This document shows positions 1 through 64,000 of a stretch of 64,000 nucleotides of DNA, one piece after another. This stretch comes from Microtetraspora niveoalba (GTDB taxonomy: Bacteria > Actinomycetota > Actinomycetes > Streptosporangiales > Streptosporangiaceae): positions 124,001 through 188,000 of the forward strand of contig NZ_BBYM01000018.1 of the NCBI RefSeq assembly GCF_001570405.1. Direction: 5' to 3'. Position 1 is the stretch's first letter. The number at the start of each line of letters is the position of its first letter. The notes under the pieces were generated by a model that saw only the letters and a list, made by a program, of their open reading frames with translations, ran no database searches and had not been told where the DNA came from. A program made the position numbers and the translations under genes.

Positions 1-343
1 AGCCGACGACGACCTTCGGCCGGGCCGGGTCGATCGCGGTCCAGTCGACCAGTTCGAGGGTGCGCTGCATGCCGTACCCGCCACCGGCGCAGAAGACCGC
101 GTCGAAGGCGGGGTCGCCGAGCGCCCTGGTCAGGTCGGCGGCCCGCAGGGCGTCGCCGCCCGCGAGGTAGTCGTACTCGGTGCCGCCGGCGCGCGTGGAG
201 GCGAACACCTCGGGCTTGAGTCCGACCTGCTCCATGGCGGCGAGGCCGCGGTCGAGGTTGGCCTGGTTGGGCGGGCTGCTCGCGGCGATGACGGCGACCC
301 GGGCGCCGGGCTTCAGGGCTGGCGGGTGGAGGAAGTCGGTCAC
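1..343 (-). CDS. LD-carboxypeptidase (peptidase S66), N-terminal part, cut by window edge
   Basis: Reading from a GTG at 343 gives VTDFLHPPALKPGARVAVIA followed by ASSPPNQANLDRGL, then a GGGYGMQRTL stretch. This is the typical start of S66 serine peptidases (LD-carboxypeptidase / MccF-like), which trim the terminal D-amino acid from cytoplasmic muropeptides. About 114 residues are present; the catalytic Ser nucleophile region and the C-terminal Glu/His lie beyond the left edge. A GGAG Shine-Dalgarno sits 6-7 bases before the GTG. The start is only 13 bases after the stop of the ABC ATPase gene, so it is the last visible gene of that importer operon, which fits re-use of peptides taken up by the transporter. 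The family call rests on the N-terminal third only. Confidence 0.8.
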   Translation of the reverse strand, partial: MTDFLHPPALKPGARVAVIAASSPPNQANLDRGLAAMEQVGLKPEVFASTRAGGTEYDYLAGGDALRAADLTRALGDPAFDAVFCAGGGYGMQRTLELVDWTAIDPARPKVVVG

Positions 344-356
344 GCGGTTTTCTCCT

Positions 357-1310
357 TCACTGGACGAGGTGGCAGGCGGCGAGCGCGGACGCGGACGGGT
401 CGCCGGTCAGGACGGGCAGGTCGAGGCCGTCGCAGCGCGGATCCGGCTCGGCCGCCCGCAGGGGGCATCGGGGGTGGAAGCGGCAGCCGCCCGGAACGGA
501 GGTCGGGTCCGGCGGCTCGCCGGTGAGCAGCACGGGCGGCTCGCCGGAGTCCGGCAGCACCGACAGCAGCGCCCGAGTGTACGGGTGCCGGGGCCGTAAC
601 AGCACCTCCTCGACCGTGCCGGTCTCGACGATCCTGCCGAGATACATGACGGCCACCCGGTCGGCGATGTTCCAGGCCAGGCCGAGGTCGTGGCTGACGA
701 CCAGCGCGGACAGGCCGAGCGAGTCGCGCAGCTCCAGGATCAGCTTGAGGATCTCGCCCCTGACCGAGGCGTCGAGCGAGGCCACCGGCTCGTCGGCGAC
801 GATCACCTTCGGTTCGAGGGCGAGCGCCCCGGCGATGACGACGCGCTGCTGCTGCCCTCCGGACATCTCGTGCGGGAAGCGGCCCGCGAACTGCTCGGGC
901 GGGCGCAGCCCGGCCTTGGCCAGGGCGGTGTGCACCCGCTCGCCGAGCCGGTCGGTCAGGCCGTGCAGCCGGGGGCCCTCGGCGACGGCGTCGAAGACGC
1001 TCTGCCGGGGGTTGAGCGCGCCGCCCGGGTCCTGCAGCACGAGCTGGGTGTGGCGGCGGTACGCCTTCAGCGCGGCGGCGGAGTAGCCGAGGGGCTCCCC
1101 GTCGCCGACCACCTGGCCGCCGGTCGGCCTGACCAGCCCGACCAGGGCCCTGGCCAGGGTGGACTTGCCGCATCCCGACTCCCCCACGAGCGCGACGATC
1201 TCGCCCTGCCGCACCTGGAGGTTGACGCCGTCCACGGCGCGGGCGGGCGCGGCGCCCCGGCGTGCCGGATAGGTGACGGTGAGGTCGCGGACTTCGAGCA
1301 CGGTCTTCAC
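357..1310 (-). CDS. Peptide/nickel-type ABC transporter ATP-binding protein (OppF/DppF type)
   Basis: This 317-aa cytoplasmic ATPase energises import by the permeases encoded upstream. Walker A GESGCGKST is at residues 43-51, the signature SGGQQQR at 150-156 and Walker B VIVADEP at 169-175. The C-terminal oligo_HPY extension carries the usual cysteines (C276, C282, C293, C313) that hold an Fe-S cluster in some DppF proteins. The GTG start at 1310 has an AGGGAG ribosome-binding site and overlaps the stop of the OppD-type gene (GTGA), so the two ATPases are translationally coupled. A much longer in-frame reading to 2060 exists but has no family similarity upstream of this GTG and was not used. 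Substrate cannot be read from the ATPase; peptides are likely from the neighbouring S66 peptidase. Confidence 0.93.
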   Translation of the reverse strand: MKTVLEVRDLTVTYPARRGAAPARAVDGVNLQVRQGEIVALVGESGCGKSTLARALVGLVRPTGGQVVGDGEPLGYSAAALKAYRRHTQLVLQDPGGALNPRQSVFDAVAEGPRLHGLTDRLGERVHTALAKAGLRPPEQFAGRFPHEMSGGQQQRVVIAGALALEPKVIVADEPVASLDASVRGEILKLILELRDSLGLSALVVSHDLGLAWNIADRVAVMYLGRIVETGTVEEVLLRPRHPYTRALLSVLPDSGEPPVLLTGEPPDPTSVPGGCRFHPRCPLRAAEPDPRCDGLDLPVLTGDPSASALAACHLVQ

Positions 1311-2368
1311 GGCTCGCTCCCTTCCTGCGCGAGCAGGCACGCGGCCTCGCGTCCCGGGCCGCTCGGCCGCAGCTCCACGGTGTCGGTACGGCAGGCGGCG
1401 ACGGCCCGGGAGCAGCGCGGCTCGAACGCGCAGCCTCTCCCCTCGTCGAGCCGGGCCAGCTCCGCCGGCGTGGGCGGGTCGCCGGGCAGCCCGGCGGGCG
1501 CGAGCCGGGAGGCGGGGTCGCCGATGGTGGGGAACGCCCGGCCGAGCGCCCGCGTGTACGGGTGGCGCGGCTCGTCGATGAGCCCCCGGGACGGGCCGAT
1601 CTCGGCGACGCGGCCGGCGTACATGACGGCGAGCCGCTCGCACATGTGCGACAACACCGCCAGGTCGTGGCTGATCATGATGACGCCGATGCCCGACTCG
1701 CGCACCAGGTCGCCGAGCAGGTTCAGCACCTGCGCCTGGACCATGACGTCGAGCGCGGTGGTCGGCTCGTCGGCGATGATCAGATCGGGCCGGCAGGCCA
1801 GCGCCATCGCGATCATGATGCGCTGGCGCTGTCCGCCGGAGAACTCGTGCGGGTAGGAGCCGAGCCGCCGGGACGGCACGCCGACCGCGTCCAGCAGCTC
1901 GGCCGCGCGGGCGCGGGCGGCCTTCTGGCCGACCTTGTCGTGCAGCAGGATGGGCTCGCAGATCTGCTCGCCGATGGTGCGCACCGGGTTGAGCGCGCTC
2001 ATGGCGCCCTGGAACACGACCGAGGCGGCCGACCAGCGCACCGCCCGCAGCCGCGCCCACTTCGCGGTGAGCAGGTCCTCGCCCTGGAACAGCACCTGGC
2101 CGGTCACCTTCGCGGTGGACGGCAGCAGCCGCAGCAGGCTGAGCGCCATCGTGGACTTGCCGGAGCCCGACTCGCCGGCGACGCCGAGGGTCTGGCCCCG
2201 GTCGAGGGTGAAGCTGACGCCTCGCACGGCGGGCACGGTCCGCTCGCCGTTCCGGTAGCTCACCCGCAGGTCGCGTACGTCGAGCATGGGTGCGGCGGGG
2301 GGCGCTTCCTCCCGGGGCGCGCCCTCGCCGGAGGGGGCCGGGGACCGGGTGTCGTCCGTGGCCGTCAT
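1307..2368 (-). CDS. Peptide/nickel-type ABC transporter ATP-binding protein (OppD/DppD type)
   Basis: This 353-aa protein is the second ATPase of the importer, pairing with the OppF-type subunit just downstream. Walker A GESGSGKST is at 65-73, signature FSGGQRQR at 176-183 and Walker B LIIADEP at 196-202. The C-terminal oligo_HPY domain is present (CAFEPRCSRAVAAC). The first 27 residues are a low-complexity Pro/Glu/Ala lead before the conserved MLDVRDL, so translation could instead begin at the internal ATG. I chose the ATG at 2368 because it overlaps the permease stop in an ATGA arrangement, matching the tight coupling seen through the operon. Confidence 0.93.
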   Translation of the reverse strand: MTATDDTRSPAPSGEGAPREEAPPAAPMLDVRDLRVSYRNGERTVPAVRGVSFTLDRGQTLGVAGESGSGKSTMALSLLRLLPSTAKVTGQVLFQGEDLLTAKWARLRAVRWSAASVVFQGAMSALNPVRTIGEQICEPILLHDKVGQKAARARAAELLDAVGVPSRRLGSYPHEFSGGQRQRIMIAMALACRPDLIIADEPTTALDVMVQAQVLNLLGDLVRESGIGVIMISHDLAVLSHMCERLAVMYAGRVAEIGPSRGLIDEPRHPYTRALGRAFPTIGDPASRLAPAGLPGDPPTPAELARLDEGRGCAFEPRCSRAVAACRTDTVELRPSGPGREAACLLAQEGSEP

Positions 2369-3264
2369 CGGGTCACCATCCGCGGGTTGAGCACGTGCTC
2401 GACGGCGCGGCCGACGAGCGTGAAGCCGAGCACGACGACGAGGATCGCGATGCCGGGCGGCATCAGGTACCACCAGGCGCCGGCCGTCACCGCGCCCCCC
2501 ATCAGCGCCGCCTGGAGCATGGATCCCCAGGTCACGCCGGTCGGGTCGCCGAGCCCGAGGAAGGTCAGGGTGGCCTCCGACAGGATCGCCGACGCGACGG
2601 TGAGGGTGCTGGAGACGAGGATCAGCGGCATGACGTTGGGCAGCACGTGCCGGATCATGATCTGGGTGTTGCCGGCGCCCAGCACCTTGGCCCGTTCGAT
2701 GAACGGCCGCGCCTCGACGGCGAGCGTCTGGGCGCGGACGAGCCGGGCGGTCGCGGTCCAGGAGGTGACGGCGATGGCGATCGTGATCGACGCCGCGCCC
2801 TGGCCGAGCACCGCCGACAGCGAGATGGCCAGCGGCAGGCTGGGCAGCGCGATGAACCAGTCGGTCACGTGCATCAGGACCTTGCCGACCCAGCCCTGGT
2901 AGTGCCCGGCGAGCAGGCCGACGGCGCTGCCCAGGACGACCGTGAGCGCGGTGGCGATGAGGCCGATGCTGAGCGACTCGCGGGCGCCCCAGATGACCAG
3001 GAGCAGGACCGAGCGGCCCGCCTGGTCGGTGCCGAGCGGGTAGCCGTCGACGGGTGGCGACAACTGCGGGCCGTCCACCTTGATGACGTTGAGCTGGTCG
3101 TCGCCGATGAACAGCGGCGCGGCCAGGGCGAGCACGCCGAAGGCGACGAGCAGCCCGAGCCCGGCCAGGCCGGCCGGCCGTTTCGCGTACGCGCGGCAGA
3201 ACCGGCCGAACGCGTGGTGGCGCGGGACGTCGAGCGCGGCGGGGGTGTGCGTGGCGGCGCTCAT
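2365..3264 (-). CDS. ABC transporter permease (DppC/OppC type)
   Basis: This 299-aa inner-membrane permease belongs to the BPD_transp_1 family. An N-terminal helix (about residues 28-52) follows the OppC-type lead, then come a periplasmic loop with YPLGTDQAGRSV, typical of this family, and about five further helices. The EAA loop that contacts the ATPases is visible as EARPFIERAKVLGAGNTQ followed by HVLPN. The stop overlaps the next gene's ATG. It forms the translocation channel with the DppB-type subunit encoded 34 bases upstream. Confidence 0.92.
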   Translation of the reverse strand: MSAATHTPAALDVPRHHAFGRFCRAYAKRPAGLAGLGLLVAFGVLALAAPLFIGDDQLNVIKVDGPQLSPPVDGYPLGTDQAGRSVLLLVIWGARESLSIGLIATALTVVLGSAVGLLAGHYQGWVGKVLMHVTDWFIALPSLPLAISLSAVLGQGAASITIAIAVTSWTATARLVRAQTLAVEARPFIERAKVLGAGNTQIMIRHVLPNVMPLILVSSTLTVASAILSEATLTFLGLGDPTGVTWGSMLQAALMGGAVTAGAWWYLMPPGIAILVVVLGFTLVGRAVEHVLNPRMVTR

Positions 3265-3298
3265 CGGCCGCTCCCGCGGGGGATGCGGTGGGGTCGTC

Positions 3299-4339
3299 TC
3301 ACTGGGCCCGCACTCTCGGGTCGAGGAAGCGGTAGACCACGTCCGCCAGGAGGTTCATGATGATCACACTCGCGCTGAAGACGATGAAGGTGCCCTGGAG
3401 CAGGGGCAGGTCGGGGATCCTGAGCGCCTCGTACGTCAGGTAGCCGAGCCCGGGCCAGGAGTAGACGGCCTCGACCGTGATCGCGCCGCTGACCAGGATG
3501 CCGAGATGCATGAAGATCATCGTGACCGAGGGCAGCAGCGCGTTCGGCACCGCGTGGCGGCGCCGTACGGCGTCGTCGGTGAGGCCCTTGGCCCGCGCGG
3601 TCAGCAGGTACGGGCTGCCCATCTCGTCGATGATCGAGGAGCGCATGACCGTGACGTACTGGGCGAAGACCACCAGGACCATGGTCAGGCAGGGCAGCAC
3701 CAGGTGCTTGGCCACGTCGACGATGTGCGCCCAGCCTTCCTGCGGCAGCGAGGGGTCGCTCATGCCGCCGGCGGGCAGCAGGCTCGGGATCGGGCCGACG
3801 CCCACGCTGAAGGCGACCAGGAGGATCATGCCGAGCCAGAACGTGGGCACCGACCACAGCGTGATCGACGCGCCGGAGGCGATCCGGTCGAAGAGGCTGC
3901 CGTGCCGCCATCCGCTGCGGATGCCGAGCCACAGGCCCAGGGCGATCGACAGGGCGGCGGCGGAGCCCATGAGCAGGAGGGTCGGCCAGAGCCGGTCGGC
4001 GACCAGCGACGAGACGGACTGCTGGAACTGCCAGGAGTAGCCCAGCTCGCCCCTGAGCGTGTCGCCGACGAAGGTGAGGAACCGCCGCCAGATCGGGTCG
4101 TCCAGGCCGAGCTGGAGCCGGATCTGGGTGAGCTGCGCCTCGCTCGTGGGGCGGCCCCTGGTCAGGGTGCGGACGGGGTCGGCCGGCATCAGGCTGAAGA
4201 TCACGAACCCGATGACCAGGGTGACGAGGAAGCTCACCAGGGCGGCGCCCAGCTTCCCTGCCAGGTAGGGCAGGAAGCCGGAGCGCGCGGCCCCCTGCCC
4301 CTTGGCCTTGGCGGGGCCCGCGGCGGCGAGGCTACTCAC
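3299..4339 (-). CDS. ABC transporter permease (DppB/OppB type)
   Basis: This 346-aa membrane permease has an N-terminal helix (about residues 30-52) followed by the DppB signature PADPVRTLTRG and about five more helices. The EAA-type coupling loop is seen as LLTARAKGLTDDAVRRRHAV followed by PNALLP. The GTG start overlaps the binding-protein stop by 8 bases (GTG at 4337-4339, TAG at 4332-4334), which supports both this start and co-translation. Partner of the DppC-type permease. Confidence 0.92.
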   Translation of the reverse strand: MSSLAAAGPAKAKGQGAARSGFLPYLAGKLGAALVSFLVTLVIGFVIFSLMPADPVRTLTRGRPTSEAQLTQIRLQLGLDDPIWRRFLTFVGDTLRGELGYSWQFQQSVSSLVADRLWPTLLLMGSAAALSIALGLWLGIRSGWRHGSLFDRIASGASITLWSVPTFWLGMILLVAFSVGVGPIPSLLPAGGMSDPSLPQEGWAHIVDVAKHLVLPCLTMVLVVFAQYVTVMRSSIIDEMGSPYLLTARAKGLTDDAVRRRHAVPNALLPSVTMIFMHLGILVSGAITVEAVYSWPGLGYLTYEALRIPDLPLLQGTFIVFSASVIIMNLLADVVYRFLDPRVRAQ

Positions 4340-6212
4340 GGTCGTCCGCGGTCGAGCGGCGCTTGAGCGCGATCCCGCCGCCGACGACGATGACGAGCAG
4401 GACGAGGCCGCCGATCCACAGCGCGCCGCCGCCGCTCTCCTCCTTGGCCGCGGTCACCTTGGCGGTCGCCGGCGCGGCCTTGAGGTAACCCCAGAACGAG
4501 TAGCTCTGCGCCGGGTACATGCCCTGCGCGTCCGGCTGTCCGATGATCATGCCGGTCACGGTGTCGGTACGGACCACGTCGAGGGTGTTGGCGTTGAAGT
4601 GCATCTGGTTGACGTCGGCCTTGTAGAGGATGCTCTGCATCTCGCCGACGATCCTGGCCCGCTCGTCCTGGTCGAACGTGGTGCGCTGCTTGTTGAACAG
4701 CTCGTCGTACTTCTCGTCGCAGAAGAAGGAGTCGGTGTTGCCCGCGGTTCCGTCGTCCTTGGGCAGCGCGGCGCAGGTCTGGATGCCGAGCAGGAAGGTC
4801 GGGTCGGGGCCCGTGGTCCAGCCGTCCATCAGCAGGTCCCAGTCGCCCTTGGCCAGGTCGCTGTTGAGCGCGCTCATGCTCAGGGTCTGGATCTTGAGCT
4901 TGATGCCGATCGTCTCCAGCCAGCCCTTGAGGTAGTTGGAGATGCCCGCGTCGTCCGTGTCGTCGGCGTGGATGCCGAGGCGCAGCTCCAGCGGCTTGCC
5001 GCTCTTGGGGTCGACGCGTACGCCGTCGCCGCCCTTGGTGTAGCCGGCGTCGTCGAGGATCTTGTTCGCCTGGTCGAGGTCGAACGGTGTCTCCTCGCCG
5101 GCGGCCGGCTTCCAGCTCCACTGCGGCCAGGCCGGGGGCAGGTAGCCGGCGCCGACCACGGCCATGCCGTCGCGCACCTTGTCGACAAGGGTCTTCCTGT
5201 CGGTGGCGAGCGCGATCGCGTGGCGCACCACCGGGTCGCCCAGCGCCGGGTGGCCGGTGCCGATCTTCTTGCCGGTGCGGGTGCGGGCGTTGTGATTGAT
5301 CTCCAGACCGGTCCAGCCGTTGCCGACCTCCTGGATGGTCAGCAGGCTCTTGTCCGCCTGCAGCGCCTTGAACTGGGTCGGGTTCACGCCGTTGATGTAG
5401 TCGAGCTGGCCGCTGCGCAGCGCGGCGACCGCGGCGTCCACCGACTTGAAGCTCTGCTGGACCATGTGGTCGAAGCCGGGCCTGCCGAGGACGAAGTCCT
5501 TGTTGGCGTCGAACTTCGCGTACTGCTCGGGCTTGTGGTCCGTGAGCGTCCACGGGCCGTAGCCGACGAGCGGGAAGGTGTCGTTCTTGACGTCCTTGAG
5601 CTTCCCGGCCAGGGGTTCCCAGACGTGCTTGGGCACGATCGGGATGCCGCTGCGCGGGACGCTCACGTAGGTGACGTTGGCCTGGGGCTCCTTGGTCTTG
5701 ATGACAAGGGTCGTCGCGTCGGGCGCGGTGACCGACGCGAAGTTGCTGACGAGGGAGCCGTTGGCGGTGCCCGCGACCGGGTCCTTCATGATCAGGTCGA
5801 GGGTCCAGGCGGCGTCCTCGGCCGTGAGCGGCGTGCCGTCGCTCCACTTCAGGCCGTCCCGGATCGTGAAGGTCCAGGTCAGCTTGTCGTCGGACTGCGT
5901 CCACGACTCGGCCAGGTACGGCCCCGGCCGGCCCTGCTCGTCGAGGGAGTTGAGCGTCGGGTAGATCGCGGCGAAGACGTCGTAGGCGCCGTCGAAGAAG
6001 GCGAGGAACGGGTTCAGGGTGTCAATGCCCGACCCCGACATCTTGACCCGCAGTGTGGTCTCCCCCTGCCCGGACGGGGCCGACGCCGCGGAGGCGGCGG
6101 ATCCGGTCGCGTACGCGGTTCCGGGGCCGAGCGCGGCGCCGGCGAGTAACGTCCCGCTCAGCGCGCAGGCGGCCAGGGCCGACCGCACGCGTCGCGAATT
6201 GCCTGTCCCCAT
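4332..6212 (-). CDS. ABC transporter substrate-binding protein (SBP_bac_5) with C-terminal membrane anchor
   Basis: This 626-aa extracellular solute-binding protein of the peptide/nickel type is the first gene of the importer operon. It has an Arg-rich n-region and a hydrophobic signal segment ending near AYA. The SBP_bac_5 core shows family motifs such as LAESWTQSDD, WTFTIRDGLKWSDGTPLTAE and DAAWTLDLI. It lacks an evident lipobox Cys. Instead it ends with a hydrophobic helix (GALWIGGLVLLVIVVGGGIA) followed by KRRS, which looks like a C-terminal single-pass anchor. The start at 6212 (MGTGNSRRVR) was chosen over an in-frame ATG at 6236 because AGGAGAC lies at the right distance before it. Confidence 0.92.
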   Translation of the reverse strand: MGTGNSRRVRSALAACALSGTLLAGAALGPGTAYATGSAASAASAPSGQGETTLRVKMSGSGIDTLNPFLAFFDGAYDVFAAIYPTLNSLDEQGRPGPYLAESWTQSDDKLTWTFTIRDGLKWSDGTPLTAEDAAWTLDLIMKDPVAGTANGSLVSNFASVTAPDATTLVIKTKEPQANVTYVSVPRSGIPIVPKHVWEPLAGKLKDVKNDTFPLVGYGPWTLTDHKPEQYAKFDANKDFVLGRPGFDHMVQQSFKSVDAAVAALRSGQLDYINGVNPTQFKALQADKSLLTIQEVGNGWTGLEINHNARTRTGKKIGTGHPALGDPVVRHAIALATDRKTLVDKVRDGMAVVGAGYLPPAWPQWSWKPAAGEETPFDLDQANKILDDAGYTKGGDGVRVDPKSGKPLELRLGIHADDTDDAGISNYLKGWLETIGIKLKIQTLSMSALNSDLAKGDWDLLMDGWTTGPDPTFLLGIQTCAALPKDDGTAGNTDSFFCDEKYDELFNKQRTTFDQDERARIVGEMQSILYKADVNQMHFNANTLDVVRTDTVTGMIIGQPDAQGMYPAQSYSFWGYLKAAPATAKVTAAKEESGGGALWIGGLVLLVIVVGGGIALKRRSTADDRE

Positions 6213-6375
6213 TGATGTCTCCTGGGTCGTTGGCATGCATGTGTCCAGGAATGCTGACGATCAGGAGGCACATCCCCAAGAGCCGTGAGGCTATACGGTC
6301 CTCAGCATCGAAAAGCCCGACGGTCCTGTCGTCCCACCGTCGCGTGCGCCTACTCTGAACCGGTCCCGCCGGGCG

Positions 6376-7017
6376 TCAGAGCGGGTAGCCGTACCGGCCG
6401 TGGAGGCGGACGAACCTGGCCAGGGTCAGGACCCGGCGGCGCTCCAGCCCGAAGGCGACGCGCTCGAACAGCACGACCTCCTCCAGCCCGCCCGTGCCGA
6501 TCGGCTGCACCAGGCGTCCGCCGGCCCGGAGCTGCTCGGCCAGCGGCGCGGGGACCTGCGGATAGGCGGCCGACACGAGCACCGCGTCGTACGGCGCGCG
6601 TTCGGGCACGCCGCGGGTGCCGTCGCCCGTGAACAGCTCGACGTTGCCCACGCCGTGCCGGGCGAGGTTGCGCCGGGCCCGCTCGGAGAGGTCGGGCCGC
6701 AGCTCGACGGTCACGACGTCACCGGCGAGGCGCGCGAGCAGCGCGGTCTGGAAGCCGAGGCCGGTGCCCACCTCCAGCACGTGCTCGCCGCCGGACAGGC
6801 CCAGCCCCTCGATCATCCGCGCCGACAGCGAGGGCTGGGTCGTCACCTGGCCGTGCCCGATCGGCAGCGGCACGTCGTCGTACGCCTCCGGCGCCGCCTC
6901 GGCCGGGACGAACCCGGCGCGCGGCGTCTCGCGCACCGCGGCGAGCAGGCGCTCGTCGCGTACGCCCTCGGCGCGCAGTACCTCGGCGAGGGTCTCCGGC
7001 GACCCGGGCACGCTCAC
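6376..7017 (-). CDS. pcm: Protein-L-isoaspartate O-methyltransferase
   Basis: This 213-aa cytoplasmic enzyme uses S-adenosylmethionine to methylate L-isoaspartyl residues in aged proteins, starting their repair. The PCMT hallmark region PLPIGHGQVTTQPSLSARM is at about residues 51-68 and the SAM-binding motif VLEVGTGLGFQTALLA follows at 80-95. The GTG start overlaps the stop of the CapA-like gene (GTGA), so the two form a coupled pair. The intergenic region to the ABC operon (6213-6375) holds no further gene. Confidence 0.92.
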   Translation of the reverse strand: MSVPGSPETLAEVLRAEGVRDERLLAAVRETPRAGFVPAEAAPEAYDDVPLPIGHGQVTTQPSLSARMIEGLGLSGGEHVLEVGTGLGFQTALLARLAGDVVTVELRPDLSERARRNLARHGVGNVELFTGDGTRGVPERAPYDAVLVSAAYPQVPAPLAEQLRAGGRLVQPIGTGGLEEVVLFERVAFGLERRRVLTLARFVRLHGRYGYPL

Positions 7018-8126
7018 GCCTCCCGCGCCGCGAGCATGCCGTCCGGCTCGCGCTCCACCCGCACCCCGAACCCGCGGCTGACCCGGTCGAGGGTCCCGCG
7101 CATCCACTCGGCGTCGTCGGGCTCGGCGCGGCACAGCCGCATCTGCCGGGCCCGCAGCGGCGCGATGCGCAGCGCCATCGCCCGTCCCGACCCCGGGTCG
7201 AGCGTGGCGAAGTACAGCAGCCGCAGGTCGTCGCGGAACTCCTCGTATCCGGTGATGCCCTCGTAGTCGTCGATCAGGTCGCCGCAGCCGTACAGCACCA
7301 GCCTGCCCCGGTGCAGCTCGATCGGGCGCGGGTGGTGCGAGGAGTGGCCGTGCACGAGGTCCACGCCGCCGTCCACGAGCGCGTGCGCGAACCGGACCTG
7401 CGTCCCGAAGACCCGGTACCCCCAGTTGGAGCCCCAGTGGATGGACGCGACGACGACGTCCCCCGGCCGCTTCACGCGGCGCACCCGCTCGGCGATCCCG
7501 GCCGCGACGTCCTCCGAGAGGTCGTCCACGAAGTCGACGCCGGACCGGTTCGCCGTCGCCGCCCAGTCCGCCGGCACGCCGCTGGAGGGGGTGCCGAACG
7601 AGAAGAACAACACCCGCCCGCCGCCCGGCAGCGGCACGGCCGCCGGCGCGCGCGCCTCGTCCGCGTCCCGTCCCGCCCCCGCGGCGGTGAGCCCGGCGGT
7701 GGAGAGCGCGTCCAGGGTCTCGGCGAGCCCGGCGCGGCCGAAGTCCAGGACGTGGTTGTTGGCGAGCGCGCACGCGTCCGGCCTGGCCGCGGCCAGGCAG
7801 GGGAGGTTGGCGGGGTTCATCCGGTAGTGGACGGCCTTGCCGGGGGCGAAGTCGCCGCTCCGCGTGACGCTCGTCTCCAGGTTCAGCAGCCGCGCGGCGG
7901 GCGCGGCCTCCTCCAGCAGTGCGAGGGCGTCGCCCCAGGGCCAGGCGAAGCCGACCGGGCCGGGGATCGGCCCGTTCGCCGCCTCGGCCAGTTCGACGTA
8001 CGTGCGGGCGTCGGCGACGTACGTCTCGCGCAGCCGGGGGTCGCCGGGGTGCGGCAGGATCTGGTCCACCCCGCGGCCGAGCATGACGTCGCCGCAGAGA
8101 AACAGCGTCACCGGGGACGCGCCCAT
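7014..8126 (-). CDS. CapA/PgsA-family metallophosphatase-like protein
   Basis: This 370-aa protein is of the CapA (poly-gamma-glutamate biosynthesis) family, a calcineurin-like metallophosphoesterase fold. Family motifs in order: FLCGDVMLGRGVDQ near the N-terminus, NLETSVT, ALANNHVLDFG, a SIHWGSNW stretch and VHGHSSHHPR. Actinobacterial members often lie far from any capsule genes, and nothing here points to polyglutamate synthesis, so its substrate is unknown. No signal peptide is seen. The start MGASPVTL was chosen for its Gly-rich SD (AGGATGGGGGG); an in-frame ATG three codons upstream is an equal alternative. It is translationally coupled to the isoaspartate methyltransferase gene downstream. 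Confidence 0.87.
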   Translation of the reverse strand: MGASPVTLFLCGDVMLGRGVDQILPHPGDPRLRETYVADARTYVELAEAANGPIPGPVGFAWPWGDALALLEEAAPAARLLNLETSVTRSGDFAPGKAVHYRMNPANLPCLAAARPDACALANNHVLDFGRAGLAETLDALSTAGLTAAGAGRDADEARAPAAVPLPGGGRVLFFSFGTPSSGVPADWAATANRSGVDFVDDLSEDVAAGIAERVRRVKRPGDVVVASIHWGSNWGYRVFGTQVRFAHALVDGGVDLVHGHSSHHPRPIELHRGRLVLYGCGDLIDDYEGITGYEEFRDDLRLLYFATLDPGSGRAMALRIAPLRARQMRLCRAEPDDAEWMRGTLDRVSRGFGVRVEREPDGMLAAREA

Positions 8127-8188
8127 GCCCCCCATCCTAGGAAGCCCGCCGGACGTCCCGGGAGACCCGGTCCCACCGGGCACCGAAA

Positions 8189-8202
8189 TAGAACAAGTTC
8201 TT
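8189..8202. promoter_or_regulatory. KstR-like operator (near-consensus palindrome)
   Basis: TAGAACAAGTTCTT fits the published KstR motif TnnAACnnGTTnnA at every fixed position except the last base. It lies about 22 bases before the first gene of the cluster and 60-odd bases from the divergent CapA-like gene, in the place expected for a repressor site. No kstR gene is in the window, so the regulator is inferred. Confidence 0.6.
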
Positions 8203-8224
8203 GCCAAGGGCGGAGCGGTCGAGG

Positions 8225-8734
8225 ATGCTGGCGCACATGGATCCGATCACGCTGGAAGAGATCCGCCAGGTGAAGTACCGATACCTGCGCTGCCTGGACC
8301 TCAAGCTCTGGGACGACTTCGCCGACGTCTTCACCGAGGACGCCGTGGCGGAGTACGACACACCCCTGCTCCGCGACCCGCTGCGCCTGGAGGGGCGGGA
8401 CGCCATCGTCGGCTACATGCGCGCCAACCTGGGCCCCGGCATGATCACGGCGCACCTCGCCGGCCACCCCGAGATCGAGGTGGACGGCGACCGCGCCACG
8501 GGGAGCTGGTGCCTCCAGGACACCGTCGTCGCCACCGAGTACCGCCTGCTGATCTACGGCTCCGCCTACTACACCGACGTTTACCGGCGCTGCCCGGACG
8601 GCCGGTGGCGGGTCAGCCGCACCGGCCACGAGCGGACGTACGAGTTCTCCGTCTCCTTCGACGACCTGCCGAGCCTGCGGTTCGGCGCGAACAGGTGGGC
8701 GCCGCCAGCCGCCGGGCCATTGACCATCTCTTAG
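8225..8734 (+). CDS. SnoaL-like / NTF2-fold protein
   Basis: This 169-aa protein has the NTF2-like SnoaL fold used by small polyketide cyclases, ketosteroid-isomerase-like enzymes and dehydratases. Visible family features are ITLEEIRQVKYRYLRCLDLK at the start, then WDDFADVFTEDAVAEYDTP and the C-terminal DGRWRVSRTGHERT. It is the first gene of a six-gene plus-strand cluster preceded by a KstR-like site. The start could be 8225 (GGAG at 9 bases) or the ATG at 8237 (MDPITLEE), the usual family beginning. Its stop codon overlaps the second KstR-like site. Exact reaction unknown; in a sterol-type pathway it could be an isomerase or hydratase. Confidence 0.85.
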   Translation: MLAHMDPITLEEIRQVKYRYLRCLDLKLWDDFADVFTEDAVAEYDTPLLRDPLRLEGRDAIVGYMRANLGPGMITAHLAGHPEIEVDGDRATGSWCLQDTVVATEYRLLIYGSAYYTDVYRRCPDGRWRVSRTGHERTYEFSVSFDDLPSLRFGANRWAPPAAGPLTIS

Positions 8735-8745
8735 AACGAGTTCTA
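8732..8745. promoter_or_regulatory. KstR-like operator (full consensus match)
   Basis: TAGAACGAGTTCTA is a near-perfect palindrome that matches the KstR consensus TnnAACnnGTTnnA at all fixed positions. It overlaps the stop of the SnoaL-like gene and lies about 60 bases upstream of the DUF1214 gene, implying a second promoter for the downstream genes. Confidence 0.7.
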
Positions 8746-8757
8746 CTCTCATCCTCA

Positions 8758-8771
8758 ACCAATCGCTTGGT
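8758..8771. promoter_or_regulatory. Second palindrome, one mismatch from KstR2 consensus
   Basis: ACCAATCGCTTGGT has arms ACCAA/TTGGT. Compared with the KstR2 motif AnCAAGnnCTTGnT it differs at one fixed position. It lies 12 bases after the KstR-like palindrome and 32 bases before the DUF1214 start, so it may be an additional operator; chance similarity is possible. Confidence 0.4.
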
Positions 8772-8803
8772 ACGAATCCCGTACCGCGGTCCGAGGGGGT
8801 TCG

Positions 8804-9982
8804 GTGGCCACGCAGTCATTCGCCCAGGCGATCGCCGAGGCCGAGCAGATCATCCGTTCGGCGCCCCACGCGCGCACCGAACAGGACCTGGCCGAGGGCC
8901 TCGACTACCTCGCCGGGAGCATCAAGGCCTCGCTGCACCTGGCGTGGGCCTACGAGCGCGACTTCCCGTTCTTCATCGCCTCCACCGGGCCGCACGCCAA
9001 GCTCGGCCTCGACAACCCGGACACCCTCTACTTCCACGCGTACATCCGGGACGACGCGGAGTACGTCGTCACCGGCCGCCGCGGCACCACCGCCGACCTC
9101 AGCTTCCAGGTGCTCAACGGCGACTACTCGCCCGCCCGGTCGCCCGACAGCCTCGCGGCCTTCGACGACCGCGCCATCGAGATCGCCCCGGACGGGACGT
9201 ACGAGCTGCGGTTCGGCCCGGCGGGGCAGGGGGCCGGGCCCAACCGCTTCACCCTCGGGCCCGGCTCGGCGATGCTCGTCGTACGCGAGGTCTTCGGCGA
9301 CTGGGAGAACGAGCGGCCCGGCGAGATCCGCGTCCACCGCGCCGACACGCTCGGCTCGGCTCCCCCGCCCCCGTCCGCGGAGAAGGCGGCCAGGCGCTAC
9401 GACATCGCCGGGCGGATCCTGCTCTCGCGGCTGCGCACGTTCCTCGCCTTCCCCGAGTGGCACTACCTCTCGCTGCCGGTCAACACGATGACGGAGCCGC
9501 GCCCCACCCCCGGCGGCCTGGCCACGCAGTACTCGTCGGTCGGCCACTACGACCTCGACGACGACCAGGTCATGGTGATCACCGTGCCCGCCGCCGCCCG
9601 CGCGGACGCGCCGTACCAGGGGTTCCAGCTCGGCACCATGTGGTACGTCTCGCTCGACTACATCAACCACCAGACGAGCCTCACCTCCGACCAGGCGCGG
9701 GTCGACCCCGACGGCATGATCCGCTACGTGGTCAGCGAGCGCGACCCCGGCCTGGCCAACTGGATCGAGCGCACCGGCCACCGGCGCGGCTACCTGCAGA
9801 TCCGCTGGCAACGGCTCGCCCGCGAGCTCAAACCGGAGGACGGCCCCGAGGTGGAGGTCATGCCGTTCGACGAGCTGCCGCGGCGGCTGCCCCACCACGA
9901 CCGGCAGCGGGTGAGCCCCCGCGAGTGGGCGGACCGCATCGCCGCGCGGCAGGTCGCCGTCGCCAAGCGGATGCTCGGCTGA
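8804..9982 (+). CDS. DUF1214 domain protein
   Basis: This 392-aa protein is of the DUF1214/DUF1254-related type: SIKASLHLAWAYERDFPFF near residue 45, YFHAYIRDDAEYVVTGRRG, LDYINHQTSLTSDQ and the C-terminal IERTGHRRGYLQIRWQR are conserved-looking blocks. No catalytic role is established for the family. The GTG start has GAGGGGG upstream. Its stop shares one base with the SDR start (TGATG), so the two are coupled. As I recall, M. tuberculosis carries a similar hypothetical gene (Rv3531c) next to an SDR and a sulfotransferase-like gene inside the KstR regulon, which is the same order as here. Confidence 0.8.
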   Translation: MATQSFAQAIAEAEQIIRSAPHARTEQDLAEGLDYLAGSIKASLHLAWAYERDFPFFIASTGPHAKLGLDNPDTLYFHAYIRDDAEYVVTGRRGTTADLSFQVLNGDYSPARSPDSLAAFDDRAIEIAPDGTYELRFGPAGQGAGPNRFTLGPGSAMLVVREVFGDWENERPGEIRVHRADTLGSAPPPPSAEKAARRYDIAGRILLSRLRTFLAFPEWHYLSLPVNTMTEPRPTPGGLATQYSSVGHYDLDDDQVMVITVPAAARADAPYQGFQLGTMWYVSLDYINHQTSLTSDQARVDPDGMIRYVVSERDPGLANWIERTGHRRGYLQIRWQRLARELKPEDGPEVEVMPFDELPRRLPHHDRQRVSPREWADRIAARQVAVAKRMLG

Positions 9983-10785
9983 TGCCGCGCGAGGAGGCGG
10001 GCCACCCGCTGCCGCTGGAGGGCAAGGCCGTCGTCGTCTCCGGCGTCGGGCCGGGCCTGGGCCGCGCGCTGGCCCTGCGGTGCGCGGGGGCCGGGGCGGA
10101 CGTGGTGCTGGCGGCGCGCACCGGGTCGCGGCTGTCCGAGGTGGCCGCGGAGGTCGCCGCGCTCGGCCGCCGCGCCCTCCCGGTGCCGACGGACATCACC
10201 GACGAGGCGTCCTGCGGGCGGCTGGCCGACGCCGCGATGGAGGCGTACGGCCGGGTGGACGGCCTGGTCAACAACGCCTTCGCGATCCCGCCCCTGGCCG
10301 ACCTCGCGACAGTGGACCTGGACGCGGTGCGCGCGGGCTTCGAGACGAACGTGCTCGCCGCGCTGCGGCTGACCCGGATCCTCACGCCCGCGCTCGCCGA
10401 GGGCGGCGGCTCCGTCGTGATGGTCAACTCGGCGGTGCTGCGGCACTCGCGGCGCACGTTCGGCGCGTACAAGATGGCGAAGACCGCCCTGCTCTCCCTC
10501 GCGCAGAGCCTCGCGACCGAGCTGGGGCCGCAGGGCGTGCGGGTCAACTCCATCGCGCCCGGATACATCTGGGCGGACAACCTGAAGTGGTACTTCGAGT
10601 TTCTCGCCCGCGAGCGCGGCGTCACCGCGCGGCAGGTGTACGACGAGACCGCCGCCACGACCGACCTGCTCCGCCTGCCGGAACCCGACGAGGTGGCCGA
10701 CGCGGCGGTGTTCCTGCTGTCCCCCCTCGCCCGGGCCGTCACCGGGCAGTGCCTCGACGTCAACTGCGGCGAGTGGCACCACTGA
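9982..10785 (+). CDS. Short-chain dehydrogenase/reductase
   Basis: This 267-aa classical SDR oxidises or reduces a hydroxyl/keto group with NAD(P). The Rossmann motif SGVGPGLGR is at 20-28, the NNAF structural motif at 97-100 (NNAG variant), the catalytic Ser at about 150 and YKMAK (Y163, K167) follows. The C-terminal region ends with TGQCLDVNCGEW, typical of the fold. It starts within the DUF1214 stop and is followed 16 bases later by the sulfotransferase-like gene. Closest remembered parallel is the SDR Rv3530c of the KstR regulon, a match by context, not by alignment. Confidence 0.9.
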   Translation: MPREEAGHPLPLEGKAVVVSGVGPGLGRALALRCAGAGADVVLAARTGSRLSEVAAEVAALGRRALPVPTDITDEASCGRLADAAMEAYGRVDGLVNNAFAIPPLADLATVDLDAVRAGFETNVLAALRLTRILTPALAEGGGSVVMVNSAVLRHSRRTFGAYKMAKTALLSLAQSLATELGPQGVRVNSIAPGYIWADNLKWYFEFLARERGVTARQVYDETAATTDLLRLPEPDEVADAAVFLLSPLARAVTGQCLDVNCGEWHH

Positions 10786-10801
10786 CCCCGGAGGGCTCCC
10801 G

Positions 10802-11938
10802 ATGACGACGAGACGCGACGGCGTCGGCACGGTCGAGGACCTGCACGCCTCGGCCCGCAAGATCACCGGCCTGGACGACTTCGGCGAGGACGCCTACCTC
10901 GACGGCCTCGCAGTGTTGCTCGACTCCTACACCGAGGAGGCGGCGCTCACCCCGGCGGGCGCCAGGGCGCAGCGGGCGCTCCTGCGCGGCGCGCTGGTCG
11001 CCCGGCTGCTGTCGGAGGAGGCGTGGCGGCGGCACCCGGAGCACGCGGACGTGCCCGTCGAACGGCCGATCTTCGTCACCGGCCTGCCCAGGACCGGGAC
11101 CACGGCGCTGCACCGGCTGCTCACCGCCGACCCCGCGCACCAGGGCCTCGAACTGTGGCTGGCCGAGGCGCCCCGGCCGCGCCCGGCGCGCGAGACGTGG
11201 GCGGACGACCCCGTCTTCCGGTCCATCCAGGCCGGCTACGAGCGGCACCACGTCGCGAACCCCGAGTTCATGGGCGTCCACTACATGTCGGCCGACACGG
11301 TCGAGGAGTGCTGGCAACTGCTGCGCCAGTCGATGCGGTCGGTCTCGTTCGAGTGCCTCGCCCACGTCCCGGCGTACTCGGCCTGGCTGGACGCGCAGGA
11401 CTGGACGCCGGCCTACCGGCGGCACCGGCGCAACCTCCAGCTCATCGGGCTGCACGACACCGGCCGGCGCTGGGTGCTGAAGAACCCCAGCCACCTGTTC
11501 GCCCTCGACGCGCTCCTCGCGGTGTATCCGGACGCGCTCGTCATCCAGACCCACCGCTCCCCGCGTACGGCGATGGCGTCCATGTGCAGCCTCGCCGCGC
11601 ACGCGAGCGCGGGCTGGTCGGAGGCGTTCACCGGGCCGGTGATCGGGCGGGACCAGCTCGCCCTGTGGAGCCGCGGCCTCGAACGTTTCCGCGCCGAACG
11701 CGCGCGGCACGACCCTGCGCGGTTCTTCGACGTCCACTACGACGACTTCGTGCGCGACCCCCTCGGCACGGTCGACGCGATCTACACCCACTTCGGACTG
11801 CCGCTCGCGGACGGGGCGCGGGCGGCGATGGGGCGGCTGCACGACGAGAGCCGCTCGGGCCCGCGCCGACCGGCGCACCGGTACACGCTGTCGGACTTCG
11901 GGCTGACCGGCGAGGAGGTCGACGCGCGGTTCCGGTGA
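10802..11938 (+). CDS. Sulfotransferase-family protein
   Basis: This 378-aa protein has the PAPS-dependent sulfotransferase P-loop GLPRTGTT (residues 94-101, 5'-phosphosulfate binding) and the 3'-phosphate-binding stretch VIQTHRSPRTAMASM further on. An RRWVLKNPSHLFALDALL segment lies between them. The ATG has GGAGG with good spacing. Members next to DUF1214 and SDR genes in mycobacteria are annotated as sulfotransferases but their substrate is unknown; in this setting it might act on a sterol- or lipid-derived alcohol. No PAPS synthesis genes are in the window. Confidence 0.85.
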   Translation: MTTRRDGVGTVEDLHASARKITGLDDFGEDAYLDGLAVLLDSYTEEAALTPAGARAQRALLRGALVARLLSEEAWRRHPEHADVPVERPIFVTGLPRTGTTALHRLLTADPAHQGLELWLAEAPRPRPARETWADDPVFRSIQAGYERHHVANPEFMGVHYMSADTVEECWQLLRQSMRSVSFECLAHVPAYSAWLDAQDWTPAYRRHRRNLQLIGLHDTGRRWVLKNPSHLFALDALLAVYPDALVIQTHRSPRTAMASMCSLAAHASAGWSEAFTGPVIGRDQLALWSRGLERFRAERARHDPARFFDVHYDDFVRDPLGTVDAIYTHFGLPLADGARAAMGRLHDESRSGPRRPAHRYTLSDFGLTGEEVDARFR

Positions 11939-12068
11939 CCGGGACGGCGGCGCGCGCGGGTACGGCCCGGCCGCCTAGCCTCCGCGTGGAAGAAGCTCTC
12001 CGGGCCCGCGCCGCCCCACCGCGGCGGAGGCCGGGCTCCGGGAGCGCCCGCCGCGCACGGAGGTGACC

Positions 12069-12593
12069 GTGACACGTTCGGAGTGGTCGGACCGCCGGGA
12101 GATCCACGAGGTCGTCCTGCGCTACTGCCGGGGCGTCGACCGCCTCGACTTCGACCTCGTCCGCTCGGCGTATCATCCGGACGCGATCGACCACCACACC
12201 GGCTTCGAGGGGTCCGTGGACGACTACCTCGCCTGGGTCGAGCCCAAGCTCCGGGCCCGGCGCGGCGGCACCATGCACATCCTGGGAAACCACCTCGTCG
12301 AGCTGCACGGCGACGAGGCGGTCGCGGAGACGTACGGCACCTCCGTGCACTGGGGCGAGCCCGCCGACGACGTGCGCGCGAACTTCACCAGCGGGGTGCG
12401 CTTCGTCGACCACATGACGTACCGGGACGGCCGCTGGGCCATCTCGGAGCGATGGGCGGTCCGGGAGTGGACCCGCTCGGAGGTCGGCCGGTTCGTGCCC
12501 AAGGAGGGCGACGGCCCGTCGGGGCGGCGGGACGAGCACGACCCCCTCATCCTGCTCCAGCGGCGCGTCTCGTCCGGGAAGGCGGGCTCGTGA
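12069..12593 (+). CDS. SnoaL-like / NTF2-fold protein
   Basis: This 174-aa SnoaL-4-type protein has the core REIHEVVLRYCRGVDRLDFD, then SAYHPDAIDHHTGFEG and a C-terminal DGRWAISERWAVREW. Such proteins serve as small dehydratases, isomerases or cyclases, often in sterol or aromatic catabolism. I set the start at the GTG at 12069 because GGAGG ends five bases before it; an in-frame GTG at 12063 overlaps that site. The stop overlaps the GTG of the LLM oxidoreductase gene. The 130 bases before it hold no gene, so it may have its own promoter. Confidence 0.85.
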   Translation: MTRSEWSDRREIHEVVLRYCRGVDRLDFDLVRSAYHPDAIDHHTGFEGSVDDYLAWVEPKLRARRGGTMHILGNHLVELHGDEAVAETYGTSVHWGEPADDVRANFTSGVRFVDHMTYRDGRWAISERWAVREWTRSEVGRFVPKEGDGPSGRRDEHDPLILLQRRVSSGKAGS

Positions 12594-13459
12594 AGGTCGG
12601 CATCAGCTCTCCCGTCGTCGCCCTCGCCGGAGACCGCCCCGAGTGGGAGCGGCACGCCGGGGTCGCCGAGCTGGTGCGGGTCGCCGAGGCGGCCGACCGG
12701 CTCGGGTTCGACTTCATGACCTGTGGCGAGCACGTGGCCGTGCCGCGCGGCATCGCCCGCGGCGAGCGCTTCTACGACCCGCTCGCCACGTTCTCGTTCC
12801 TCGCGGCGCGCACCGAGCGGCTGCGCTTCCTGCCGTACGTGCTGGTCCTGCCCTTCCACCACCCGCTCGAACTGGCCAAGCGGTACGGCACCCTCGACCA
12901 TCTCAGCGGGGGCCGTCTGGTCCTCGGGCTCGGCGTGGGGAACCTGCGCGAGGAGTTCGACCTGCTGGGCAAGCCCTTCGACGACCGGGGCCCGCGCTCC
13001 GACGACGCCCTGCGCGCGCTGCGCGCCGCCCTGTCCACCCGTGTCGCGTCGTACGACGGGCCGTACTACTCGTTCACGGACATGGTGATCGAGCCGCACG
13101 CCGCGCAGGCCCGGGTGCCGTTGTGGATCGGCGGCCACAGCGCCCGCGCGCTGCGCCGCGCCGTCACGCTGGGCGACGGCTGGGCCCCGGCGCCGCAGGC
13201 GTTCCGGGGACCGTCGCCGCGCCGGATGCGGGAGATGCTCGACTCGGTCGAGGCCCCGCCGGGGTTCGACGTCCTCTTCACGCCCGGGACGCGGCTCGAC
13301 CCCATCGGCCGGCCGGACGAGGTCGGCGAGCTGATCCGGACCGCCGAGGAGGCGGGGGGAACCCGGATCAACCTGACGGTCCGGCACGAGTCACTCGACC
13401 ACTACCTGGACCAGCTCGAGGCGTTCGCCTCGCTCGCGTTCCACGACCGGGCGGCCTGA
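12590..13459 (+). CDS. LLM-class (F420-dependent type) oxidoreductase
   Basis: This 289-aa luciferase-like TIM-barrel protein belongs to the bacterial LLM group that uses F420 or FMN. Family segments are LGFDFMTCGEHVAVP near residue 38, then FLAARTERLRFLPYVLVLPF, the signature LDHLSGGRLVLGLGVGN (102-118) and VPLWIGGHSARALRRA. The GTG start overlaps the SnoaL stop (GTGA), so the two are coupled. It ends the cluster; its last codons run into a 14-bp tandem repeat. Substrate unknown. Mycobacterial KstR regulons also contain an LLM-type gene (Rv3520c, from memory). Confidence 0.88.
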   Translation: MKVGISSPVVALAGDRPEWERHAGVAELVRVAEAADRLGFDFMTCGEHVAVPRGIARGERFYDPLATFSFLAARTERLRFLPYVLVLPFHHPLELAKRYGTLDHLSGGRLVLGLGVGNLREEFDLLGKPFDDRGPRSDDALRALRAALSTRVASYDGPYYSFTDMVIEPHAAQARVPLWIGGHSARALRRAVTLGDGWAPAPQAFRGPSPRRMREMLDSVEAPPGFDVLFTPGTRLDPIGRPDEVGELIRTAEEAGGTRINLTVRHESLDHYLDQLEAFASLAFHDRAA

Positions 13460-13530
13460 GGCGGGCGGTCTGAAGCGGGCGGTCTGAAGCGGGCGGTCTG
13501 AAGCGGGCGGTCTGAAGCGGGCGGTCTGAG
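13447..13530. repeat. 14-bp tandem repeat, about six units
   Basis: Five units of GCGGGCGGTCTGAA start at 13461 and are followed by diverged ends. A sixth, degenerate unit (13447-13460) forms the last codons and stop of the LLM oxidoreductase gene, so the array seems to have grown from the gene's own 3' end. Each unit carries a TGA. The rest of the gap to 13716 shows no gene. Confidence 0.9.
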
Positions 13531-13716
13531 CGGACTGCCGGGGCCTGAGGCGGACCGCCGCGCTCGGGGTGCCCGGCCCGCGACATGCCGGCATAGAGCG
13601 GGACCAGGACCGGCACCGGCCCCGGTGGGCGAAGCCCCGGCTGGACCGGCTTCGCCCACGGCGGCGCCTCCGGGGCGGGCTCGGGGCGTCGGGCCCCGCA
13701 CTCTATGATCCCGATC

Positions 13717-14067
13717 ATGTCTGCCGCGCCTCCCCGTCGATCCGCCCACCCAGAGCACGGCGATCCGCGAGGCGGGCGGCTGCTGCTGAGCCTGGCCTGG
13801 GCCTCCCTGGCGTTCCTGACGTTCGGCGTGGCCGTGCCGTTCCTGCTGGCCCACGCCGCGTACCGGCTGCGCAGCCGGGCGCAGGCGATCGCGGCGGCCG
13901 TCCACTGCGCCGTGTGGGCGCTCGTGCTCACCTTCCGCGCCACGCTCGCCGGAGTACCGACCGCCGACTGGCGCTGGTCCGTCGTGGCCGCCGTCTGGCT
14001 GTTCGGGCTCTGGGCCGGTGGGACGATCCACGTCATGGCGCTGCGCGACAACGTTTTCCGCCGCTGA
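13717..14067 (+). CDS. Small integral membrane protein of unknown function
   Basis: This 116-aa protein has three predicted membrane helices: LLLSLAWASLAFLTFGVAVP, then the AIAAAVHCAVWALVLTF region, and VVAAVWLFGLWAGGTIHVMA near the end. Short charged loops separate them and the tail is Arg-rich. No family was recognised. The start could be the ATG at 13717 (MSAAPPRR) or at 13705. It stands alone between the oxidoreductase cluster and a lipoprotein gene. Confidence 0.65.
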   Translation: MSAAPPRRSAHPEHGDPRGGRLLLSLAWASLAFLTFGVAVPFLLAHAAYRLRSRAQAIAAAVHCAVWALVLTFRATLAGVPTADWRWSVVAAVWLFGLWAGGTIHVMALRDNVFRR

Positions 14068-14157
14068 CGAACCCACCGAAGCCGCCGAAGCCGGCGGGCC
14101 GCGGACGCCCACGCACGGCCGATCACCATGACGCCGCGAACCTGAATAATTCCTGGC

Positions 14158-14991
14158 ATGTCTGAACATGGTGTACTACGAGGCTTCTTAGCGGGCTGTC
14201 TGGCCGTGACGGCGCTCTCCGGGTGCGCGGCGGTGCGGGACGCGCTGACGGACCCCGCGGTCCGGGACGTGCTGGCGGACCCCGCGGTGATCGACCCCAG
14301 CCGGCCCTTCCAGGGGTCGCCGTCGGAAAGCTACGCCGACGGGGCCGACGGCATCGTGATCCCCGAGGCCGCTCCTGTGGGGAGGTTTCCGGCCTCCGAC
14401 GTCGAGGACGCGTACCGGACCAGCAAGCGATTGCTGGTCGCCGCCCACCTCGACCGGCAGACATTGCTCGGCGGCGCGCCGGAGGCGTTCACCGCACTGC
14501 TCGATCGCCGGCAGCGCAAGCACTTCCTGAAGCACCTGGACAGCAAGGACCGGGACAAGGACACCCGCGGCTGGGTGACCAGCTTCGCGCCCGGCTCGGT
14601 GGATCTCGTCGGCGACGTGATCAAGGTGAAGTCCGGGATGTCCGCCGAAGCGGGCAAGGACGACCAGGGCAGGCCGGAGCTGTGGGTGAACTACACGTTC
14701 CGGGCGGTGTATCCGGTACGCCCCAAAGGGGCGGACGGTCCGGTGACCCGGGTGATGGCCTTCGTCAAGGCCCGGCACGAGTACTGGCGGAACGAACCGG
14801 ACGGCCCACTGCGACACTGGGACGGCGACAGCGTCGACATGTGGTCGGCCGGGACGGAGTGCCATTCCCCCGACGGATTCCTGCGCCCCGACTACGTCGG
14901 CCGGATGGATGCCGTCGCCACCTCGGACGCGTACGACGACCACGCACCGGCCCTGGAGAAGGACGAATGCGGGGTGGTCGGGGAGATCTGA
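14158..14991 (+). CDS. Secreted lipoprotein of unknown function
   Basis: This 277-aa protein has a signal peptide with lipobox LSGC (lipidated Cys at residue 22), so it should be anchored outside the membrane. The mature part contains LLDRRQRKHFLKHLDSKDRD followed by VTSFAPGSVDLVGDVIKVKS and a predicted beta-rich C-terminal half with WVNYTFRAVYPV. No catalytic motif was recognised. AT-rich bases just upstream (GAATAATTCC) may be a promoter; no clear SD is present, so it may be leaderless or weakly initiated. A strong terminator-like hairpin follows. Confidence 0.75.
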   Translation: MSEHGVLRGFLAGCLAVTALSGCAAVRDALTDPAVRDVLADPAVIDPSRPFQGSPSESYADGADGIVIPEAAPVGRFPASDVEDAYRTSKRLLVAAHLDRQTLLGGAPEAFTALLDRRQRKHFLKHLDSKDRDKDTRGWVTSFAPGSVDLVGDVIKVKSGMSAEAGKDDQGRPELWVNYTFRAVYPVRPKGADGPVTRVMAFVKARHEYWRNEPDGPLRHWDGDSVDMWSAGTECHSPDGFLRPDYVGRMDAVATSDAYDDHAPALEKDECGVVGEI

Positions 14992-15071
14992 CCCGCTGAG
15001 CGCGGCGTGAAGGTCCTCTCCGGGACCCGCCCGCCGGAGCCCGTCCAGATCGCGGCACCCCGGACAGCGGG

Positions 15072-15104
15072 GCGGGCCCCGGCGTCAGTGCCGCCGGGGC
15101 CCGC
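15072..15104. terminator. Strong hairpin between convergent genes
   Basis: GCGGGCCCCGGCG and its exact complement CGCCGGGGCCCGC form a 13-bp stem with a 7-base loop. It lies between the convergent lipoprotein and M4 protease genes and can serve both. There is no U-tract, as usual in high-GC actinomycetes. Confidence 0.75.
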
Positions 15105-15136
15105 TGGAGGGTGTCGCGAGAGTCACGACCTCCGGA

Positions 15137-17326
15137 TCACGGAGCGTCGTAGCCCAGGGTGTACGAGCCGCTGCCGCTGTACGCGTAGACGCGGTAGCGG
15201 TAGTAGCCGGAGGTGCCGTTGTAGGTGAGGGTCTCGTCCGGGCCGGCCGAGGTGCCGCTGGCCACGGTCGACCAGAGGCCGAGGCTGTTCCGCTTCTGCA
15301 GGTACAGGTCGAAGTCGGTGCCGTTCGGGCCGTCCAGGCAGGCCGTGTGCGTGCCGGACGTCGTGACCTGGAAGCCGGACGTGCCGGGCTGGTACGCGTT
15401 GCTTCCCGAGCTGAGCGTGCCGGTGGCGGTGTGCTGCTTGCCGCTACAGGTACCGCCGCCGCTGCCCACGGTCAGGGTGAAGGTGGCGGTGTGGGTGGCC
15501 GAGCCGCCGGCGCCGGTCACGGTGATCGGGTAGGCGCCGGACGGGGTGGACGCCGACGTCGAGACCGTCATGGTCGACGAGCTGCCCGAGGTCACCGACG
15601 ACGGGTTGAACGAGGCGGTCGCGCCGGTCGGCAGGCCGGAGGCGGAGAGGGTGACCCCCTGCGCCGTGCCCGACGTGGTCTGCGTCGCGACCGTGGCGGT
15701 CGCCTGCTGGCCCGCCTGGACCGTCGCCGAGGCGGGGTTGAGCGTCACGGAGAAGTCGTTCCCGCTGGTGTTGCAGGTGGTGGGCTCATTGGCGGCCGCC
15801 GGCACGTTCACCGCGTTCCACGCCGCCTTGGTCGCGTTGTACTCGGCGCAGGATCCGGGGAAGAGCTGGATCGCGGCCTCGAGGGACGCCTTGCGGACCA
15901 GCGAGTGCGTCCAGGTGGAGGTCTTGCGGTTCAGCGCGCCCATGAAGACCTTGCCGGCCTTCTGGATGCCGATCCCCGTGACGGTGGAGCTGTTGCAGGT
16001 CGGGCTGACCGGGTTGCCGTTGGTCGGGTTCGAGCCCTCGGCCAGCAGGTAGAACCAGTGGTTCTGGATGCCCGCGCCGGCGTGGACCTCCATGGGAGGC
16101 ACGGACGACGAGTAGCAGTCGGGGTTGCCGGAGATGAGGGACGGCTTGTGCATGTACCTGATCGGGCCGCTGCCGACGAGGTTGACCCCCTCGCCCACCG
16201 TGTAGTCCGGGGTGTCGAGGCCGGCGGGCTCGTTGGCGTAGTGCTCGGTCAGGGCGCCGAAGATGTCGCCGGTGGACTCGTTGAGTATGCCCTTCTCGTT
16301 GCTGCCGGTGGAGCCGCCGGGGGTGGTCTGGAAGATCGCGTGGCCGAACTCGTGGGCCACGACGTCGATCGGCGTGGCCTGGCGCTTGTTGTCCTGGGAG
16401 TGGCCGAAGTTGGTGTAGCTGCCGTTCCAGTACGCGTTGACGTCGTTGAGACCCACCCGGGCGGGGAAGCCGCCGCCGGTGCCGTTGATGCCGTTGCGGT
16501 CCAGCCAGTCGCGCAGCATGTCCCATTCCTTGCCGACGGCGAAGAGCGCGTCGACGCAGGCGGTCTCCAGGTCGGTGCCGGAGCCGCTGCCCCAGGAGTC
16601 GCTGCTCTTGGTGTACGTCGTGCCGTTCTGGCCGCCGCAGCGGATGCCGGACCGGCCCGGGTCCTCCATCGAGTACGTGGTCGTCGTCGGCGGGTTCGGC
16701 GCCTTGGTGCCGATCGTGACCGGGTTGCCGTTGTAGTAGCTGTTGCCCTGGCCGTCGACGACCTCGTCGGACTTCTCCACGACCTCGCCGGTCAACGCGT
16801 CGACGAAGACGTGCATCTTGCTCTCGCGGCCGTTGTTCGTCCCTTCCGCGACGACCTCGTACGCCAGCCGGCCCGTGCCCTCGGCGATCACGGTCAGGCG
16901 GGGGGTCGAGGTGCCGGTGGCCTCGGTCACCTGCGCGCGGGCGACCTCGGCGGCCTTCTCGGCGGAGATCTTCGGGGTGATGCCGACGTTGAGCACCTTC
17001 TCCTGGGCGACGGACGTGCTCAGCACGCCGCCCTTGGCGTCGGTGACCACGACGAAGTCTCCCCCGTACACCGGCAGACCGCTGTAGGTGCGGGTGTAGG
17101 AGACGTAGTTGAGGCCGCCCTGCCCCTCGACGACCTTGTCGCGCTGGAAGGCGTCCTTCGCCGAGGCGTACAGGGCGGGCGGCTTGGCGTCGACCAGGCG
17201 GTCGGCGCCGCGGGCGGCCTGGGCCGGGTCGGCGGCGGGACTGGCGCCCGCCGCCGTGGTCGGAGACAGGCCGACGAGTAGTCCCGCGGCCGTGGTGACG
17301 AGCGCGAACGCGGCAATGCGTTTCAC
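15137..17326 (-). CDS. Secreted M4 (thermolysin-like) metalloprotease with Ig-like and PPC tail
   Basis: This 729-aa zinc protease is exported through a signal peptide (VKRIAAFALV to the SPTTAAGA region). Order: signal, FTP/PepSY propeptide (about residues 40-200), M4 catalytic domain with HEFGH at 325-329 and the third ligand Glu in NESTGD at 350, M4 C-terminal domain, an Ig-like beta domain rich in Thr/Ser (about 525-620), and a C-terminal bacterial prepeptidase (PPC) domain ending YSGSGSYTLGYDAP. It degrades extracellular protein. The GTG start has AAGGAG upstream; an in-frame start 15 codons earlier lacks support. An inverted repeat at 17410-17423 lies in its promoter. Confidence 0.95.
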   Translation of the reverse strand: MKRIAAFALVTTAAGLLVGLSPTTAAGASPAADPAQAARGADRLVDAKPPALYASAKDAFQRDKVVEGQGGLNYVSYTRTYSGLPVYGGDFVVVTDAKGGVLSTSVAQEKVLNVGITPKISAEKAAEVARAQVTEATGTSTPRLTVIAEGTGRLAYEVVAEGTNNGRESKMHVFVDALTGEVVEKSDEVVDGQGNSYYNGNPVTIGTKAPNPPTTTTYSMEDPGRSGIRCGGQNGTTYTKSSDSWGSGSGTDLETACVDALFAVGKEWDMLRDWLDRNGINGTGGGFPARVGLNDVNAYWNGSYTNFGHSQDNKRQATPIDVVAHEFGHAIFQTTPGGSTGSNEKGILNESTGDIFGALTEHYANEPAGLDTPDYTVGEGVNLVGSGPIRYMHKPSLISGNPDCYSSSVPPMEVHAGAGIQNHWFYLLAEGSNPTNGNPVSPTCNSSTVTGIGIQKAGKVFMGALNRKTSTWTHSLVRKASLEAAIQLFPGSCAEYNATKAAWNAVNVPAAANEPTTCNTSGNDFSVTLNPASATVQAGQQATATVATQTTSGTAQGVTLSASGLPTGATASFNPSSVTSGSSSTMTVSTSASTPSGAYPITVTGAGGSATHTATFTLTVGSGGGTCSGKQHTATGTLSSGSNAYQPGTSGFQVTTSGTHTACLDGPNGTDFDLYLQKRNSLGLWSTVASGTSAGPDETLTYNGTSGYYRYRVYAYSGSGSYTLGYDAP

Positions 17327-17409
17327 ACGACGCTCCTTCTGTTCGTGACGCGTTTGGGGGAGATGCGTCACTGGGGGGTGAACGAGACGAGCGAAGTTTG
17401 ACTCGAATC

Positions 17410-17423
17410 TGACAAACGTGTCA
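17410..17423. promoter_or_regulatory. Inverted repeat in M4 protease promoter
   Basis: TGACAAACGTGTCA has arms TGACA/TGTCA and lies in an AT-rich stretch about 85 bases upstream of the protease start. Read on the minus strand it overlaps a TTGACA -35-like box. It is a candidate operator; the regulator is unknown. Confidence 0.4.
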
Positions 17424-17551
17424 ATAAACGTGAAAAGTTAAATGTTTTACGGACGAAGCCCTCACGAACCGAAGGGTTTTCGGTCAAGAGAGGGCAGGCC
17501 GGTGAGCGGCGCGAACCCGCCACCGAGCCGGTTGAGGGAAATCGCCATGAC

Positions 17552-17634
17552 GTTTTACGCGCTTCGCGGCATTGACACGGTCCACCGTGGAGCGTTCACT
17601 CTAGATCGATCGTTCACGTCGAGGCGATCATCCG
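17552..17634 (+). repeat. 83-bp direct repeat, copy A
   Basis: This copy and the one at 18671-18753 are the same length and differ at nine positions by eye. Weaker similarity extends on both sides. It contains TTGACA followed 17 bases later by TTCACT, a weak promoter-like arrangement. The copy lies between the protease promoter and the 3' end of the DUF4097 gene. No gene follows it on the plus strand. The rest of the 17327-17766 gap holds no gene. Confidence 0.85.
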
Positions 17635-17712
17635 CGGCGCGGGAAGAGAAACGGCCGCCAGGGCCGATCCGGCGGAGACATGATCATTCGCATACGCCCG
17701 TACATGACGAAA

Positions 17713-17739
17713 CCCCGCCATTCCCGGAGAAAGGCGGGG
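17713..17739 (-). terminator. Terminator-like hairpin after the DUF4097 gene
   Basis: CCCCGCC and GGCGGGG pair across a 13-base loop 28 bases beyond the stop of the minus-strand DUF4097 gene. Followed by AT-rich bases on that strand (TTTCGTCATG), so a likely terminator. Confidence 0.6.
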
Positions 17740-17766
17740 AAGAATCGCGCCGGACGGCGGTGGAGT

Positions 17767-18468
17767 TTACGCGGGGAGAAGGCTGACGTCGCCGGAACCG
17801 GTGCGGATCACGACCTTGTGCGGCGATTTAGGATCGGTCGCCACCGAGACCGTCGTATCGCCCGAGTTCGTATCGGCGTTCACGTTGTACGGCCCGTCGG
17901 GAAGCATGATCTTCGCGTCCCCGGAGCCGGCCACCACGTCGACGTTGTCGGGAGCGGAGGCGTACTTCAGCGTCGCGTCGCCCGAACCGGCCTCGAGCCT
18001 GAGCTCCGAACCCGTCATCCCGTCGCCGTCCAGGTCGCCGGAGCCCACCTTGGCCTTGATCGGACCGCTCAGCGCCTTCAGGCGGACGTCACCCGACCCG
18101 GTTTCCACCTCCACCCGCAGGCCCTTGGGCACCGTGACCACGTAGCCGACCGAGCAGTTGTCCATGGCGTGCGGGCACTCGTAGGTCAGCACAAGGGCAT
18201 CGCCCTCCACCTTGTGCTCGGCGACGGGCTTGCGGGACGACCAGCGGAGGGTCTCCTCCACCTCGACGACGTCGGCGTCCGCCTCGCCGATCTCGATGTC
18301 ACCCGCGTGGCCCACCAGGACCACCCGGGCCACCTTGTCCTTCACCTCGTAGCCGAGCGTCTCATGGTTGGCCGCCCGCCCGAAGTTCTGCAAGCCGCAC
18401 CCGGTCACAAACGTCGCGGCGATCAGCAGACCACCCGTTATCGCCATCATCTTCACAAGGAAGATCAT
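17767..18468 (-). CDS. DUF4097-type beta-helix lipoprotein
   Basis: This 233-aa protein has an N-terminal hydrophobic segment ending in the lipobox VTGC (Cys at 24), so it should be membrane-anchored outside the cell. The mature part consists of repeating GSGD units (ETGSGDVRLK, KVGSGDLDGD, EAGSGDATLK, VAGSGDAKIM, RTGSGDVSLL), the rung pattern of DUF4097 adhesin-like beta-solenoids. Function is not established. ATG at 18468 with GGAAGG upstream was used; a GTG four codons in is possible. The gene is flanked by two copies of an 83-bp repeat and preceded by two hairpins. Confidence 0.85.
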   Translation of the reverse strand: MIFLVKMMAITGGLLIAATFVTGCGLQNFGRAANHETLGYEVKDKVARVVLVGHAGDIEIGEADADVVEVEETLRWSSRKPVAEHKVEGDALVLTYECPHAMDNCSVGYVVTVPKGLRVEVETGSGDVRLKALSGPIKAKVGSGDLDGDGMTGSELRLEAGSGDATLKYASAPDNVDVVAGSGDAKIMLPDGPYNVNADTNSGDTTVSVATDPKSPHKVVIRTGSGDVSLLPA

Positions 18469-18501
18469 GCAGCACCTTCCGCCGCCGCGCAGTCAGGTAT
18501 A

Positions 18502-18554
18502 CCCCCCGATGCCTTCGGGGGGATGCCCGCCTCCAGGCGAAAACACCGCCTGGA
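18502..18554. other. Two adjacent hairpins upstream of the DUF4097 gene
   Basis: First hairpin: CCCCCCGA / TCGGGGGG with a 5-base loop (18502-18522). Second: TCCAGGCG / CGCCTGGA with a 7-base loop (18532-18554). They begin 34 bases before the DUF4097 start, so they are in its 5' leader or form a stop for antisense transcription. Confidence 0.6.
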
Positions 18555-18670
18555 CGGCCGCCGCCACTTCGGCTCGAACCGCACGCCGAACGCGCCACGG
18601 CCGCGCGGGGGCCCGGGCGCGGGCGGGTCGCCGCCGAGCCGATCGAGGCCGGTCGAGGGGAATCGCAGGC

Positions 18671-18753
18671 GTTTCACGCGCTTCGCGGCATTGACGCGGT
18701 ACGCCGTGGCGCGTTCACTCCAGATCGATCGTTCACATCGAGGTGATCCTCCG
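18671..18753 (+). repeat. 83-bp direct repeat, copy B
   Basis: Direct copy of 17552-17634 with about nine differences. This copy ends about 100 bases upstream of the TetR-family gene and so probably represents the functional upstream region of that gene. The remainder of the 18469-18855 gap holds no gene. Confidence 0.85.
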
Positions 18754-18855
18754 TGAAGCCGGAGAGGGAGGCGGTCGCCATGGCTGATCCGGGTCGCCCC
18801 GGACCGGCCGGCGGGCCCTCCGCCGGCACGCGTCCGCGCCTGCCTGAGGAGGACG

Positions 18856-19497
18856 ATGGCCCATGACGGCCCCGCGACCGGCGCGGGACACACCCTGGAC
18901 GGAACGACGCGAGACGGGTCGGCACGGACTCCGTCCGCGCGGGACGCGCTCATGGACGCCTGCGAGCGGCTCATGGGCGCCCGGGGGTACCACGGCGTGT
19001 CGATCGCCGCGCTGTGCGAGCGGTCCGGTTATCCGACCGGGTCGCTTTACCACCACTTCGGGAGCAAGGCCGGTCTCCTCACCGCCGTCCTCGAACGCGG
19101 CGCTGGCCGCGTCCGGGACACGCTCGCGGAGGTCGACCGCCTGGACGGCCCGGCGGCGGACCGGATCGACGCCTACTTCGAGGCGCTCATCTCACTGGTC
19201 GAGCGGTACCCCGACTTCCACCGGCTGGTCATGTTCGTGATGCTGGAGGAGGGCGCCGACCACGAGGTCGAGCGCGTCCTGGCCGCGCTGCGGGCGCGGG
19301 TGTTCTACCACACGAGCCGCATGATGGGCAGGCTGCTGAGCGAGGGCGGGTTCGCCGCGCCGGAGCCTCTGGTCCACGAGCTGTCCGACATGGCCATGGC
19401 GCTGCTGATGGGCTGGTTCACCCTCGCGACCCCCGACGTGCGGGGCATGGTGAGGCGGTTCCGGACCATGGTCACGGCGACCCTCGGGCCGTCCTGA
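18856..19497 (+). CDS. TetR/AcrR-family transcriptional regulator
   Basis: This 213-aa repressor-type protein has an N-terminal Gly/Thr/Asp-rich lead, then a TetR helix-turn-helix: ALMDACERLMGARGYHGVSI, then the recognition region CERSGYPTGSLYHHFGSKAG (about residues 54-73). The C-terminal ligand domain contains LVERYPDFHRLVMFVMLEEG. A GAGGAGG ribosome-binding site precedes the ATG. The neighbouring 83-bp repeat may hold its promoter. The ligand and targets are unknown; a palindromic hairpin ends the gene and gluconokinase follows. Confidence 0.92.
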   Translation: MAHDGPATGAGHTLDGTTRDGSARTPSARDALMDACERLMGARGYHGVSIAALCERSGYPTGSLYHHFGSKAGLLTAVLERGAGRVRDTLAEVDRLDGPAADRIDAYFEALISLVERYPDFHRLVMFVMLEEGADHEVERVLAALRARVFYHTSRMMGRLLSEGGFAAPEPLVHELSDMAMALLMGWFTLATPDVRGMVRRFRTMVTATLGPS

Positions 19498-19502
19498 CGA
19501 CG

Positions 19503-19526
19503 CCGGGGCCGGCTGCGCGGCCCCGG
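19503..19526 (+). terminator. Hairpin after the TetR gene
   Basis: CCGGGGCC / GGCCCCGG form an 8-bp stem with an 8-base loop, starting 6 bases after the TetR stop. Confidence 0.6.
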
Positions 19527-19599
19527 GTGACCCGTATCGCCCGAAGTATGCTGTCGCCGCGAGTCTCACTTTCAGCGCAGGGCCGGGATCGGGGGTCGC

Positions 19600-20148
19600 G
19601 TGGCTTCGGGACGGTTCGGAACACCCCTGGTCGTGGTCATGGGCGTGTCGGGCTCGGGCAAGTCGACGGTGGCGCGCGCCCTCGCCGAGGCGCTCGGCGC
19701 CGACCACGCCGACGCCGACGCGTTCCACGACGAGGGCAACCTGGCCAAGATGCGCGCGGGCGTGCCGCTCGACGACGCCGACCGCGTGCCGTGGCTGCGC
19801 GCGGTCGGCGACTGGCTCGCCGCGCGCGGCCCGGCAGGGGGCGTGGTCGCCTGCTCGGCCCTCAAGCGGTCGTACCGGGACATCCTGCGCGAGCGAGGTC
19901 CGAGGGCGTGGTTCCTCCACCTGGCCGGGCCGCCGGAGCTCGCCGCCGCCCGGGTCGGCGGACGGGAGGGGCACTTCATGCCGGCCTCCCTGGTGGCCTC
20001 GCAGTACGCCGCGCTCGAACCGCTCGCGGAGGACGAGCCCGGACTCACCGTGGGGTTCGCGCGCCCGCTCGGGCAGATCGTCGAGCGGGCGCTGGCCGCG
20101 CTCGCGGCCAGAGCGGACCGCCCGGAGGAGGGCCCGGCGGAGCGGTGA
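19600..20148 (+). CDS. gntK: Gluconokinase
   Basis: This 182-aa kinase phosphorylates D-gluconate to 6-phosphogluconate for the pentose phosphate pathway. Walker A GVSGSGKST is at 15-23, followed by the GntK signature DADAFHDEGNLAKMRAGVPLDDADR and VACSALKRSYRDILR; the C-terminal GHFMPASLVASQYAALEPL block is also family-typical. The GTG start follows a weak SD. It stands apart from any gluconate permease in this window. Its 3' end faces the histidine kinase gene, 13 bases away. Confidence 0.93.
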   Translation: MASGRFGTPLVVVMGVSGSGKSTVARALAEALGADHADADAFHDEGNLAKMRAGVPLDDADRVPWLRAVGDWLAARGPAGGVVACSALKRSYRDILRERGPRAWFLHLAGPPELAAARVGGREGHFMPASLVASQYAALEPLAEDEPGLTVGFARPLGQIVERALAALAARADRPEEGPAER

Positions 20149-20161
20149 CGCCCGGCCCTCC

Positions 20162-21625
20162 TCACCCTGCTGACCGGGACGGCCCGCCGCGGTCGGCGGA
20201 GCGCTCCGCGGCCTGGCGGGGGCCGCGGTCCTCGCCGGCGAGGGCGTGCTCCGGCACGGGTACGTGGCGGGGGACGCGCAGGACGAAGCGGGCGCCGCGG
20301 CGACTGTCCTCGATGGTGAGGGTGCCGCCGTGGCGCTCGGCGATCTGCCGCGCGATCGCCAGGCCCAGTCCCGTGCCGCCGGGGTCCCTGTGCCGGGACG
20401 CGGCCAGGCGGACGAACCGCTCGAACACGACCTCCCGCTGTTCGGGCGGCACGCCCTCGCCGTCGTCGCACACCTCCAGCACCGCCGTATGGGAGTCGCA
20501 GCGCACCGCGACGGTGATCCCGCTCTCGGCGTGACGTTCGGCGTTGTCCAGGAGGTTGGTCAGAAGGCGGGCCAGGCCGATCGGGTCTGCGTTGATCACC
20601 ACGCGGGGGGCGAGGTCGCGGTGCACCGAAACGCGGCGGGGCCGCCGGTCCAGCTCGGAGGCGACCAGTTCGGTCAGGTCGACGCGGGTGTGCCCGCCGG
20701 ACACGCCGGCGTCCAGGCGGGAGATCTGCAGCAGGTCGGTGACCAGGGCCTGGAGTCGCTCCACGCTGTCCAGCAGCGCGGTCGACATGCTCTGCCAGTC
20801 GGTCTCCTCGGGGTACATGAGCGCCTCCTCGATGCGGGTGCGCATCGCGGTGAGGGGGCTGCGCAGGTCGTGGGAGGCGTCGGAGGCGAAGCGGAGCTGC
20901 TGCTCGACCGCGCATTGGGCCCGTTCCAGGGTCCGGTTGGCGATCTCGGCCAGGTCCCGCAGCTCGTCCCGGTACTTCGGCAGCGGGATCCGGTGTCCGA
21001 GGTCGCTGGCGGTGATACAGGCGAGCTTGGCGCCGATCGCGCGCACGGGTTCGAGGGTCTTGCTCACGGTCCAGTACGTGCCGAACGCGGTGACCACCAG
21101 CACCAGGAGCGTGCCGCCGAGCAGCAGGACCGGCAGCAGCGGGACGCCGTACCACGGCGGAGGCGGGGCGGCGGCGTACAGCCGCCAGGTCCCGTTCGCC
21201 AGATGGATGGGGACGTCGATGACGAGCATGCACCGCCCGGGGAAGGCGCGCAGGTCGCACAGTTCCTTGATCCGGTACGTCGCGGACTCGGGGGTGAACG
21301 TCGCCATCGGCGTCCTGCTCGCGATGTTCTTGGACGACGCCACCAGCGTCCCCCGGGGGTCGAAGAGCTGGGCCGCCTTGCCCGGGCCGTCCGGCAGGGT
21401 GGCGGGCGGGCCGTCGATCACGGTCTGCTCGACGACGCCCATCGCCCAGGCCACCATGGCGGCCTTCTGGTACTCCAGCTCCCGCCCGCGTACGGCCAGC
21501 AGGGCGAGCACGGCTCCGATCGCGCACAGCAGCGTCATGACGACGCACGCCACCACGGTCAGGCGGGTCCTGATGGAGCATCGGCGCCATGAGCGCACCC
21601 TCATCACCCCCTTGGGCCGCGGCAT
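20162..21625 (-). CDS. Membrane sensor histidine kinase (HAMP type), orphan
   Basis: This 487-aa two-component sensor has TM1 (about residues 22-45), an extracytoplasmic domain of about 115 residues, TM2 (about 161-184), a HAMP linker (EPVRAIGAKL), the phospho-acceptor H-box FASDASHDLRSPLTAM (His 252), the N-box LTNLLDNAERH, G1 box CDDGEGVP and G2 box GGTGLGLAI. The sensor domain contains LCDLRAFPGRCMLVIDV, with two cysteines that could form a disulfide. No response regulator lies next to it: upstream is an MFS gene, downstream gntK. Start 21625 has AAGGG; ATG at 21604 with AAGGGGG is equally possible. Confidence 0.9.
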   Translation of the reverse strand: MPRPKGVMRVRSWRRCSIRTRLTVVACVVMTLLCAIGAVLALLAVRGRELEYQKAAMVAWAMGVVEQTVIDGPPATLPDGPGKAAQLFDPRGTLVASSKNIASRTPMATFTPESATYRIKELCDLRAFPGRCMLVIDVPIHLANGTWRLYAAAPPPPWYGVPLLPVLLLGGTLLVLVVTAFGTYWTVSKTLEPVRAIGAKLACITASDLGHRIPLPKYRDELRDLAEIANRTLERAQCAVEQQLRFASDASHDLRSPLTAMRTRIEEALMYPEETDWQSMSTALLDSVERLQALVTDLLQISRLDAGVSGGHTRVDLTELVASELDRRPRRVSVHRDLAPRVVINADPIGLARLLTNLLDNAERHAESGITVAVRCDSHTAVLEVCDDGEGVPPEQREVVFERFVRLAASRHRDPGGTGLGLAIARQIAERHGGTLTIEDSRRGARFVLRVPRHVPVPEHALAGEDRGPRQAAERSADRGGPSRSAG

Positions 21626-21749
21626 GACCCTTAGGACAACCTCTTGCCGCAGAACGGGAGACTCAGCACCAATACACCGCAAACGTCACTAGGCGTGCAC
21701 GGAATGTCCACACCATGGTGAAGGGCCGCAAAGGGCCGGGCACGCCGTG

Positions 21750-23123
21750 TCAGACCGGATCGCAGACCGGTTCCGCGGCGGAGCCGTGGCGCCGCAGGCC
21801 CACGGCGATCACCGCGAGGCAGCCCGACGCCAGGAGGGCGACGACCGCGAGCATCACCGTGTAGGGGGTCACGGCGGACAGCGCCGCCAGCGCCGCCGGC
21901 ACGAGGAAACCGGTGTAGGTGATGGCGTAGTAGACGCCGGTCAGCCCGGCCAGGTCCTCGGCGGTGGCGATGCGCTGGACCTCCAGCAGGCCGGAGACGA
22001 GGGCGATGCCGTACGCCGCGCCGAGCAGCACCCCGCCCGCGGCGCCCAGCCACGGCGAGCGCACGGCGGCGTTCGAGGCGCTCACCGCCATGCCGGCCGT
22101 CATGAGGGCCATCGCCGTGAGGACGGGCCAGGCGGTGGAGCGGCCGCCCAGCCGCTTGGCCAGCGGCTGGACCAGGACTCCGGCGCCGAGCGTGAGCACG
22201 GTCAGCAGCGTGGCGTACGCCAGCCCCCAGTGCCCCACCCGGTCGGCCACGAGCTGCGGCGTCACCGCGTACGCGATGCCGGCCGCGCCGAACACCCACG
22301 GCGCCATCGGCACCACCACCCACAGGAACCGGCGGTGCCCGGCGGAGGGCACCCTCAGATCGGAGCGCAGGCTCCGGCGGCCCCCCGCCCGGGCCCCGAT
22401 CCGCCCTTCTGCCCGCCCCTCCGCCCGGCATGCGCGCGGCCGCGTCTCGGGGACCCGCGCCAGGCCGGCCAGCGCGGGCAGGGCGACCGCTATGTGCGCC
22501 GCGTACGGCGTCACCATCGGCCACGGCCCCCACTGCGCCAGCACGCCCGCCACCCCCGCGCCGAGCCCGAAGCCCGCCGTCAGCGACAACGAGGCGCGCC
22601 TGGCCCCCGTCCCCGCGTCCGCCTCCGGGTCGAACGGGCCCTGCGACAGCTCCTTCATCCAGCTCGTGCCGACCGCCATCGCGATGCCGACGCCGACCCC
22701 GGCCAGCAGCCGCCCGGCGTAGATGAACGCCTCACCGGCCACCCCCACCGCCAGGACGGCGCTGGCCAGCGCCGACAACGCCGTCCCGGCCAGCATCCAG
22801 GGTTTGCGCCCGTGGCGGTCCGACAGCGGACCCGCCACCAGCAGCCCCGGGACCAGCCCCACGACGTACGCCGCGAGGAAGGCGTCGACGGTCACCTCCG
22901 AGTAGCCGCCGGTGTGCCGGTACATCAGGAGCAGCGGGGTGAACTGGTTGCCGCCCCACCCGCAGCCGAACATCGCCGCCGCCGCGAGCCACCAACGCCG
23001 CACGGACCGTGCGCGCCCAGAACCGGCGCTCCCGCTTCGATCGTCCCCGGCGGTCCGCCTCGCTCCCGTCCTCGCCTCGCCGCCGGTCGCGGTGTCCGTC
23101 CGGTCGTCGGTCACCCTGTCCAT
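21750..23123 (-). CDS. MFS transporter
   Basis: This 457-aa major facilitator protein has about twelve helices. The loop 2-3 signature GPLSDRHGRKPWML is clear, and YAGRLLAGVGVGIAMAVGTS matches helix 4. A long Arg-rich central loop (about residues 230-265) joins the halves. The start MDRVTDDRTD was chosen at 23123 because it lies 13 bases after the GntR stop with a purine-rich SD; an Arg-rich upstream reading to 23219 overlaps the regulator and has no similarity. The transporter is likely controlled by that GntR; substrate unknown. Confidence 0.88.
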   Translation of the reverse strand: MDRVTDDRTDTATGGEARTGARRTAGDDRSGSAGSGRARSVRRWWLAAAAMFGCGWGGNQFTPLLLMYRHTGGYSEVTVDAFLAAYVVGLVPGLLVAGPLSDRHGRKPWMLAGTALSALASAVLAVGVAGEAFIYAGRLLAGVGVGIAMAVGTSWMKELSQGPFDPEADAGTGARRASLSLTAGFGLGAGVAGVLAQWGPWPMVTPYAAHIAVALPALAGLARVPETRPRACRAEGRAEGRIGARAGGRRSLRSDLRVPSAGHRRFLWVVVPMAPWVFGAAGIAYAVTPQLVADRVGHWGLAYATLLTVLTLGAGVLVQPLAKRLGGRSTAWPVLTAMALMTAGMAVSASNAAVRSPWLGAAGGVLLGAAYGIALVSGLLEVQRIATAEDLAGLTGVYYAITYTGFLVPAALAALSAVTPYTVMLAVVALLASGCLAVIAVGLRRHGSAAEPVCDPV

Positions 23124-23136
23124 GTGCCTTCGTCCC

Positions 23137-23817
23137 CTATGGCCGCCGCGCCGCCTCGAACGCGCGGTGGGTGGCGTCGAGGTGGGCGCGCAGCGTCTCC
23201 TCGAACCGCGCGACGTCACGGTCGGCGATGGCGTCCACCAGCGCGCCGTGCTCGTTCACCAGCACGGCCAGCCGTTCGGGGCGCGGGTGCAGGGCCTGCG
23301 CGGCCATCCTGAGCTGGCGGTCGCCCAAAGAGGCGTAGAACCGTTCGGCCAGGACGTTGCCCGACGCGGCGACGATCGCGAGGTGGAAGGCCTGGTCCGC
23401 GCGCGCGAACGCCGGAGTGTCCACGCGCTGGGCCGGGCCGGTCTGCCCTCGAACGATCTCCCGCAGCCGCTCGACCACCCGGCCGAGCGCCACGTCGTCC
23501 AGCCGGAGGAGGCGGCGCATCGCCAGGCATTCCAGCGCCTCGCGCACCTCCAGGACGTCCTCGCCCTCGCCGGGCGCGAGGGGCACCACGACGGCTCCGC
23601 GCTTCGGGAAGAGCCGGAGCAGTTCCTCGGCCTGGAGCCGCAGGAACGCCTCACGCACCGGCGTCCGGCTGACGCCGACCCGTTCGGCGATCTCTCCCTC
23701 GCTGATCAGCTCACCGCCGGAGAGCCGCCCGCTGACGATCAGCTCTTTGGTGAACTCGTAGGCCCGCTCCGCCGCCGCGAGCGGGGCGCGCCCCGCCTCG
23801 TGCCCGGTGTCCGCCAT
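23137..23817 (-). CDS. GntR-family transcriptional regulator (FadR/FCD subfamily)
   Basis: This 226-aa regulator has an N-terminal winged HTH (YEFTKELIVSGRLSGGELIS, then EGEIAERVGVSRTPVREAFL, about residues 20-60) and a C-terminal FCD domain with the metal-binding-type pattern (VREALECLAMRR, ADQAFHLAIVAASGN, VNEHGALVDAI). It heads a two-gene operon with the MFS transporter, the usual arrangement for a regulator and its transporter. The start MADTGHEAG at 23817 was chosen over an upstream TTG/ATG reading that runs through the operator. Confidence 0.92.
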   Translation of the reverse strand: MADTGHEAGRAPLAAAERAYEFTKELIVSGRLSGGELISEGEIAERVGVSRTPVREAFLRLQAEELLRLFPKRGAVVVPLAPGEGEDVLEVREALECLAMRRLLRLDDVALGRVVERLREIVRGQTGPAQRVDTPAFARADQAFHLAIVAASGNVLAERFYASLGDRQLRMAAQALHPRPERLAVLVNEHGALVDAIADRDVARFEETLRAHLDATHRAFEAARRP

Positions 23818-23830
23818 CGCCCGCGCCCTC

Positions 23831-23868
23831 GCAACATAGATACAAGAAAGATGCAACAAGGATACAGG
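23831..23868. promoter_or_regulatory. Tandem operator-like direct repeat before GntR gene
   Basis: Two 16-base units, GCAACATAGATACAAG and GCAACAAGGATACAGG, are spaced exactly 22 bases start to start, two helical turns. They lie immediately upstream of the regulator's start and are likely its autoregulatory site. The remainder of the 23869-24067 gap shows no gene. Confidence 0.55.
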
Positions 23869-24067
23869 CGCCGGCTCTATGACTTTCCGGGAGGCCCGAC
23901 GGCCGCGGGCCGCGCTCCGAGGAACGGACGCCGGCGTCGTAGGAGCGCGAGGCCGCCCGGTGCGTTCGGCCGATCCCGGCGGGCGTCACCACGCCGCCGA
24001 TGCCCCGCGGTCCGTCGGCTCACCGGCCGGGAGAGGCGGCCCGGGGCCCGGCGCGGCCGGGGGCGGG

Positions 24068-24646
24068 TCAGGCCACGGAGTGGTTGATCGTCCCCGTGTA
24101 CACGCCCGCGACCGCGGCGGCGGGCACGTTCACGACGACGGTCGGGTTCCAGATGGCCGTGTTGACGCCCGAACCGGTGGTCTTGCTGAACGCGGTGCGC
24201 GAGACGTCCAGCGACTGCGCCGCGGCGGCGTCGGCCTGGCCGGGGACGAAGGTGCCGAGGCCGGTGGTCGAGGTGGCCGCGCCCGACCAGTACAGCACCG
24301 CGGTGGTGGGAACGGTCTCCGCGGCGGTGCCGCCGCCCGTCTTGAACCCCGCCGCCGCGATCACCGACGCGGTCCAGGTCGCCGTGAGCGCGGCCCGCTG
24401 GTCCGACACCTCGACCGCACCGAGGTGGCCGCTGATCTGGCCTCCGGGGACCCCGCTCCCGACGCTGACCGGCCCGTCGGGCACGCTGATCGTCAGCCCG
24501 TTGGGGGCGGTCACCGTGAAGGTGACCGTGGTGGAACACGGGGTCGAGCTGTTGCAGGTGCCCGCCTCCGCCGGCAGCACGGTCACGACGGCCGCCACCA
24601 GGCTCGCCACTCCGGAAACCACCACGCCGCGACGGCTTGCGGACAT
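24068..24646 (-). CDS. Secreted beta-rich protein of unknown function
   Basis: This 192-aa protein has a signal peptide (MSASRRGVVVSGVASLVAAV then VTVLPAEA) and no further membrane segment. The mature part starts with a short Cys pair (GTCNSSTPC), is rich in Thr, Val, Ala and Gly and has alternating hydrophobic residues ending VAGVYTGTINHSVA, reminiscent of WxL-like or fimbrial-type beta sandwiches. Not assigned to a family. GGAGGAG precedes the ATG. It is a single gene between GntR-MFS and carbonic anhydrase. Confidence 0.7.
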   Translation of the reverse strand: MSASRRGVVVSGVASLVAAVVTVLPAEAGTCNSSTPCSTTVTFTVTAPNGLTISVPDGPVSVGSGVPGGQISGHLGAVEVSDQRAALTATWTASVIAAAGFKTGGGTAAETVPTTAVLYWSGAATSTTGLGTFVPGQADAAAAQSLDVSRTAFSKTTGSGVNTAIWNPTVVVNVPAAAVAGVYTGTINHSVA

Positions 24647-24835
24647 CCCCGCTCCTCCACATGCATCCACGCCGCCGCTCAGGGGCCGGCCTTCGCGGCT
24701 CATCCTGACGGCGGTGATCTCCGGAGTGCGGTGTCCGGCCTCGCGCATGGCAACTCGTCATCGAGTCACGGGCTTCCGTTGACCTCCTCCCTCCGCCGTA
24801 CGAAGGCCCGGAGCCGGCGGGGGAGGAGCCGCCGG

Positions 24836-25513
24836 TCAGTCGCCTCCCGCGGCCCGCACCGGCTCCTGCGCGGCGCCGGCCGCGGCGGCCGGGACGCCGA
24901 GGCCGCGGTCCGCGACCAGCCGTGCGCTGCCCTCGGCCAGCCGGTACGACAGCCCCACCACGGCCACCCGTCCGGCCGCGACACCCTCGGCGAGGACGCG
25001 GGACCGGTCGGTCAGCAGGTCGACGGTGTTCCGGATGTGCTCGTCCACGATGTCGTCGGGCCTGCTGAGCCCGGCGGCACGGGCCGCGAGCACGCTCGGG
25101 GTCACCCGCTCGACGATGTCGCGCACGTACCCTCCGGGGGCCGGGCCCTCCTCAAGCGCCGCGCGCGTCGCGGCGACCGCGCCGCACGAGTCGTGGCCGA
25201 GGACGACGACCAGCGGGCAGCCCAGCACGCTCACGCCGTACTCGATGCTGCCCAGCACCTCCGGCCCCAGCACGTGGCCCGCCGTACGGACGACGAACAG
25301 GTCCCCGAGACCCCGATCAAAGATGATCTCGGCGGCCAGGCGGGAGTCCGAACAGCCGAAGAGCACGGCGAACGGATTCTGGAGGGGCGCCGTCTCGGCG
25401 CGGCGGACGGCGTTCTGGTTCGGATGCTGCGGATGTCCGTTGACGAACCGTTCGTTGCCGGCGAGCAGCGTCTCAAAGGCTTCGGCGGGCGTCAGTGCCC
25501 CGGTGTCTTTCAT
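24836..25513 (-). CDS. Beta-class carbonic anhydrase
   Basis: This 225-aa zinc enzyme interconverts CO2 and bicarbonate. The zinc ligands and catalytic dyad are visible as C54-x-D56-x-R58 (CSDSR) and H107-x-x-C110 (GHDSCG). Typical surrounding segments are FVNGHP, FVVRTAGH and GSIEYGVSVLG. It is a stand-alone gene with its own start ATG; upstream lies a 57-aa gene on the same strand after a 200-base gap with no other gene. Confidence 0.95.
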   Translation of the reverse strand: MKDTGALTPAEAFETLLAGNERFVNGHPQHPNQNAVRRAETAPLQNPFAVLFGCSDSRLAAEIIFDRGLGDLFVVRTAGHVLGPEVLGSIEYGVSVLGCPLVVVLGHDSCGAVAATRAALEEGPAPGGYVRDIVERVTPSVLAARAAGLSRPDDIVDEHIRNTVDLLTDRSRVLAEGVAAGRVAVVGLSYRLAEGSARLVADRGLGVPAAAAGAAQEPVRAAGGD

Positions 25514-25712
25514 GCCCGCAGATTACGACCAGGCTCGCGGTGCTCCCCGCGCCGGGCCGCCCTTGACCGCGCGCGCCCAGGAGGACCCGTGGCCGCGGGG
25601 CCGGCCGATCCGCGCGCGGCCCGGCAAGCCGCACCCCGAGGGAGCGAGTCGGACGGGTCCGGGCGCGGCGGCGGGGCCGCCGGGGGCGAGCACGGCCGGA
25701 GGCGCGTCTCCT

Positions 25713-25886
25713 TCAGGGGTCGGATCGCTGCGGCTGCTCCTGGGGCGGCTGCGGCGCGTACGAGACGCGGCCGTCGGGGAACGGCAGGGCGCTGGCGAGC
25801 GGCCTGGCGCCGGTCAGCCCGAGCAACTGGCGGATCCACGCCTCGATGACGGGCGGGATAGGCGTCGGAAACTCGGGCATCGTCAT
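25713..25886 (-). CDS. Small protein of unknown function (57 aa)
   Basis: Reads MTMPEFPTPIPPVIEAWIRQ, then LLGLTGARPLASALPFPDGR and a Pro/Gln-rich tail. An AAGGGG ribosome-binding site precedes the ATG at the right distance and the coding frame has actinomycete-like codon use. No family recognised. It could form a short amphipathic helix (IEAWIRQLLGL). Confidence 0.5.
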   Translation of the reverse strand: MTMPEFPTPIPPVIEAWIRQLLGLTGARPLASALPFPDGRVSYAPQPPQEQPQRSDP

Positions 25887-26172
25887 GTCATCCCCTTACA
25901 GAGCCGGTCCGGGGGGACTGTCGCAGGGTCCGCCTGCCGACGGCCTCACCGAAACGATATCAAACCGTTACGAACGGTAATGAAGCGGCCCCGCCTAGGC
26001 ACTGGACGGCGTCCGGCGGACCAGGCCCCAGAGGGGTCCGTCCGCGGAGACCGCGGGCGCACCGGTGATCCCGACCCCCATGGCGCCCCCTTTCGCAGGC
26101 GCCCGGGCAAGTGTGTCCCGCTCTCCCCCGCCGCCGCGATCGCTCGGCGGTGAGCCGGGGCCGGACGGAGCG

Positions 26173-26334
26173 TCAGTCGGCCTCGGCCACCGCGACCGGG
26201 GCGTCCTCTCCGATCGCGCGCGCGGCCTCGCGCCGCCACGGCCCGTTGAGCAGGAAGACCGCCGGGATGAACAGGGCCGCGGCGCTCGGGGCCAGATATA
26301 CAAACGATCGGTCGTTAATGTAGTTTGTGCTCAT
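26173..26334 (-). pseudogene. Possible transporter C-terminal remnant (53 codons)
   Basis: The open frame ends with one hydrophobic helix (LAPSAAALFIPAVFLLNGPW) then RREAARAIGEDAPVAVAEAD, which resembles the last helix and tail of a membrane transporter. Its first 13 codons are encoded by the TetR operator region, so the apparent ATG is probably fortuitous. The simplest reading is that a transporter gene divergent from TetR was deleted, leaving its 3' end. A short protein remains possible. Confidence 0.3.
26303..26316. promoter_or_regulatory. TetR-type operator candidate
   Basis: AACGATCGGTCGTT has arms AACGA/TCGTT and lies 16 bases before the TetR ATG, a common position and form for TetR autoregulatory sites. 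A wider pair ACAAAC/GTTTGT surrounds it on the right. Confidence 0.55.
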
Positions 26335-26965
26335 GACGCACGACGGCCGGCGACTGCGCGGGTTGCGCAGCCGCGAGGCGATCCTCGAACAGGCGGTGGG
26401 CCTGGCCTCCGTCGAAGGGCTGGACGGACTCTCCCTGGGGCGGCTGGCGGCGGCGACCGGCACCAGCAAGTCCGGATTTTTCGCACATTGGCGTGACAAA
26501 GAGCAACTGCAGCTCGACGCCGTGGACTGGGCCGCCCGCCAGTGGGCCGAGCGGGTGATCGCGCCCGCCATGGCGGCCCCGGCCGGGGTGCGGCGGCTGT
26601 TCGCGCTGCACGAGGCGCGGCTGGGGTTCTACGGCGAGGGCGTGCTCCCCGGCGGGTGCTTCTTCTTCGCCGTCCAGGCCGAGTTCGACGATCGTCCCGG
26701 CCCGGTGCACGATCGCGTCGCGCGCGCCATGCGTGAGTGGCAGGAGTTCATCCGGCGGCAGGTGGCGCAGGCCGTGGCGCAGGGTGAGCTGGCCGAGAGC
26801 GTGGACGCGGCCCAGCTCGCGTACGAGATCGACGCGCTCGGCGAGATGGTGGTCGTCCACTCCCGGCTGCACGGCGGCCCGGACTCCCTCGTCCACGCCC
26901 GCCGCGCCGTGCTGCAGCGCCTGCGTGCCCTCTGCCCCGACCCGACGCTTCTCCCGGAGGATTGA
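26333..26965 (+). CDS. TetR/AcrR-family transcriptional regulator
   Basis: This 210-aa regulator has an N-terminal HTH (REAILEQAVGLASVEGLDGL, LGRLAAATGTSKSGFFAHWR) and a C-terminal domain of the TetR_C type with a Phe-rich LPGGCFFFAVQAEFDDRPGP segment. No SD is evident before the ATG, so the transcript may be leaderless; a GTG two codons upstream is an alternative. The thioesterase gene follows 2 bases after its stop, so it likely regulates that gene and formerly a divergent transporter. Confidence 0.9.
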   Translation: MTHDGRRLRGLRSREAILEQAVGLASVEGLDGLSLGRLAAATGTSKSGFFAHWRDKEQLQLDAVDWAARQWAERVIAPAMAAPAGVRRLFALHEARLGFYGEGVLPGGCFFFAVQAEFDDRPGPVHDRVARAMREWQEFIRRQVAQAVAQGELAESVDAAQLAYEIDALGEMVVVHSRLHGGPDSLVHARRAVLQRLRALCPDPTLLPED

Positions 26966-26967
26966 TC

Positions 26968-27408
26968 ATGACTGAAGACGGCGTGCACGAGCCGGTCCAG
27001 GTGCATTTCGACGATCTCGACGCCATGGGCCTGTTGCACAACTCCCGGTACGCCCTGCTGGTCGAGCGGGCGATCGGCGCGTACTGGCAGCGCCTCGGCT
27101 GGGCGCCCGACCCGGCCCGGTCGGCGTTCACGGACGTGTTCCTGGCGGTGCGCGAGTTCAAGGTGACCTACCACGTGCCCATCGCGGGGGCGGGCGAGCC
27201 GCTGGTGCACTTCTGGATGGAACGCATGGGCCGCACCAGCGGCGTCTACGGCTTCCGCGTGCTCTCGGCCGACCGCGCGGTGACGCACGCGGAGGGCTAT
27301 CGCGTCAACGTCAATCTGGACCCGGCCACACTGCGGCCCACTCCGTTCAGCGACGAACTGCGCTCCGCCGCCGAACCCCTGCTCCGCCGGACGGCGGCGG
27401 CGTGCTGA
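26968..27408 (+). CDS. Acyl-CoA thioesterase (4HBT hotdog fold)
   Basis: This 146-aa hotdog protein probably hydrolyses an acyl-CoA thioester. The 4HBT pattern VHFDDLDAMGLLHNSRYALL (residues 12-31) with Asp and His-Asn positions is clear, followed by VREFKVTYHVPI. GGAGG precedes the ATG by 7 bases; the TTG at 26962 overlaps the regulator's stop and was not used. It is the second gene of the TetR operon. Its 3' end abuts the remnant of a thiamine-diphosphate enzyme on the opposite strand. Confidence 0.85.
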   Translation: MTEDGVHEPVQVHFDDLDAMGLLHNSRYALLVERAIGAYWQRLGWAPDPARSAFTDVFLAVREFKVTYHVPIAGAGEPLVHFWMERMGRTSGVYGFRVLSADRAVTHAEGYRVNVNLDPATLRPTPFSDELRSAAEPLLRRTAAAC

Positions 27409-27411
27409 GGT

Positions 27412-28059
27412 CCCGCTGGATCGCCGATCCGGTCCCCGGCCACGTCGATCTGCACCGCCCGCGCCTGCCCGGGCGCGGGCCAGAAGTCGTAGAACGGCGT
27501 GCTGCTCCCGACGATGAGGAAGCCGTCGCAGTTCTCCATCGCCCAGTGGGACGCCCGGGTGCCGATGAACCCGATCCCGCCGGTGCAGTACGGGCTGTCG
27601 TCGGGGACGGCGTCCTTGCCCAGCCCGGCCTTCGCGATCGGCGCGCCCAGCCTCTCGGCGACCCGTTCCAGCACCTCGCCCGCGCCGAACCGCGCTCCGG
27701 CCCCGGCCAGTACGGCGACCCTGTCGCAGGCGTCGAGGACGGCGGCGGCGCGGCGGACGTCATCCTCGTCCGGCCGGCGCTCCGTCGATCTTGCCGTCGT
27801 ACAGGCCGTTCATGAGGTGGAGCGCCCCGGGGCCGGACGTGGCCACGCAGGCGGCCGGGCGGCCGGTGAACTTGGCGTATCCGACCGCCGCCATCGCGGC
27901 GTACTCCTCGTGCCGCACGTGGACGAACCTCATCTCGGGGTGGCGGCGCAGCGCCTCGAAGAAGCCGTTGACCGCGTCCCCGCAGATGCCGAAGCAGGCG
28001 TCGATCCCCCACTCCAGCAGCCGCTCCACGATCAGATCGGATGTCGTCCTCGCCATCAC
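27412..28059 (-). pseudogene. Thiamine diphosphate-dependent enzyme (pyruvate oxidase/acetolactate synthase type), degraded
   Basis: The N-terminal part reads MMARTTSDLIVERLLEWGID, ACFGICGDAVNGFFEALRRH and VRHEEYAAMAAVGYAKFTGR with the catalytic Glu region intact, to GLYDGKIDGAP. The frame then shifts and resumes in another frame with RPDEDDVRRAAAVLDACDRV, AVLAGAGARFG and the central-domain block YCTGGIGFIGTRASHWAMEN, ending at AVQIDVAGDRIG. About 110 residues between the blocks and the whole C-terminal catalytic domain are missing (family length is about 550-600). It is a deletion relic, not a sequencing slip alone. Confidence 0.85.
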
Positions 28060-28311
28060 GCGACTCCTTCACGACTACACGACTTCACGCCCCCGGAGCG
28101 GCCGGCCCGCGGCCCGTACGCAGGCCGATACCCGCGGGCGCATGGCGACGAAGTCCGCATATATCGGCGGACCGGCAAAGGACCGGAATATCCACTCATG
28201 GCTGGGGATGGCCGGGGCGGCCTCCGCCGTCCGGGAGACCGCGCCGGGCGCGGGCCCGCCGGTGTGGGGCGGCCCGCAAGGGGTAGCGGCCGTGACCAGG
28301 GGGTGACGCAC

Positions 28312-29358
28312 ATGAAGCGGAGAAGGTCGCGGGTGATCGTGGTCACGGGGGCGAGCGCGGGCGTGGGCCGGGCGGCCGCCCGGGAGTTCGGCGCCCGCGG
28401 TGACTCGGTGGCGCTGCTCGCGCGCGGGGAGGCGGGCCTCGCCGCCGCCGCCGAGGAGATCGAGGCGGCCGGCGGGAAGGCCCTGGTGGTCCCCGTCGAC
28501 GTGGCCGACCACCGCGAGGTGGACGACGCCGCACGCCGGGTCGAGGAGGAGTTCGGCCCCATCGACGTGTGGGTGAACGCCGCCTTCGCGGGGATCTTCG
28601 CCCCGTTCAACCAGGTGTCCCCGGACGAGTTCCGCCGGGTCACCGAGGTCACCTACCTGGGGTACGCCTTCGGCACGAAGGCCGCCCTCGACCGGATGCT
28701 GCCGCGCAACCACGGCACGATCGTGCAGGTGGGGTCGGCCCTCGCCTACCGGGCCATCCCGCTGCAGTCGGCGTACTGCGGCGCGAAGCACGCGATCAAG
28801 GGGTTCACCGAGTCGCTGCGCTGCGAACTGATGCACCGGCGCAGCGCCGTACGCGTGACGATGGTGCAGTTGCCCGGCCTGAACACGCCGCAGTTCGACT
28901 GGGTGCTGTCCCGGCTGCCGCACCGGCCGCAGCCGGTCCCGCCCATCTACCAGCCGGAGGTGGCCGCCCGGGCCGTGGTCTTCGCCGCCGACCACCCACG
29001 GCGCAAGGAGTTCTGGGTGGGCGGCTCGACCGCCGCGACCCTGCTGGCCGACAAGATCGCGCCCGCCCTGATCGACCGCTACCTGGCCAGGACCGGCTAC
29101 TCCTCCCAGCAGACCGACATGCCGTACGACCCGGAGGGCCCGGCCAACCTGTGGGAGCCCGCGGACGGCAAGGACGGCCACGACTTCGGCGCGCACGGCC
29201 GGTTCGACGCGCGGTCGCACGCGAAGAGCGTCGAGACGTGGTTGTCGCGGCACCGCACGGCGCTCACCGCCGCCTCGCTGCTCGCCGCGGGAGCCGCCGC
29301 GGCGTCCCCGCTGCTGCTGGGGCGAACGACCGCCCCCGCACGGGGAAGACGCCGCTGA
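28312..29358 (+). CDS. SDR-family oxidoreductase with C-terminal extension
   Basis: This 348-aa protein has a classical SDR domain: TGASAGVGR at 12-20, a VNAAFAG variant of NNAG at 88-94, Ser 142 and YCGAK (Y155, K159). After about residue 255 it carries an extra 90 residues with PYDPEGPANLWEPADGKDGH and ends in a hydrophobic Ala/Leu stretch (LTAASLLAAGAAAASPLLLG) followed by Arg, which may anchor it to the membrane. This longer form is common for actinobacterial SDRs of unknown substrate. Start ATG with AGGGGG upstream. Two DMT transporter genes follow. Confidence 0.9.
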   Translation: MKRRRSRVIVVTGASAGVGRAAAREFGARGDSVALLARGEAGLAAAAEEIEAAGGKALVVPVDVADHREVDDAARRVEEEFGPIDVWVNAAFAGIFAPFNQVSPDEFRRVTEVTYLGYAFGTKAALDRMLPRNHGTIVQVGSALAYRAIPLQSAYCGAKHAIKGFTESLRCELMHRRSAVRVTMVQLPGLNTPQFDWVLSRLPHRPQPVPPIYQPEVAARAVVFAADHPRRKEFWVGGSTAATLLADKIAPALIDRYLARTGYSSQQTDMPYDPEGPANLWEPADGKDGHDFGAHGRFDARSHAKSVETWLSRHRTALTAASLLAAGAAAASPLLLGRTTAPARGRRR

Positions 29359-29373
29359 CGACGCGGCCGCCGG

Positions 29374-30261
29374 ATGATCCTCACGGTGCTGCTCGGCCTC
29401 ATGTCGGCGGCCCTTCTCGGGGTGGGATTCGTGGCCCAGCAGCACGCCGCGTACGCCGAGCCGCTCGGCGAGATCCTGCACGTGAGCCTGCTGCTGCACC
29501 TCATGCGCAAGCCGCTGTGGCTCTTCGGCATCGGCGCCATGGCGGGCGGGCAGGTGCTCGGCGCGCTGGCGCTGCGCCGGGCCGGTGTGGCCCAGGTCGA
29601 GCCGCTGCTGGCGACCAACCTCATCTTCGCGCTCGCGGTCGCGGCTCTCGTCTACCAGGAGCGTCTGGGGCGCGGCGAGTGGCTCGGGGCGGTGCTGGTC
29701 AGCGGCGGGGTGGCGGTCTTCCTGGCGTCGGCGCGACCGCATGGAGGCGAGGTGCCGCACCCCCTCTCGATGGCGTGGATCTCGGTGATGGCCGTGCTCG
29801 TGGTCGCGACCGGGATGGTCCTGGTGGCCCTGCGCACCGGCCTGAAAACGCGGGCGATGCTGCTGGCGGCCGCCGCCGGAACGCTGTACGGGCTCCAGGA
29901 CGCGCTGACCCGCGGCTCGCTGCTCACGCTCGAGCGGGGGGCGCACGCGCTCGCCACCACCTGGCCCCCGTACGCGCTCCCCCTCGTGGCGGTGATCGGC
30001 ATCCTGCTGAACCAGAGCGCGTTCGACGCCGCGCCGCTGCGGATCTCGCTGCCCGCCACGACGGCGGCCGAGCCGGTCATCGGCATCGTGCTGGGAGTCA
30101 CGATCTTCGATGAGCGGTTGCACGTCGACCCCCGGTCGCTGGCCGGCGGCGTCGCCGGCCTGGTCGCGCTGGTCGTGGGGATCGTCATCCTCGGCAGATC
30201 TCCGTTCCTGTCCAAGGCGGACTCCGGGCAGGGCGGGCGGGCCGGCGCGGAGGGCCCGTGA
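29374..30261 (+). CDS. DMT-superfamily transporter
   Basis: This 295-aa inner-membrane protein has about nine to ten helices in two repeated halves, the EamA/DMT pattern; GLMSAALLGVGFVAQQHAAY, QVLGALALRRAGVAQVEPLL and AEPVIGIVLGVTIFDERL are typical. Its stop overlaps the GTG of a second DMT gene (GTGA), so the two likely form a heteromeric exporter pair like small multidrug-resistance-type DMT pairs. Substrate unknown; it is 15 bases after the SDR gene. Confidence 0.85.
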   Translation: MILTVLLGLMSAALLGVGFVAQQHAAYAEPLGEILHVSLLLHLMRKPLWLFGIGAMAGGQVLGALALRRAGVAQVEPLLATNLIFALAVAALVYQERLGRGEWLGAVLVSGGVAVFLASARPHGGEVPHPLSMAWISVMAVLVVATGMVLVALRTGLKTRAMLLAAAAGTLYGLQDALTRGSLLTLERGAHALATTWPPYALPLVAVIGILLNQSAFDAAPLRISLPATTAAEPVIGIVLGVTIFDERLHVDPRSLAGGVAGLVALVVGIVILGRSPFLSKADSGQGGRAGAEGP

Positions 30262-31112
30262 TCGCCGTCGTCTGCGCTCTGCTCGCGGCGGCCGCGAACG
30301 CGGCGGCGTCCGTCCTGCAGCGGCGGGCCGCCGGGGACGAGGCGGAGCGCGGGGGCCTGCGCCTGTTCTGGGACCTGCTCCACCGCCCGGCCTGGCTGGC
30401 CGGCGTCGGCGCGCTCATCGCCGGGTTCGTCCTCCAGGCGGCGGCCCTGTCCAACGGGCAGCTCGCCCTGGTGCAGCCGCTCCTCGTCACCGAGCTGCCC
30501 TTCACCATGGTCCTGATCTCGGTGGTGTCGAGGAGCGGCCTCGACCGGCGGGCGTGGCTGGCCACGGGCCTGCTGACAGTGGGGCTCGCGCTGTTCCTCA
30601 CCACCGCCGCGCCGCGCGGGAAGGGCGTGGCCGCCGGGGCCGCCGCCCAGCTGGCGGCCGGCGTGACGACGGTCGCCGTGCTCGTCGCGCTGGTCGTCGC
30701 GGCACGGTTCCTCGTCTCCGCGGCGCGCGCGGCGGCGCTCGGAGCCGCCTCCGGCATCGGCTTCGCCTTCACCGCGACGTTCATGAAGCAGACCACCACG
30801 CTCTTCCAGCGGGACGCGTCCGCCCTGCCCACCTCGTGGCAGCCGTACGCGATGGTCGCCACCGGACTGTGCGCCTTCGTCCTGCTGCAGGCCGCGCTCC
30901 GGAGCGGGACCCTCATCGCCGCCCAGCCGGCGCTCACCATCAGCGACCCGGTGGCGAGCGTGCTGTACGGCATCACGATCTTCGGGGAGGAGATCCGGAC
31001 CGGGATATGGGTCGTCCCGGAGGCGTCGGGCATCGGGCTGATGCTCTACGGGAGCATCCTGCTCGCGGGCTCGCTCGCGAAGCGGGATCAGAATTCGCAG
31101 AGGGGTACATGA
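30258..31112 (+). CDS. DMT-superfamily transporter, paralogue of preceding gene
   Basis: This 284-aa membrane protein shares layout with the preceding DMT gene: [40 protein letters not shown] and [18 protein letters not shown] occupy the same positions as in its neighbour. The GTG start overlaps the previous stop. It probably arose by tandem duplication and works with it. The C-terminus is charged and short. About 37 bases separate it from the cytochrome oxidase gene. Confidence 0.85.
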
Positions 31113-31149
31113 GGGCAGGAAGGCTCCTCAAGGGGGGACAGGAGACGCC

Positions 31150-32829
31150 ATGACCACTCACGCGAAACGCCCCACGCCCACGGCGGCCACACGGACGGGC
31201 GCTCGCGTCGTCTCCTGGCTCACCACCACCGACCACAAGGTGATCGGCAACCTCTATTTCGTCACCTCGTTCGCGTTCTTCCTCGCCGGCGGGCTGATGG
31301 CGATGATCATCCGGGCGGAGCTGGCCGCCCCCGGTCTGCAGTTCGTGAGCAACCAGGTCTACAACGAGCTGTTCACGATCCACGGCACGATCATGCTGCT
31401 GCTGTTCGCCACGCCGCTGTTCGCCGGCTTCGCCAACGCGATCATGCCGCTCCAGATCGGCGCGCACGACGTGGCGTTCCCCCGCCTCAACGCGATCAGC
31501 TACTGGCTGTTCCTGTTCGGCGGCATCATCGTGCTGGCCGGTTTCGGCGCCAACCAGGGCGCCGCCGCGTACGGATGGACCGGGTACGCCCCGCTGTCCC
31601 TCGCCCAGTACAGCCCCTCGCTCGGCGCCGACATGTGGCTGATGGGGCTGACCACGTCCGGGCTCGGCACCATCCTCGGCTCGGTCAATTTCATCGCCAC
31701 GATCGTCGGACTGCGCGCCCCCGGCATGACCATGTTCCGGATGCCGATATTCACGTGGAACGTCATGTTCACCTCGCTCCTGGTGATCCTCGCGTTCCCC
31801 GTGCTCGCCGCCGCCCTCGTCGTCCTGGAGATCGACCGCAAGGCCGGCAGCCGCGTCTTCCACCCCGAGACCGGCGGTCCCATCATGTGGCAGCACCTGT
31901 TCTGGTTCTTCGGCCATCCCGAGGTCTACGTGATCGCGCTGCCGTTCTTCGGGATCATCACCGAGGTCATCCCGGTCTTCAGCCGCAAGCCGCTGTTCGG
32001 CTACGTCGGCATGGTCGGCGCCACCATGGCGATCATGGGGCTGTCCATGACCGTCTGGGCGCACCACATGTTCGCCACCGGCCAGGTGTTGCTGCCGTTC
32101 TTCTCGATGCTCAGCTTCCTGATCGCCATCCCGACGGGCATCAAGTTCTTCAACTGGACCGGCACCATGTGGCGGGGCCACCTGACCTTCGAGACGCCGA
32201 TGCTGTTCTCCGTCGGCTTCCTGGTGACCTTCCTCCTGGGCGGCCTGACCGGCGTCATCCTCGCCTCCCCGCCGCTGGACTTCCACGTCACCGACACCTA
32301 CTTCGTGGTGGCCCACTTCCACTACGTGGTCTTCGGCACCGTGGTCTTCGCGATGTTCGCCGGCTTCTACTTCTGGTGGCCGAAGATCACCGGCAAGATG
32401 CTCGACGAGCGCCTCGGGAAGATCCACTTCTGGACGCTGTTCGTCGGCTTCCACATGACGTTCCTCGTCCAGCACTGGCTCGGCGTGATCGGCTTCCCGC
32501 GCCGCTACGCCGACTACTCCCCCGTGGACGGCTTCACCGACCTGAACGTCGTCTCCACCGTGGGCGCCTTCCTCCTCGGCCTGTCGACGCTGCCGTTCCT
32601 CTACAACGTCTGGCATACGGCCCGGCACGGCAGGCGGGTCGAGGTGGACGACCCGTGGGGGTTCGGCAACAGCCTGGAGTGGGCCACGTCGTGCCCGCCG
32701 CCGCGGCACAACTTCGTCAGCCTCCCGCCGATCAGGTCGGAGCGTCCCGCCTTCGACCTGCGCTACCCGCGGGTGCCCGGCACCGAGCACCTCGACCGCA
32801 AGCGCGACGCCATCGACCCGGGACGCTGA
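31150..32829 (+). CDS. ctaD: Cytochrome c oxidase subunit I (aa3 type), isolated copy
   Basis: This 559-aa integral membrane protein is the catalytic subunit of a haem-copper terminal oxidase that reduces O2 to water and pumps protons. Haem a ligand H78 (FTIHGTIM), the CuB His with [13 protein letters not shown], the HH pair in [10 protein letters not shown] and the HFHYV pair of the haem ligands are all present, as is the K-channel region. It has about twelve helices and normal length. No subunit II, III or haem-A genes are nearby, so it is an accessory copy. Preceded by GGAG at a good distance (GGACAGGAGACGCC). Confidence 0.95.
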
Positions 32830-32869
32830 CGGCGCCCGCGCCGGCCCGCACGGGGGGAGGGGAAGACGC

Positions 32870-33850
32870 ATGACGACCGCGTTCATCCTGTGGGGAGGCG
32901 GCAGCCTCGGAGCCGTCCAGGTCGGCATGCTGCGCGCGCTCACCGCCGAGGGGATCGTCGCGGACATGGTGGTCGGCGCGTCCGTCGGCGCCCTGAACGG
33001 GGCCTACTACGCGGCCCGGCCCGACGCCGCGGGCGTGGAGGATCTCGCGGGCCTGTGGTTGTCGGTGAGCGGTCACGACGTCTACCCGCTCAGCGCGGCC
33101 GAGACGCTGCGCTCGCTGGCGCTCGACCTGCCCTTCCACCCGCTGCGCGGCGCCCTGCGGGCGCTCGGCGCGTTGAACTACACCTTCCCGCTCAACCCGC
33201 TCACGATCACCGAGGCGCTGTTCGGCCACCGCAACTACCTGTTCGACAATCACTCGCTGGGCCGGTTCCTGGAGCGCATCCTCCCCGTCGAGCGCCTGGA
33301 GGAGACACGCGTCCCGCTGTCGGTCCTGACCGCAGAGGTGCGCAGCGGGCACGCGGTCGTCCTCACCCGCGGACCGGCCCTGCGGGCCCTGCTCGCCAGC
33401 ACCGCCATCCCCGGCCTCTATCCCACCGTCACCGCCGAGGGGCGGGTGCTCATGGACGGCGGCGTCGCCGACAAGACCACGCTGGACCACGCGGTGGACG
33501 CGGGCGCCGACGAGGTGTACCTGCTCGCGCCCGGCTTCTCCTGCCATCTCCCGGCTCCGCCCTCCACCGCGATCGCCATGGCCCTGCACGGGTACAACCT
33601 GCTCAGCGAGCAGCGGATCAGCGCCTCCATCAGGTACAACGCGTCCCGCACCCGGATGCACGTGCTGCCGCCGCTGTGCCCGGTCGAGGTGCTGCCGGTC
33701 GACTTCGCGCAGACGGCCGACATCATCGAACGCGCCACCCGCGCCACCCGGCACTGGCTCCGCCGTCACGAGCCCCACCCCGGCCTCGCCCGTCCCCTGG
33801 AGGGCGACGCCGCCGGCCATCCGGCCCACCCGCCGCGATCCGGCCGCTGA
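32870..33850 (+). CDS. Patatin-like phospholipase
   Basis: This 326-aa protein has the patatin serine-Asp dyad: the oxyanion-hole GGGSLGAVQVGML at residues 9-21, the nucleophile elbow GASVG with Ser 38, and DGG with Asp 196. It should hydrolyse an acyl ester of lipids. No signal peptide is evident, so it acts in the cytoplasm or at the membrane. A GGGGAGG site precedes the ATG. It follows the oxidase gene by 40 bases and precedes the debranching-type glucosidase, possibly one transcript. Confidence 0.9.
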   Translation: MTTAFILWGGGSLGAVQVGMLRALTAEGIVADMVVGASVGALNGAYYAARPDAAGVEDLAGLWLSVSGHDVYPLSAAETLRSLALDLPFHPLRGALRALGALNYTFPLNPLTITEALFGHRNYLFDNHSLGRFLERILPVERLEETRVPLSVLTAEVRSGHAVVLTRGPALRALLASTAIPGLYPTVTAEGRVLMDGGVADKTTLDHAVDAGADEVYLLAPGFSCHLPAPPSTAIAMALHGYNLLSEQRISASIRYNASRTRMHVLPPLCPVEVLPVDFAQTADIIERATRATRHWLRRHEPHPGLARPLEGDAAGHPAHPPRSGR

Positions 33851-33887
33851 CCGCCCATCCGCCCGAGCGCATCACGGGAAGCACGTC

Positions 33888-35885
33888 ATGATCAGCGTCC
33901 TCGACGGAAGCACGTTCCTCGTCTGCGACGACCTCGGCGACGTCATCCAGACGCGGGAGCAGGTCACCGGTCTGTTCTTCCGCGACACGCGTCACCTGTC
34001 GCGGTGGGAGCTGCGCCTCAACGGCCGCCGCCTCGCCGAGCTGTCCCACCACCGGATCGCCTACGACGAGGTGGCGTTCTTCCTGTACCGGCCGACCGGC
34101 ACCCCGTACAGCGACTCCTCGGTCTCGATCCGGCGGCATCGCTTCGTCGGCGCGGGGATGCGCGAGGAGCTCGTGGTCACGAACGTCGCCGGCGGAGCGG
34201 CCCACCTGGAGATCTCCCTGCTGTTCGGCGCCGACTTCGCCGACATCTTCGAGGTCAAGGACGGCCTGCCCAAGGCCGCCACCCCCACGACCGCGGTCGG
34301 CGCCGGGCGCGCGACCCTGCGGTACGAGCACGAGGGGTTCCGGCGCGCCACCACGATCTCCGCGAAGTCGGCCCGGTTCAGCGAGGGGATGCTCAGCTTC
34401 ACCGTCACCCTCGCCCCGCAGGAGAGCTGGCGGGCCGAGATCGACGTCACCGTGAGCACCGGGACGGTACGGCATCCGCTCAAGCAGCGGCGCGGGAGCC
34501 CGAACATGGCGGCCGAACTGGACGAGTGGCTCGCCGCCGCTCCCCGGCTCACCGCGTCGTGGGACGACCTGCGGCACATCTACCGGCAGAGCCTGCTGGA
34601 CCTGGCCGCGCTGCGGTTCTATCCCCGCGAGCCGGTGCACGGCTCGCTCCCGGCCGCCGGGCTCCCCTGGTTCATGGCGCTCTTCGGCAGGGACGCGCTG
34701 ATCACCAGCCTGCAGGCGCTCCCGTACTGCCCCGAGCTGGCCCGCACCACGCTGCTCGCCCTGGCGCACCTGCAGGCGACCGACAGCGACGACTTCCGGG
34801 ACGCCGACCCGGGGAAGATCCCGCACGAGCTGCGCCACGGCGAGCTGACCCACCGCGGCCTGCGCCCGCAGTCCCCTTACTACGGCGCCGCCGACACCAC
34901 CACGCTGTTCCTGATCGTCCTGGACGAGTACGAGCGCTGGAGCGGCGACGCCGGCTTCGTACGGCTCCTGGAACCCGCCGCCCGCGCCGCGCTCGGCTGG
35001 ATCGCCGACTACGCGGACAGCGACGGGGACGGCTACATCGACTACCGGACCCGCAATCCGGGCTCCGGGCTGGCCAACCAGTGCTGGAAGGACTCCTGGG
35101 ACTCCGTCGTGCATCCCGACGGACGCCTGGCCCGCCTGCCCCGCGCGACCTGCGAGCTGCAGGGATACGCGTACGACGCCAGGCTGCGGGCGGCCCGGCT
35201 GGCCCGCGCGTTCTGGGATGACCCCGGCCTCGCCGACCGCCTGGAGGCCGAGGCCGGGCGGTTGAAGGAGCGCTTCGACCGCGACTACTGGCTGCCCGAC
35301 GATGGCTGGTACGCGCTCGCGCTCGACGGCGGCAACCGCCCCGTCCCGACCCTGACGTCCAACATCGGGCACCTGCTGTTCAGCGGGATCGTGACCGAGG
35401 AGCGCGCGTCGTCGGTGGCCCGCCACCTGCTCGGCGACCGCCTCTTCTCCGGGTGGGGGGTGCGGACCCTCGCCGCCGGCCAGGGCGCGTACAACCCGAT
35501 CGGCTATCACGTGGGCACCGTGTGGCCGCACGACAACGCGCTGATCGCCGCCGGGCTCGCGCGGTACGGCCACCACGAGGAGGCGGGCCGGATCGCCCTG
35601 GCCATGCTCCAGGCCGCCCCCTATTTCGACCACCGCCTCCCCGAGGCCTTCGCCGGCTATCCGCGGGACGCCACGGGGTGCCCGGTGCGGTACCCGACGG
35701 CGTGCTCCCCCCAGGCATGGTCGGCCGGGACCCCGCTCATGCTGGTCCGCGTGCTGCTCGACATGGAACCGGACGGCGAGCGGCTGACGTCCGCGCCGCG
35801 CCTCCCACGTCCGCTCGGCGACATCGCCGTCTCCGGCGTACCCGGCCGGTGGGGCCGCGCCGACGTCCACGGCGCCGCCCCGTGA
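33888..35885 (+). CDS. Glycogen-debranching-type glucosidase (amylo-alpha-1,6-glucosidase family)
   Basis: This 665-aa protein has an N-terminal beta-sandwich of the GDE_N type (MISVLDGSTFLVCDDLGDVI, FFRDTRHLSRWELRLNG) and a C-terminal (alpha/alpha)6 barrel with LPWFMALFGRDALITSLQAL, NQCWKDSWDSVVHPDG and HVGTVWPHDNALIAAGLARY. These blocks match bacterial amylo-1,6-glucosidase/trehalase-like hydrolases. The substrate may be glycogen limit dextrin or another alpha-glucan; specificity cannot be read. It ends 7 bases before the convergent icmF stop. A long antisense reading over it is a shadow. Confidence 0.87.
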   Translation: MISVLDGSTFLVCDDLGDVIQTREQVTGLFFRDTRHLSRWELRLNGRRLAELSHHRIAYDEVAFFLYRPTGTPYSDSSVSIRRHRFVGAGMREELVVTNVAGGAAHLEISLLFGADFADIFEVKDGLPKAATPTTAVGAGRATLRYEHEGFRRATTISAKSARFSEGMLSFTVTLAPQESWRAEIDVTVSTGTVRHPLKQRRGSPNMAAELDEWLAAAPRLTASWDDLRHIYRQSLLDLAALRFYPREPVHGSLPAAGLPWFMALFGRDALITSLQALPYCPELARTTLLALAHLQATDSDDFRDADPGKIPHELRHGELTHRGLRPQSPYYGAADTTTLFLIVLDEYERWSGDAGFVRLLEPAARAALGWIADYADSDGDGYIDYRTRNPGSGLANQCWKDSWDSVVHPDGRLARLPRATCELQGYAYDARLRAARLARAFWDDPGLADRLEAEAGRLKERFDRDYWLPDDGWYALALDGGNRPVPTLTSNIGHLLFSGIVTEERASSVARHLLGDRLFSGWGVRTLAAGQGAYNPIGYHVGTVWPHDNALIAAGLARYGHHEEAGRIALAMLQAAPYFDHRLPEAFAGYPRDATGCPVRYPTACSPQAWSAGTPLMLVRVLLDMEPDGERLTSAPRLPRPLGDIAVSGVPGRWGRADVHGAAP

Positions 35886-35892
35886 GGCGCGG

Positions 35893-38800
35893 TCACACGT
35901 TGCGGCGGTACTGGCCTCCGATCTCGAAGAGGGCGGAGGTGATCTGGCCGAGGGAGCAGACGCGGGCGGCGTCCATGAGGGCGTCGAAGGCGTTGTCCCG
36001 CGACATGGCGGCCTCCCGCAGCCGGGCGAGCGCCGCGGGCGCCTCCTCGGCGTGGGCGTCGTGGAAGGCGCGCAGCCGGGCGAGCTGGGCCCGCTTCTCC
36101 TCCTCGGTCCCGCGGGCCAGCTCCAGCTCCCGGTGCTCGTCGGCCGCGCCGTCCGGGTTCCTGAAGGTGTTCACGCCGATGATGGGCAGCGAGCCGTCGT
36201 GCTTGCGGGTCTCGTACAGCATCGACTCGTCCTGGATCCTGCCGCGCTGGTAGCCGGTCTCCATCGCGCCGAGGACGCCGCCGCGGTCGGAGATGCGCTC
36301 GAACTCGCGCAGCACCGCCTCCTCGACCAGGTCGGTCAGCTCCTCGATGAGGAACGCCCCCTGGTTGGGGTTCTCGTTGACGGCCACGCCCCACTCGCGG
36401 TTGATGATGAGCTGGATCGCCATGGCCCGCCGTACGGACTCGGGCGAGGGGGTGGTGACGGCCTCGTCGTAGGCGTTGGTGTGCAGGCTGTTGCAGTTGT
36501 CGTAGATCGCGATGAGCGCCTGCAGGGTGGTGCGGATGTCGTTGAAGTCCATCTCCTGGGCGTGCAGGGAACGGCCCGAGGTCTGGATGTGGTACTTGAG
36601 CTTCTGCGCACGCTCGCCCGCGCCGTACCGCTCGCGCATCGCGACCGCCCAGATGCGGCGGGCGACCCGGCCGAGCACGGCGTACTCGGGGTCCATCCCG
36701 TTGGAGAAGAAGAACGACAGGTGCGGGGCGAAGTCGTCGACGCTCATGCCGCGCGCCAGGTACGCCTCGACGTACGTGAAGCCGTTGGCGAGGGTGAAGG
36801 CGAGCTGGGTGATGGGGTTGGCCCCGGCTTCGGCGATGTGGTAGCCCGAGATCGACACCGAGTAGAAGTTGCGCACCCGGTTGGCGATGAACCACTCCTG
36901 GATGTCGGCCATCATCCGCAGGGAGAACTCGGTGGAGAAGATGCAGGTGTTCTGCCCCTGGTCCTCCTTCAGGATGTCGGCCTGCACGGTTCCCCGTACG
37001 GTGGCCAGCGTGCGGGCCCGCAGGTCGGCCGCCTCCTCGGCGGAGGGCTCGCGGCCGTGCGCGTCGCGGAACCGGCCGAGCGCCTGGTCGACGGCCGCGT
37101 TGAGGAAGAAGGCGAGGATGGTGGGGGCCGGGCCGTTGATGGTCATGGAGACGGAGGTGTCCGGCGCGGACAGGTCGAAGCCGTCGTAGAGCGCCTTCAT
37201 GTCGTCCAGCGTCGCGATCGACACCCCCGACGTCCCGACTTTTCCGTAGATGTCAGGACGCTCGGCGGGGTCGTGGCCGTACAGCGTGACCGAGTCGAAC
37301 GCGGTGGACAGCCGCGTCGCGGGCTGCCCCTCCGAGAGGAGCTTGAACCGCCGGTTGGTGCGGAACGCGTCGCCCTCCCCCGCGAACATCCGGGTCGGGT
37401 CCTCGTCGTCGCGCTTGAACGGGAACACCCCGGCTGTGAACGGGAAGCGTCCCGGCAGGTTCTCCGAACGCAGGAACCGCAGCAGGTCGCCGTGGTCGCG
37501 GTACCGGGGCAGCGCCACCCGCCGGACGCGGCTGCCCGACAACGTCTCCCGCCACAGCGGCGTGCGCAGTTCCCGGTCGCGGACCTTCACCACGAGTTCG
37601 TCGGCCTCGTACGCCTCCCGCGTCGCGGCCCACCCGTCGAGGAGCTCGCGGCTCCCGTCGTCGACCGCGGTCGCGGCACGGGCGGCGAGCCGGTCCAGGT
37701 CGGCGGTGTCCGCGCCGTCGGCCGCCACCGCCTCGCGCGCGGTGACGAGCGCCTGATGGCGGCGCACGGCCTCCGCCTGCGCGTCGGTGCGGGCGTGGTA
37801 CCCGCGGACGGTGTCGGCGATCTCGGCCAGATAGCGGGCGCGGGACGGCGGGACGATGCCCTCGGTGACCCGCGAGACGCTGCCCCGCACCTCGGGGAGC
37901 AGCCCGGACGAGGCGGGCAGACCCTTCTCGCCGAGCAGGCCGCGCAGCCGCTGGTAGAGCGCGGTCACCCCCTCGTCGTTGAACCGGGAGGCGATCGTGC
38001 CGAACACCGGCATCTCCTCCGGGGGGACGCCGAACGCCTCGCGGTTGCGCACCATCTGGCGGCGCACGTCGCGCAGCGCGTCCTCCGCGCCGCGCCGCTC
38101 GTACTTGTTGATCGCCACCACGTCGGCGAAGTCGAGCATGTCGATCTTCTCGAGCTGCGACGCGGCCCCGAACTCCGGCGTCATCACGTACAGCGACACG
38201 TCGGAGTACGGCACGATCGCGGCGTCGCCCTGGCCGATGCCGGGGGTCTCCACGATCACCAGGTCGTGCCCGGCCGCCCGGCAGGCGGTGATCACGTCTC
38301 CCAGGTGCTCGGGCACCTCCTGCGCACCCCGGGTGGCCAGGGAACGGAAGTAGACGGAGCCCCCCGCCAGGCTGTTCATCCGGATGCGGTCGCCGAGGAG
38401 CGCTCCCCCGCCCCGCCTGCGGGTGGGATCGACGGCGATCACCGCGACCCGCAGCTTGTCCTCGTAGTCGATCCTGATCCGGCGCAGCAGTTCGTCGGTC
38501 AGCGAGGACTTGCCCGATCCGCCGGTGCCGGTGATGCCGAGCACGGGGATCTCTCGGGCGGACGCGGCGGCGCGCAGCTCCCCGAGCCAGCCGGAGCCGG
38601 CGCGCCCGGCCTCGACGACGGTGATCGCGCGCGCGAGCGCGCCGTGGTCCCCCGTCGTCACCGTGGCGACGTCGGGCGGGTCGCCGGCGGCGAGATCGAC
38701 GTCGCACGCCGCGACGAGCGTGTTGATCATCCCCGCCAGGCCCAGCCGCTGGCCGTCCTCGGGCGAGAAGACGCCGGCCACGCCGCGCGCGTGCAGCAGC

Positions 38801-39117
38801 TCGATCTCCTCGCGCACGATCACGCCGCCGCCTCCGCCGAACACCTTGACGTGGCCCGCGCCGCGCTCGCGCAGCAGGTCCACCAGGTACGTGAAGTACT
38901 CGACGTGCCCGCCCTGGTAGGAGCTGATCGCCACGCCCTGGACGTCCTCCTGGACGGCGGCGGTGACGACCTCCTCGACCGACCGGTTGTGCCCCAGGTG
39001 GATCACCTCGGCGCCCTGGGACTGCAGGATCCTCCGCATGATGTTGATCGCCGCGTCATGGCCGTCGAACAGGGCCGCCGCCGTCACGAACCGCGTGGGG
39101 TGAACCGGCACATGCAT
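35893..39117 (-). CDS. icmF: Fused isobutyryl-CoA mutase (IcmF)
   Basis: This 1,074-aa adenosylcobalamin enzyme interconverts isobutyryl-CoA and n-butyryl-CoA, linking valine and fatty-acid metabolism. Order: N-terminal B12-binding domain with the cobalt-ligand His 20 in the DGHDAA motif; a G-protein chaperone (MeaI-like) domain with P-loop GTGGSGKS at about 197-204; and the C-terminal substrate-binding mutase barrel with TCIFSTEFSLRMMADIQEWF, NFYSVSISGYHIAEAGANPI and HIQTSGRSLHAQEMDFND. Length matches IcmF. The start at 39117 has TAGGAG upstream; a 27-codon extension reads into the promoter. A 12-bp palindrome lies 30 bases upstream. Confidence 0.95.
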   Translation of the reverse strand: MHVPVHPTRFVTAAALFDGHDAAINIMRRILQSQGAEVIHLGHNRSVEEVVTAAVQEDVQGVAISSYQGGHVEYFTYLVDLLRERGAGHVKVFGGGGGVIVREEIELLHARGVAGVFSPEDGQRLGLAGMINTLVAACDVDLAAGDPPDVATVTTGDHGALARAITVVEAGRAGSGWLGELRAAASAREIPVLGITGTGGSGKSSLTDELLRRIRIDYEDKLRVAVIAVDPTRRRGGGALLGDRIRMNSLAGGSVYFRSLATRGAQEVPEHLGDVITACRAAGHDLVIVETPGIGQGDAAIVPYSDVSLYVMTPEFGAASQLEKIDMLDFADVVAINKYERRGAEDALRDVRRQMVRNREAFGVPPEEMPVFGTIASRFNDEGVTALYQRLRGLLGEKGLPASSGLLPEVRGSVSRVTEGIVPPSRARYLAEIADTVRGYHARTDAQAEAVRRHQALVTAREAVAADGADTADLDRLAARAATAVDDGSRELLDGWAATREAYEADELVVKVRDRELRTPLWRETLSGSRVRRVALPRYRDHGDLLRFLRSENLPGRFPFTAGVFPFKRDDEDPTRMFAGEGDAFRTNRRFKLLSEGQPATRLSTAFDSVTLYGHDPAERPDIYGKVGTSGVSIATLDDMKALYDGFDLSAPDTSVSMTINGPAPTILAFFLNAAVDQALGRFRDAHGREPSAEEAADLRARTLATVRGTVQADILKEDQGQNTCIFSTEFSLRMMADIQEWFIANRVRNFYSVSISGYHIAEAGANPITQLAFTLANGFTYVEAYLARGMSVDDFAPHLSFFFSNGMDPEYAVLGRVARRIWAVAMRERYGAGERAQKLKYHIQTSGRSLHAQEMDFNDIRTTLQALIAIYDNCNSLHTNAYDEAVTTPSPESVRRAMAIQLIINREWGVAVNENPNQGAFLIEELTDLVEEAVLREFERISDRGGVLGAMETGYQRGRIQDESMLYETRKHDGSLPIIGVNTFRNPDGAADEHRELELARGTEEEKRAQLARLRAFHDAHAEEAPAALARLREAAMSRDNAFDALMDAARVCSLGQITSALFEIGGQYRRNV

Positions 39118-39146
39118 GGACACACTCCTACCGAGCGCCAAATTAC

Positions 39147-39158
39147 TAGGACGTCCTA
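39147..39158. promoter_or_regulatory. Perfect 12-bp palindrome in icmF promoter
   Basis: TAGGACGTCCTA is fully self-complementary and lies 30-41 bases upstream of the icmF start, where it would block RNA polymerase. It has TetR-operator form. No regulator gene is adjacent. The rest of the 39118-39520 gap holds a tandem repeat and no gene. Confidence 0.5.
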
Positions 39159-39261
39159 CTAAATGGCGGAGCATAGATAGGTCCGGGGAACAACGCAAGG
39201 GGCGCGCCCCAAGTCAGGAATCGGGGCGGCGCGTTCACGGGGCCCACGCGTGCCGCCGGGC

Positions 39262-39349
39262 GTTCGCAGGCGGTGTTCGCAGGCCCGTGTTCGCAGGCGG
39301 TGTTCGCAGGCCCGTGTTCGCAGGCCCGTGTTCGCAGGCCCGTGTTCGC
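39262..39349. repeat. 13-14-bp tandem repeat, about seven units
   Basis: Units of GTTCGCAGGCCCGT and the 13-base form GTTCGCAGGCGGT alternate without interruption. The array lies between the divergent icmF and reductase promoters, 170 bases from the latter's start. Confidence 0.9.
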
Positions 39350-39520
39350 GCTCCCGGGTTTGCCGGGGCGGGCCCGAGGAACAGGAGTCAGGGTGGAGCG
39401 ACGGCTCCCCCGCGACGCCGGGCTCCGGCGGGCGGGCGCCGGCGCCGTCCAGGCGAACGGCCCCGGCCCGCAGGCCGCCGTCCGGTGCGCGTCAGCCGGC
39501 AGCACGAATGGACGGTCAGC

Positions 39521-40546
39521 GTGAACCAGCCACAGCAGTCGCCGCCCGAGCGCGGGCTCGAAGTGCGCCTCGCGTCCCGGCCCCGGGGGTGGCCGACCCC
39601 GGAGAACTTCGAGATCGCCGAGGTCCCGATCAAGCGTCCCGGCCCCGGGCAGCTCCTCGTTCGCAACGAGGTGATGAGCGTCGATCCGTACATGCGCGGC
39701 CGGATGAACGCCGGCCGGTCCTACGTCCCGCCGTTCGAGGTGGGCAGGGCGCTGGAGGGCGGGGCCGTAGGCGAGGTCGTCGCGGACGGCTCCGGCCGGT
39801 TCCGGCCCGGGCAGAAGGTGGTCCACTCCCTGGGCTGGCGCGAGTACGCCCTGGTGGACGCGGGCTCGGCCCGCGTGGTCGATCCGGACGTCGCGCCGCT
39901 CGGCTCGTATCTGGGCGTCCTCGGCATGGTCGGGCTCACCGCGTACGTCGGGCTGTTCGACGTGGCGGCCTTCACCCCGCGCGACACCGTCTTCGTCTCC
40001 GCGGCGGCCGGTGCGGTCGGCTCCCTGGTCGGGCAGATGGCCCGGCTGCGCGGCTCACCCCGCGTCATCGGCAGCGCCGGGTCGGCGGAGAAGGTCCGCT
40101 ACCTGACGGAGGAGCTGGGGTTCGACGCGGCCTTCAACTACAAGGACGGGCCGGTCGCGGAGCAGCTCGGGGTGGCGGCCCCGGACGGCGTCGACGTCTA
40201 CTTCGACAACGTCGGCGGCGACCACCTGGAGGCGGCCATCGAGGTCCTCAACGAGCACGGGCGGGTGGCCTGCTGCGGCGCGGTGTCGCAGTACAACGCG
40301 CCGGAGCCGCCGCCCGGACCGCACAACATGTTCAAGATCGTCACGAAGCGCCTGACGCTGAAGGGCTTCATCGTCGGCGACAGCGCGCGCCGCATGCCCG
40401 ACCTGGTCAACGAGGTCGGCGGCTGGCTGCGCGACGGGCGGCTGCGCGAGCGCCAGACGGTCGTGCGGGGCCTGCGCAACGCGCCCGACGCCTTCCTCGG
40501 CATGCTGAGGGGCGAGAACATCGGCAAGATGCTCGTCACGCTCTGA
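39521..40546 (+). CDS. NADP-dependent MDR-family reductase (zinc-free alkenal/quinone type)
   Basis: This 341-aa medium-chain reductase lacks zinc ligands and is like bacterial CurA/leukotriene B4-dehydrogenase-type enzymes that reduce activated alkenes. Visible: LLVRNEVMSVDPYMRGRMN at 45-63, the cofactor-binding AAAGAVGSLVGQMARL at about 161-176, YFDNVGGDHLEAAI and QYNAPEPPPGPHNM. The GTG start was chosen at VNQPQQSPPERG; the SD is weak (GACGG), and the upstream reading is the low-complexity repeat zone, so translation may begin a little differently. Single gene, convergent with the xylanase gene. Confidence 0.88.
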   Translation: MNQPQQSPPERGLEVRLASRPRGWPTPENFEIAEVPIKRPGPGQLLVRNEVMSVDPYMRGRMNAGRSYVPPFEVGRALEGGAVGEVVADGSGRFRPGQKVVHSLGWREYALVDAGSARVVDPDVAPLGSYLGVLGMVGLTAYVGLFDVAAFTPRDTVFVSAAAGAVGSLVGQMARLRGSPRVIGSAGSAEKVRYLTEELGFDAAFNYKDGPVAEQLGVAAPDGVDVYFDNVGGDHLEAAIEVLNEHGRVACCGAVSQYNAPEPPPGPHNMFKIVTKRLTLKGFIVGDSARRMPDLVNEVGGWLRDGRLRERQTVVRGLRNAPDAFLGMLRGENIGKMLVTL

Positions 40547-40654
40547 CCCCCACGGGGCGCGTGCTCCCATCGGTGATGCGGCGCGACGACCGCCGGGGCC
40601 GCCGCGCCGCACCGTGCCGATCCCGTGACCGGCCTTCCGTACGCCGCCTGGGCG

Positions 40655-42793
<2,139 letters not shown>

Positions 42794-42794
42794 T

Positions 42795-42872
42795 CAAAAC
42801 TTTCAGCGGCCGATTAACCGATTAAGCGGTGGTGATCTGGTCCGACAGGCGAAAAGTCGCCGAAAGTTTTCG
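42795..42872. promoter_or_regulatory. Xylan-type operators in the xylanase promoter
   Basis: CAAAACTTTCAG (42795-42806) and CGAAAGTTTTCG (42861-42872) resemble the GAAA-TTTC inverted repeats found before actinomycete xylanase genes. They lie 155 and 220 bases upstream of the xylanase start. A proximal AT-rich stretch (GTATCAAGCTTGTTTC) may be the promoter. The remaining 42641-42974 gap shows no gene. Confidence 0.5.
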
Positions 42873-42974
42873 AAGGGTGTGCATGGAGGTGCTCGCCGGC
42901 GCCACTCCCGGAGATCAAGACGCTCACGGGAGCCGCGCCGGCGGTCAGGCGCTCACGGAAGCGACGCCCGGCGG

Positions 42975-43391
42975 TCAGGCGCTCTCCTTGTCCTCCAGCC
43001 CCACCGCCGCGCGCAGTTCGCGTACGTCGTCGTCCAGTGAGGCTCCCGCCCGGTCCCGCGCGACGTGCGTCATCAGGTCGCCGAGAGCGTCGGCGACGGC
43101 GTTCAGCTTGTGCTGGATCGCGTCGTCCGCGCGGGTCTGGGTGTTCTGCAGCAACGCCACCAGCAGGAACGTGACGATCGTGGTGACGGTGTTGATGATG
43201 AGCTGCCAGGTGTCCTGGTCGCCGATGGCGAAGTACGAGGGCATCCACACCAGCACCAGCAGCACGCACATGGCGAAGAACCAGCCCCGGGAGACGAACC
43301 TGGAGGCTCCGGTGGCGAAGCGGTCGAAGAGCGAGAGCCTGGAGTCGACGTCCGACGGCATCGTGGCGGGCTGGTTGCGGGGAGAGCTCAC
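42975..43391 (-). CDS. Low-affinity iron permease-family small membrane protein
   Basis: This 138-aa protein matches the small bacterial iron_permease family: FDRFATGASRFVSRGWFFAM then CVLLVLVWMPSYFAIGDQDT, then WQLIINTVTTIVTFLLVALL and QNTQTRADDAIQHKLNAVAD. Two membrane helices are followed by a cytoplasmic helix typical of the family. Whether it moves iron is not established for bacterial members. GTG start with AAGGGG upstream. It is divergent from a large protein of unknown function; the 43392-43700 gap holds no gene. Confidence 0.85.
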   Translation of the reverse strand: MSSPRNQPATMPSDVDSRLSLFDRFATGASRFVSRGWFFAMCVLLVLVWMPSYFAIGDQDTWQLIINTVTTIVTFLLVALLQNTQTRADDAIQHKLNAVADALGDLMTHVARDRAGASLDDDVRELRAAVGLEDKESA

Positions 43392-43700
43392 CGGCGGCCC
43401 CTTTCGTCTGGCAGGGAACTCCTGTCACCTGCTCTTATGGGGCCCGTCCATTACCCGGGCGTTACCCGCGCAAACCGCCGGCACCGGCCGTGCCCGGGGA
43501 AACGCCTCGACCGGCAGCGCCGGTGGAGGGGTGCGGCACGCCTTCGCCCGAATATGTTTCAGCATCTCCGGTTATGCTGCGGTTCCTCATGGCACGCACG
43601 TCTCCTCCCTCGCGGAACGCCGCCCGCCCGGGCTCCGCCGGAGGCCCCCGCCACTCCCCCCGCGTCCCGTACGGTCCGGAAGAATCCCCCGCCGTACCGC

Positions 43701-45767
43701 ATGGCGCACATCAGACGATATGTGAGCGTGATCTTCGCTATGCCATCGAACGTGACCCGGCTCTACCAGGCCCTTTTACGCGACGCGAGTCGTCCGATCT
43801 CGATCCGGCTGCGCCGTTCCCTTTCGGAGTGGCTGGCGGGCAAGGGGCTTCCCGCTCTCGACGCCTCGTGGACCGCGACGGAGCACGAGGCGGACGGCGT
43901 CCGCCTGAACGTGGAACGGCGCGGCGACTGCGGGCGGTACACGCTCGACGAGCCGTGCGACGGCGGCCTGCTGCGGACGAGGGTCACGTACACCGAGTCG
44001 GTGCCGGGCATGACGGGCTGGGTCGTGGTGACCGTCGACCAGCACGGCGCCGGCGCTCCGGTCACCGCGAACGCCCCAGGATTCGTCCCGGTCTACCTGC
44101 GGACCGCGAGGATCACCGACGGCGCGGTGCATCTGGAGGACAGCCCGGTCGTCGTCGACGAGAACGAGGTCCGGCGGTTCGCGCACACCCTGACCGAGCG
44201 CGCCCGGCGGGTGCCCGTCGTCGTGGTCTCGGTCGAGGCGAGGGACCCCGCGGCCGCCCGCGCGCGGGCCCGCTACCTGGCCGAGGCGACCGCCGGGGTC
44301 GCCGTCGTGGGGCTGCTCGCCGACATGCGCGCCCAGGACGGGTTCAATCGGGCCATGGGCGACGGCCTCGGCGTCTTCGGCGGCGGCGTACGGACCTATC
44401 TCGCGCCGTTCGACCCGGCCGAGGAGCGTTATCCGTACCGGCACCGCCCGTTGAGCGGGGGGCTGATCCGCAACGAGGGCGACCGCGCCCTCGACAGGGC
44501 GATCGACGGGATCATCGGCGAGACGGCCCGGCGGACGCTGCCGGACGAGGTGCAGAAGACGCTGCGGGTGGTCAACCGGGTGCTGGCCGGCCGCTCCGAG
44601 ACGCGCGAGATCGCGGAGGCCGCCGCCACCGTCCGCGTCGGCGACGCGGGCTCGGAGGAACTGCGCCGCCGGATGATGGCCAAGACCGTGAAACCCGCGC
44701 CGCCCGCCGGACGGGACGACACGAACGCCGACGACGCCGACGACGCCGTGCGCCGTCCCCGGGAGGCAGCCGAGACCGGCGCGACGACGGCCACGGCGAC
44801 GGCGGTGGCGGCGCCGGCCCTCGATGCCGCCGAGCTGGCGCGGACGGTGGCCGAGGCGGTGGTCGGGGAGATGCGGACGGAGCTGGAGGCGGCGCTGTCT
44901 CTCGCCGTCGCCTCCGGGACCGCCGCGGCCCCGGGCGGCTCAGGGGGCTCCGGCGGCTCGGGCGGCGATTCGGGAGAGCTGTCGCGCCAGATCGGCACCC
45001 TCGCCGCGCACGTCCTCGGCCTGCGCGAGCTCGTGACGGAACGGCGCGGCAGCGACGAGCTCCTCAGTGAGGCCGAGGACGACGCCGATCGGCTCGCCGG
45101 CGAACTGGAGGCGCTGCGCGACGAGCACGATCGCCTCTCCGAGGAGTACGCGGACGCCGTCGCCGTGACGCGGCGGTTGTCCGAGCGGGTCCGCGTCCTG
45201 GAGCGCAGGCTCGCCGAGACCGGCCGCCCCGTGTACGGCGTCGCCGTGGAGGACGACGACCTCTTCGAGCCGGCCAGCCTGATGGAGACGCTGATCGAGG
45301 CCCGGCAGCGGCTCACCCACGTCGTCGTCGGCGACACCGACGCCGCGGCCACGCGGCTGGACCTGCACCATCCGGCGCTGTGCCGTTCCTGGGCGGGCAA
45401 GGCGTGGGACGCGCTCCGCGCGCTCGACGACTTCGCCGGGGCCAGGTCCTCCGGCCGGTTCGCCGGGGGCTTCTACGACTGGTGCGCCAACGGCTCCCCC
45501 GGCAGGCTCACCATCCCGACCGGCATGCTCTCGATGCGCGAGTCCCAGTCGGTGGCCAACCGCGCGAAGTTCAGCGAGCCCCGCACCTTCTCCGTGCCGG
45601 TGGAGGTCGATCCGAGCGGCAGGCTGCTCATGGAGGCGCACGTGAAGCTGCGGCCCGTCGGCTATCCGGCGCCGCGCATGTACTTCCACGACGACTCCGG
45701 CGGCGCGACGGGCAAGATCTACATCGGCTATCTCGGCGACCACCTGCCCAACACCCGTACGAACTGA
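43701..45767 (+). CDS. Large coiled-coil protein of unknown function (688 aa)
   Basis: No family was recognised. Residues 1-290 form a globular region with TRVTYTESVPGMTGWVVVTV, the block ERARRVPVVVVSVEARDPAA, and GDGLGVFGGGVRTYLAPFDP followed by YPYRHRPLSGG. A Thr/Ala/Asp-rich linker (about 330-380) and a Gly/Ser tract follow, then a coiled coil of about 60 residues (EDDADRLAGELEALRDEHDR, ERVRVLERRLAETG). The C-terminal domain (about 530-688) has SMRESQSVANRAKF and ends YFHDDSGGATGKIYIGYLGD before HLPNTRTN. The start is uncertain: ATG 43701 or ATG 43740, neither with a strong SD. No neighbours in the same operon. Confidence 0.8.
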   Translation: MAHIRRYVSVIFAMPSNVTRLYQALLRDASRPISIRLRRSLSEWLAGKGLPALDASWTATEHEADGVRLNVERRGDCGRYTLDEPCDGGLLRTRVTYTESVPGMTGWVVVTVDQHGAGAPVTANAPGFVPVYLRTARITDGAVHLEDSPVVVDENEVRRFAHTLTERARRVPVVVVSVEARDPAAARARARYLAEATAGVAVVGLLADMRAQDGFNRAMGDGLGVFGGGVRTYLAPFDPAEERYPYRHRPLSGGLIRNEGDRALDRAIDGIIGETARRTLPDEVQKTLRVVNRVLAGRSETREIAEAAATVRVGDAGSEELRRRMMAKTVKPAPPAGRDDTNADDADDAVRRPREAAETGATTATATAVAAPALDAAELARTVAEAVVGEMRTELEAALSLAVASGTAAAPGGSGGSGGSGGDSGELSRQIGTLAAHVLGLRELVTERRGSDELLSEAEDDADRLAGELEALRDEHDRLSEEYADAVAVTRRLSERVRVLERRLAETGRPVYGVAVEDDDLFEPASLMETLIEARQRLTHVVVGDTDAAATRLDLHHPALCRSWAGKAWDALRALDDFAGARSSGRFAGGFYDWCANGSPGRLTIPTGMLSMRESQSVANRAKFSEPRTFSVPVEVDPSGRLLMEAHVKLRPVGYPAPRMYFHDDSGGATGKIYIGYLGDHLPNTRTN

Positions 45768-45776
45768 GGGGCGGGC

Positions 45777-47114
45777 TCAGGAGGGCCCGTCTCCGGCCGC
45801 GGGGGCCGGAGGGGCGGGGAGCGGCACGGGGCCGGTCGCGCCGCCCGACCGGACGACGGCCCTCAGGGGATAGAGCAGGAAACAGCCGAACGCCAGCGCC
45901 AGCACGGCCAGGGGCACGCCCCCGAGCATCAGCCGGACGCCCGTCACGACCGAGCCCGGCTGGGCCGCCGCGCCCGCCTGGTAGCCGGACCTGGCCAGCA
46001 CGACGCTGATGATCACCGCCTGGAGGGACACCGCCCAGCGGACGATGAACCCGTTCATCCCGAAGTACATGCCCTCGCGGCGGGCGCCCGTCCTGCGCTC
46101 GTCGTCGTCGATCACCTCGGCGAGCAGGATCTCCAGCAGGACCAGCATGCCGGCGATGCCCACGCCGACCGCCGCCCCGGCCACGGCCGCGACGGCGAGG
46201 CTCCCGGCGAAGAGGAACGGCACGAGGGCGACGCCGTACACGACGATCGCGGCGAGGACGGCGCGGCGCGGGCCGATCCGGGTGGTGACCCGGCTCCACA
46301 CGTACACCAGAGGGATCGCGGTGACGAACACCGCGCCCAGGATCACGGTGTTGGCGGAGTCGGGCTCGCCCAGGGCGTACTTGGTGAAGAACGGGATGCC
46401 CGCCTGGAGCAGGGCGAAGGTGAGCTGCAGCAGGAAGCTGCCCGCGACGTACGTGACGAACGCGCGGTTGGCGAGCGTGTAGCGGACCGCGGCGAGGAAC
46501 CCGAAGCTCGCCCGCTCGGCCTGGGCTCGCTCGACCGATCCGCGCAGCGACAGCGCGAAGAAGGCCAGCGAGACGACGCCGAACGAGACGCCCATGGCGG
46601 CCCACCCGATGGTGCCGTACAGCGCGGGCGCGGCGGCGACCCCGACGATCATGCCGACGATGGCGAACATCTGCCGCCACGACGCGGCGGCGGCCCGCTC
46701 GGCGATGGTGGTGAACATCTCGGGGAACAGCGCCACGTAGTTCAGGACCACGACGACGAACAGCACGTCGTAGACGAGGACCGCGATCAGGAAGTACCAG
46801 AACCTGGCGGTCCCGCCGTCGACCAGCGGGATCCAGATCATGGTGAAGGCCGCGGCCAGCGGCGTCATGCCGATCGCGATGTAGGGCACCCGCCTGCCCC
46901 AGCGGGTGCGCGTCCGGTCCGAGACGTGTCCCGCCAGCGGGTTGAGCAGCGCGTTCACGATGCCGTGGATGACCATGGCGACGCCGATGAGCGCCGGGTC
47001 GACGCCGAGGTGGTCCACGTAGTAGAAGGTCGCGAACGTTGCGAACGCCTGCGCGAGCAGGTTGACCGACAGGTTGCCGGCCCCGTAGGCCAGCACCCGG
47101 CCGCGCCCGGTCAT
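45777..47114 (-). CDS. GPH-family sugar:cation symporter (MFS)
   Basis: This 445-aa membrane protein has the MelB/GPH layout of twelve helices. Typical blocks are MTGRGRVLAYGAGNLSVNLL, LLNPLAGHVSDRTRTRWGRR and the second-half YFGMNGFIVRWAVSLQAVII. It should take up an oligosaccharide with a cation. Its ATG overlaps the stop of the deacetylase gene (ATGA), so it is the last gene of the ROK-ChbG-symporter operon. It ends 9 bases from the convergent coiled-coil gene. The MelB-type motif strengthens the call; substrate is inferred to be a chito- or other beta-linked oligosaccharide. Confidence 0.88.
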   Translation of the reverse strand: MTGRGRVLAYGAGNLSVNLLAQAFATFATFYYVDHLGVDPALIGVAMVIHGIVNALLNPLAGHVSDRTRTRWGRRVPYIAIGMTPLAAAFTMIWIPLVDGGTARFWYFLIAVLVYDVLFVVVVLNYVALFPEMFTTIAERAAAASWRQMFAIVGMIVGVAAAPALYGTIGWAAMGVSFGVVSLAFFALSLRGSVERAQAERASFGFLAAVRYTLANRAFVTYVAGSFLLQLTFALLQAGIPFFTKYALGEPDSANTVILGAVFVTAIPLVYVWSRVTTRIGPRRAVLAAIVVYGVALVPFLFAGSLAVAAVAGAAVGVGIAGMLVLLEILLAEVIDDDERRTGARREGMYFGMNGFIVRWAVSLQAVIISVVLARSGYQAGAAAQPGSVVTGVRLMLGGVPLAVLALAFGCFLLYPLRAVVRSGGATGPVPLPAPPAPAAGDGPS

Positions 47115-48007
47115 CGCGCCCTCTGCAGGGCGCGCAGGTCGGACCAGCCGATGAGGCGGACGCCTTCGTCGGCGATGGCGCGGCGCACCTTCGGGTCGGT
47201 GAAGAGCCGCAGCTCCATGGCGCGTTTCGCGTGGTGCGGCATGATCCGCCGCAGCTCGCCGGTCTCCTCGAACGGGTGGATGTAGATCTCCGTCACGCCG
47301 GGGCGCAGCGCCCGGATCAGCCCGATCATGTCCTTTCTGACGGTCTCGTACGTCTCGCCCTCGGCCAGCTCGAAGGGCAGCGTCCAGAGCCGGTCGAGGA
47401 TCACCACGCCCGCCGCGTCCGCCGCCTCCGCCCGCGCCGCCGCGATCGGCTCCAGCTCCTCGGGCAGGCCCATGCCGTCCAGGGTCCTGGGCAGCCGGAA
47501 CGGCAGGCCGTGCTCGGCGCACGCCGTGAAGACGACGTCGAGGAAGTCCCGGCCGGTGGCCAGGCCGTACAGGCTGCCCATGTGGTTGTCGGCGTGCGAG
47601 GGGTCCAGGCCGAGGGCGACGGCCCGGCGGATCTGGGCGTCGATCTCGGCGTGGACCTCGTCCGGGTCGGCCCGTTCCTCGACGGCGCGGCAGTCGGCCG
47701 GGAAGTAGCCGGCCTCGTCCACCAGCGAGGACACGGCGCGGTCGCGGGTCACCGGCCCCCACCGGTACCCCTCCCACTCGCTGGTGAAGGTCAGGTGCAC
47801 GCCCACGTCGTAGCCGCCGGCGGCCGTCGTGCGGATCGCGTCCGGGGCCCAGGGGCACGGCGTCATGACCGTCGCCGAGCTGATGGCGCCGGCGGCGAGC
47901 AGGGACGTGATGCCCGTGTTGGCCGCCCGGCACATGCCGTAGTCGTCGGCGTTGACGATCAGGAGCCGGTCCTCCGGCCGGGCGCCGAGCCGCTGTGCGA
48001 GGTTCAC
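47111..48007 (-). CDS. ChbG/YdjC-family carbohydrate deacetylase
   Basis: This 298-aa enzyme removes an acetyl group from an N-acetylated oligosaccharide. The metal-binding Asp pair is in VNADDYGMC (D21-D22), with His in VGVHLTFTSEW and in ADNHMGSLYGLATG. Length and order match ChbG/YdjC. GTG start with AGAGGACC upstream, overlapping the ROK stop. It works with the downstream symporter and upstream ROK regulator in one operon, as in chitooligosaccharide use; the true sugar is unknown. Confidence 0.92.
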   Translation of the reverse strand: MNLAQRLGARPEDRLLIVNADDYGMCRAANTGITSLLAAGAISSATVMTPCPWAPDAIRTTAAGGYDVGVHLTFTSEWEGYRWGPVTRDRAVSSLVDEAGYFPADCRAVEERADPDEVHAEIDAQIRRAVALGLDPSHADNHMGSLYGLATGRDFLDVVFTACAEHGLPFRLPRTLDGMGLPEELEPIAAARAEAADAAGVVILDRLWTLPFELAEGETYETVRKDMIGLIRALRPGVTEIYIHPFEETGELRRIMPHHAKRAMELRLFTDPKVRRAIADEGVRLIGWSDLRALQRAR

Positions 48008-49269
48008 GTGGGGTCCTCTCTTCTGGGGCCGCGCGGTCGCCCGGCGGGATCGGTGTCGTGTGCCCGGGCCGCGTCTTCATCCGCGCCTTCATCCGTGCCC
48101 GTACCTGTGCCCGCGGCCGGGCCCGTGGCGGCGGCGAAGGCGCGCTCCCGCGCGTGGTGGCGGGCGAGCCAGGCCGCGCCGCGCAGGACGGCGTCGCCGG
48201 TCACACCGCTCGCGATGACCCTGATCGGGAGGGGCGCGGCGTCCTCGGCGAGGTGGTGGCGGACGCGGTCGAGCAGCAGGTCGGCGCTCGCCCCGGCCGC
48301 GCCGCCGAGCACGAACAGCTCCGGCTCGATCACCAGGGCGATGGAGGCCGCCACGTGCGCGATCCTGCGGGCGGTGGCGTCGACGACCGCGAGCGCCCTC
48401 TCGTCGCCGCCCCTGGCGCGCTCGAAGAGCTCGCGCGGGGACGGCCGGTCCGCGATGCCCGCCTCCCTGGCCTGCTCGGCGATGCGGCGGGCGCCGAGCA
48501 CCTCGGTGCCGAGCTCGGTCGCGGGGTGGGGCAGGAAGCCGACCTCGCCCGCTCCTCCGGCGTAGCCCCGGTGCAGCCGGCCGCCGAGCACGACCCCGGC
48601 GCCGAGGCCGACGCCGAGACCGAGCAGCACGAAGTCGGCGACGTCCGCGCACGCGCCGAACCGCTGCTCGGCGACGGCGGCGAGGTTGACGTCGTTCTCC
48701 AGGAGCAAGGGCGTGCGCAGGTCGCGCTCGATCGCCTCGACCAGCCCCGCGCCTCCCTCCGGGAGTCCGTACGCGCGTCTGATGGTGCGGCCGTCGCGCC
48801 CGACGACGGCGGGAACGCCGATGACGGCCTGGCCGACAGCGGTCAGGCCGGTTCCGGCCTGTTCGGCGCACTGGGCGGCGAGCGTGGTCACCGCGTCCGC
48901 CACGTCGGCGGCGTGCCTCTGGGGCGTGCCGGTCTCGGCCCTGGCGAGCACCTCGCCGGCCGCGTCGACGACGACGGCGCGGATCCGCAGGTGGCCGATG
49001 TCGACGCCGAGCCCGAACGCGCACCGGGGGGCGACGCGGTACAGGGTCGCGGCGGGACCCCTGCGGGTGGTGTCGGCGCCCGCCTCCTCAACCACCTCCC
49101 GCGCGACGAGCTCGCGCAGCGCCTGGGCGACGGTGGTCTTGGACAGGCCCGTCGCCCTGGTGATCTCCGGCCGGCCCAGCGGCCCCTCGCGGTCGATCAC
49201 GTCGAGCACCGCCCGCTCGTTGATCGACCGGAGCAGGCCCTGCGGCCCGGCCAGGTAGTCGCCGCTCAC
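48004..49269 (-). CDS. ROK-family transcriptional regulator (NagC/XylR type)
   Basis: This 421-aa regulator has an N-terminal winged HTH (LLRSINERAVLDVIDREGPL, RPEITRATGLSKTTVAQALR) and a C-terminal sugar-kinase-like ROK domain (LGVDIGHLRIRAVVVDAAGE, ENDVNLAAVAEQRFG, GLGVGLGAGVVLGGRLHRGY, GEVGFLP). Part of the usual Cys zinc loop of NagC-type proteins is not obvious. The GTG at 49269 was chosen because GAGG lies 6 bases before it; a 44-codon upstream reading crosses an operator. The C-terminal tail is Thr/Gly/Asp-rich. It heads the ChbG-symporter operon and likely represses it. Confidence 0.9.
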   Translation of the reverse strand: MSGDYLAGPQGLLRSINERAVLDVIDREGPLGRPEITRATGLSKTTVAQALRELVAREVVEEAGADTTRRGPAATLYRVAPRCAFGLGVDIGHLRIRAVVVDAAGEVLARAETGTPQRHAADVADAVTTLAAQCAEQAGTGLTAVGQAVIGVPAVVGRDGRTIRRAYGLPEGGAGLVEAIERDLRTPLLLENDVNLAAVAEQRFGACADVADFVLLGLGVGLGAGVVLGGRLHRGYAGGAGEVGFLPHPATELGTEVLGARRIAEQAREAGIADRPSPRELFERARGGDERALAVVDATARRIAHVAASIALVIEPELFVLGGAAGASADLLLDRVRHHLAEDAAPLPIRVIASGVTGDAVLRGAAWLARHHARERAFAAATGPAAGTGTGTDEGADEDAARAHDTDPAGRPRGPRREDPT

Positions 49270-49292
49270 GCTCACCCTCGCATCCCGGTCCG

Positions 49293-49315
49293 AGTAGGTC
49301 GGAAACTTTCCTACT
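49293..49315. promoter_or_regulatory. Operator-like palindrome upstream of the ROK gene
   Basis: A 23-bp imperfect palindrome has arms AGTAGG / CCTACT around the core GGAAACTTTCC, an odd-centred inverted repeat. It begins 24 bases before the ROK start, consistent with autoregulation of the operon. Confidence 0.6.
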
Positions 49316-49394
49316 CGGAGTGAGCGCATTTCTATCCGATCGGCGCGCGCCGGACAAGAGGCGGCGTCGCTCCCCTCTGCCCGGAAAACGCGAA

Positions 49395-49431
49395 CGCCCA
49401 CCGCCTCACCCGTACGGGGAGGCGGTGGGCG
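49395..49431 (-). terminator. Strong terminator hairpin after the GH25 gene
   Basis: CGCCCACCGCCTC and its exact complement GAGGCGGTGGGCG form a 13-bp stem with an 11-base loop, starting 16 bases after the lysozyme stop. Confidence 0.8.
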
Positions 49432-49446
49432 CGGGCGCGGGGGCGG

Positions 49447-50187
49447 CTACGCCTTGGCGGCGGGACGCCCCAGAGCGCGGAGCTGGTCGACGGTCAGCGC
49501 GGACACGTTCTCGTCGATCGGGTCCTCGGTGTACTGGTGGATCGCCCAGCTCTTCCAGTCGGCGGGCGGGGTGACCGCGCCCTTGGCCTTGCTGTAGTGG
49601 GCCACCCACAGCGGATATTCGGACATCCCGCCGCCGTAGGTGTTGGCGAAGTTCCACCCGGTGTAGATCATCGGCGTGGCGCCGGTCTTCTTCTTCACGT
49701 ACGCGAGCCAGGTCTTGGCCCACTTGTTGACGTGGGAGACGGAGTTGCCGTCGCTGGTCTCCAGGTCGAGCACCAGCAGGTCCCCGGCCTTGCTGGGCTG
49801 GGAGTTCACGACCTTGAGGAAGTGATCGGCCTCGGCGATCGGGTCGTTGTAGGTGCGGGCGAAGTGGTAGGCGCCGCGGACGATGCCCTTCTCGCCCAAC
49901 TGCCGCCAGTGCCGGGCGAAGGAGGCGTCGGTGAAGGTCACGCCCTCGGTGGCCTTGACGAAGCCGAACCGGGCGGGGCTGGCGTTCCAGTCGTGGTCGG
50001 GCTCGTGACCGGAGACGTCCTCACCGTAGATGAGCGGTGCGGCCTTCTCCTCGGGAGCCTGGGCGATCGGGGCGGGACCGTCCGGAGTGGCGTGCGCCGG
50101 GCCGGACACGACCAGGCCGGCCGTAGCGGACACGGCGGCCAGCAGCCCGGTCGCGGACGCGATGCGAAGGGTACGGCTGAGGGACAT
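49447..50187 (-). CDS. Secreted GH25 lysozyme (N-acetylmuramidase)
   Basis: This 246-aa exported muramidase cleaves peptidoglycan glycan. A signal peptide (about 1-34) ends at AHA. The GH25 catalytic residues are visible: D57 (YGEDVSGHE), E81 (FVKATEGV) and the DLE motif D141-x-E143 (VLDLETSDG). RGAYHFARTYNDPIAEADHF and IHQYTEDPIDENVSA are also typical. AGGAGA precedes the ATG at 50187. A c-di-AMP riboswitch begins about 390 bases upstream on the same strand, which fits known control of wall hydrolases. Confidence 0.94.
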   Translation of the reverse strand: MSLSRTLRIASATGLLAAVSATAGLVVSGPAHATPDGPAPIAQAPEEKAAPLIYGEDVSGHEPDHDWNASPARFGFVKATEGVTFTDASFARHWRQLGEKGIVRGAYHFARTYNDPIAEADHFLKVVNSQPSKAGDLLVLDLETSDGNSVSHVNKWAKTWLAYVKKKTGATPMIYTGWNFANTYGGGMSEYPLWVAHYSKAKGAVTPPADWKSWAIHQYTEDPIDENVSALTVDQLRALGRPAAKA

Positions 50188-50494
50188 GCGTTTTCTCCTA
50201 CGGGGGCATTGAGGGGAACTGCCTGGGGAGTGGGATCGAACGGTGTGCGGGGCACGGAGTCGTGCCGTGCCCGCCTCTCGCGGCCCGAGGCCGTACCGGG
50301 AACGGCGCCGATCCGGGGGTGACCGGGGAGATCGGGCGTCCGGGTGGGCCCTGTGAGCCGGCCGGAGGGCCGGCCCGGCGTACGAGCCTCGGGAACGGGC
50401 CGCGAGTGCGGGCCTGAAGAACGGGCGTCAGAGGCGAGGGGGCCCGGAGACCGGGCCGGTGCCGGTCATCCGGCGGCGCCTCCGCGAGCGCGTG

Positions 50495-50572
50495 TCAGGC
50501 GAGAGCGCGTCGGGCGCTCTGACGGGTCCGGCCAGGGGGCTTCGGACGAGGGGCAGGTCGATGCTTGGGCAT
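50495..50572 (-). CDS. Possible small basic peptide (25 aa) after the riboswitch
   Basis: ATG at 50572 lies 10 bases after an AAGGAG ribosome-binding site at the end of the riboswitch and reads MPKHRPAPRPKPPGRTRQSA to a TGA at 50495. It is very rich in Pro, Arg and Lys. It may be a real leader peptide or a chance frame; no family recognised. The 50188-50494 stretch down to the lysozyme gene holds no other gene. Confidence 0.35.
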   Translation of the reverse strand: MPKHRPAPRPKPPGRTRQSARRALA

Positions 50573-50587
50573 GAAGGGGTGGCTCCT

Positions 50588-50730
50588 TCCTTCCACACCG
50601 CCTACCGGGTCAGCTGACGGGTTCGGGCTGGGAAGTGCCCTACGACACGCAGCTCGGGCTGGCGTGCCGATTCACCCCGGGAGGTGGCTCCCCGGTTCCG
50701 CATGCGGCGGATTCGGCGGCCGCGCGACGT
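50588..50730 (-). ncRNA. ydaO-type c-di-AMP riboswitch
   Basis: On the minus strand the segment shows the ydaO-yuaA consensus elements in order: GGGGAGCCACCTCCCGGGG, then TGAATCGGCACGCC, then GTAGGGCACTTCCCAGCC, CGAACCCGTCAGCTGACCCG and GTAGGCG, ending near GGAAGGAAGGAG. This riboswitch class turns off wall-hydrolase and ion-transport genes when c-di-AMP is high. The first gene downstream is the 25-codon frame and the first clear gene is the GH25 lysozyme. Recognised from the consensus by eye; no covariance search was run. Confidence 0.8.
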
Positions 50731-50762
50731 CCGGCGGGAGGGTTCCCGCCGGTGACGCACGG

Positions 50763-50900
50763 TCACACAGGTAACGACAACGTCGTCGGCTTGTACCGCG
50801 ACAGTGCCCATAAGGTACACAATCCGACAAGCAGTAATAAATAGGACAGATAGAATTTTACCTTGACCATGACATACGCCACTGCTTGCCCGTAATGTGC
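50763..50900 (-). other. AT-rich stretch upstream of the riboswitch, probable promoter region
   Basis: This segment is far lower in G+C than its surroundings (for example ACAAGCAGTAATAAATAGGA). On the minus strand it encodes a 35-codon hydrophobic frame, MVKVKFYLSYLLLLVGLCTL then WALSRYKPTTLSLPV, but with no clear SD. The likely role is the transcription start area for the riboswitch-lysozyme unit. Confidence 0.35.
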
Positions 50901-50910
50901 GCCCTCTCCG

Positions 50911-50980
50911 GCGTGGACACGGAGGGTGGCAAGCGGTGCGACCCGGCGTTGACACGGAGGGTGGCAAGCGGTGCGACCTG
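50911..50980. repeat. 35-bp tandem duplication
   Basis: Two adjacent copies (50911-50945 and 50946-50980) of a unit beginning GCGTGGACACGGAGGGTGGC differ at two or three positions. It lies in the gap between the lysozyme leader and the small acidic gene. It may duplicate a promoter element; otherwise unexplained. Confidence 0.85.
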
Positions 50981-51156
50981 CGATCATGCGCGCACACCGG
51001 AACGGGGAAGGGAAATCCCGCCGGTCAAGGGAGCCTGTTTCCGCCCCGAATTCCGCATCGAGTAAAAACCAGCTCGCAAGCCCCAGAAGTCACATCGGTT
51101 ACGCGCCGCGCGCGGCGACGAGGCGGCCGCCCCGGGCCTCCCGGCGCGGGGCGGGG

Positions 51157-51384
51157 TCACTCGTCCTCGGCGGTCTCCTTGGCCTCGGGGTGGTCGAACA
51201 CGAGGTCATAGGTCGTGGGGAAGAGCTGACGGAAGGCCGTGTCCACTCCCTTGGTGCCGCTCTCCAGCACGATCTTCCCCTCGCGCGTCACGTCCCTGAC
51301 GCGCTCCACGGTGTACTCGTGCGCGTCATGCGCCGGCTCGCGCGTGATCTCGGGCGGCTGCCCGCTTTCCGGTCCCTCCGGCAC
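51157..51384 (-). CDS. Small acidic protein of unknown function (75 aa)
   Basis: Reads VPEGPESGQPPEITREPAHD, AHEYTVERVRDVTREGKIVL and ESGTKGVDTAFRQLFPTTYD with an acidic tail. The GTG at 51384 has GGAGGG with good spacing; the longer in-frame reading is unsupported. No family recognised. No signal or membrane segment. Confidence 0.55.
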   Translation of the reverse strand: MPEGPESGQPPEITREPAHDAHEYTVERVRDVTREGKIVLESGTKGVDTAFRQLFPTTYDLVFDHPEAKETAEDE

Positions 51385-51580
51385 GGTGGCCCTCCACTCG
51401 CGACGGGGCTCTCCAACAGAGCACTCCCTACGATTCTTCCTTCGTACGGCACGCTCCACAAGAACGGGATCACTCAGGCGCAGGGCCGGGGACGTCGCCC
51501 GGCTCCGGCCCCGCGGGCGTCTCCCGTCGCGGCGCGGGGGCTGTCCGGCCGCGACGGCCGGGCCCGCGGGGCGCGGCCGG

Positions 51581-52807
51581 TCACATGAGCTGTTCGAGGG
51601 CGATCTCGAACGCGGCGCTCGCCACCCCTGTGGGCGCCTGGGAGCGCGCGTGGCAGTCCCTGATCGCCGACTCGATGGTGGCCGAGACGTCCTCGAAGAT
51701 CGCCTCGTCGGAGACCTCGACCCCTTCCCGCATCAGGAGGGCGAAGGTACGCGCCATGCCGGAGTTGGCGATGAAGTCGGGCACGACCGCGACGCTCTTG
51801 TCGGCGTGCTCGTACGTCGGGCCGTAGAAGATCTCGGGGTCGGCGAACGGCACGTTGGCGCCGCACGCGATCACCTCCAGGCCGCGCGCCGCCATGCGGT
51901 CCACCTGCTCGCGGGTGACCAGGCGCGACGCCGCGCAGGGCAGGAAGACCTCCGCGCCGGTGTCCCAGACGGCGTCGTCGATCGCGTCGTACGGGATCAT
52001 GCCGGGAGCGCGGAGCGTGTTGCCGTCCTTGGCGAGGAAGAGCTCGCGCACCTCCTCGAGGCCGTACCCGGCCGGGTTGAGGAGCCCGCCGTTCCGGTCG
52101 ATCACGCCGACCACCCGCGCGCCGGCCTGGGCCGCGTAGTAGGCGGCCGCGGAGCCGACGTTGCCCCACCCCTGCACGATGACGCGCTTGCCCGCGATGT
52201 CGCCGCCGTAGACGGCGTAGTAGTGCCGCACCGACTCGGCCACGCCCCAGCCGGTGATCAGGTCCGCGACCGTGTGCCGGCCGGCGGGGTCGGGCGTGTA
52301 GCGCCGGTCCTCCACGGGCTTGGCCACGCCCAGGCGCAGCCGCCCGACCCGCCGCACGAGGTCCCGGTCGGAGGCGTCGAAGTGCCCCCTGACCACACCC
52401 TCCTGCGGGTGCCACAGGCCGTGGCTCTCGGTGATGGGCACGACCTCGCGCACCTCGTCCACGTTGAGGTCGCCGCCCGTGCCGTAGTACGTCTTCAGCA
52501 GCGGGGTGACCGCCCGGTACCAGCGGCGCAGCACGTCGTTCTTGCGAGGGTCGCGCGGGTCGAAGTCGATGCCGGACTTCGCCCCGCCGATCCGCGGCCC
52601 GGAGACGGTGAACTTGATCTCCATCGTCTTGGCCAGCGACACGACCTCGTCGCGGTCGAGCCCGGGGCGCATGCGGGTGCCGCCGCCCGCGGCGCCTCCC
52701 CTCAACGAGTTGATCACCACCCAGCCCCTGGCCGGGGACTCGGGATCCCGCCACTCGAAAACGATCTCCGGTGCGCTGTTCTCGAACCGGGTGAGCAGAT
52801 GCTTCAT
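51581..52807 (-). CDS. Glu/Leu/Phe/Val-family amino acid dehydrogenase
   Basis: This 408-aa NAD(P)-dependent dehydrogenase deaminates an amino acid, probably a branched-chain or aromatic one judging from neighbours. The family blocks are GGAAGGGTRM (residues 37-46), the catalytic-lysine region TVSGPRIGGAKSGIDFDPRD, YYGTGGDLNVDE and the Rossmann VIVQGWGNVGSAAAYYAAQA. The start ATG has a purine-rich site (ACAGGACATG). It is followed downstream by a gap and then the small acidic gene; the hppD gene lies 75 bases upstream on the same strand, so both may serve amino-acid catabolism. Confidence 0.92.
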   Translation of the reverse strand: MKHLLTRFENSAPEIVFEWRDPESPARGWVVINSLRGGAAGGGTRMRPGLDRDEVVSLAKTMEIKFTVSGPRIGGAKSGIDFDPRDPRKNDVLRRWYRAVTPLLKTYYGTGGDLNVDEVREVVPITESHGLWHPQEGVVRGHFDASDRDLVRRVGRLRLGVAKPVEDRRYTPDPAGRHTVADLITGWGVAESVRHYYAVYGGDIAGKRVIVQGWGNVGSAAAYYAAQAGARVVGVIDRNGGLLNPAGYGLEEVRELFLAKDGNTLRAPGMIPYDAIDDAVWDTGAEVFLPCAASRLVTREQVDRMAARGLEVIACGANVPFADPEIFYGPTYEHADKSVAVVPDFIANSGMARTFALLMREGVEVSDEAIFEDVSATIESAIRDCHARSQAPTGVASAAFEIALEQLM

Positions 52808-52881
52808 GTCCTGTTCCTGCTTCGTCGAGGCTCGGTGGTGATCGGCCCGCCGCCGGCGGCGGGCACCCCGGTCAGAGATTC

Positions 52882-54219
<1,338 letters not shown>

Positions 54220-54390
54220 TCAGGCTGTACAAGTTGTCCACTCGGTCATGCCACATACCGAACGAGACACACTCCGGAACTCCCCCCCCGGTAATCGGGT
54301 CCGCATGCGCCGCGGCCGTGAGCGGCGTGTCACCGGCGGGGAACACGGACGATCCGATGCCGCGCCCGCCCGGATAGGTGCGCGCGCGGC

Positions 54391-55506
54391 TCACCGGAAG
54401 CCGATCTCGCCCTCGTGCGGGCCGCCGACCGTCCAGGAGCGTGAGCCCAGGGCGCCCAGGGCGCGTTCGATCTTCTCGCCCGGGTACGGCGTCGCCCGGC
54501 TGACCCCGAACAGGTCCCAGTAGAAGTCGTTCATGGCCGCCGCCACGGGCGCGTACCGGCGGATCACGGAGGCGACGGCCGGCGGAACACCGGCGGGGTC
54601 GGCGCCGTCCGCGCACGCGCGGATGTACTCGTTGCGCTCCACCGGCCCGCCATCCCGCGGCACCGCCACCCCGCAGACGTCGGTGACGAGCCAGTTGACC
54701 AGAACCATCAGCGCGTACCCGACGTCGTGGGTCCGGTTGCGGTCGAGGAAGCCGGCCTCCCGCGCGGACAGGTCGAACCGAGGGGAGGTCGCCAGCCCGA
54801 AGTCGGCGATGTACAGGCGTCGGCCGTCGGTGAGGATGTTTCCGAAGTGCGCGTCGAAGTGCATCAGCCCCTGGTCGTTCATGAACGCCACATCGGCCAG
54901 CAGGCACGACTCGACCATCGCGCACGCCGCGGAGGTGGCGTCCGGACCGGCGGCGAGCCGCGAAGCGAGCCAGTCGCCGATCCTGTACGGGATGAACTCC
55001 TGGAAGAGCACGAGTCCGGCCGAGGCCCGCGCGAGCGCGCTCAGGCGTTCCCGCACCGCCGACGACCCGCCCCAGTACCGCACGGCCGCCTCGACGTCGG
55101 CGTGCTCCTCGGACGGCGGCGGTGCCCCGGGCAGCACCCGCCAGTGGTACAGCAACGGGAAGGCCGCGCTGCGCCCGGCCAGCACCCAGCCGGTCGTCAT
55201 GGCGTCGGCCGCCAGCTCGCGCCAGGCGCCGAAGCCGGGCGACCCGACCCCGTACTGGCAGAACGCGGGGAGCCCGAACAGGTTCGCCGTCGACATCACG
55301 TTGTCCGCGCGGCGCTCCACGTCGGTCAGCGGCACCCGCTTCGTGAAGACCGGCACACCGGCGACGTCCAACAGCGCCGAGGTGCCGCCGATGCCCGAGC
55401 CCAGGACCCGCGCCCGCTCCAGCGACTCGGCGAGCTCCCGATCGCTGCGCGAGGCCAGCGCGCTCGAGACAGCTCTGTATCTGCGGACACGCTCGCCGTG
55501 AGACAT
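54391..55506 (-). CDS. Atypical protein-kinase-like enzyme
   Basis: This 371-aa protein has the catalytic core of the kinase superfamily: a possible ATP-binding Gly loop (LGSGIGGTS, 35-43), Lys 56 (VFTKRVPL), catalytic loop MHFDAHFGN (H216, D218, N223) and the DFG metal site (D235) in LYIADFGLA. The N-lobe is short and there is no Pro/Thr activation-loop motif of Hanks kinases; it may be an aminoglycoside- or lipid-kinase-like enzyme or a regulatory kinase. No signal peptide. It sits 300 bases upstream of hppD on the same strand with no clear partner. The start ATG has a weak SD. Confidence 0.7.
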   Translation of the reverse strand: MSHGERVRRYRAVSSALASRSDRELAESLERARVLGSGIGGTSALLDVAGVPVFTKRVPLTDVERRADNVMSTANLFGLPAFCQYGVGSPGFGAWRELAADAMTTGWVLAGRSAAFPLLYHWRVLPGAPPPSEEHADVEAAVRYWGGSSAVRERLSALARASAGLVLFQEFIPYRIGDWLASRLAAGPDATSAACAMVESCLLADVAFMNDQGLMHFDAHFGNILTDGRRLYIADFGLATSPRFDLSAREAGFLDRNRTHDVGYALMVLVNWLVTDVCGVAVPRDGGPVERNEYIRACADGADPAGVPPAVASVIRRYAPVAAAMNDFYWDLFGVSRATPYPGEKIERALGALGSRSWTVGGPHEGEIGFR

Positions 55507-55629
55507 GTCCGCCCCCCCCGCCGCCCGGTTCCAAGAGCAGTACCCCTCATGATCTTGACTCGCCCGTGGACGCTACACCCGCGGCCGAGCATGTGAACAG
55601 GGACGGCGCCGACGTTCGAAGGCCGCGCG

Positions 55630-55735
55630 GCCGGTCGCATACGACGCTGCCCGGCAGCCGTCGGCGGAGCCCGAACGCGGTCTGCGTCTTGCCGCCCCCG
55701 AAAGGGCCGTTGACCCACCAGCGGCCGTTACGTTG
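55630..55735 (-). pseudogene. Fragment of a P-loop ATP-binding protein
   Basis: In one frame, NGPFGGGKTQTAFGLRRRLP and SVVCDRP are readable: a Walker A loop in a context known from AAA_33-type small ATPases. Only about 35 residues are left and the frame has no start or downstream domain, so it is a remnant. Confidence 0.5.
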
Positions 55736-55776
55736 AGGCACTCTCCCTGGAGCCTCCAGGGCGAGTGTCCCCATGA

Positions 55777-57552
55777 TCAGTTGTGCCTGGTCGGGCGTGG
55801 GCCGAGGTAGGCGAAGGCCCAGCGGTCCTTTCCGGCGCGGTAGAGGCGGTAGCGCTCTGGGTGCCGGTAGCGGTCGCGGTTGTGGAACTGGCAGGTGGGT
55901 GCGAGTTTGTCCAGGTCGGTGCTGCCGCCGTCGCTCCAGTTGTCGATGTGGTCGCTCTGGCACAGGTGGGCGGGCAGGGGCAGTCGTCGACGACGCATGT
56001 GGTGTAGCGGGCGAGGATGGCTCGGCGTTGTGCTGGGGTAGCGCGGCGGACTTTGCGGCCCATGTCCAGGATCTGGCTGTCGGCGTTCATGACGAGACGG
56101 GCCAGGGTGGAGGTGTGGGCCAGGCGGTGGATGTCGGGGACCGGGAGGAACTGGCCGGTGGCCAGCAGCAGTCCGGGGAGTCTGCGGCCGGACAGCAGCC
56201 CCGCGGGCAGCGCCCACGCCACCGGCGGTTCATCGGCTGGAGGCTGGTCTGTCAGCGAGTCCGCGTCTGCTGATGCTTTGAGGGGTGCTTCGCCTCCTTC
56301 GGGCGCGGCGAAGCACCGCACGCCCGACTCTGGCGCGGCTGACGGTGAGGTACCCGGCGCTGCTGCGGCCGGTGGCGGCGTGTTCGGCAGCGGCTCCGCT
56401 GACGCTGATGCGCCTGGCGCTGCTGCGGCCGGTGATGGCGTGTTCGGCAGCGGTTCCGCCGACCGTGACGTGCTTGATGGCGGTGGCGTGTCCGAGGGGC
56501 GTTCGGGCGACGGCGGCATGTCGTCGGGTCCGCGTTACGCACCCGAAGCGGCCGATCATCCCCCACAGCCCTGGGCTTGGCATACGCATCCAGCAACGCC
56601 CGCAACCGCGCCCCCGCCTCACGCGGAAGACGGAACTCCCCCTCAAGCCCACCCGAGGAACTCTCCCTGACCAACAAAAACCGCCGCCGATAATCCGCGT
56701 CCGCCTCATCCTCGCCGCCATCGGGATTCAGCACCGCATGCAGATAACGACCAGCACGAGCCACCTCAGCAGGAGTCGCCCGATCCGCCAGCGACACCAA
56801 AATCGGCTCGGCCAGCCTCGCCTGCTCATCGGTCAACCGGCCGGTAGCCGCGCAGATCGCCGTCACCTGCCCCTCCGACAAGCTCCCCCGGGCGAACCGC
56901 TCACCCACCACCGGCAACCGCTCCAACTTCCTGCCGCACTGCCACCTCCCGGACCACCGCATCCCGCGGCGCTGCCGGCGCGGCGGGCCATATCGTCCCC
57001 GGAACCAGCCGCGCGGGACCTGTCCTCACCCGAGCCAGGCAAGCCCCCGCCCCGGCCAGGAACGCGGCCCTCCTCGACAACACGACCAAAGACATCCACG
57101 GAATGGCAGCCATCCGTTGAATCGGAGGCACAACCAGAACCGGCAACCTCGGTGGAATCACAGGCGCAGACGGACCCCAAGCCAACGGTTGAACCGAAAC
57201 CGCCGTCCGTTGAGTCGGAGGCAGAAGCGGAACAGGAGCCATGGGCGGAATCGGAAGCGTCGGCGGAATCAGAGGAACGCGCGGAAGGCGTGGAAGCGGA
57301 AGCGTAGGTGGAATCGGCCGGGACGCCGGGGACGATTGCGGAGAGGCCGGGGAAACCGCCGGGGGCGGGAGTGAAGAAGCTGTCGAGCGCGTCATCGAGA
57401 GCGAGCGCCGACGTTCCGTCCGAAGCGCGATCAGCCTGAGCGACTCCCAGCGTGGCCACGTGATCCCACCACGCCTCGTCACACGGCCCTCCGACCGGGC
57501 GGCGTGACGGCTTTTCGGTCGAGAACTCGAACGACCCGAATGACTGCTTCAT
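55777..57552 (-). pseudogene. 13E12-repeat (DUF222) HNH endonuclease, frameshifted
   Basis: The N-terminal frame starts at 57552 (MKQSFGSFEF, with GGAGGGGG upstream). A second frame carries DUF222 core VVGERFARGSLSEGQVTAIC, then DEQARLAEPILVSLADRATP and EADADYRRRFLLVRESSSGG. Later frames carry DMGRKVRRATPAQRRAILAR and the HNH domain SDHIDNWSDGGSTDLDKLAP with TCQFHN. At least three frame changes are needed to read it whole. The middle is expanded by repeats (60-bp units and Ser/Asp-rich codons). These genes decay often in actinomycetes. Confidence 0.8.
56357..56476. repeat. Two tandem 60-bp units inside the DUF222 pseudogene
   Basis: Each unit begins GGCGCTGCTGCGGCCGGTG and continues to a Cys/Ser/Pro-rich stretch; the copies differ at a handful of positions. 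In one minus-strand frame they give SAEPLPNTPPPAAAAPG-type repeats, an in-frame linker expansion. Confidence 0.8.
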
Positions 57553-57567
57553 GTTCACCCCCTCCAC

Positions 57568-58031
57568 TCATTTATCCGAACTCCTGCACGAATTATTGCA
57601 TCCCGGGGCCGGGCGATCGGCGAGTTTTCCACAGGGGGTTGCTGGTGATGTGGTGCTATTTATCCCTTTTGCTCTCGCCCTCAATTCGGGTCACCCGGGA
57701 TCGCGACTCCCGCCGAATGAACGACCCTCCCCCACGACACCCCCTGCCAAGAAAAGCCCTGAACTATGGCGATGAAACAGGTCTTACGGTGGAGAGAGCG
57801 CGGGGTCGTGTCCCCGGCCACCGGACCACTGCCAGCGGGCCACAACCACAACCGTTGTCAGCGGACTACAGCGGGATCGCCCCCGATCCGATGAAGGGTT
57901 TTCTCACGAACCTGGAACATGCGGCACGAACCTGGAACACACGGCGAGGTGATCGGCGAGCAGGCCGAGAGGATCCGGAAACGAAGTCGTGGGGCGAGCG
58001 GGCACTATCCCGGCTAGCCGCTGGGCACGCC
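57568..58031. other. No gene seen
   Basis: About 460 bases with no supported coding frame on either strand; slightly lower G+C around 57640-57690. A short direct repeat CGAACCTGGAACA occurs twice near 57907-57940. Confidence 0.6.
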
Positions 58032-58484
58032 TCAGCCCACCGCCTGCTTCACCAGCGCACTGATCCGCGCCTCCACCTCGGGCGTCACTTCGGTCAGGGC
58101 GAAACCGGCAGCCCACATCGTGCCGTCGTCCAGGTTCGCCTGGTCGCTGAACCCGAGCGTCGCGTAGCGTGTTTTGAACTTCGCCGCGCTCTGGAAGTGG
58201 CAGACGATTTTGCCGTCCAGCGCGTAGGCGGGCATCCCGTACCAGAGCTTCGGCGCGAGGGTCGGGGCGCTGGCAGTGATGACGGCATGGACGCGCTCGG
58301 CCATGATCCGGTCCGATTCCTGCATCTGGGCAATCTTCGCGAGTACGTCCCGCTGGTCCTGCGCCGCCTTGTCCGCACGTGAGGTGCGGCGCGCCGCATT
58401 CTTCTGCTCTTGGGCGTGCTCCTTCATCGCGGCCCGCTCCTCGGCCGTGAATCCCTGGTAGGTGCTGCTTTCGGTGCTGCTCAT
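58032..58484 (-). CDS. DUF1801-family (YdhG-like) protein
   Basis: This 150-aa protein has the DUF1801 pattern: ERAAMKEHAQEQKNAARRTS, LWYGMPAYALDGKIVCHFQS (residues about 90-109), KFKTRYATLGFSDQA and DDGTMWAAGFALTE. Members are sometimes annotated as iron chaperone-like or of unknown function. AAGGAGG precedes the ATG at 58484 well. It is the only intact gene in the 55.6-58.9 kb decay zone. Confidence 0.85.
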   Translation of the reverse strand: MSSTESSTYQGFTAEERAAMKEHAQEQKNAARRTSRADKAAQDQRDVLAKIAQMQESDRIMAERVHAVITASAPTLAPKLWYGMPAYALDGKIVCHFQSAAKFKTRYATLGFSDQANLDDGTMWAAGFALTEVTPEVEARISALVKQAVG

Positions 58485-58767
58485 GGCAGATTTCCTCCTT
58501 GAGGATCTTGATTTTCGGAGTCTTGAGAAGGGACCTCGTGGTCCTCTGTTCGGGGCCGGTGCCACCGGACCGTGGATCCTCGGTCAGGCGGCGTGCCCGG
58601 CCGAGGCGTCAGACCAGCCGGCTCAGCTGCAGTCGCGCATCAGCTCGCGGCCGGGCAGTTCGCTCTCCTCGCGTCAAGCCTGGATGCGGTGCGGGGAGGG
58701 GCGAAACCAGCGCCGGCTCGTCGAGTTGCCGCAGGATCGCGAGCAGCGCAGTCGCGAACGCCGTACG

Positions 58768-58875
58768 GCTGCGCTAACCGCGCTGGTCGAGCTGCTGCAC
58801 ACGGGCAGCATCGTCGTCGACGACGTGGAGGACGACGCCCCGATGCGCCGGGGGCGCCCGGCCGTGCACGCCGTT
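58768..58875 (+). pseudogene. Fragment of a polyprenyl diphosphate synthase
   Basis: In one plus-strand frame the region gives AALTALVELLHTGSIVVDDV followed by EDDAPMRRGRPAVHAV: the first Asp-rich motif (DDVED) and RRG of trans-prenyl synthases. No rest of the enzyme is present, so it is a relic. Confidence 0.75.
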
Positions 58876-58951
58876 GGCTTCCTGGATGACCTCGGCCCCA
58901 CCGGCCTGTACCTGCCGTGATGATGCTGCCGAGGTCGTCTCGCCGCGTGCC

Positions 58952-59563
58952 TCAGACGGATGCGGCCTCCCACACGAATCCGTCGGGGTCGGTGAAGGGC
59001 CCGGCATCGCCGCCGATCACGATCCGGTGTGATCCGCTGCCCTCCTGGGAGACGCCGGTGTCCTTGGCGAGCGCGCGGCGCGGGTAGAGCGCCAATGTGA
59101 CGGTCGACGACGGGGTCGCGAACTCGACATACTTGCCGCCGAAGCTCTTGGCCACGGCCAGGCCGCGATCGACGTAGAACCGCTTGCTCGCCTTGACGTC
59201 CACCACTCCCAACAGGAGCGCGACCTGCTCGATGTGCCGGACGGCAGGGCCGGTGTCCTTCTTGTTCGAGGTCGCGATCTTGCAGATCGTCCCGTCCGGG
59301 GCGCGGACGACGCCGCCGTAGCCCCAGAACCCCTTCGTGGCCGGCTTCAGCGTCGTGGCGCCGGCGTCGAGGGCGGCTCCGATGAGGGCGTCGACGTTGC
59401 CCGGCTGGGACACCACGAGCGACAGCGCGAACCCCCGGAAGCCGGTCGTCGGCGCGTCCGAGGCGCGTACGTTCACGTACGGGCCCAGACCGAAGGCTTC
59501 GTAGAAGGCGTCTGCGGCCGCGGGGTCGGGAGCTTCCAGGATGACGGATTCGAAGGAGGTCAT
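58952..59563 (-). CDS. VOC-superfamily protein
   Basis: This 203-aa protein of the glyoxalase/bleomycin-resistance fold has two betaalphabetabetabeta modules: SFESVILEAPDPAAADAFYE, AFGLGPYVNVRA, GFRGFALSLVVSQPGNVDAL in the first and RHIEQVALLLGVVDVKASKR with FTDPDGFVWEAA in the second. Function unknown. ATG at 59563 with AAAGGA upstream. The next upstream gene is a second VOC gene, 80 bases away on the same strand. Confidence 0.85.
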   Translation of the reverse strand: MTSFESVILEAPDPAAADAFYEAFGLGPYVNVRASDAPTTGFRGFALSLVVSQPGNVDALIGAALDAGATTLKPATKGFWGYGGVVRAPDGTICKIATSNKKDTGPAVRHIEQVALLLGVVDVKASKRFYVDRGLAVAKSFGGKYVEFATPSSTVTLALYPRRALAKDTGVSQEGSGSHRIVIGGDAGPFTDPDGFVWEAASV

Positions 59564-59643
59564 GGCAGGTCCTTTGATCGAGGTGGGTTCGTTGTCTTGC
59601 CGGCCGCGGCCGCGCGGCGGGTAGAGCAGGGGCGGGCCGGCGC

Positions 59644-60000
59644 TCACCGGTCCTGGATCAGCCCGAGGACGTTGCCGTCGGGGTCGGTGACGGTGGCCAC
59701 CAGACGGCCGCCGCCGACCTCGTGCGCGGCCTCCTTCACGGTGGCCCCGGCGGCGGTCACCTCGGCCAGCTTCGCCTCGATGTCGTGCACGTGCCAGTAG
59801 GCCACTGGCGAGGTCATGCCCTGCGGTCCACCGTCCGGCACCAGTCCGATGTGCTGGCCCTCGGCGTCGAAGCCGACGTAGTAGGGGGAGTCGGTCTGCG
59901 GCGGGATGCCGAGCAGGGCCGCGTACACCGCCTTGGCCTTGGCCAGGTCGGACACGGGGTGCAGCACGGTCTTGATTCCCTGGGTGGAAGAGCCGGTCAT
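59644..60000 (-). CDS. Small VOC-superfamily protein
   Basis: This 118-aa single-module VOC protein reads MTGSSTQGIKTVLHPVSDLA, YAALLGIPPQTDSPYYVGFD, PVAYWHVHDIEAKLAEVTAA and VATVTDPDGNVLGLIQDR. It resembles glyoxalase-like proteins used as small-molecule binders or dioxygenases; no metal ligand set is certain. It is divergent from the large LuxR/STAND regulator, with 180 bases between, and could be its target together with the second VOC gene. Confidence 0.87.
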   Translation of the reverse strand: MTGSSTQGIKTVLHPVSDLAKAKAVYAALLGIPPQTDSPYYVGFDAEGQHIGLVPDGGPQGMTSPVAYWHVHDIEAKLAEVTAAGATVKEAAHEVGGGRLVATVTDPDGNVLGLIQDR

Positions 60001-60183
60001 GGTCGCTCCTGTTGGTCGTGGTCGCATCGACTCGCTGTTCGCGTGTTCACAGCTTCGCTTCCGGCTCAGGGGGTCCGCATCCGTGGTGAGTACGGAACCT
60101 GTCCACGGAACCCGGCCACGGATCGACGGCACGGATCGCGCACGGATCGCACGGTGGCCATCGCGGATGAGGTGCTGAGGGGG

Positions 60184-62997
60184 ATGCGGCAAACTGGGGC
60201 AGTGGTGACAGAAGTGGAGATCTCGCCTCGGGAAGCCGAGGTGCTGGAACTGATCGGGGCCCATCTCAGCAACGCCGAGATCGCGGCACGGCTGTGTATC
60301 TCGGTGCGTACCGTGGAGAGTCACGTCTCCTCCCTGCTGCGCAAGCTGGAGGTGCCGGATCGGCGGGCGCTCGCCCAGCGCGCGCCCACGTCGGCCGGCG
60401 CCGCTCCGTCGCATCCGGCACCGGTTCTGCCGGCCCCGCTGACCTCGTTCGTCGGCCGGGTGGACGAGCGGGCCGAGCTGACCGAGATGATCAAGGCGCA
60501 CCGTCAGGTGACCGCGGTCGGTCCCGGCGGAGTGGGCAAGACCCGGCTGGCGTTGGCGGTGGCCGCGGAAGCGGCCGGCGCGTACTTCGACGGCGTGTGG
60601 TTCGTCGACCTGGTCCCCGTCACCGATCCGGACCTGGTCGCCACCGCGGTCGCCGGGTCGCTCGGCCTCGGTGAGCAGCCGGGCCGTGACATGACCGAGT
60701 CCGTGGTCGCCGCGCTGGCCGACCGTCATGCGCTGCTGGTGCTGGACAACTGCGAGCACGTGGTGGACGGGGTGGCGCTGCTTCTCGAGCGAGTGCTGGC
60801 GACGTGCCCGCGAGTGACGGTGCTGGCGACCAGCCGGGCACGGCTGATGGTGCCGTTCGAACGGGTGTATCCGGTCCCGCCGCTGTCGCTGCCCGTTGAT
60901 GGTGAGTCGGACGCGGTCGCGTTGTTCATGGAGCGGGCGGCGGCGGTGGGCCGGTCGCTGGATCCCGCACTGCGCGACCAGATCGCCGCCATCTGTGAGC
61001 GGCTGGACGGGATGGCGCTGGCGATCGAGCTGGCCGCCGTCCGGTGTTCCACGCTCGGGCTGGACGGGATCACCGCCGCCCTGTCCCACCCGCTGCGGAT
61101 GCTGACCGGCGGCTCCCGTGCCGATGAGCGGCACCGTTCGGTACGGGGGGCGCTGGACTGGAGCCACGCTTTGCTGGAGCCGGCCGACCGGGCGCTGCTG
61201 CGCCGGGTGGCGGTGTTCGTGGCGCCGTTCACCGCCGCGGCGGCGGCGGAGGTGGCCGGGAACGAGGAAGGCCTGGTCGCCGACGGCCTGGCCCGGCTGG
61301 CAGAGCAGAGCCTGCTGGTGGTGACGGCGTCCCCGGGTGGGACGGAGTACCGGGCGCTGGAGACCATCCGCCAGTACGGGGTGGAGCGGCTCGCCGAGGC
61401 CGGTGAGCTGGTCGACGCTCGATCCCGCCACGTTCGCTGGTGCCTGTCCAAGGCGGCCGAGCTGGCGGTGGCACGGGAGGGCTGGCGGGCCCGGTTCGAC
61501 GCCGTGGCGGACGATCTGCGTGCGGCGCTGGCGTGGGCTGCCGACCGGCCGGAACAGCGCGCGGACGCGTACGATCTTGCCCGGCGCCTGGCGGAGCTGA
61601 CCTTCACCCGTAACCTGATCGGCGAGTCCCAGGGGCGCTATGAGCAGGCCGCCGCGCTCGCGAACGACCCCGCCGCCAGCGCGTCGATGCTCCGGCATGC
61701 CGCGGCCGTGGCCGGCTGCCGGATGCATGGTGATGACATGTACCGCCTCCGCCGCGCGGCCGCGGATGCCGCCCGCGGCTCCGGCGACACCGCCGGCGCC
61801 GCCGCCGACCTGGCGACCGCCGCCGCCAACGCCTACCGGTTCTCCGGCAAGTTCGTAGGGAAGCTGCCGCAGGAAGAGGCGATCGTGCTCATCACCCAGG
61901 CGCGGGAGCTGGCCGGCGACGACCCGGCCGCCCAGGCCGCGGTGGCAGTGGCCGAGGCCGGGCGGGCGCTCACCGAGATCGGTGCCGCGCAGGGCCTGGA
62001 CGACAACGCGGTCCGGGTGACGATCGCACGCGCCGAGCGGGCGGTCGAACTCGCTCACCGCACGGGTGACCCGCTCGCCGAGTCCGCCGCGCTCGACACG
62101 CTCACCTGCGCCCAGAGCTGGGCCGGTGAAACGTTCGCCGCCGCCGGCACGGCCCGGCGCCGGATCACGCTGCTCTCGTCCACACCGGATACCCCGGAAG
62201 GTACACACGAGCTGATCGAGGCGCTTGGCGAGACCACCGAGGCCAGCCTCGGCACCGGCGACCTTCCGGGTGCCCGCCGGTGGGCACGGCAGCTCGCGGA
62301 TCACCCCTTGCTGGTGGAAGTCGGCCACCGTGCCGCGGGCTGGCTGCTTGTGGCCGACGCGCTGGCGGGCAACGTCGAGGAGGTGCTCACCGGCAGCGTC
62401 CGGTTCCTCGACGCCTGGCAGCGGGTGGGCAGCCCCGCCGGGTCCGTCCTCGGTCCGCCGGCGGCCGCGGTGGCGACGATCCACGGCCTACGCGACGACC
62501 AGGATGCCCGCCGCGAATGGAGCGCCGTCCTGAATCAGCTCGACCCCTCACCGGGGAATACCTACGGCTACGGGGCGATCTTCGACGCGATGCTTCTGCT
62601 CCACCGCGGGCAGGCACCGGAGGCGCTGGAGCGGCTGGCCCCCGAGCCCGGCGAGGTGTGGCAATGGGTCACCTGGATCTGGCTTCACTGGTACGTGGCG
62701 CTGCGCGCCGAAGCCGCCGTGCTCGCCGGGAGCTCCGATGCCGGCGACCATGTGTCCAAGGCTCGGACCGTCGTGGCCGGCAACCCGGTCGCCGGTGCCC
62801 TTGTGGAGCGGGCCCAGGCGCTGCTCGACAACGACCAGGAGCGGTTGCTCGCCACGGCAGATGCGTTCGACGCCGCCGGCTGCCGATATCAGTCGGCGCG
62901 GACTCTGGTGCTCGCCGGCGGCGACCACGCCGAGCGCGGCGCGGCCGCGCTGGCCGATCTCGGCTTCGCCCCGATGGCCCTGCCCCGACACCCATGA
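60184..62997 (+). CDS. STAND-type transcriptional regulator: N-terminal LuxR HTH + NB-ARC ATPase
   Basis: This 937-aa regulator starts with a LuxR-type HTH (SPREAEVLELIGAHLSNAEI, AARLCISVRTVESHVSSLLR, about residues 14-60). An NB-ARC-like ATPase follows: Walker A GPGGVGKT at 113-120, Walker B LLVLDNCEH, and LATSRARL. The rest is a TPR-like alpha-helical array (to about 930). In many LAL regulators the LuxR domain is C-terminal; here it comes first. GAGGGGG precedes the ATG. It is divergent from two VOC genes it probably controls. A perfect 13-bp inverted repeat follows its stop. Confidence 0.92.
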   Translation: MRQTGAVVTEVEISPREAEVLELIGAHLSNAEIAARLCISVRTVESHVSSLLRKLEVPDRRALAQRAPTSAGAAPSHPAPVLPAPLTSFVGRVDERAELTEMIKAHRQVTAVGPGGVGKTRLALAVAAEAAGAYFDGVWFVDLVPVTDPDLVATAVAGSLGLGEQPGRDMTESVVAALADRHALLVLDNCEHVVDGVALLLERVLATCPRVTVLATSRARLMVPFERVYPVPPLSLPVDGESDAVALFMERAAAVGRSLDPALRDQIAAICERLDGMALAIELAAVRCSTLGLDGITAALSHPLRMLTGGSRADERHRSVRGALDWSHALLEPADRALLRRVAVFVAPFTAAAAAEVAGNEEGLVADGLARLAEQSLLVVTASPGGTEYRALETIRQYGVERLAEAGELVDARSRHVRWCLSKAAELAVAREGWRARFDAVADDLRAALAWAADRPEQRADAYDLARRLAELTFTRNLIGESQGRYEQAAALANDPAASASMLRHAAAVAGCRMHGDDMYRLRRAAADAARGSGDTAGAAADLATAAANAYRFSGKFVGKLPQEEAIVLITQARELAGDDPAAQAAVAVAEAGRALTEIGAAQGLDDNAVRVTIARAERAVELAHRTGDPLAESAALDTLTCAQSWAGETFAAAGTARRRITLLSSTPDTPEGTHELIEALGETTEASLGTGDLPGARRWARQLADHPLLVEVGHRAAGWLLVADALAGNVEEVLTGSVRFLDAWQRVGSPAGSVLGPPAAAVATIHGLRDDQDARREWSAVLNQLDPSPGNTYGYGAIFDAMLLLHRGQAPEALERLAPEPGEVWQWVTWIWLHWYVALRAEAAVLAGSSDAGDHVSKARTVVAGNPVAGALVERAQALLDNDQERLLATADAFDAAGCRYQSARTLVLAGGDHAERGAAALADLGFAPMALPRHP

Positions 62998-63005
62998 CGA
63001 GCCCA

Positions 63006-63058
63006 GAGTGATAGTCGCCGAGCAGGATCCACCAGATCATCCCCAGCGACTATCACTC
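63006..63058. terminator. Perfect 13-bp inverted repeat after the LuxR gene
   Basis: GAGTGATAGTCGC and GCGACTATCACTC are separated by 27 bases. It may be a terminator for the regulator; its long loop and the adjacent transposase remnant also fit an insertion-sequence end. Confidence 0.5.
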
Positions 63059-63090
63059 GCCCGGTTGGCGTCGGTTGCGGCCGTGTGGTG

Positions 63091-63205
63091 TCAGGCGTAC
63101 CCCGACACCGCCCCGGCATCGGTCTCGAAGTGCAGCGTGGAGACGTCGTACAGCGCCAGGCTGGCCGGACCCAGCCGGGCGTGCACCGCACGCAGCGGAG
63201 GAAAG
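63091..63205 (-). pseudogene. IS1634-like transposase remnant
   Basis: In one minus-strand frame ending at a TGA at 63091, FPPLRAVHARLGPASLALYD and VSTLHFETDAGAV are readable, resembling the conserved LGPASLVLYDVSTLYFETD block of IS1634-family transposases. Only about 40 residues remain. Confidence 0.6.
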
Positions 63206-63388
63206 TCGAGCAAACAGTGCGGATTGACGATTGATCAGGACATCGTGTGATCACTACGGTTGGCCCTTGTCGCCACTGATCGACAGGAAGCCCGCGTGGC
63301 ATCTTCCTTCTCGCAACGAGGGGGATGCCAACCGCCACCGGCCGGTCTTCCTGCTTCACCGCCGATTGCCGGCCGAGGAGGTCTCCCC

Positions 63389-64000
63389 ATGAGGCACACG
63401 AAGAAGATCCTTGTCACCGCGCTGGCGGTCGGCGCGGCCCTCGCGGTCGCCATTCCCGCGGGCGCCGCGTCCGGCGCCCCGGCCGACCGGCCGCTGACCC
63501 GGTCGGAGCTCAAGAAGACCCTGCTGACCAGCAAGGACCTGGGCAAAGGCTGGGGGGTGCTCCGCGAGACACGTGAGCCCGTCGAACTCGCCGGCCTCGA
63601 CGTGGACGACCACGCCTGCCTGTCCGCGGCCAGGAAGTTCGACGCCGCGTTCGACTCGCCGGGGCAGGGAGTGCTGATCCTCGGTCCGCTGTCCGGAACC
63701 GAGCGGGTTTATACGGGTGGCTCCGCCGCACTCAAGCGGATGACCGCCGCGGCCCAGCGGGTCGCCGCCGCGTGCGACGGCGCGGGCGACACCCGCGACA
63801 TGCTGAAGATCACCAGACGCTCGCCGGGCGCGCTGGGCGACGTCGCGCACGGTTTCGAGATACGCACCGAGAGGCCGCCGTACAACGGCGCGGACAACGT
63901 GCTCCTGCACGTCGGCTATGTGGTGGTCCGCTATCGCTCGGCGGTCGCCGTCATCGAGGGACTCGACGCCGACGGCAAGAGCCACTGGAACGACACCCTC
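63389..64000 (+). CDS. Secreted protein of unknown function, N-terminal part, cut by window edge
   Basis: From the ATG at 63389 the protein has a signal peptide (MRHTKKILVTALAVGAALAV then AIPAGAASGA) and a mature region with LKKTLLTSKDLGKGWGVLRE, DDHACLSAARKFDAAF and VLLHVGYVVVRYRSAVAVIE. It resembles actinobacterial sensor-like exported domains, with two cysteines in the first 130 residues. GAGGAGG precedes the ATG. The frame runs off the right edge at 204 codons. Confidence 0.8.
   Translation, partial: MRHTKKILVTALAVGAALAVAIPAGAASGAPADRPLTRSELKKTLLTSKDLGKGWGVLRETREPVELAGLDVDDHACLSAARKFDAAFDSPGQGVLILGPLSGTERVYTGGSAALKRMTAAAQRVAAACDGAGDTRDMLKITRRSPGALGDVAHGFEIRTERPPYNGADNVLLHVGYVVVRYRSAVAVIEGLDADGKSHWNDTL

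Follow-up and report, generated by a model that had tools for sequence, protein, structure and literature searches.

A predicted KstR-type operon block with a BaiE-like SnoaL gene in Microtetraspora niveoalba

The genome of the soil actinomycete Microtetraspora niveoalba carries conserved operators ahead of the gene Sno1 and of a trio encoding a DUF protein, an SDR oxidoreductase and a sulfotransferase. The trio is orthologous to a set of M. tuberculosis genes, and a homologous repressor and steroid genes lie elsewhere in the genome. Because of these operators, the correspondence with Rv3531c-Rv3529c, a KstR-like TetR and the steroid genes, the block can be read as a piece of a KstR-type regulon. 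It is probably a steroid-inducible operon block of that regulon, with the TetR protein C3:101445 as its most likely repressor. Operons of this kind are known; here the setting is new and the composition a variant, and no new kind of system is involved. The features discussed below lie within the window, the whole stretch of 64,000 nucleotides that was analysed.

8189..8202, plus strand: operator O1, TAGAACAAGTTCTT, 5' of Sno1 in the gap between divergent genes (motif scan)
8225..8734, plus strand: Sno1, a BaiE-like SnoaL_4 protein (PF13577, 108 bits)
8720..8725, plus strand: -35-like hexamer TTGACC, inferred by eye
8732..8745, plus strand: operator O2, TAGAACGAGTTCTA, covering the Sno1 stop codon and reaching two bases into the -10-like hexamer
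8744..8749, plus strand: -10-like hexamer TACTCT, read by eye, 18 bases from the -35-like hexamer
8804..9982, plus strand: DUF1214/1254-like protein, Rv3531c counterpart (homology, synteny, predicted fold)
9982..10785, plus strand: SDR oxidoreductase (PRK07890), Rv3530c counterpart (NF005909, 391 bits, cut-off 258)
10802..11938, plus strand: sulfotransferase, Stf1/Rv3529c counterpart (PF13469, Sulfotransfer_3, 216 bits; PDB 2zq5, E 6e-162)
12063..12593, plus strand: Sno2, a second SnoaL_4 protein (Pfam), in a neighbouring separate module
12590..13459, plus strand: F420-dependent LLM oxidoreductase of TIGR03619 (224 bits, cut-off 167; Bac_luciferase), the partner of Sno2

A preliminary description of this DNA had reported KstR-type palindromes at 8189 and 8732, and both coordinates are exact, the second site being perfect and the first one base off consensus. 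The motif TNNAACNNGTTNNA occurs once in the window, at 8732, against an expectation of 0.07, with at least one occurrence in 7 of 100 shuffles; O1 ends in T and so departs from it by one base. When up to two mismatches are allowed, TAGAACNNGTTCTA is found in the window at O1 and O2 only (expected 0.14), a number that none of 100 shuffles reaches. The promoter palindrome TnnAACnnGTTnnA is likewise matched exactly by O2 and with one base off by O1. The centres of the Microtetraspora operators, GA and AA, differ from those in Kendall's table (PMC1995591), which are mostly GT/AC.

Both sites are strongly conserved. All 28 of the same-family relatives that have the Sno1 gene (32 were examined) carry the O1 form TAGAACNNGTT(C/A)TT 5' of it, and in one relative, L110, an O1-type site is displaced by about 1.35 kb. 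Within the family, 30 of 33 genomes have O2 ahead of the DUF gene (Microtetraspora itself and 29 of 32 relatives), and of 80 named loci 67 carry an O2-type site no more than 260 bases from that gene. When the 200 bases 5' of the DUF gene from 30 genomes, chosen independently of the motif, were aligned, the O2 half-sites had 1.98 bits per base as against 0.75 for the other upstream columns, and O2 ranked first among 186 upstream windows as the best conserved. O2 falls between the hexamers read by eye as -35-like and -10-like, the latter partially conserved in relatives; a sigma-70 promoter scan returned no promoter at the scanner threshold. On the strength of this conservation in relatives, O1 and O2 are very likely working KstR-type operators.

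The trio spans 8804-11938 on the plus strand. Pfam bears out the earlier labels for the two SnoaL_4 proteins, the SDR, Sulfotransfer_3 and Bac_luciferase, and the DUF1214 label rests on fold likeness: the DUF protein of the window had no match in Pfam, even at E 10, and its relative in L146 reaches 14 bits to DUF1214 where the cut-off is 25. The AlphaFold model of the protein (pLDDT 81) matches 6ans in Foldseek (E 1.5e-29), and is less close to VPA0735 (2p3y; E 2.4e-9, TM 0.44), which we take to be of the DUF1254/1214 kind.

Synteny and homology agree in matching the trio to M. tuberculosis Rv3531c-Rv3530c-Rv3529c, as the preliminary description had proposed from gene order, and the two share a TAGAAC-type operator 5' of the first gene. 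L146 has the trio and its operator in synteny with genes for a PPE protein, an aldolase and KshA, an arrangement that matches Rv3534c-Rv3525c. DUF proteins with 54-58% identity occur in g48 genomes, taken here for Mycobacterium. The Microtetraspora block differs in having a BaiE-like SnoaL gene and a second operator ahead of the trio, in lying on a contig apart from KshA, and in its divergent repressor. According to Kendall 2007 (PMC1995591), the promoter motif of Rv3531c was positive by EMSA, making it a KstR target. PMC6429209 lists the three M. tuberculosis genes only as a hypothetical protein, a possible oxidoreductase and a conserved hypothetical protein.

Among the 80 named loci, an SDR (>55% identity) follows the DUF gene in 77 and the sulfotransferase (>50% identity) is present in 78; in L299, no SDR was found in the 0.3 kb of sequence 3' of the DUF gene, where an ORF resembles another enzyme. 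Of 200 Streptosporangiales genomes 33 have the trio, which many Pseudonocardiales share, a spread that removes the novelty earlier attached to a KstR-type block outside the Mycobacteriales.

Six plus-strand ORFs do lie downstream of the palindromes, as first described, yet the proposal that all six form one cluster fails. In the 80 named loci, with flanks of up to 6 kb, neither Sno2 (>45% identity) nor the LLM protein (>50% identity) was seen beside the trio, and in 8 of 9 relatives examined the LLM gene adjoins a Sno2 orthologue away from the trio. By gene neighbourhood, the conserved unit is made up of Sno1, the operator of Sno1 and the trio, and genes five and six form a separate module that is perhaps read through from O2. 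The LLM gene had also been likened to Rv3520c; it scores 44 bits against TIGR03559, for which the cut-off is 335, and the true relative, with 461 bits and its own upstream operator, sits on C21.

A search of the genome for kstR returned as its best hit a homologue, C3:101445, whose gene adjoins fadA5 (652 bits, cut-off 515) and is divergent from an acyl-CoA dehydrogenase gene (fadE). Its 133.4 bits to NF033703 fall below the NCBI equivalog cut-off of 280, so the protein is better called KstR-like than filed as KstR. The KstR-like site at its gene is kept in 30 of the 30 closest homologues; it is imperfect in Microtetraspora and could in part reflect promoter and start codon, and the gap shared with the dehydrogenase gene holds a second site with one mismatch. 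L299 encodes a KstR that does pass the cut-off (319 bits against 280); the gene has a site of its own, and its end lies 2.9 kb ahead of Sno1.

Operators also lie upstream of genes for a 3-oxosteroid 1-dehydrogenase and a CYP125-like P450 in the Microtetraspora genome, which has three KshA homologues (on C2, C8 and C26; the Sno1-trio block is on C18). The genome-wide scan suggested earlier bears this out in part: of 14 sites with at most one mismatch 13 were examined, and only 6 adjoin clearly steroid-related genes. Across the order, KshA is found in 30 of 33 genomes with the trio and 12 of 167 without it, counts that ignore phylogeny. Ignoring phylogeny as well, exact operators average 4.36 per trio genome (3.36 without the trio's own) against 0.76 in the others, the reversed-motif control giving 0.21 and 0.11, respectively.

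A second KstR-like TetR, C26:111226, could bind O1 and O2 in place of C3:101445. It scores 122.6 bits to NF033703, belongs to a separate steroid cluster with KshA, and is of a type that 29 of the 33 genomes with the trio have, against 17 of 167 others; PMC8399759 also mentions a KstR homologue in the RHA1 cholate cluster. That said, the dyad upstream of C26-type genes is a different one (CCACT-N-AGTGG, exact in 6 of 30, with related forms such as CCGCT-G-AGCGG), and a perfect TAGAAC-NN-GTTCTA was found within 200 bases upstream in none of 30, which makes this regulator unlikely.

Slightly less probable still is that the palindromes serve a TetR controlling lipids or fatty acids in general, the operon itself having no role specific to steroids. 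Of the 200 genomes of the order, 186 have the C3-type family and 33 the trio, so the family must do other things, and genomes without the trio possess it along with some exact sites (one or more in 65 of 167). This reading is opposed by the co-occurrence with KshA, by the placement of the trio amid sterol genes in L146, and by the published binding of KstR at Rv3531c (PMC1995591). Control by an IclR-type regulator is very improbable: its gene (PF09339 in L119) lies divergent from the DUF gene in the O2 gap of 37 of the 80 named loci, all but one of which have the site (36), but it is absent from that gap in Microtetraspora and the O2 site is kept in 31 of the 43 loci without it.

For a steroid-inducible block repressed by a KstR-like TetR, we infer the binding repressor, its ligand and each enzymatic step as follows. 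A dimer, most likely of C3:101445, would sit on O2 over the trio promoter and on O1 before Sno1, keeping RNA polymerase out until it is released by a steroid intermediate. A hydroxyl or keto group on a ring would be oxidized or reduced by the SDR, the sulfotransferase-fold protein would modify a steroid intermediate, and the BaiE-like Sno1 would probably eliminate a ring hydroxyl, with 7alpha as a first guess.

By similarity, Sno1, whose conserved start is probably the ATG at 8237, is nearest to BaiE, with 35% identity over 128 aligned positions to PDB 4l8p (E 2.4e-18). All five of the BaiE active-site residues (Y30, D35, H83, D106 and R146) are present in this SnoaL_4/NTF2 protein; among its orthologues Y30 and D35 are kept in 53 of 54 and the other three in 54 of 54. 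As proof of BaiE function these residues are weakened by the control Sno2, which has four of the five and was not recovered in the BaiE search.

BaiE and Hsh2 are described as bile-acid 7alpha-dehydratases in PMC10382948, PMC12175502 and PMC8399759, the last of which lists Hsh2 as absent from RHA1. BaiE is a gut-bacterial enzyme, whereas Sno1, likened to BaiE only and of putative activity, comes from an aerobic soil actinomycete and stands behind a KstR-type operator.

Thermomonospora curvata has the same Sno1-DUF-SDR-STF block with both operators. Sites with up to one mismatch number 9 there, no more than the 13 of the reversed control, and exact sites stand out (4 against 0). This organism is reported to grow on cholate and not on cholesterol (Bergstrand 2016, PMC4810484), and the available part of that paper, on its cholate cluster, does not name the block. 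Together with the nearness of Sno1 to BaiE, its occurrence there suggests a wider steroid, perhaps bile-acid, role. One tentative and rather doubtful extension is that Sno1 is an actinobacterial 7alpha-hydroxysteroid dehydratase under a KstR-type repressor, and that the trio works on the steroid nucleus, in bile acids as well as sterols, and not on the cholesterol side chain; a trio acting on the nucleus would account for its occurrence in T. curvata.

KstR is named in titles or abstracts on Nocardioides and Saccharopolyspora. By title and abstract, the matches listed held nothing on a Microtetraspora-type KstR/sulfotransferase/SnoaL operon and no KstR study in Streptosporangiales. The presence of the trio and the same operator in T. 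curvata limits the functions that are possible and offers a test organism, and the BaiE-like Sno1 supplies the first concrete reaction to test for the trio block.

The block is a piece of a known regulon with a variant composition. The preliminary description was sound as an observation, and its KstR interpretation proved largely right. The elements are as follows.

8189-8202, O1, KstR-type palindrome (putative operator) before Sno1
8225-8734, plus strand, Sno1, BaiE-like SnoaL_4 protein
8732-8745, O2, KstR-type palindrome (putative operator) before the DUF gene
8804-9982, plus strand, DUF1214/1254-like gene (DUF), first of the trio
9982-10785, plus strand, SDR, second of the trio
10802-11938, plus strand, sulfotransferase, third of the trio
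12063-12593, plus strand, Sno2
12590-13459, plus strand, TIGR03619 LLM oxidoreductase (LLM)

In a relative's locus, L146, an aldolase that we read as HsaF-like and a PPE protein (PF00823) precede DUF, SDR and sulfotransferase; after these and other ORFs comes KshA (PF19298; PDB 2zyl, E 2.5e-259), followed by TAGAACACGTTACA, a motif also found downstream at 10 of 15 loci of a second family (f6). The window sulfotransferase matches PDB 2zq5 at E 6e-162, an entry that we take to be Stf1 of M. tuberculosis. The L146 order matches that of Rv3534c to Rv3525c in M. tuberculosis, and TAGAACACGTTACA the Rv3525c/Rv3526 motif published in Kendall 2007 (PMC1995591). A table in the same paper lists motif ACTAGAACGTGTTCCTGTTT for Rv3531c as EMSA positive, and Rv3529c has been named Stf1 (PMC8882603).

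Both palindromes described earlier are real, chance expectation lying below their count. In the genome-wide motif scan suggested as a check (8.47 Mb, 98 contigs), TNNAACNNGTTNNA has 44 matches and its reversed control 15. TAGAACNNGTTCTA with two mismatches gives 110 against 298, no excess, and therefore close matches alone are informative. Exact TAGAACNNGTTCTA is present at three places (the window, C21:77034 and C27:66054), with 11 additional places at one mismatch. Thirteen sites with no more than one mismatch were examined, the two in the window among them and C8:5790 left out; six lie beside clearly steroid-related genes, and the remainder lie within coding sequence or adjoin unrelated genes. 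Sites stand upstream of a 3-oxosteroid 1-dehydrogenase (895 bits, cut-off 788), an Rv3520c-type LLM (461 bits, cut-off 335) and a CYP125-like P450 (PDB CYP125 entries at E 1e-110 or better), and one (at most one mismatch) lies in an acyl-CoA dehydrogenase/tetR gap.

DUF orthologues (70-100% identity) occur in 33 of 200 genomes of the order, five additional genomes having distant matches alone; the nearest named relatives are from Microtetraspora fusca (91%), M. malaysiensis (90%) and M. glauca (89%). In the window species and 29 of 32 relatives, DUF is preceded at a distance of 24 to 173 bases by a T(A/G)GAACNNGTTCTA site; none was found before the gene in L138 (contig edge), L139 and L140. 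The O1 form TAGAACNNGTT(C/A)TT precedes the SnoaL gene in all 28 relatives that have one near the trio. When the 200 bases upstream of DUF were aligned for 30 genomes, with no selection for the motif, O2 ranked best among 186 windows: its half-sites hold 1.98 bits per base against 0.75 in other upstream columns, its two central bases 1.0 and 0.5, and the six bases 3' of it (-10) 0.94. A site also precedes DUF at 10 of the 15 f6 loci. Among 80 named loci (Microtetraspora, Actinomadura, Thermomonospora, Nonomuraea, Amycolatopsis, Nocardia and others), a set overlapping the earlier one, a site no more than 260 bases from DUF is present at 67. The SDR accompanies DUF at 77 (over 55% identity), the sulfotransferase at 78 (over 50%) and the SnoaL gene at 53 (over 50%). 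The -35-like TTGACC and the -10-like TACTCT, separated by 18 bases, flank O2, which overlaps the latter, a placement like that of the KstR site in KstR's own promoter as Kendall 2007 (PMC1995591) describes it.

At 37 of the named loci, L119, L221, L223, L230, L257 and L263 among them, a divergent IclR-type regulator gene (PF09339 in L119) stands before DUF; it is absent there in the window species, and O2 is mostly kept with it (36/37) or without it (31/43). An OrfB/IS605-type transposase gene (PF01385) in L110:9234-10424 / L222 (M. malaysiensis) is inserted between O1 and Sno1, leaving them about 1.35 kb apart.

The trio keeps company with steroid genes. KshA homologues (E up to 1e-60) are present in 30 of 33 trio genomes versus 12 of 167 others, and homologues of the KstR-like TetR on contig C26 (E up to 1e-30) are found in 29 versus 17 (Fisher p about 1e-22 and 7e-19, relatedness of genomes ignored). 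Exact operators average 4.36 per trio genome (3.36 minus the trio's own) versus 0.76, with reversed controls at 0.21 and 0.11; among the 167 genomes lacking the trio, 65 carry one or more.

The search for a kstR gene in this genome, made with NF033703 (KstR), gave two clear relatives, TetR genes on contigs C3 (C3:101445; 133 bits) and C26 (123 bits; next protein 51), both under the cut-off of 280, which no protein of the genome reached. The C3 gene and an acyl-CoA dehydrogenase gene are divergently oriented, and beside the C3 gene is one for a steroid 3-ketoacyl-CoA thiolase (652 bits against a cut-off of 515); the gap between the divergent pair holds TAGACCCTGTTCTA here and TAGAACAGATTCTA in Thermomonospora curvata, and (A/G)TAACGTGTTC falls immediately before an ATG in all 30 closest homologues, its own included. 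Its presence in 186 of 200 genomes (E up to 1e-20) counts against it as the repressor. The C26 gene (C26:111226-111870; L076:13223-13870) adjoins thiolase-, SDR- and, on our reading, KstD-like genes and KshA. Its upstream dyad is CCACT-N-AGTGG-like, unlike O1 and O2, from which the two KstR-family repressors would seem to have different operators. L299 carries, upstream of Sno1 and DUF, a KstR over the cut-off (319 bits) that has TAGAACACGTTATA before it; the distances from its end are 2.9 kb to Sno1 and 3.4 kb to DUF. No SDR follows DUF within the 0.3 kb of sequence covered there. In L018:4375-6617, the acyl-CoA dehydrogenase region beside a KstR-like gene, two ORFs overlap in different frames, for which a frameshift, a second gene and a caller error are candidates.

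The six genes had been taken as one cluster, but genes 5 and 6 are a module of their own: the Sno2 orthologue adjoins the LLM orthologue in eight of nine relatives. Of the 200 genomes, 10 have a Sno2 orthologue, counting the window species (76-86% identity in the others), and nine of the ten also have the trio (p 3e-7); 13 additional genomes have weaker matches (33-45%). TnnAACnnGTTnnA was not found in the stretches around Sno2-LLM in those relatives. The pair is a steroid-associated module, and in the window species, where Sno2 starts 124 bases downstream of the trio, it is possibly co-transcribed with it. A tandem repeat of period 14 (CGGGCGGTCTGAAG, 6.2 copies; 13448-13533) lies directly 3' of the LLM gene.

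Sno1 has BaiE entries as its closest solved structures (E 2e-18), followed by weak matches to Rv3472 (5e-5) and a steroid isomerase (0.005); Sno2 has no PDB match at E 0.1. Sno1 has all five of the BaiE residues, but Sno2 also keeps four of them. According to PMC8399759, Hsh2 is missing from RHA1 and Dietzia Chol2 uses the Delta4,6 variant. A role for Sno1 as 7alpha-dehydratase is therefore possible; an alternative is 12-hydroxy dehydration, as by the SnoaL protein SteC (PMC13101464).

Thermomonospora curvata, of the same genus as T. echinospora, has the whole block and both operators, and another exact site before an Rv3520c-type LLM (462 bits). Of its exact operators at C1:4382206 and C1:4530391, one lies beside an MlaE-type permease (PF02405), yrbE4A-like on our reading, with a MarR-like gene adjoining, and one between MBL-fold and phosphotransferase-like genes; judged by these sites, the genes are likely additional regulon members. 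Allowing one mismatch in T. curvata gives 9 sites against 13 for the reversed control, no excess. Bergstrand 2016 (PMC4810484) reports growth of T. curvata on cholate and none on cholesterol, and the trio is therefore unlikely to be needed solely for the cholesterol side chain.
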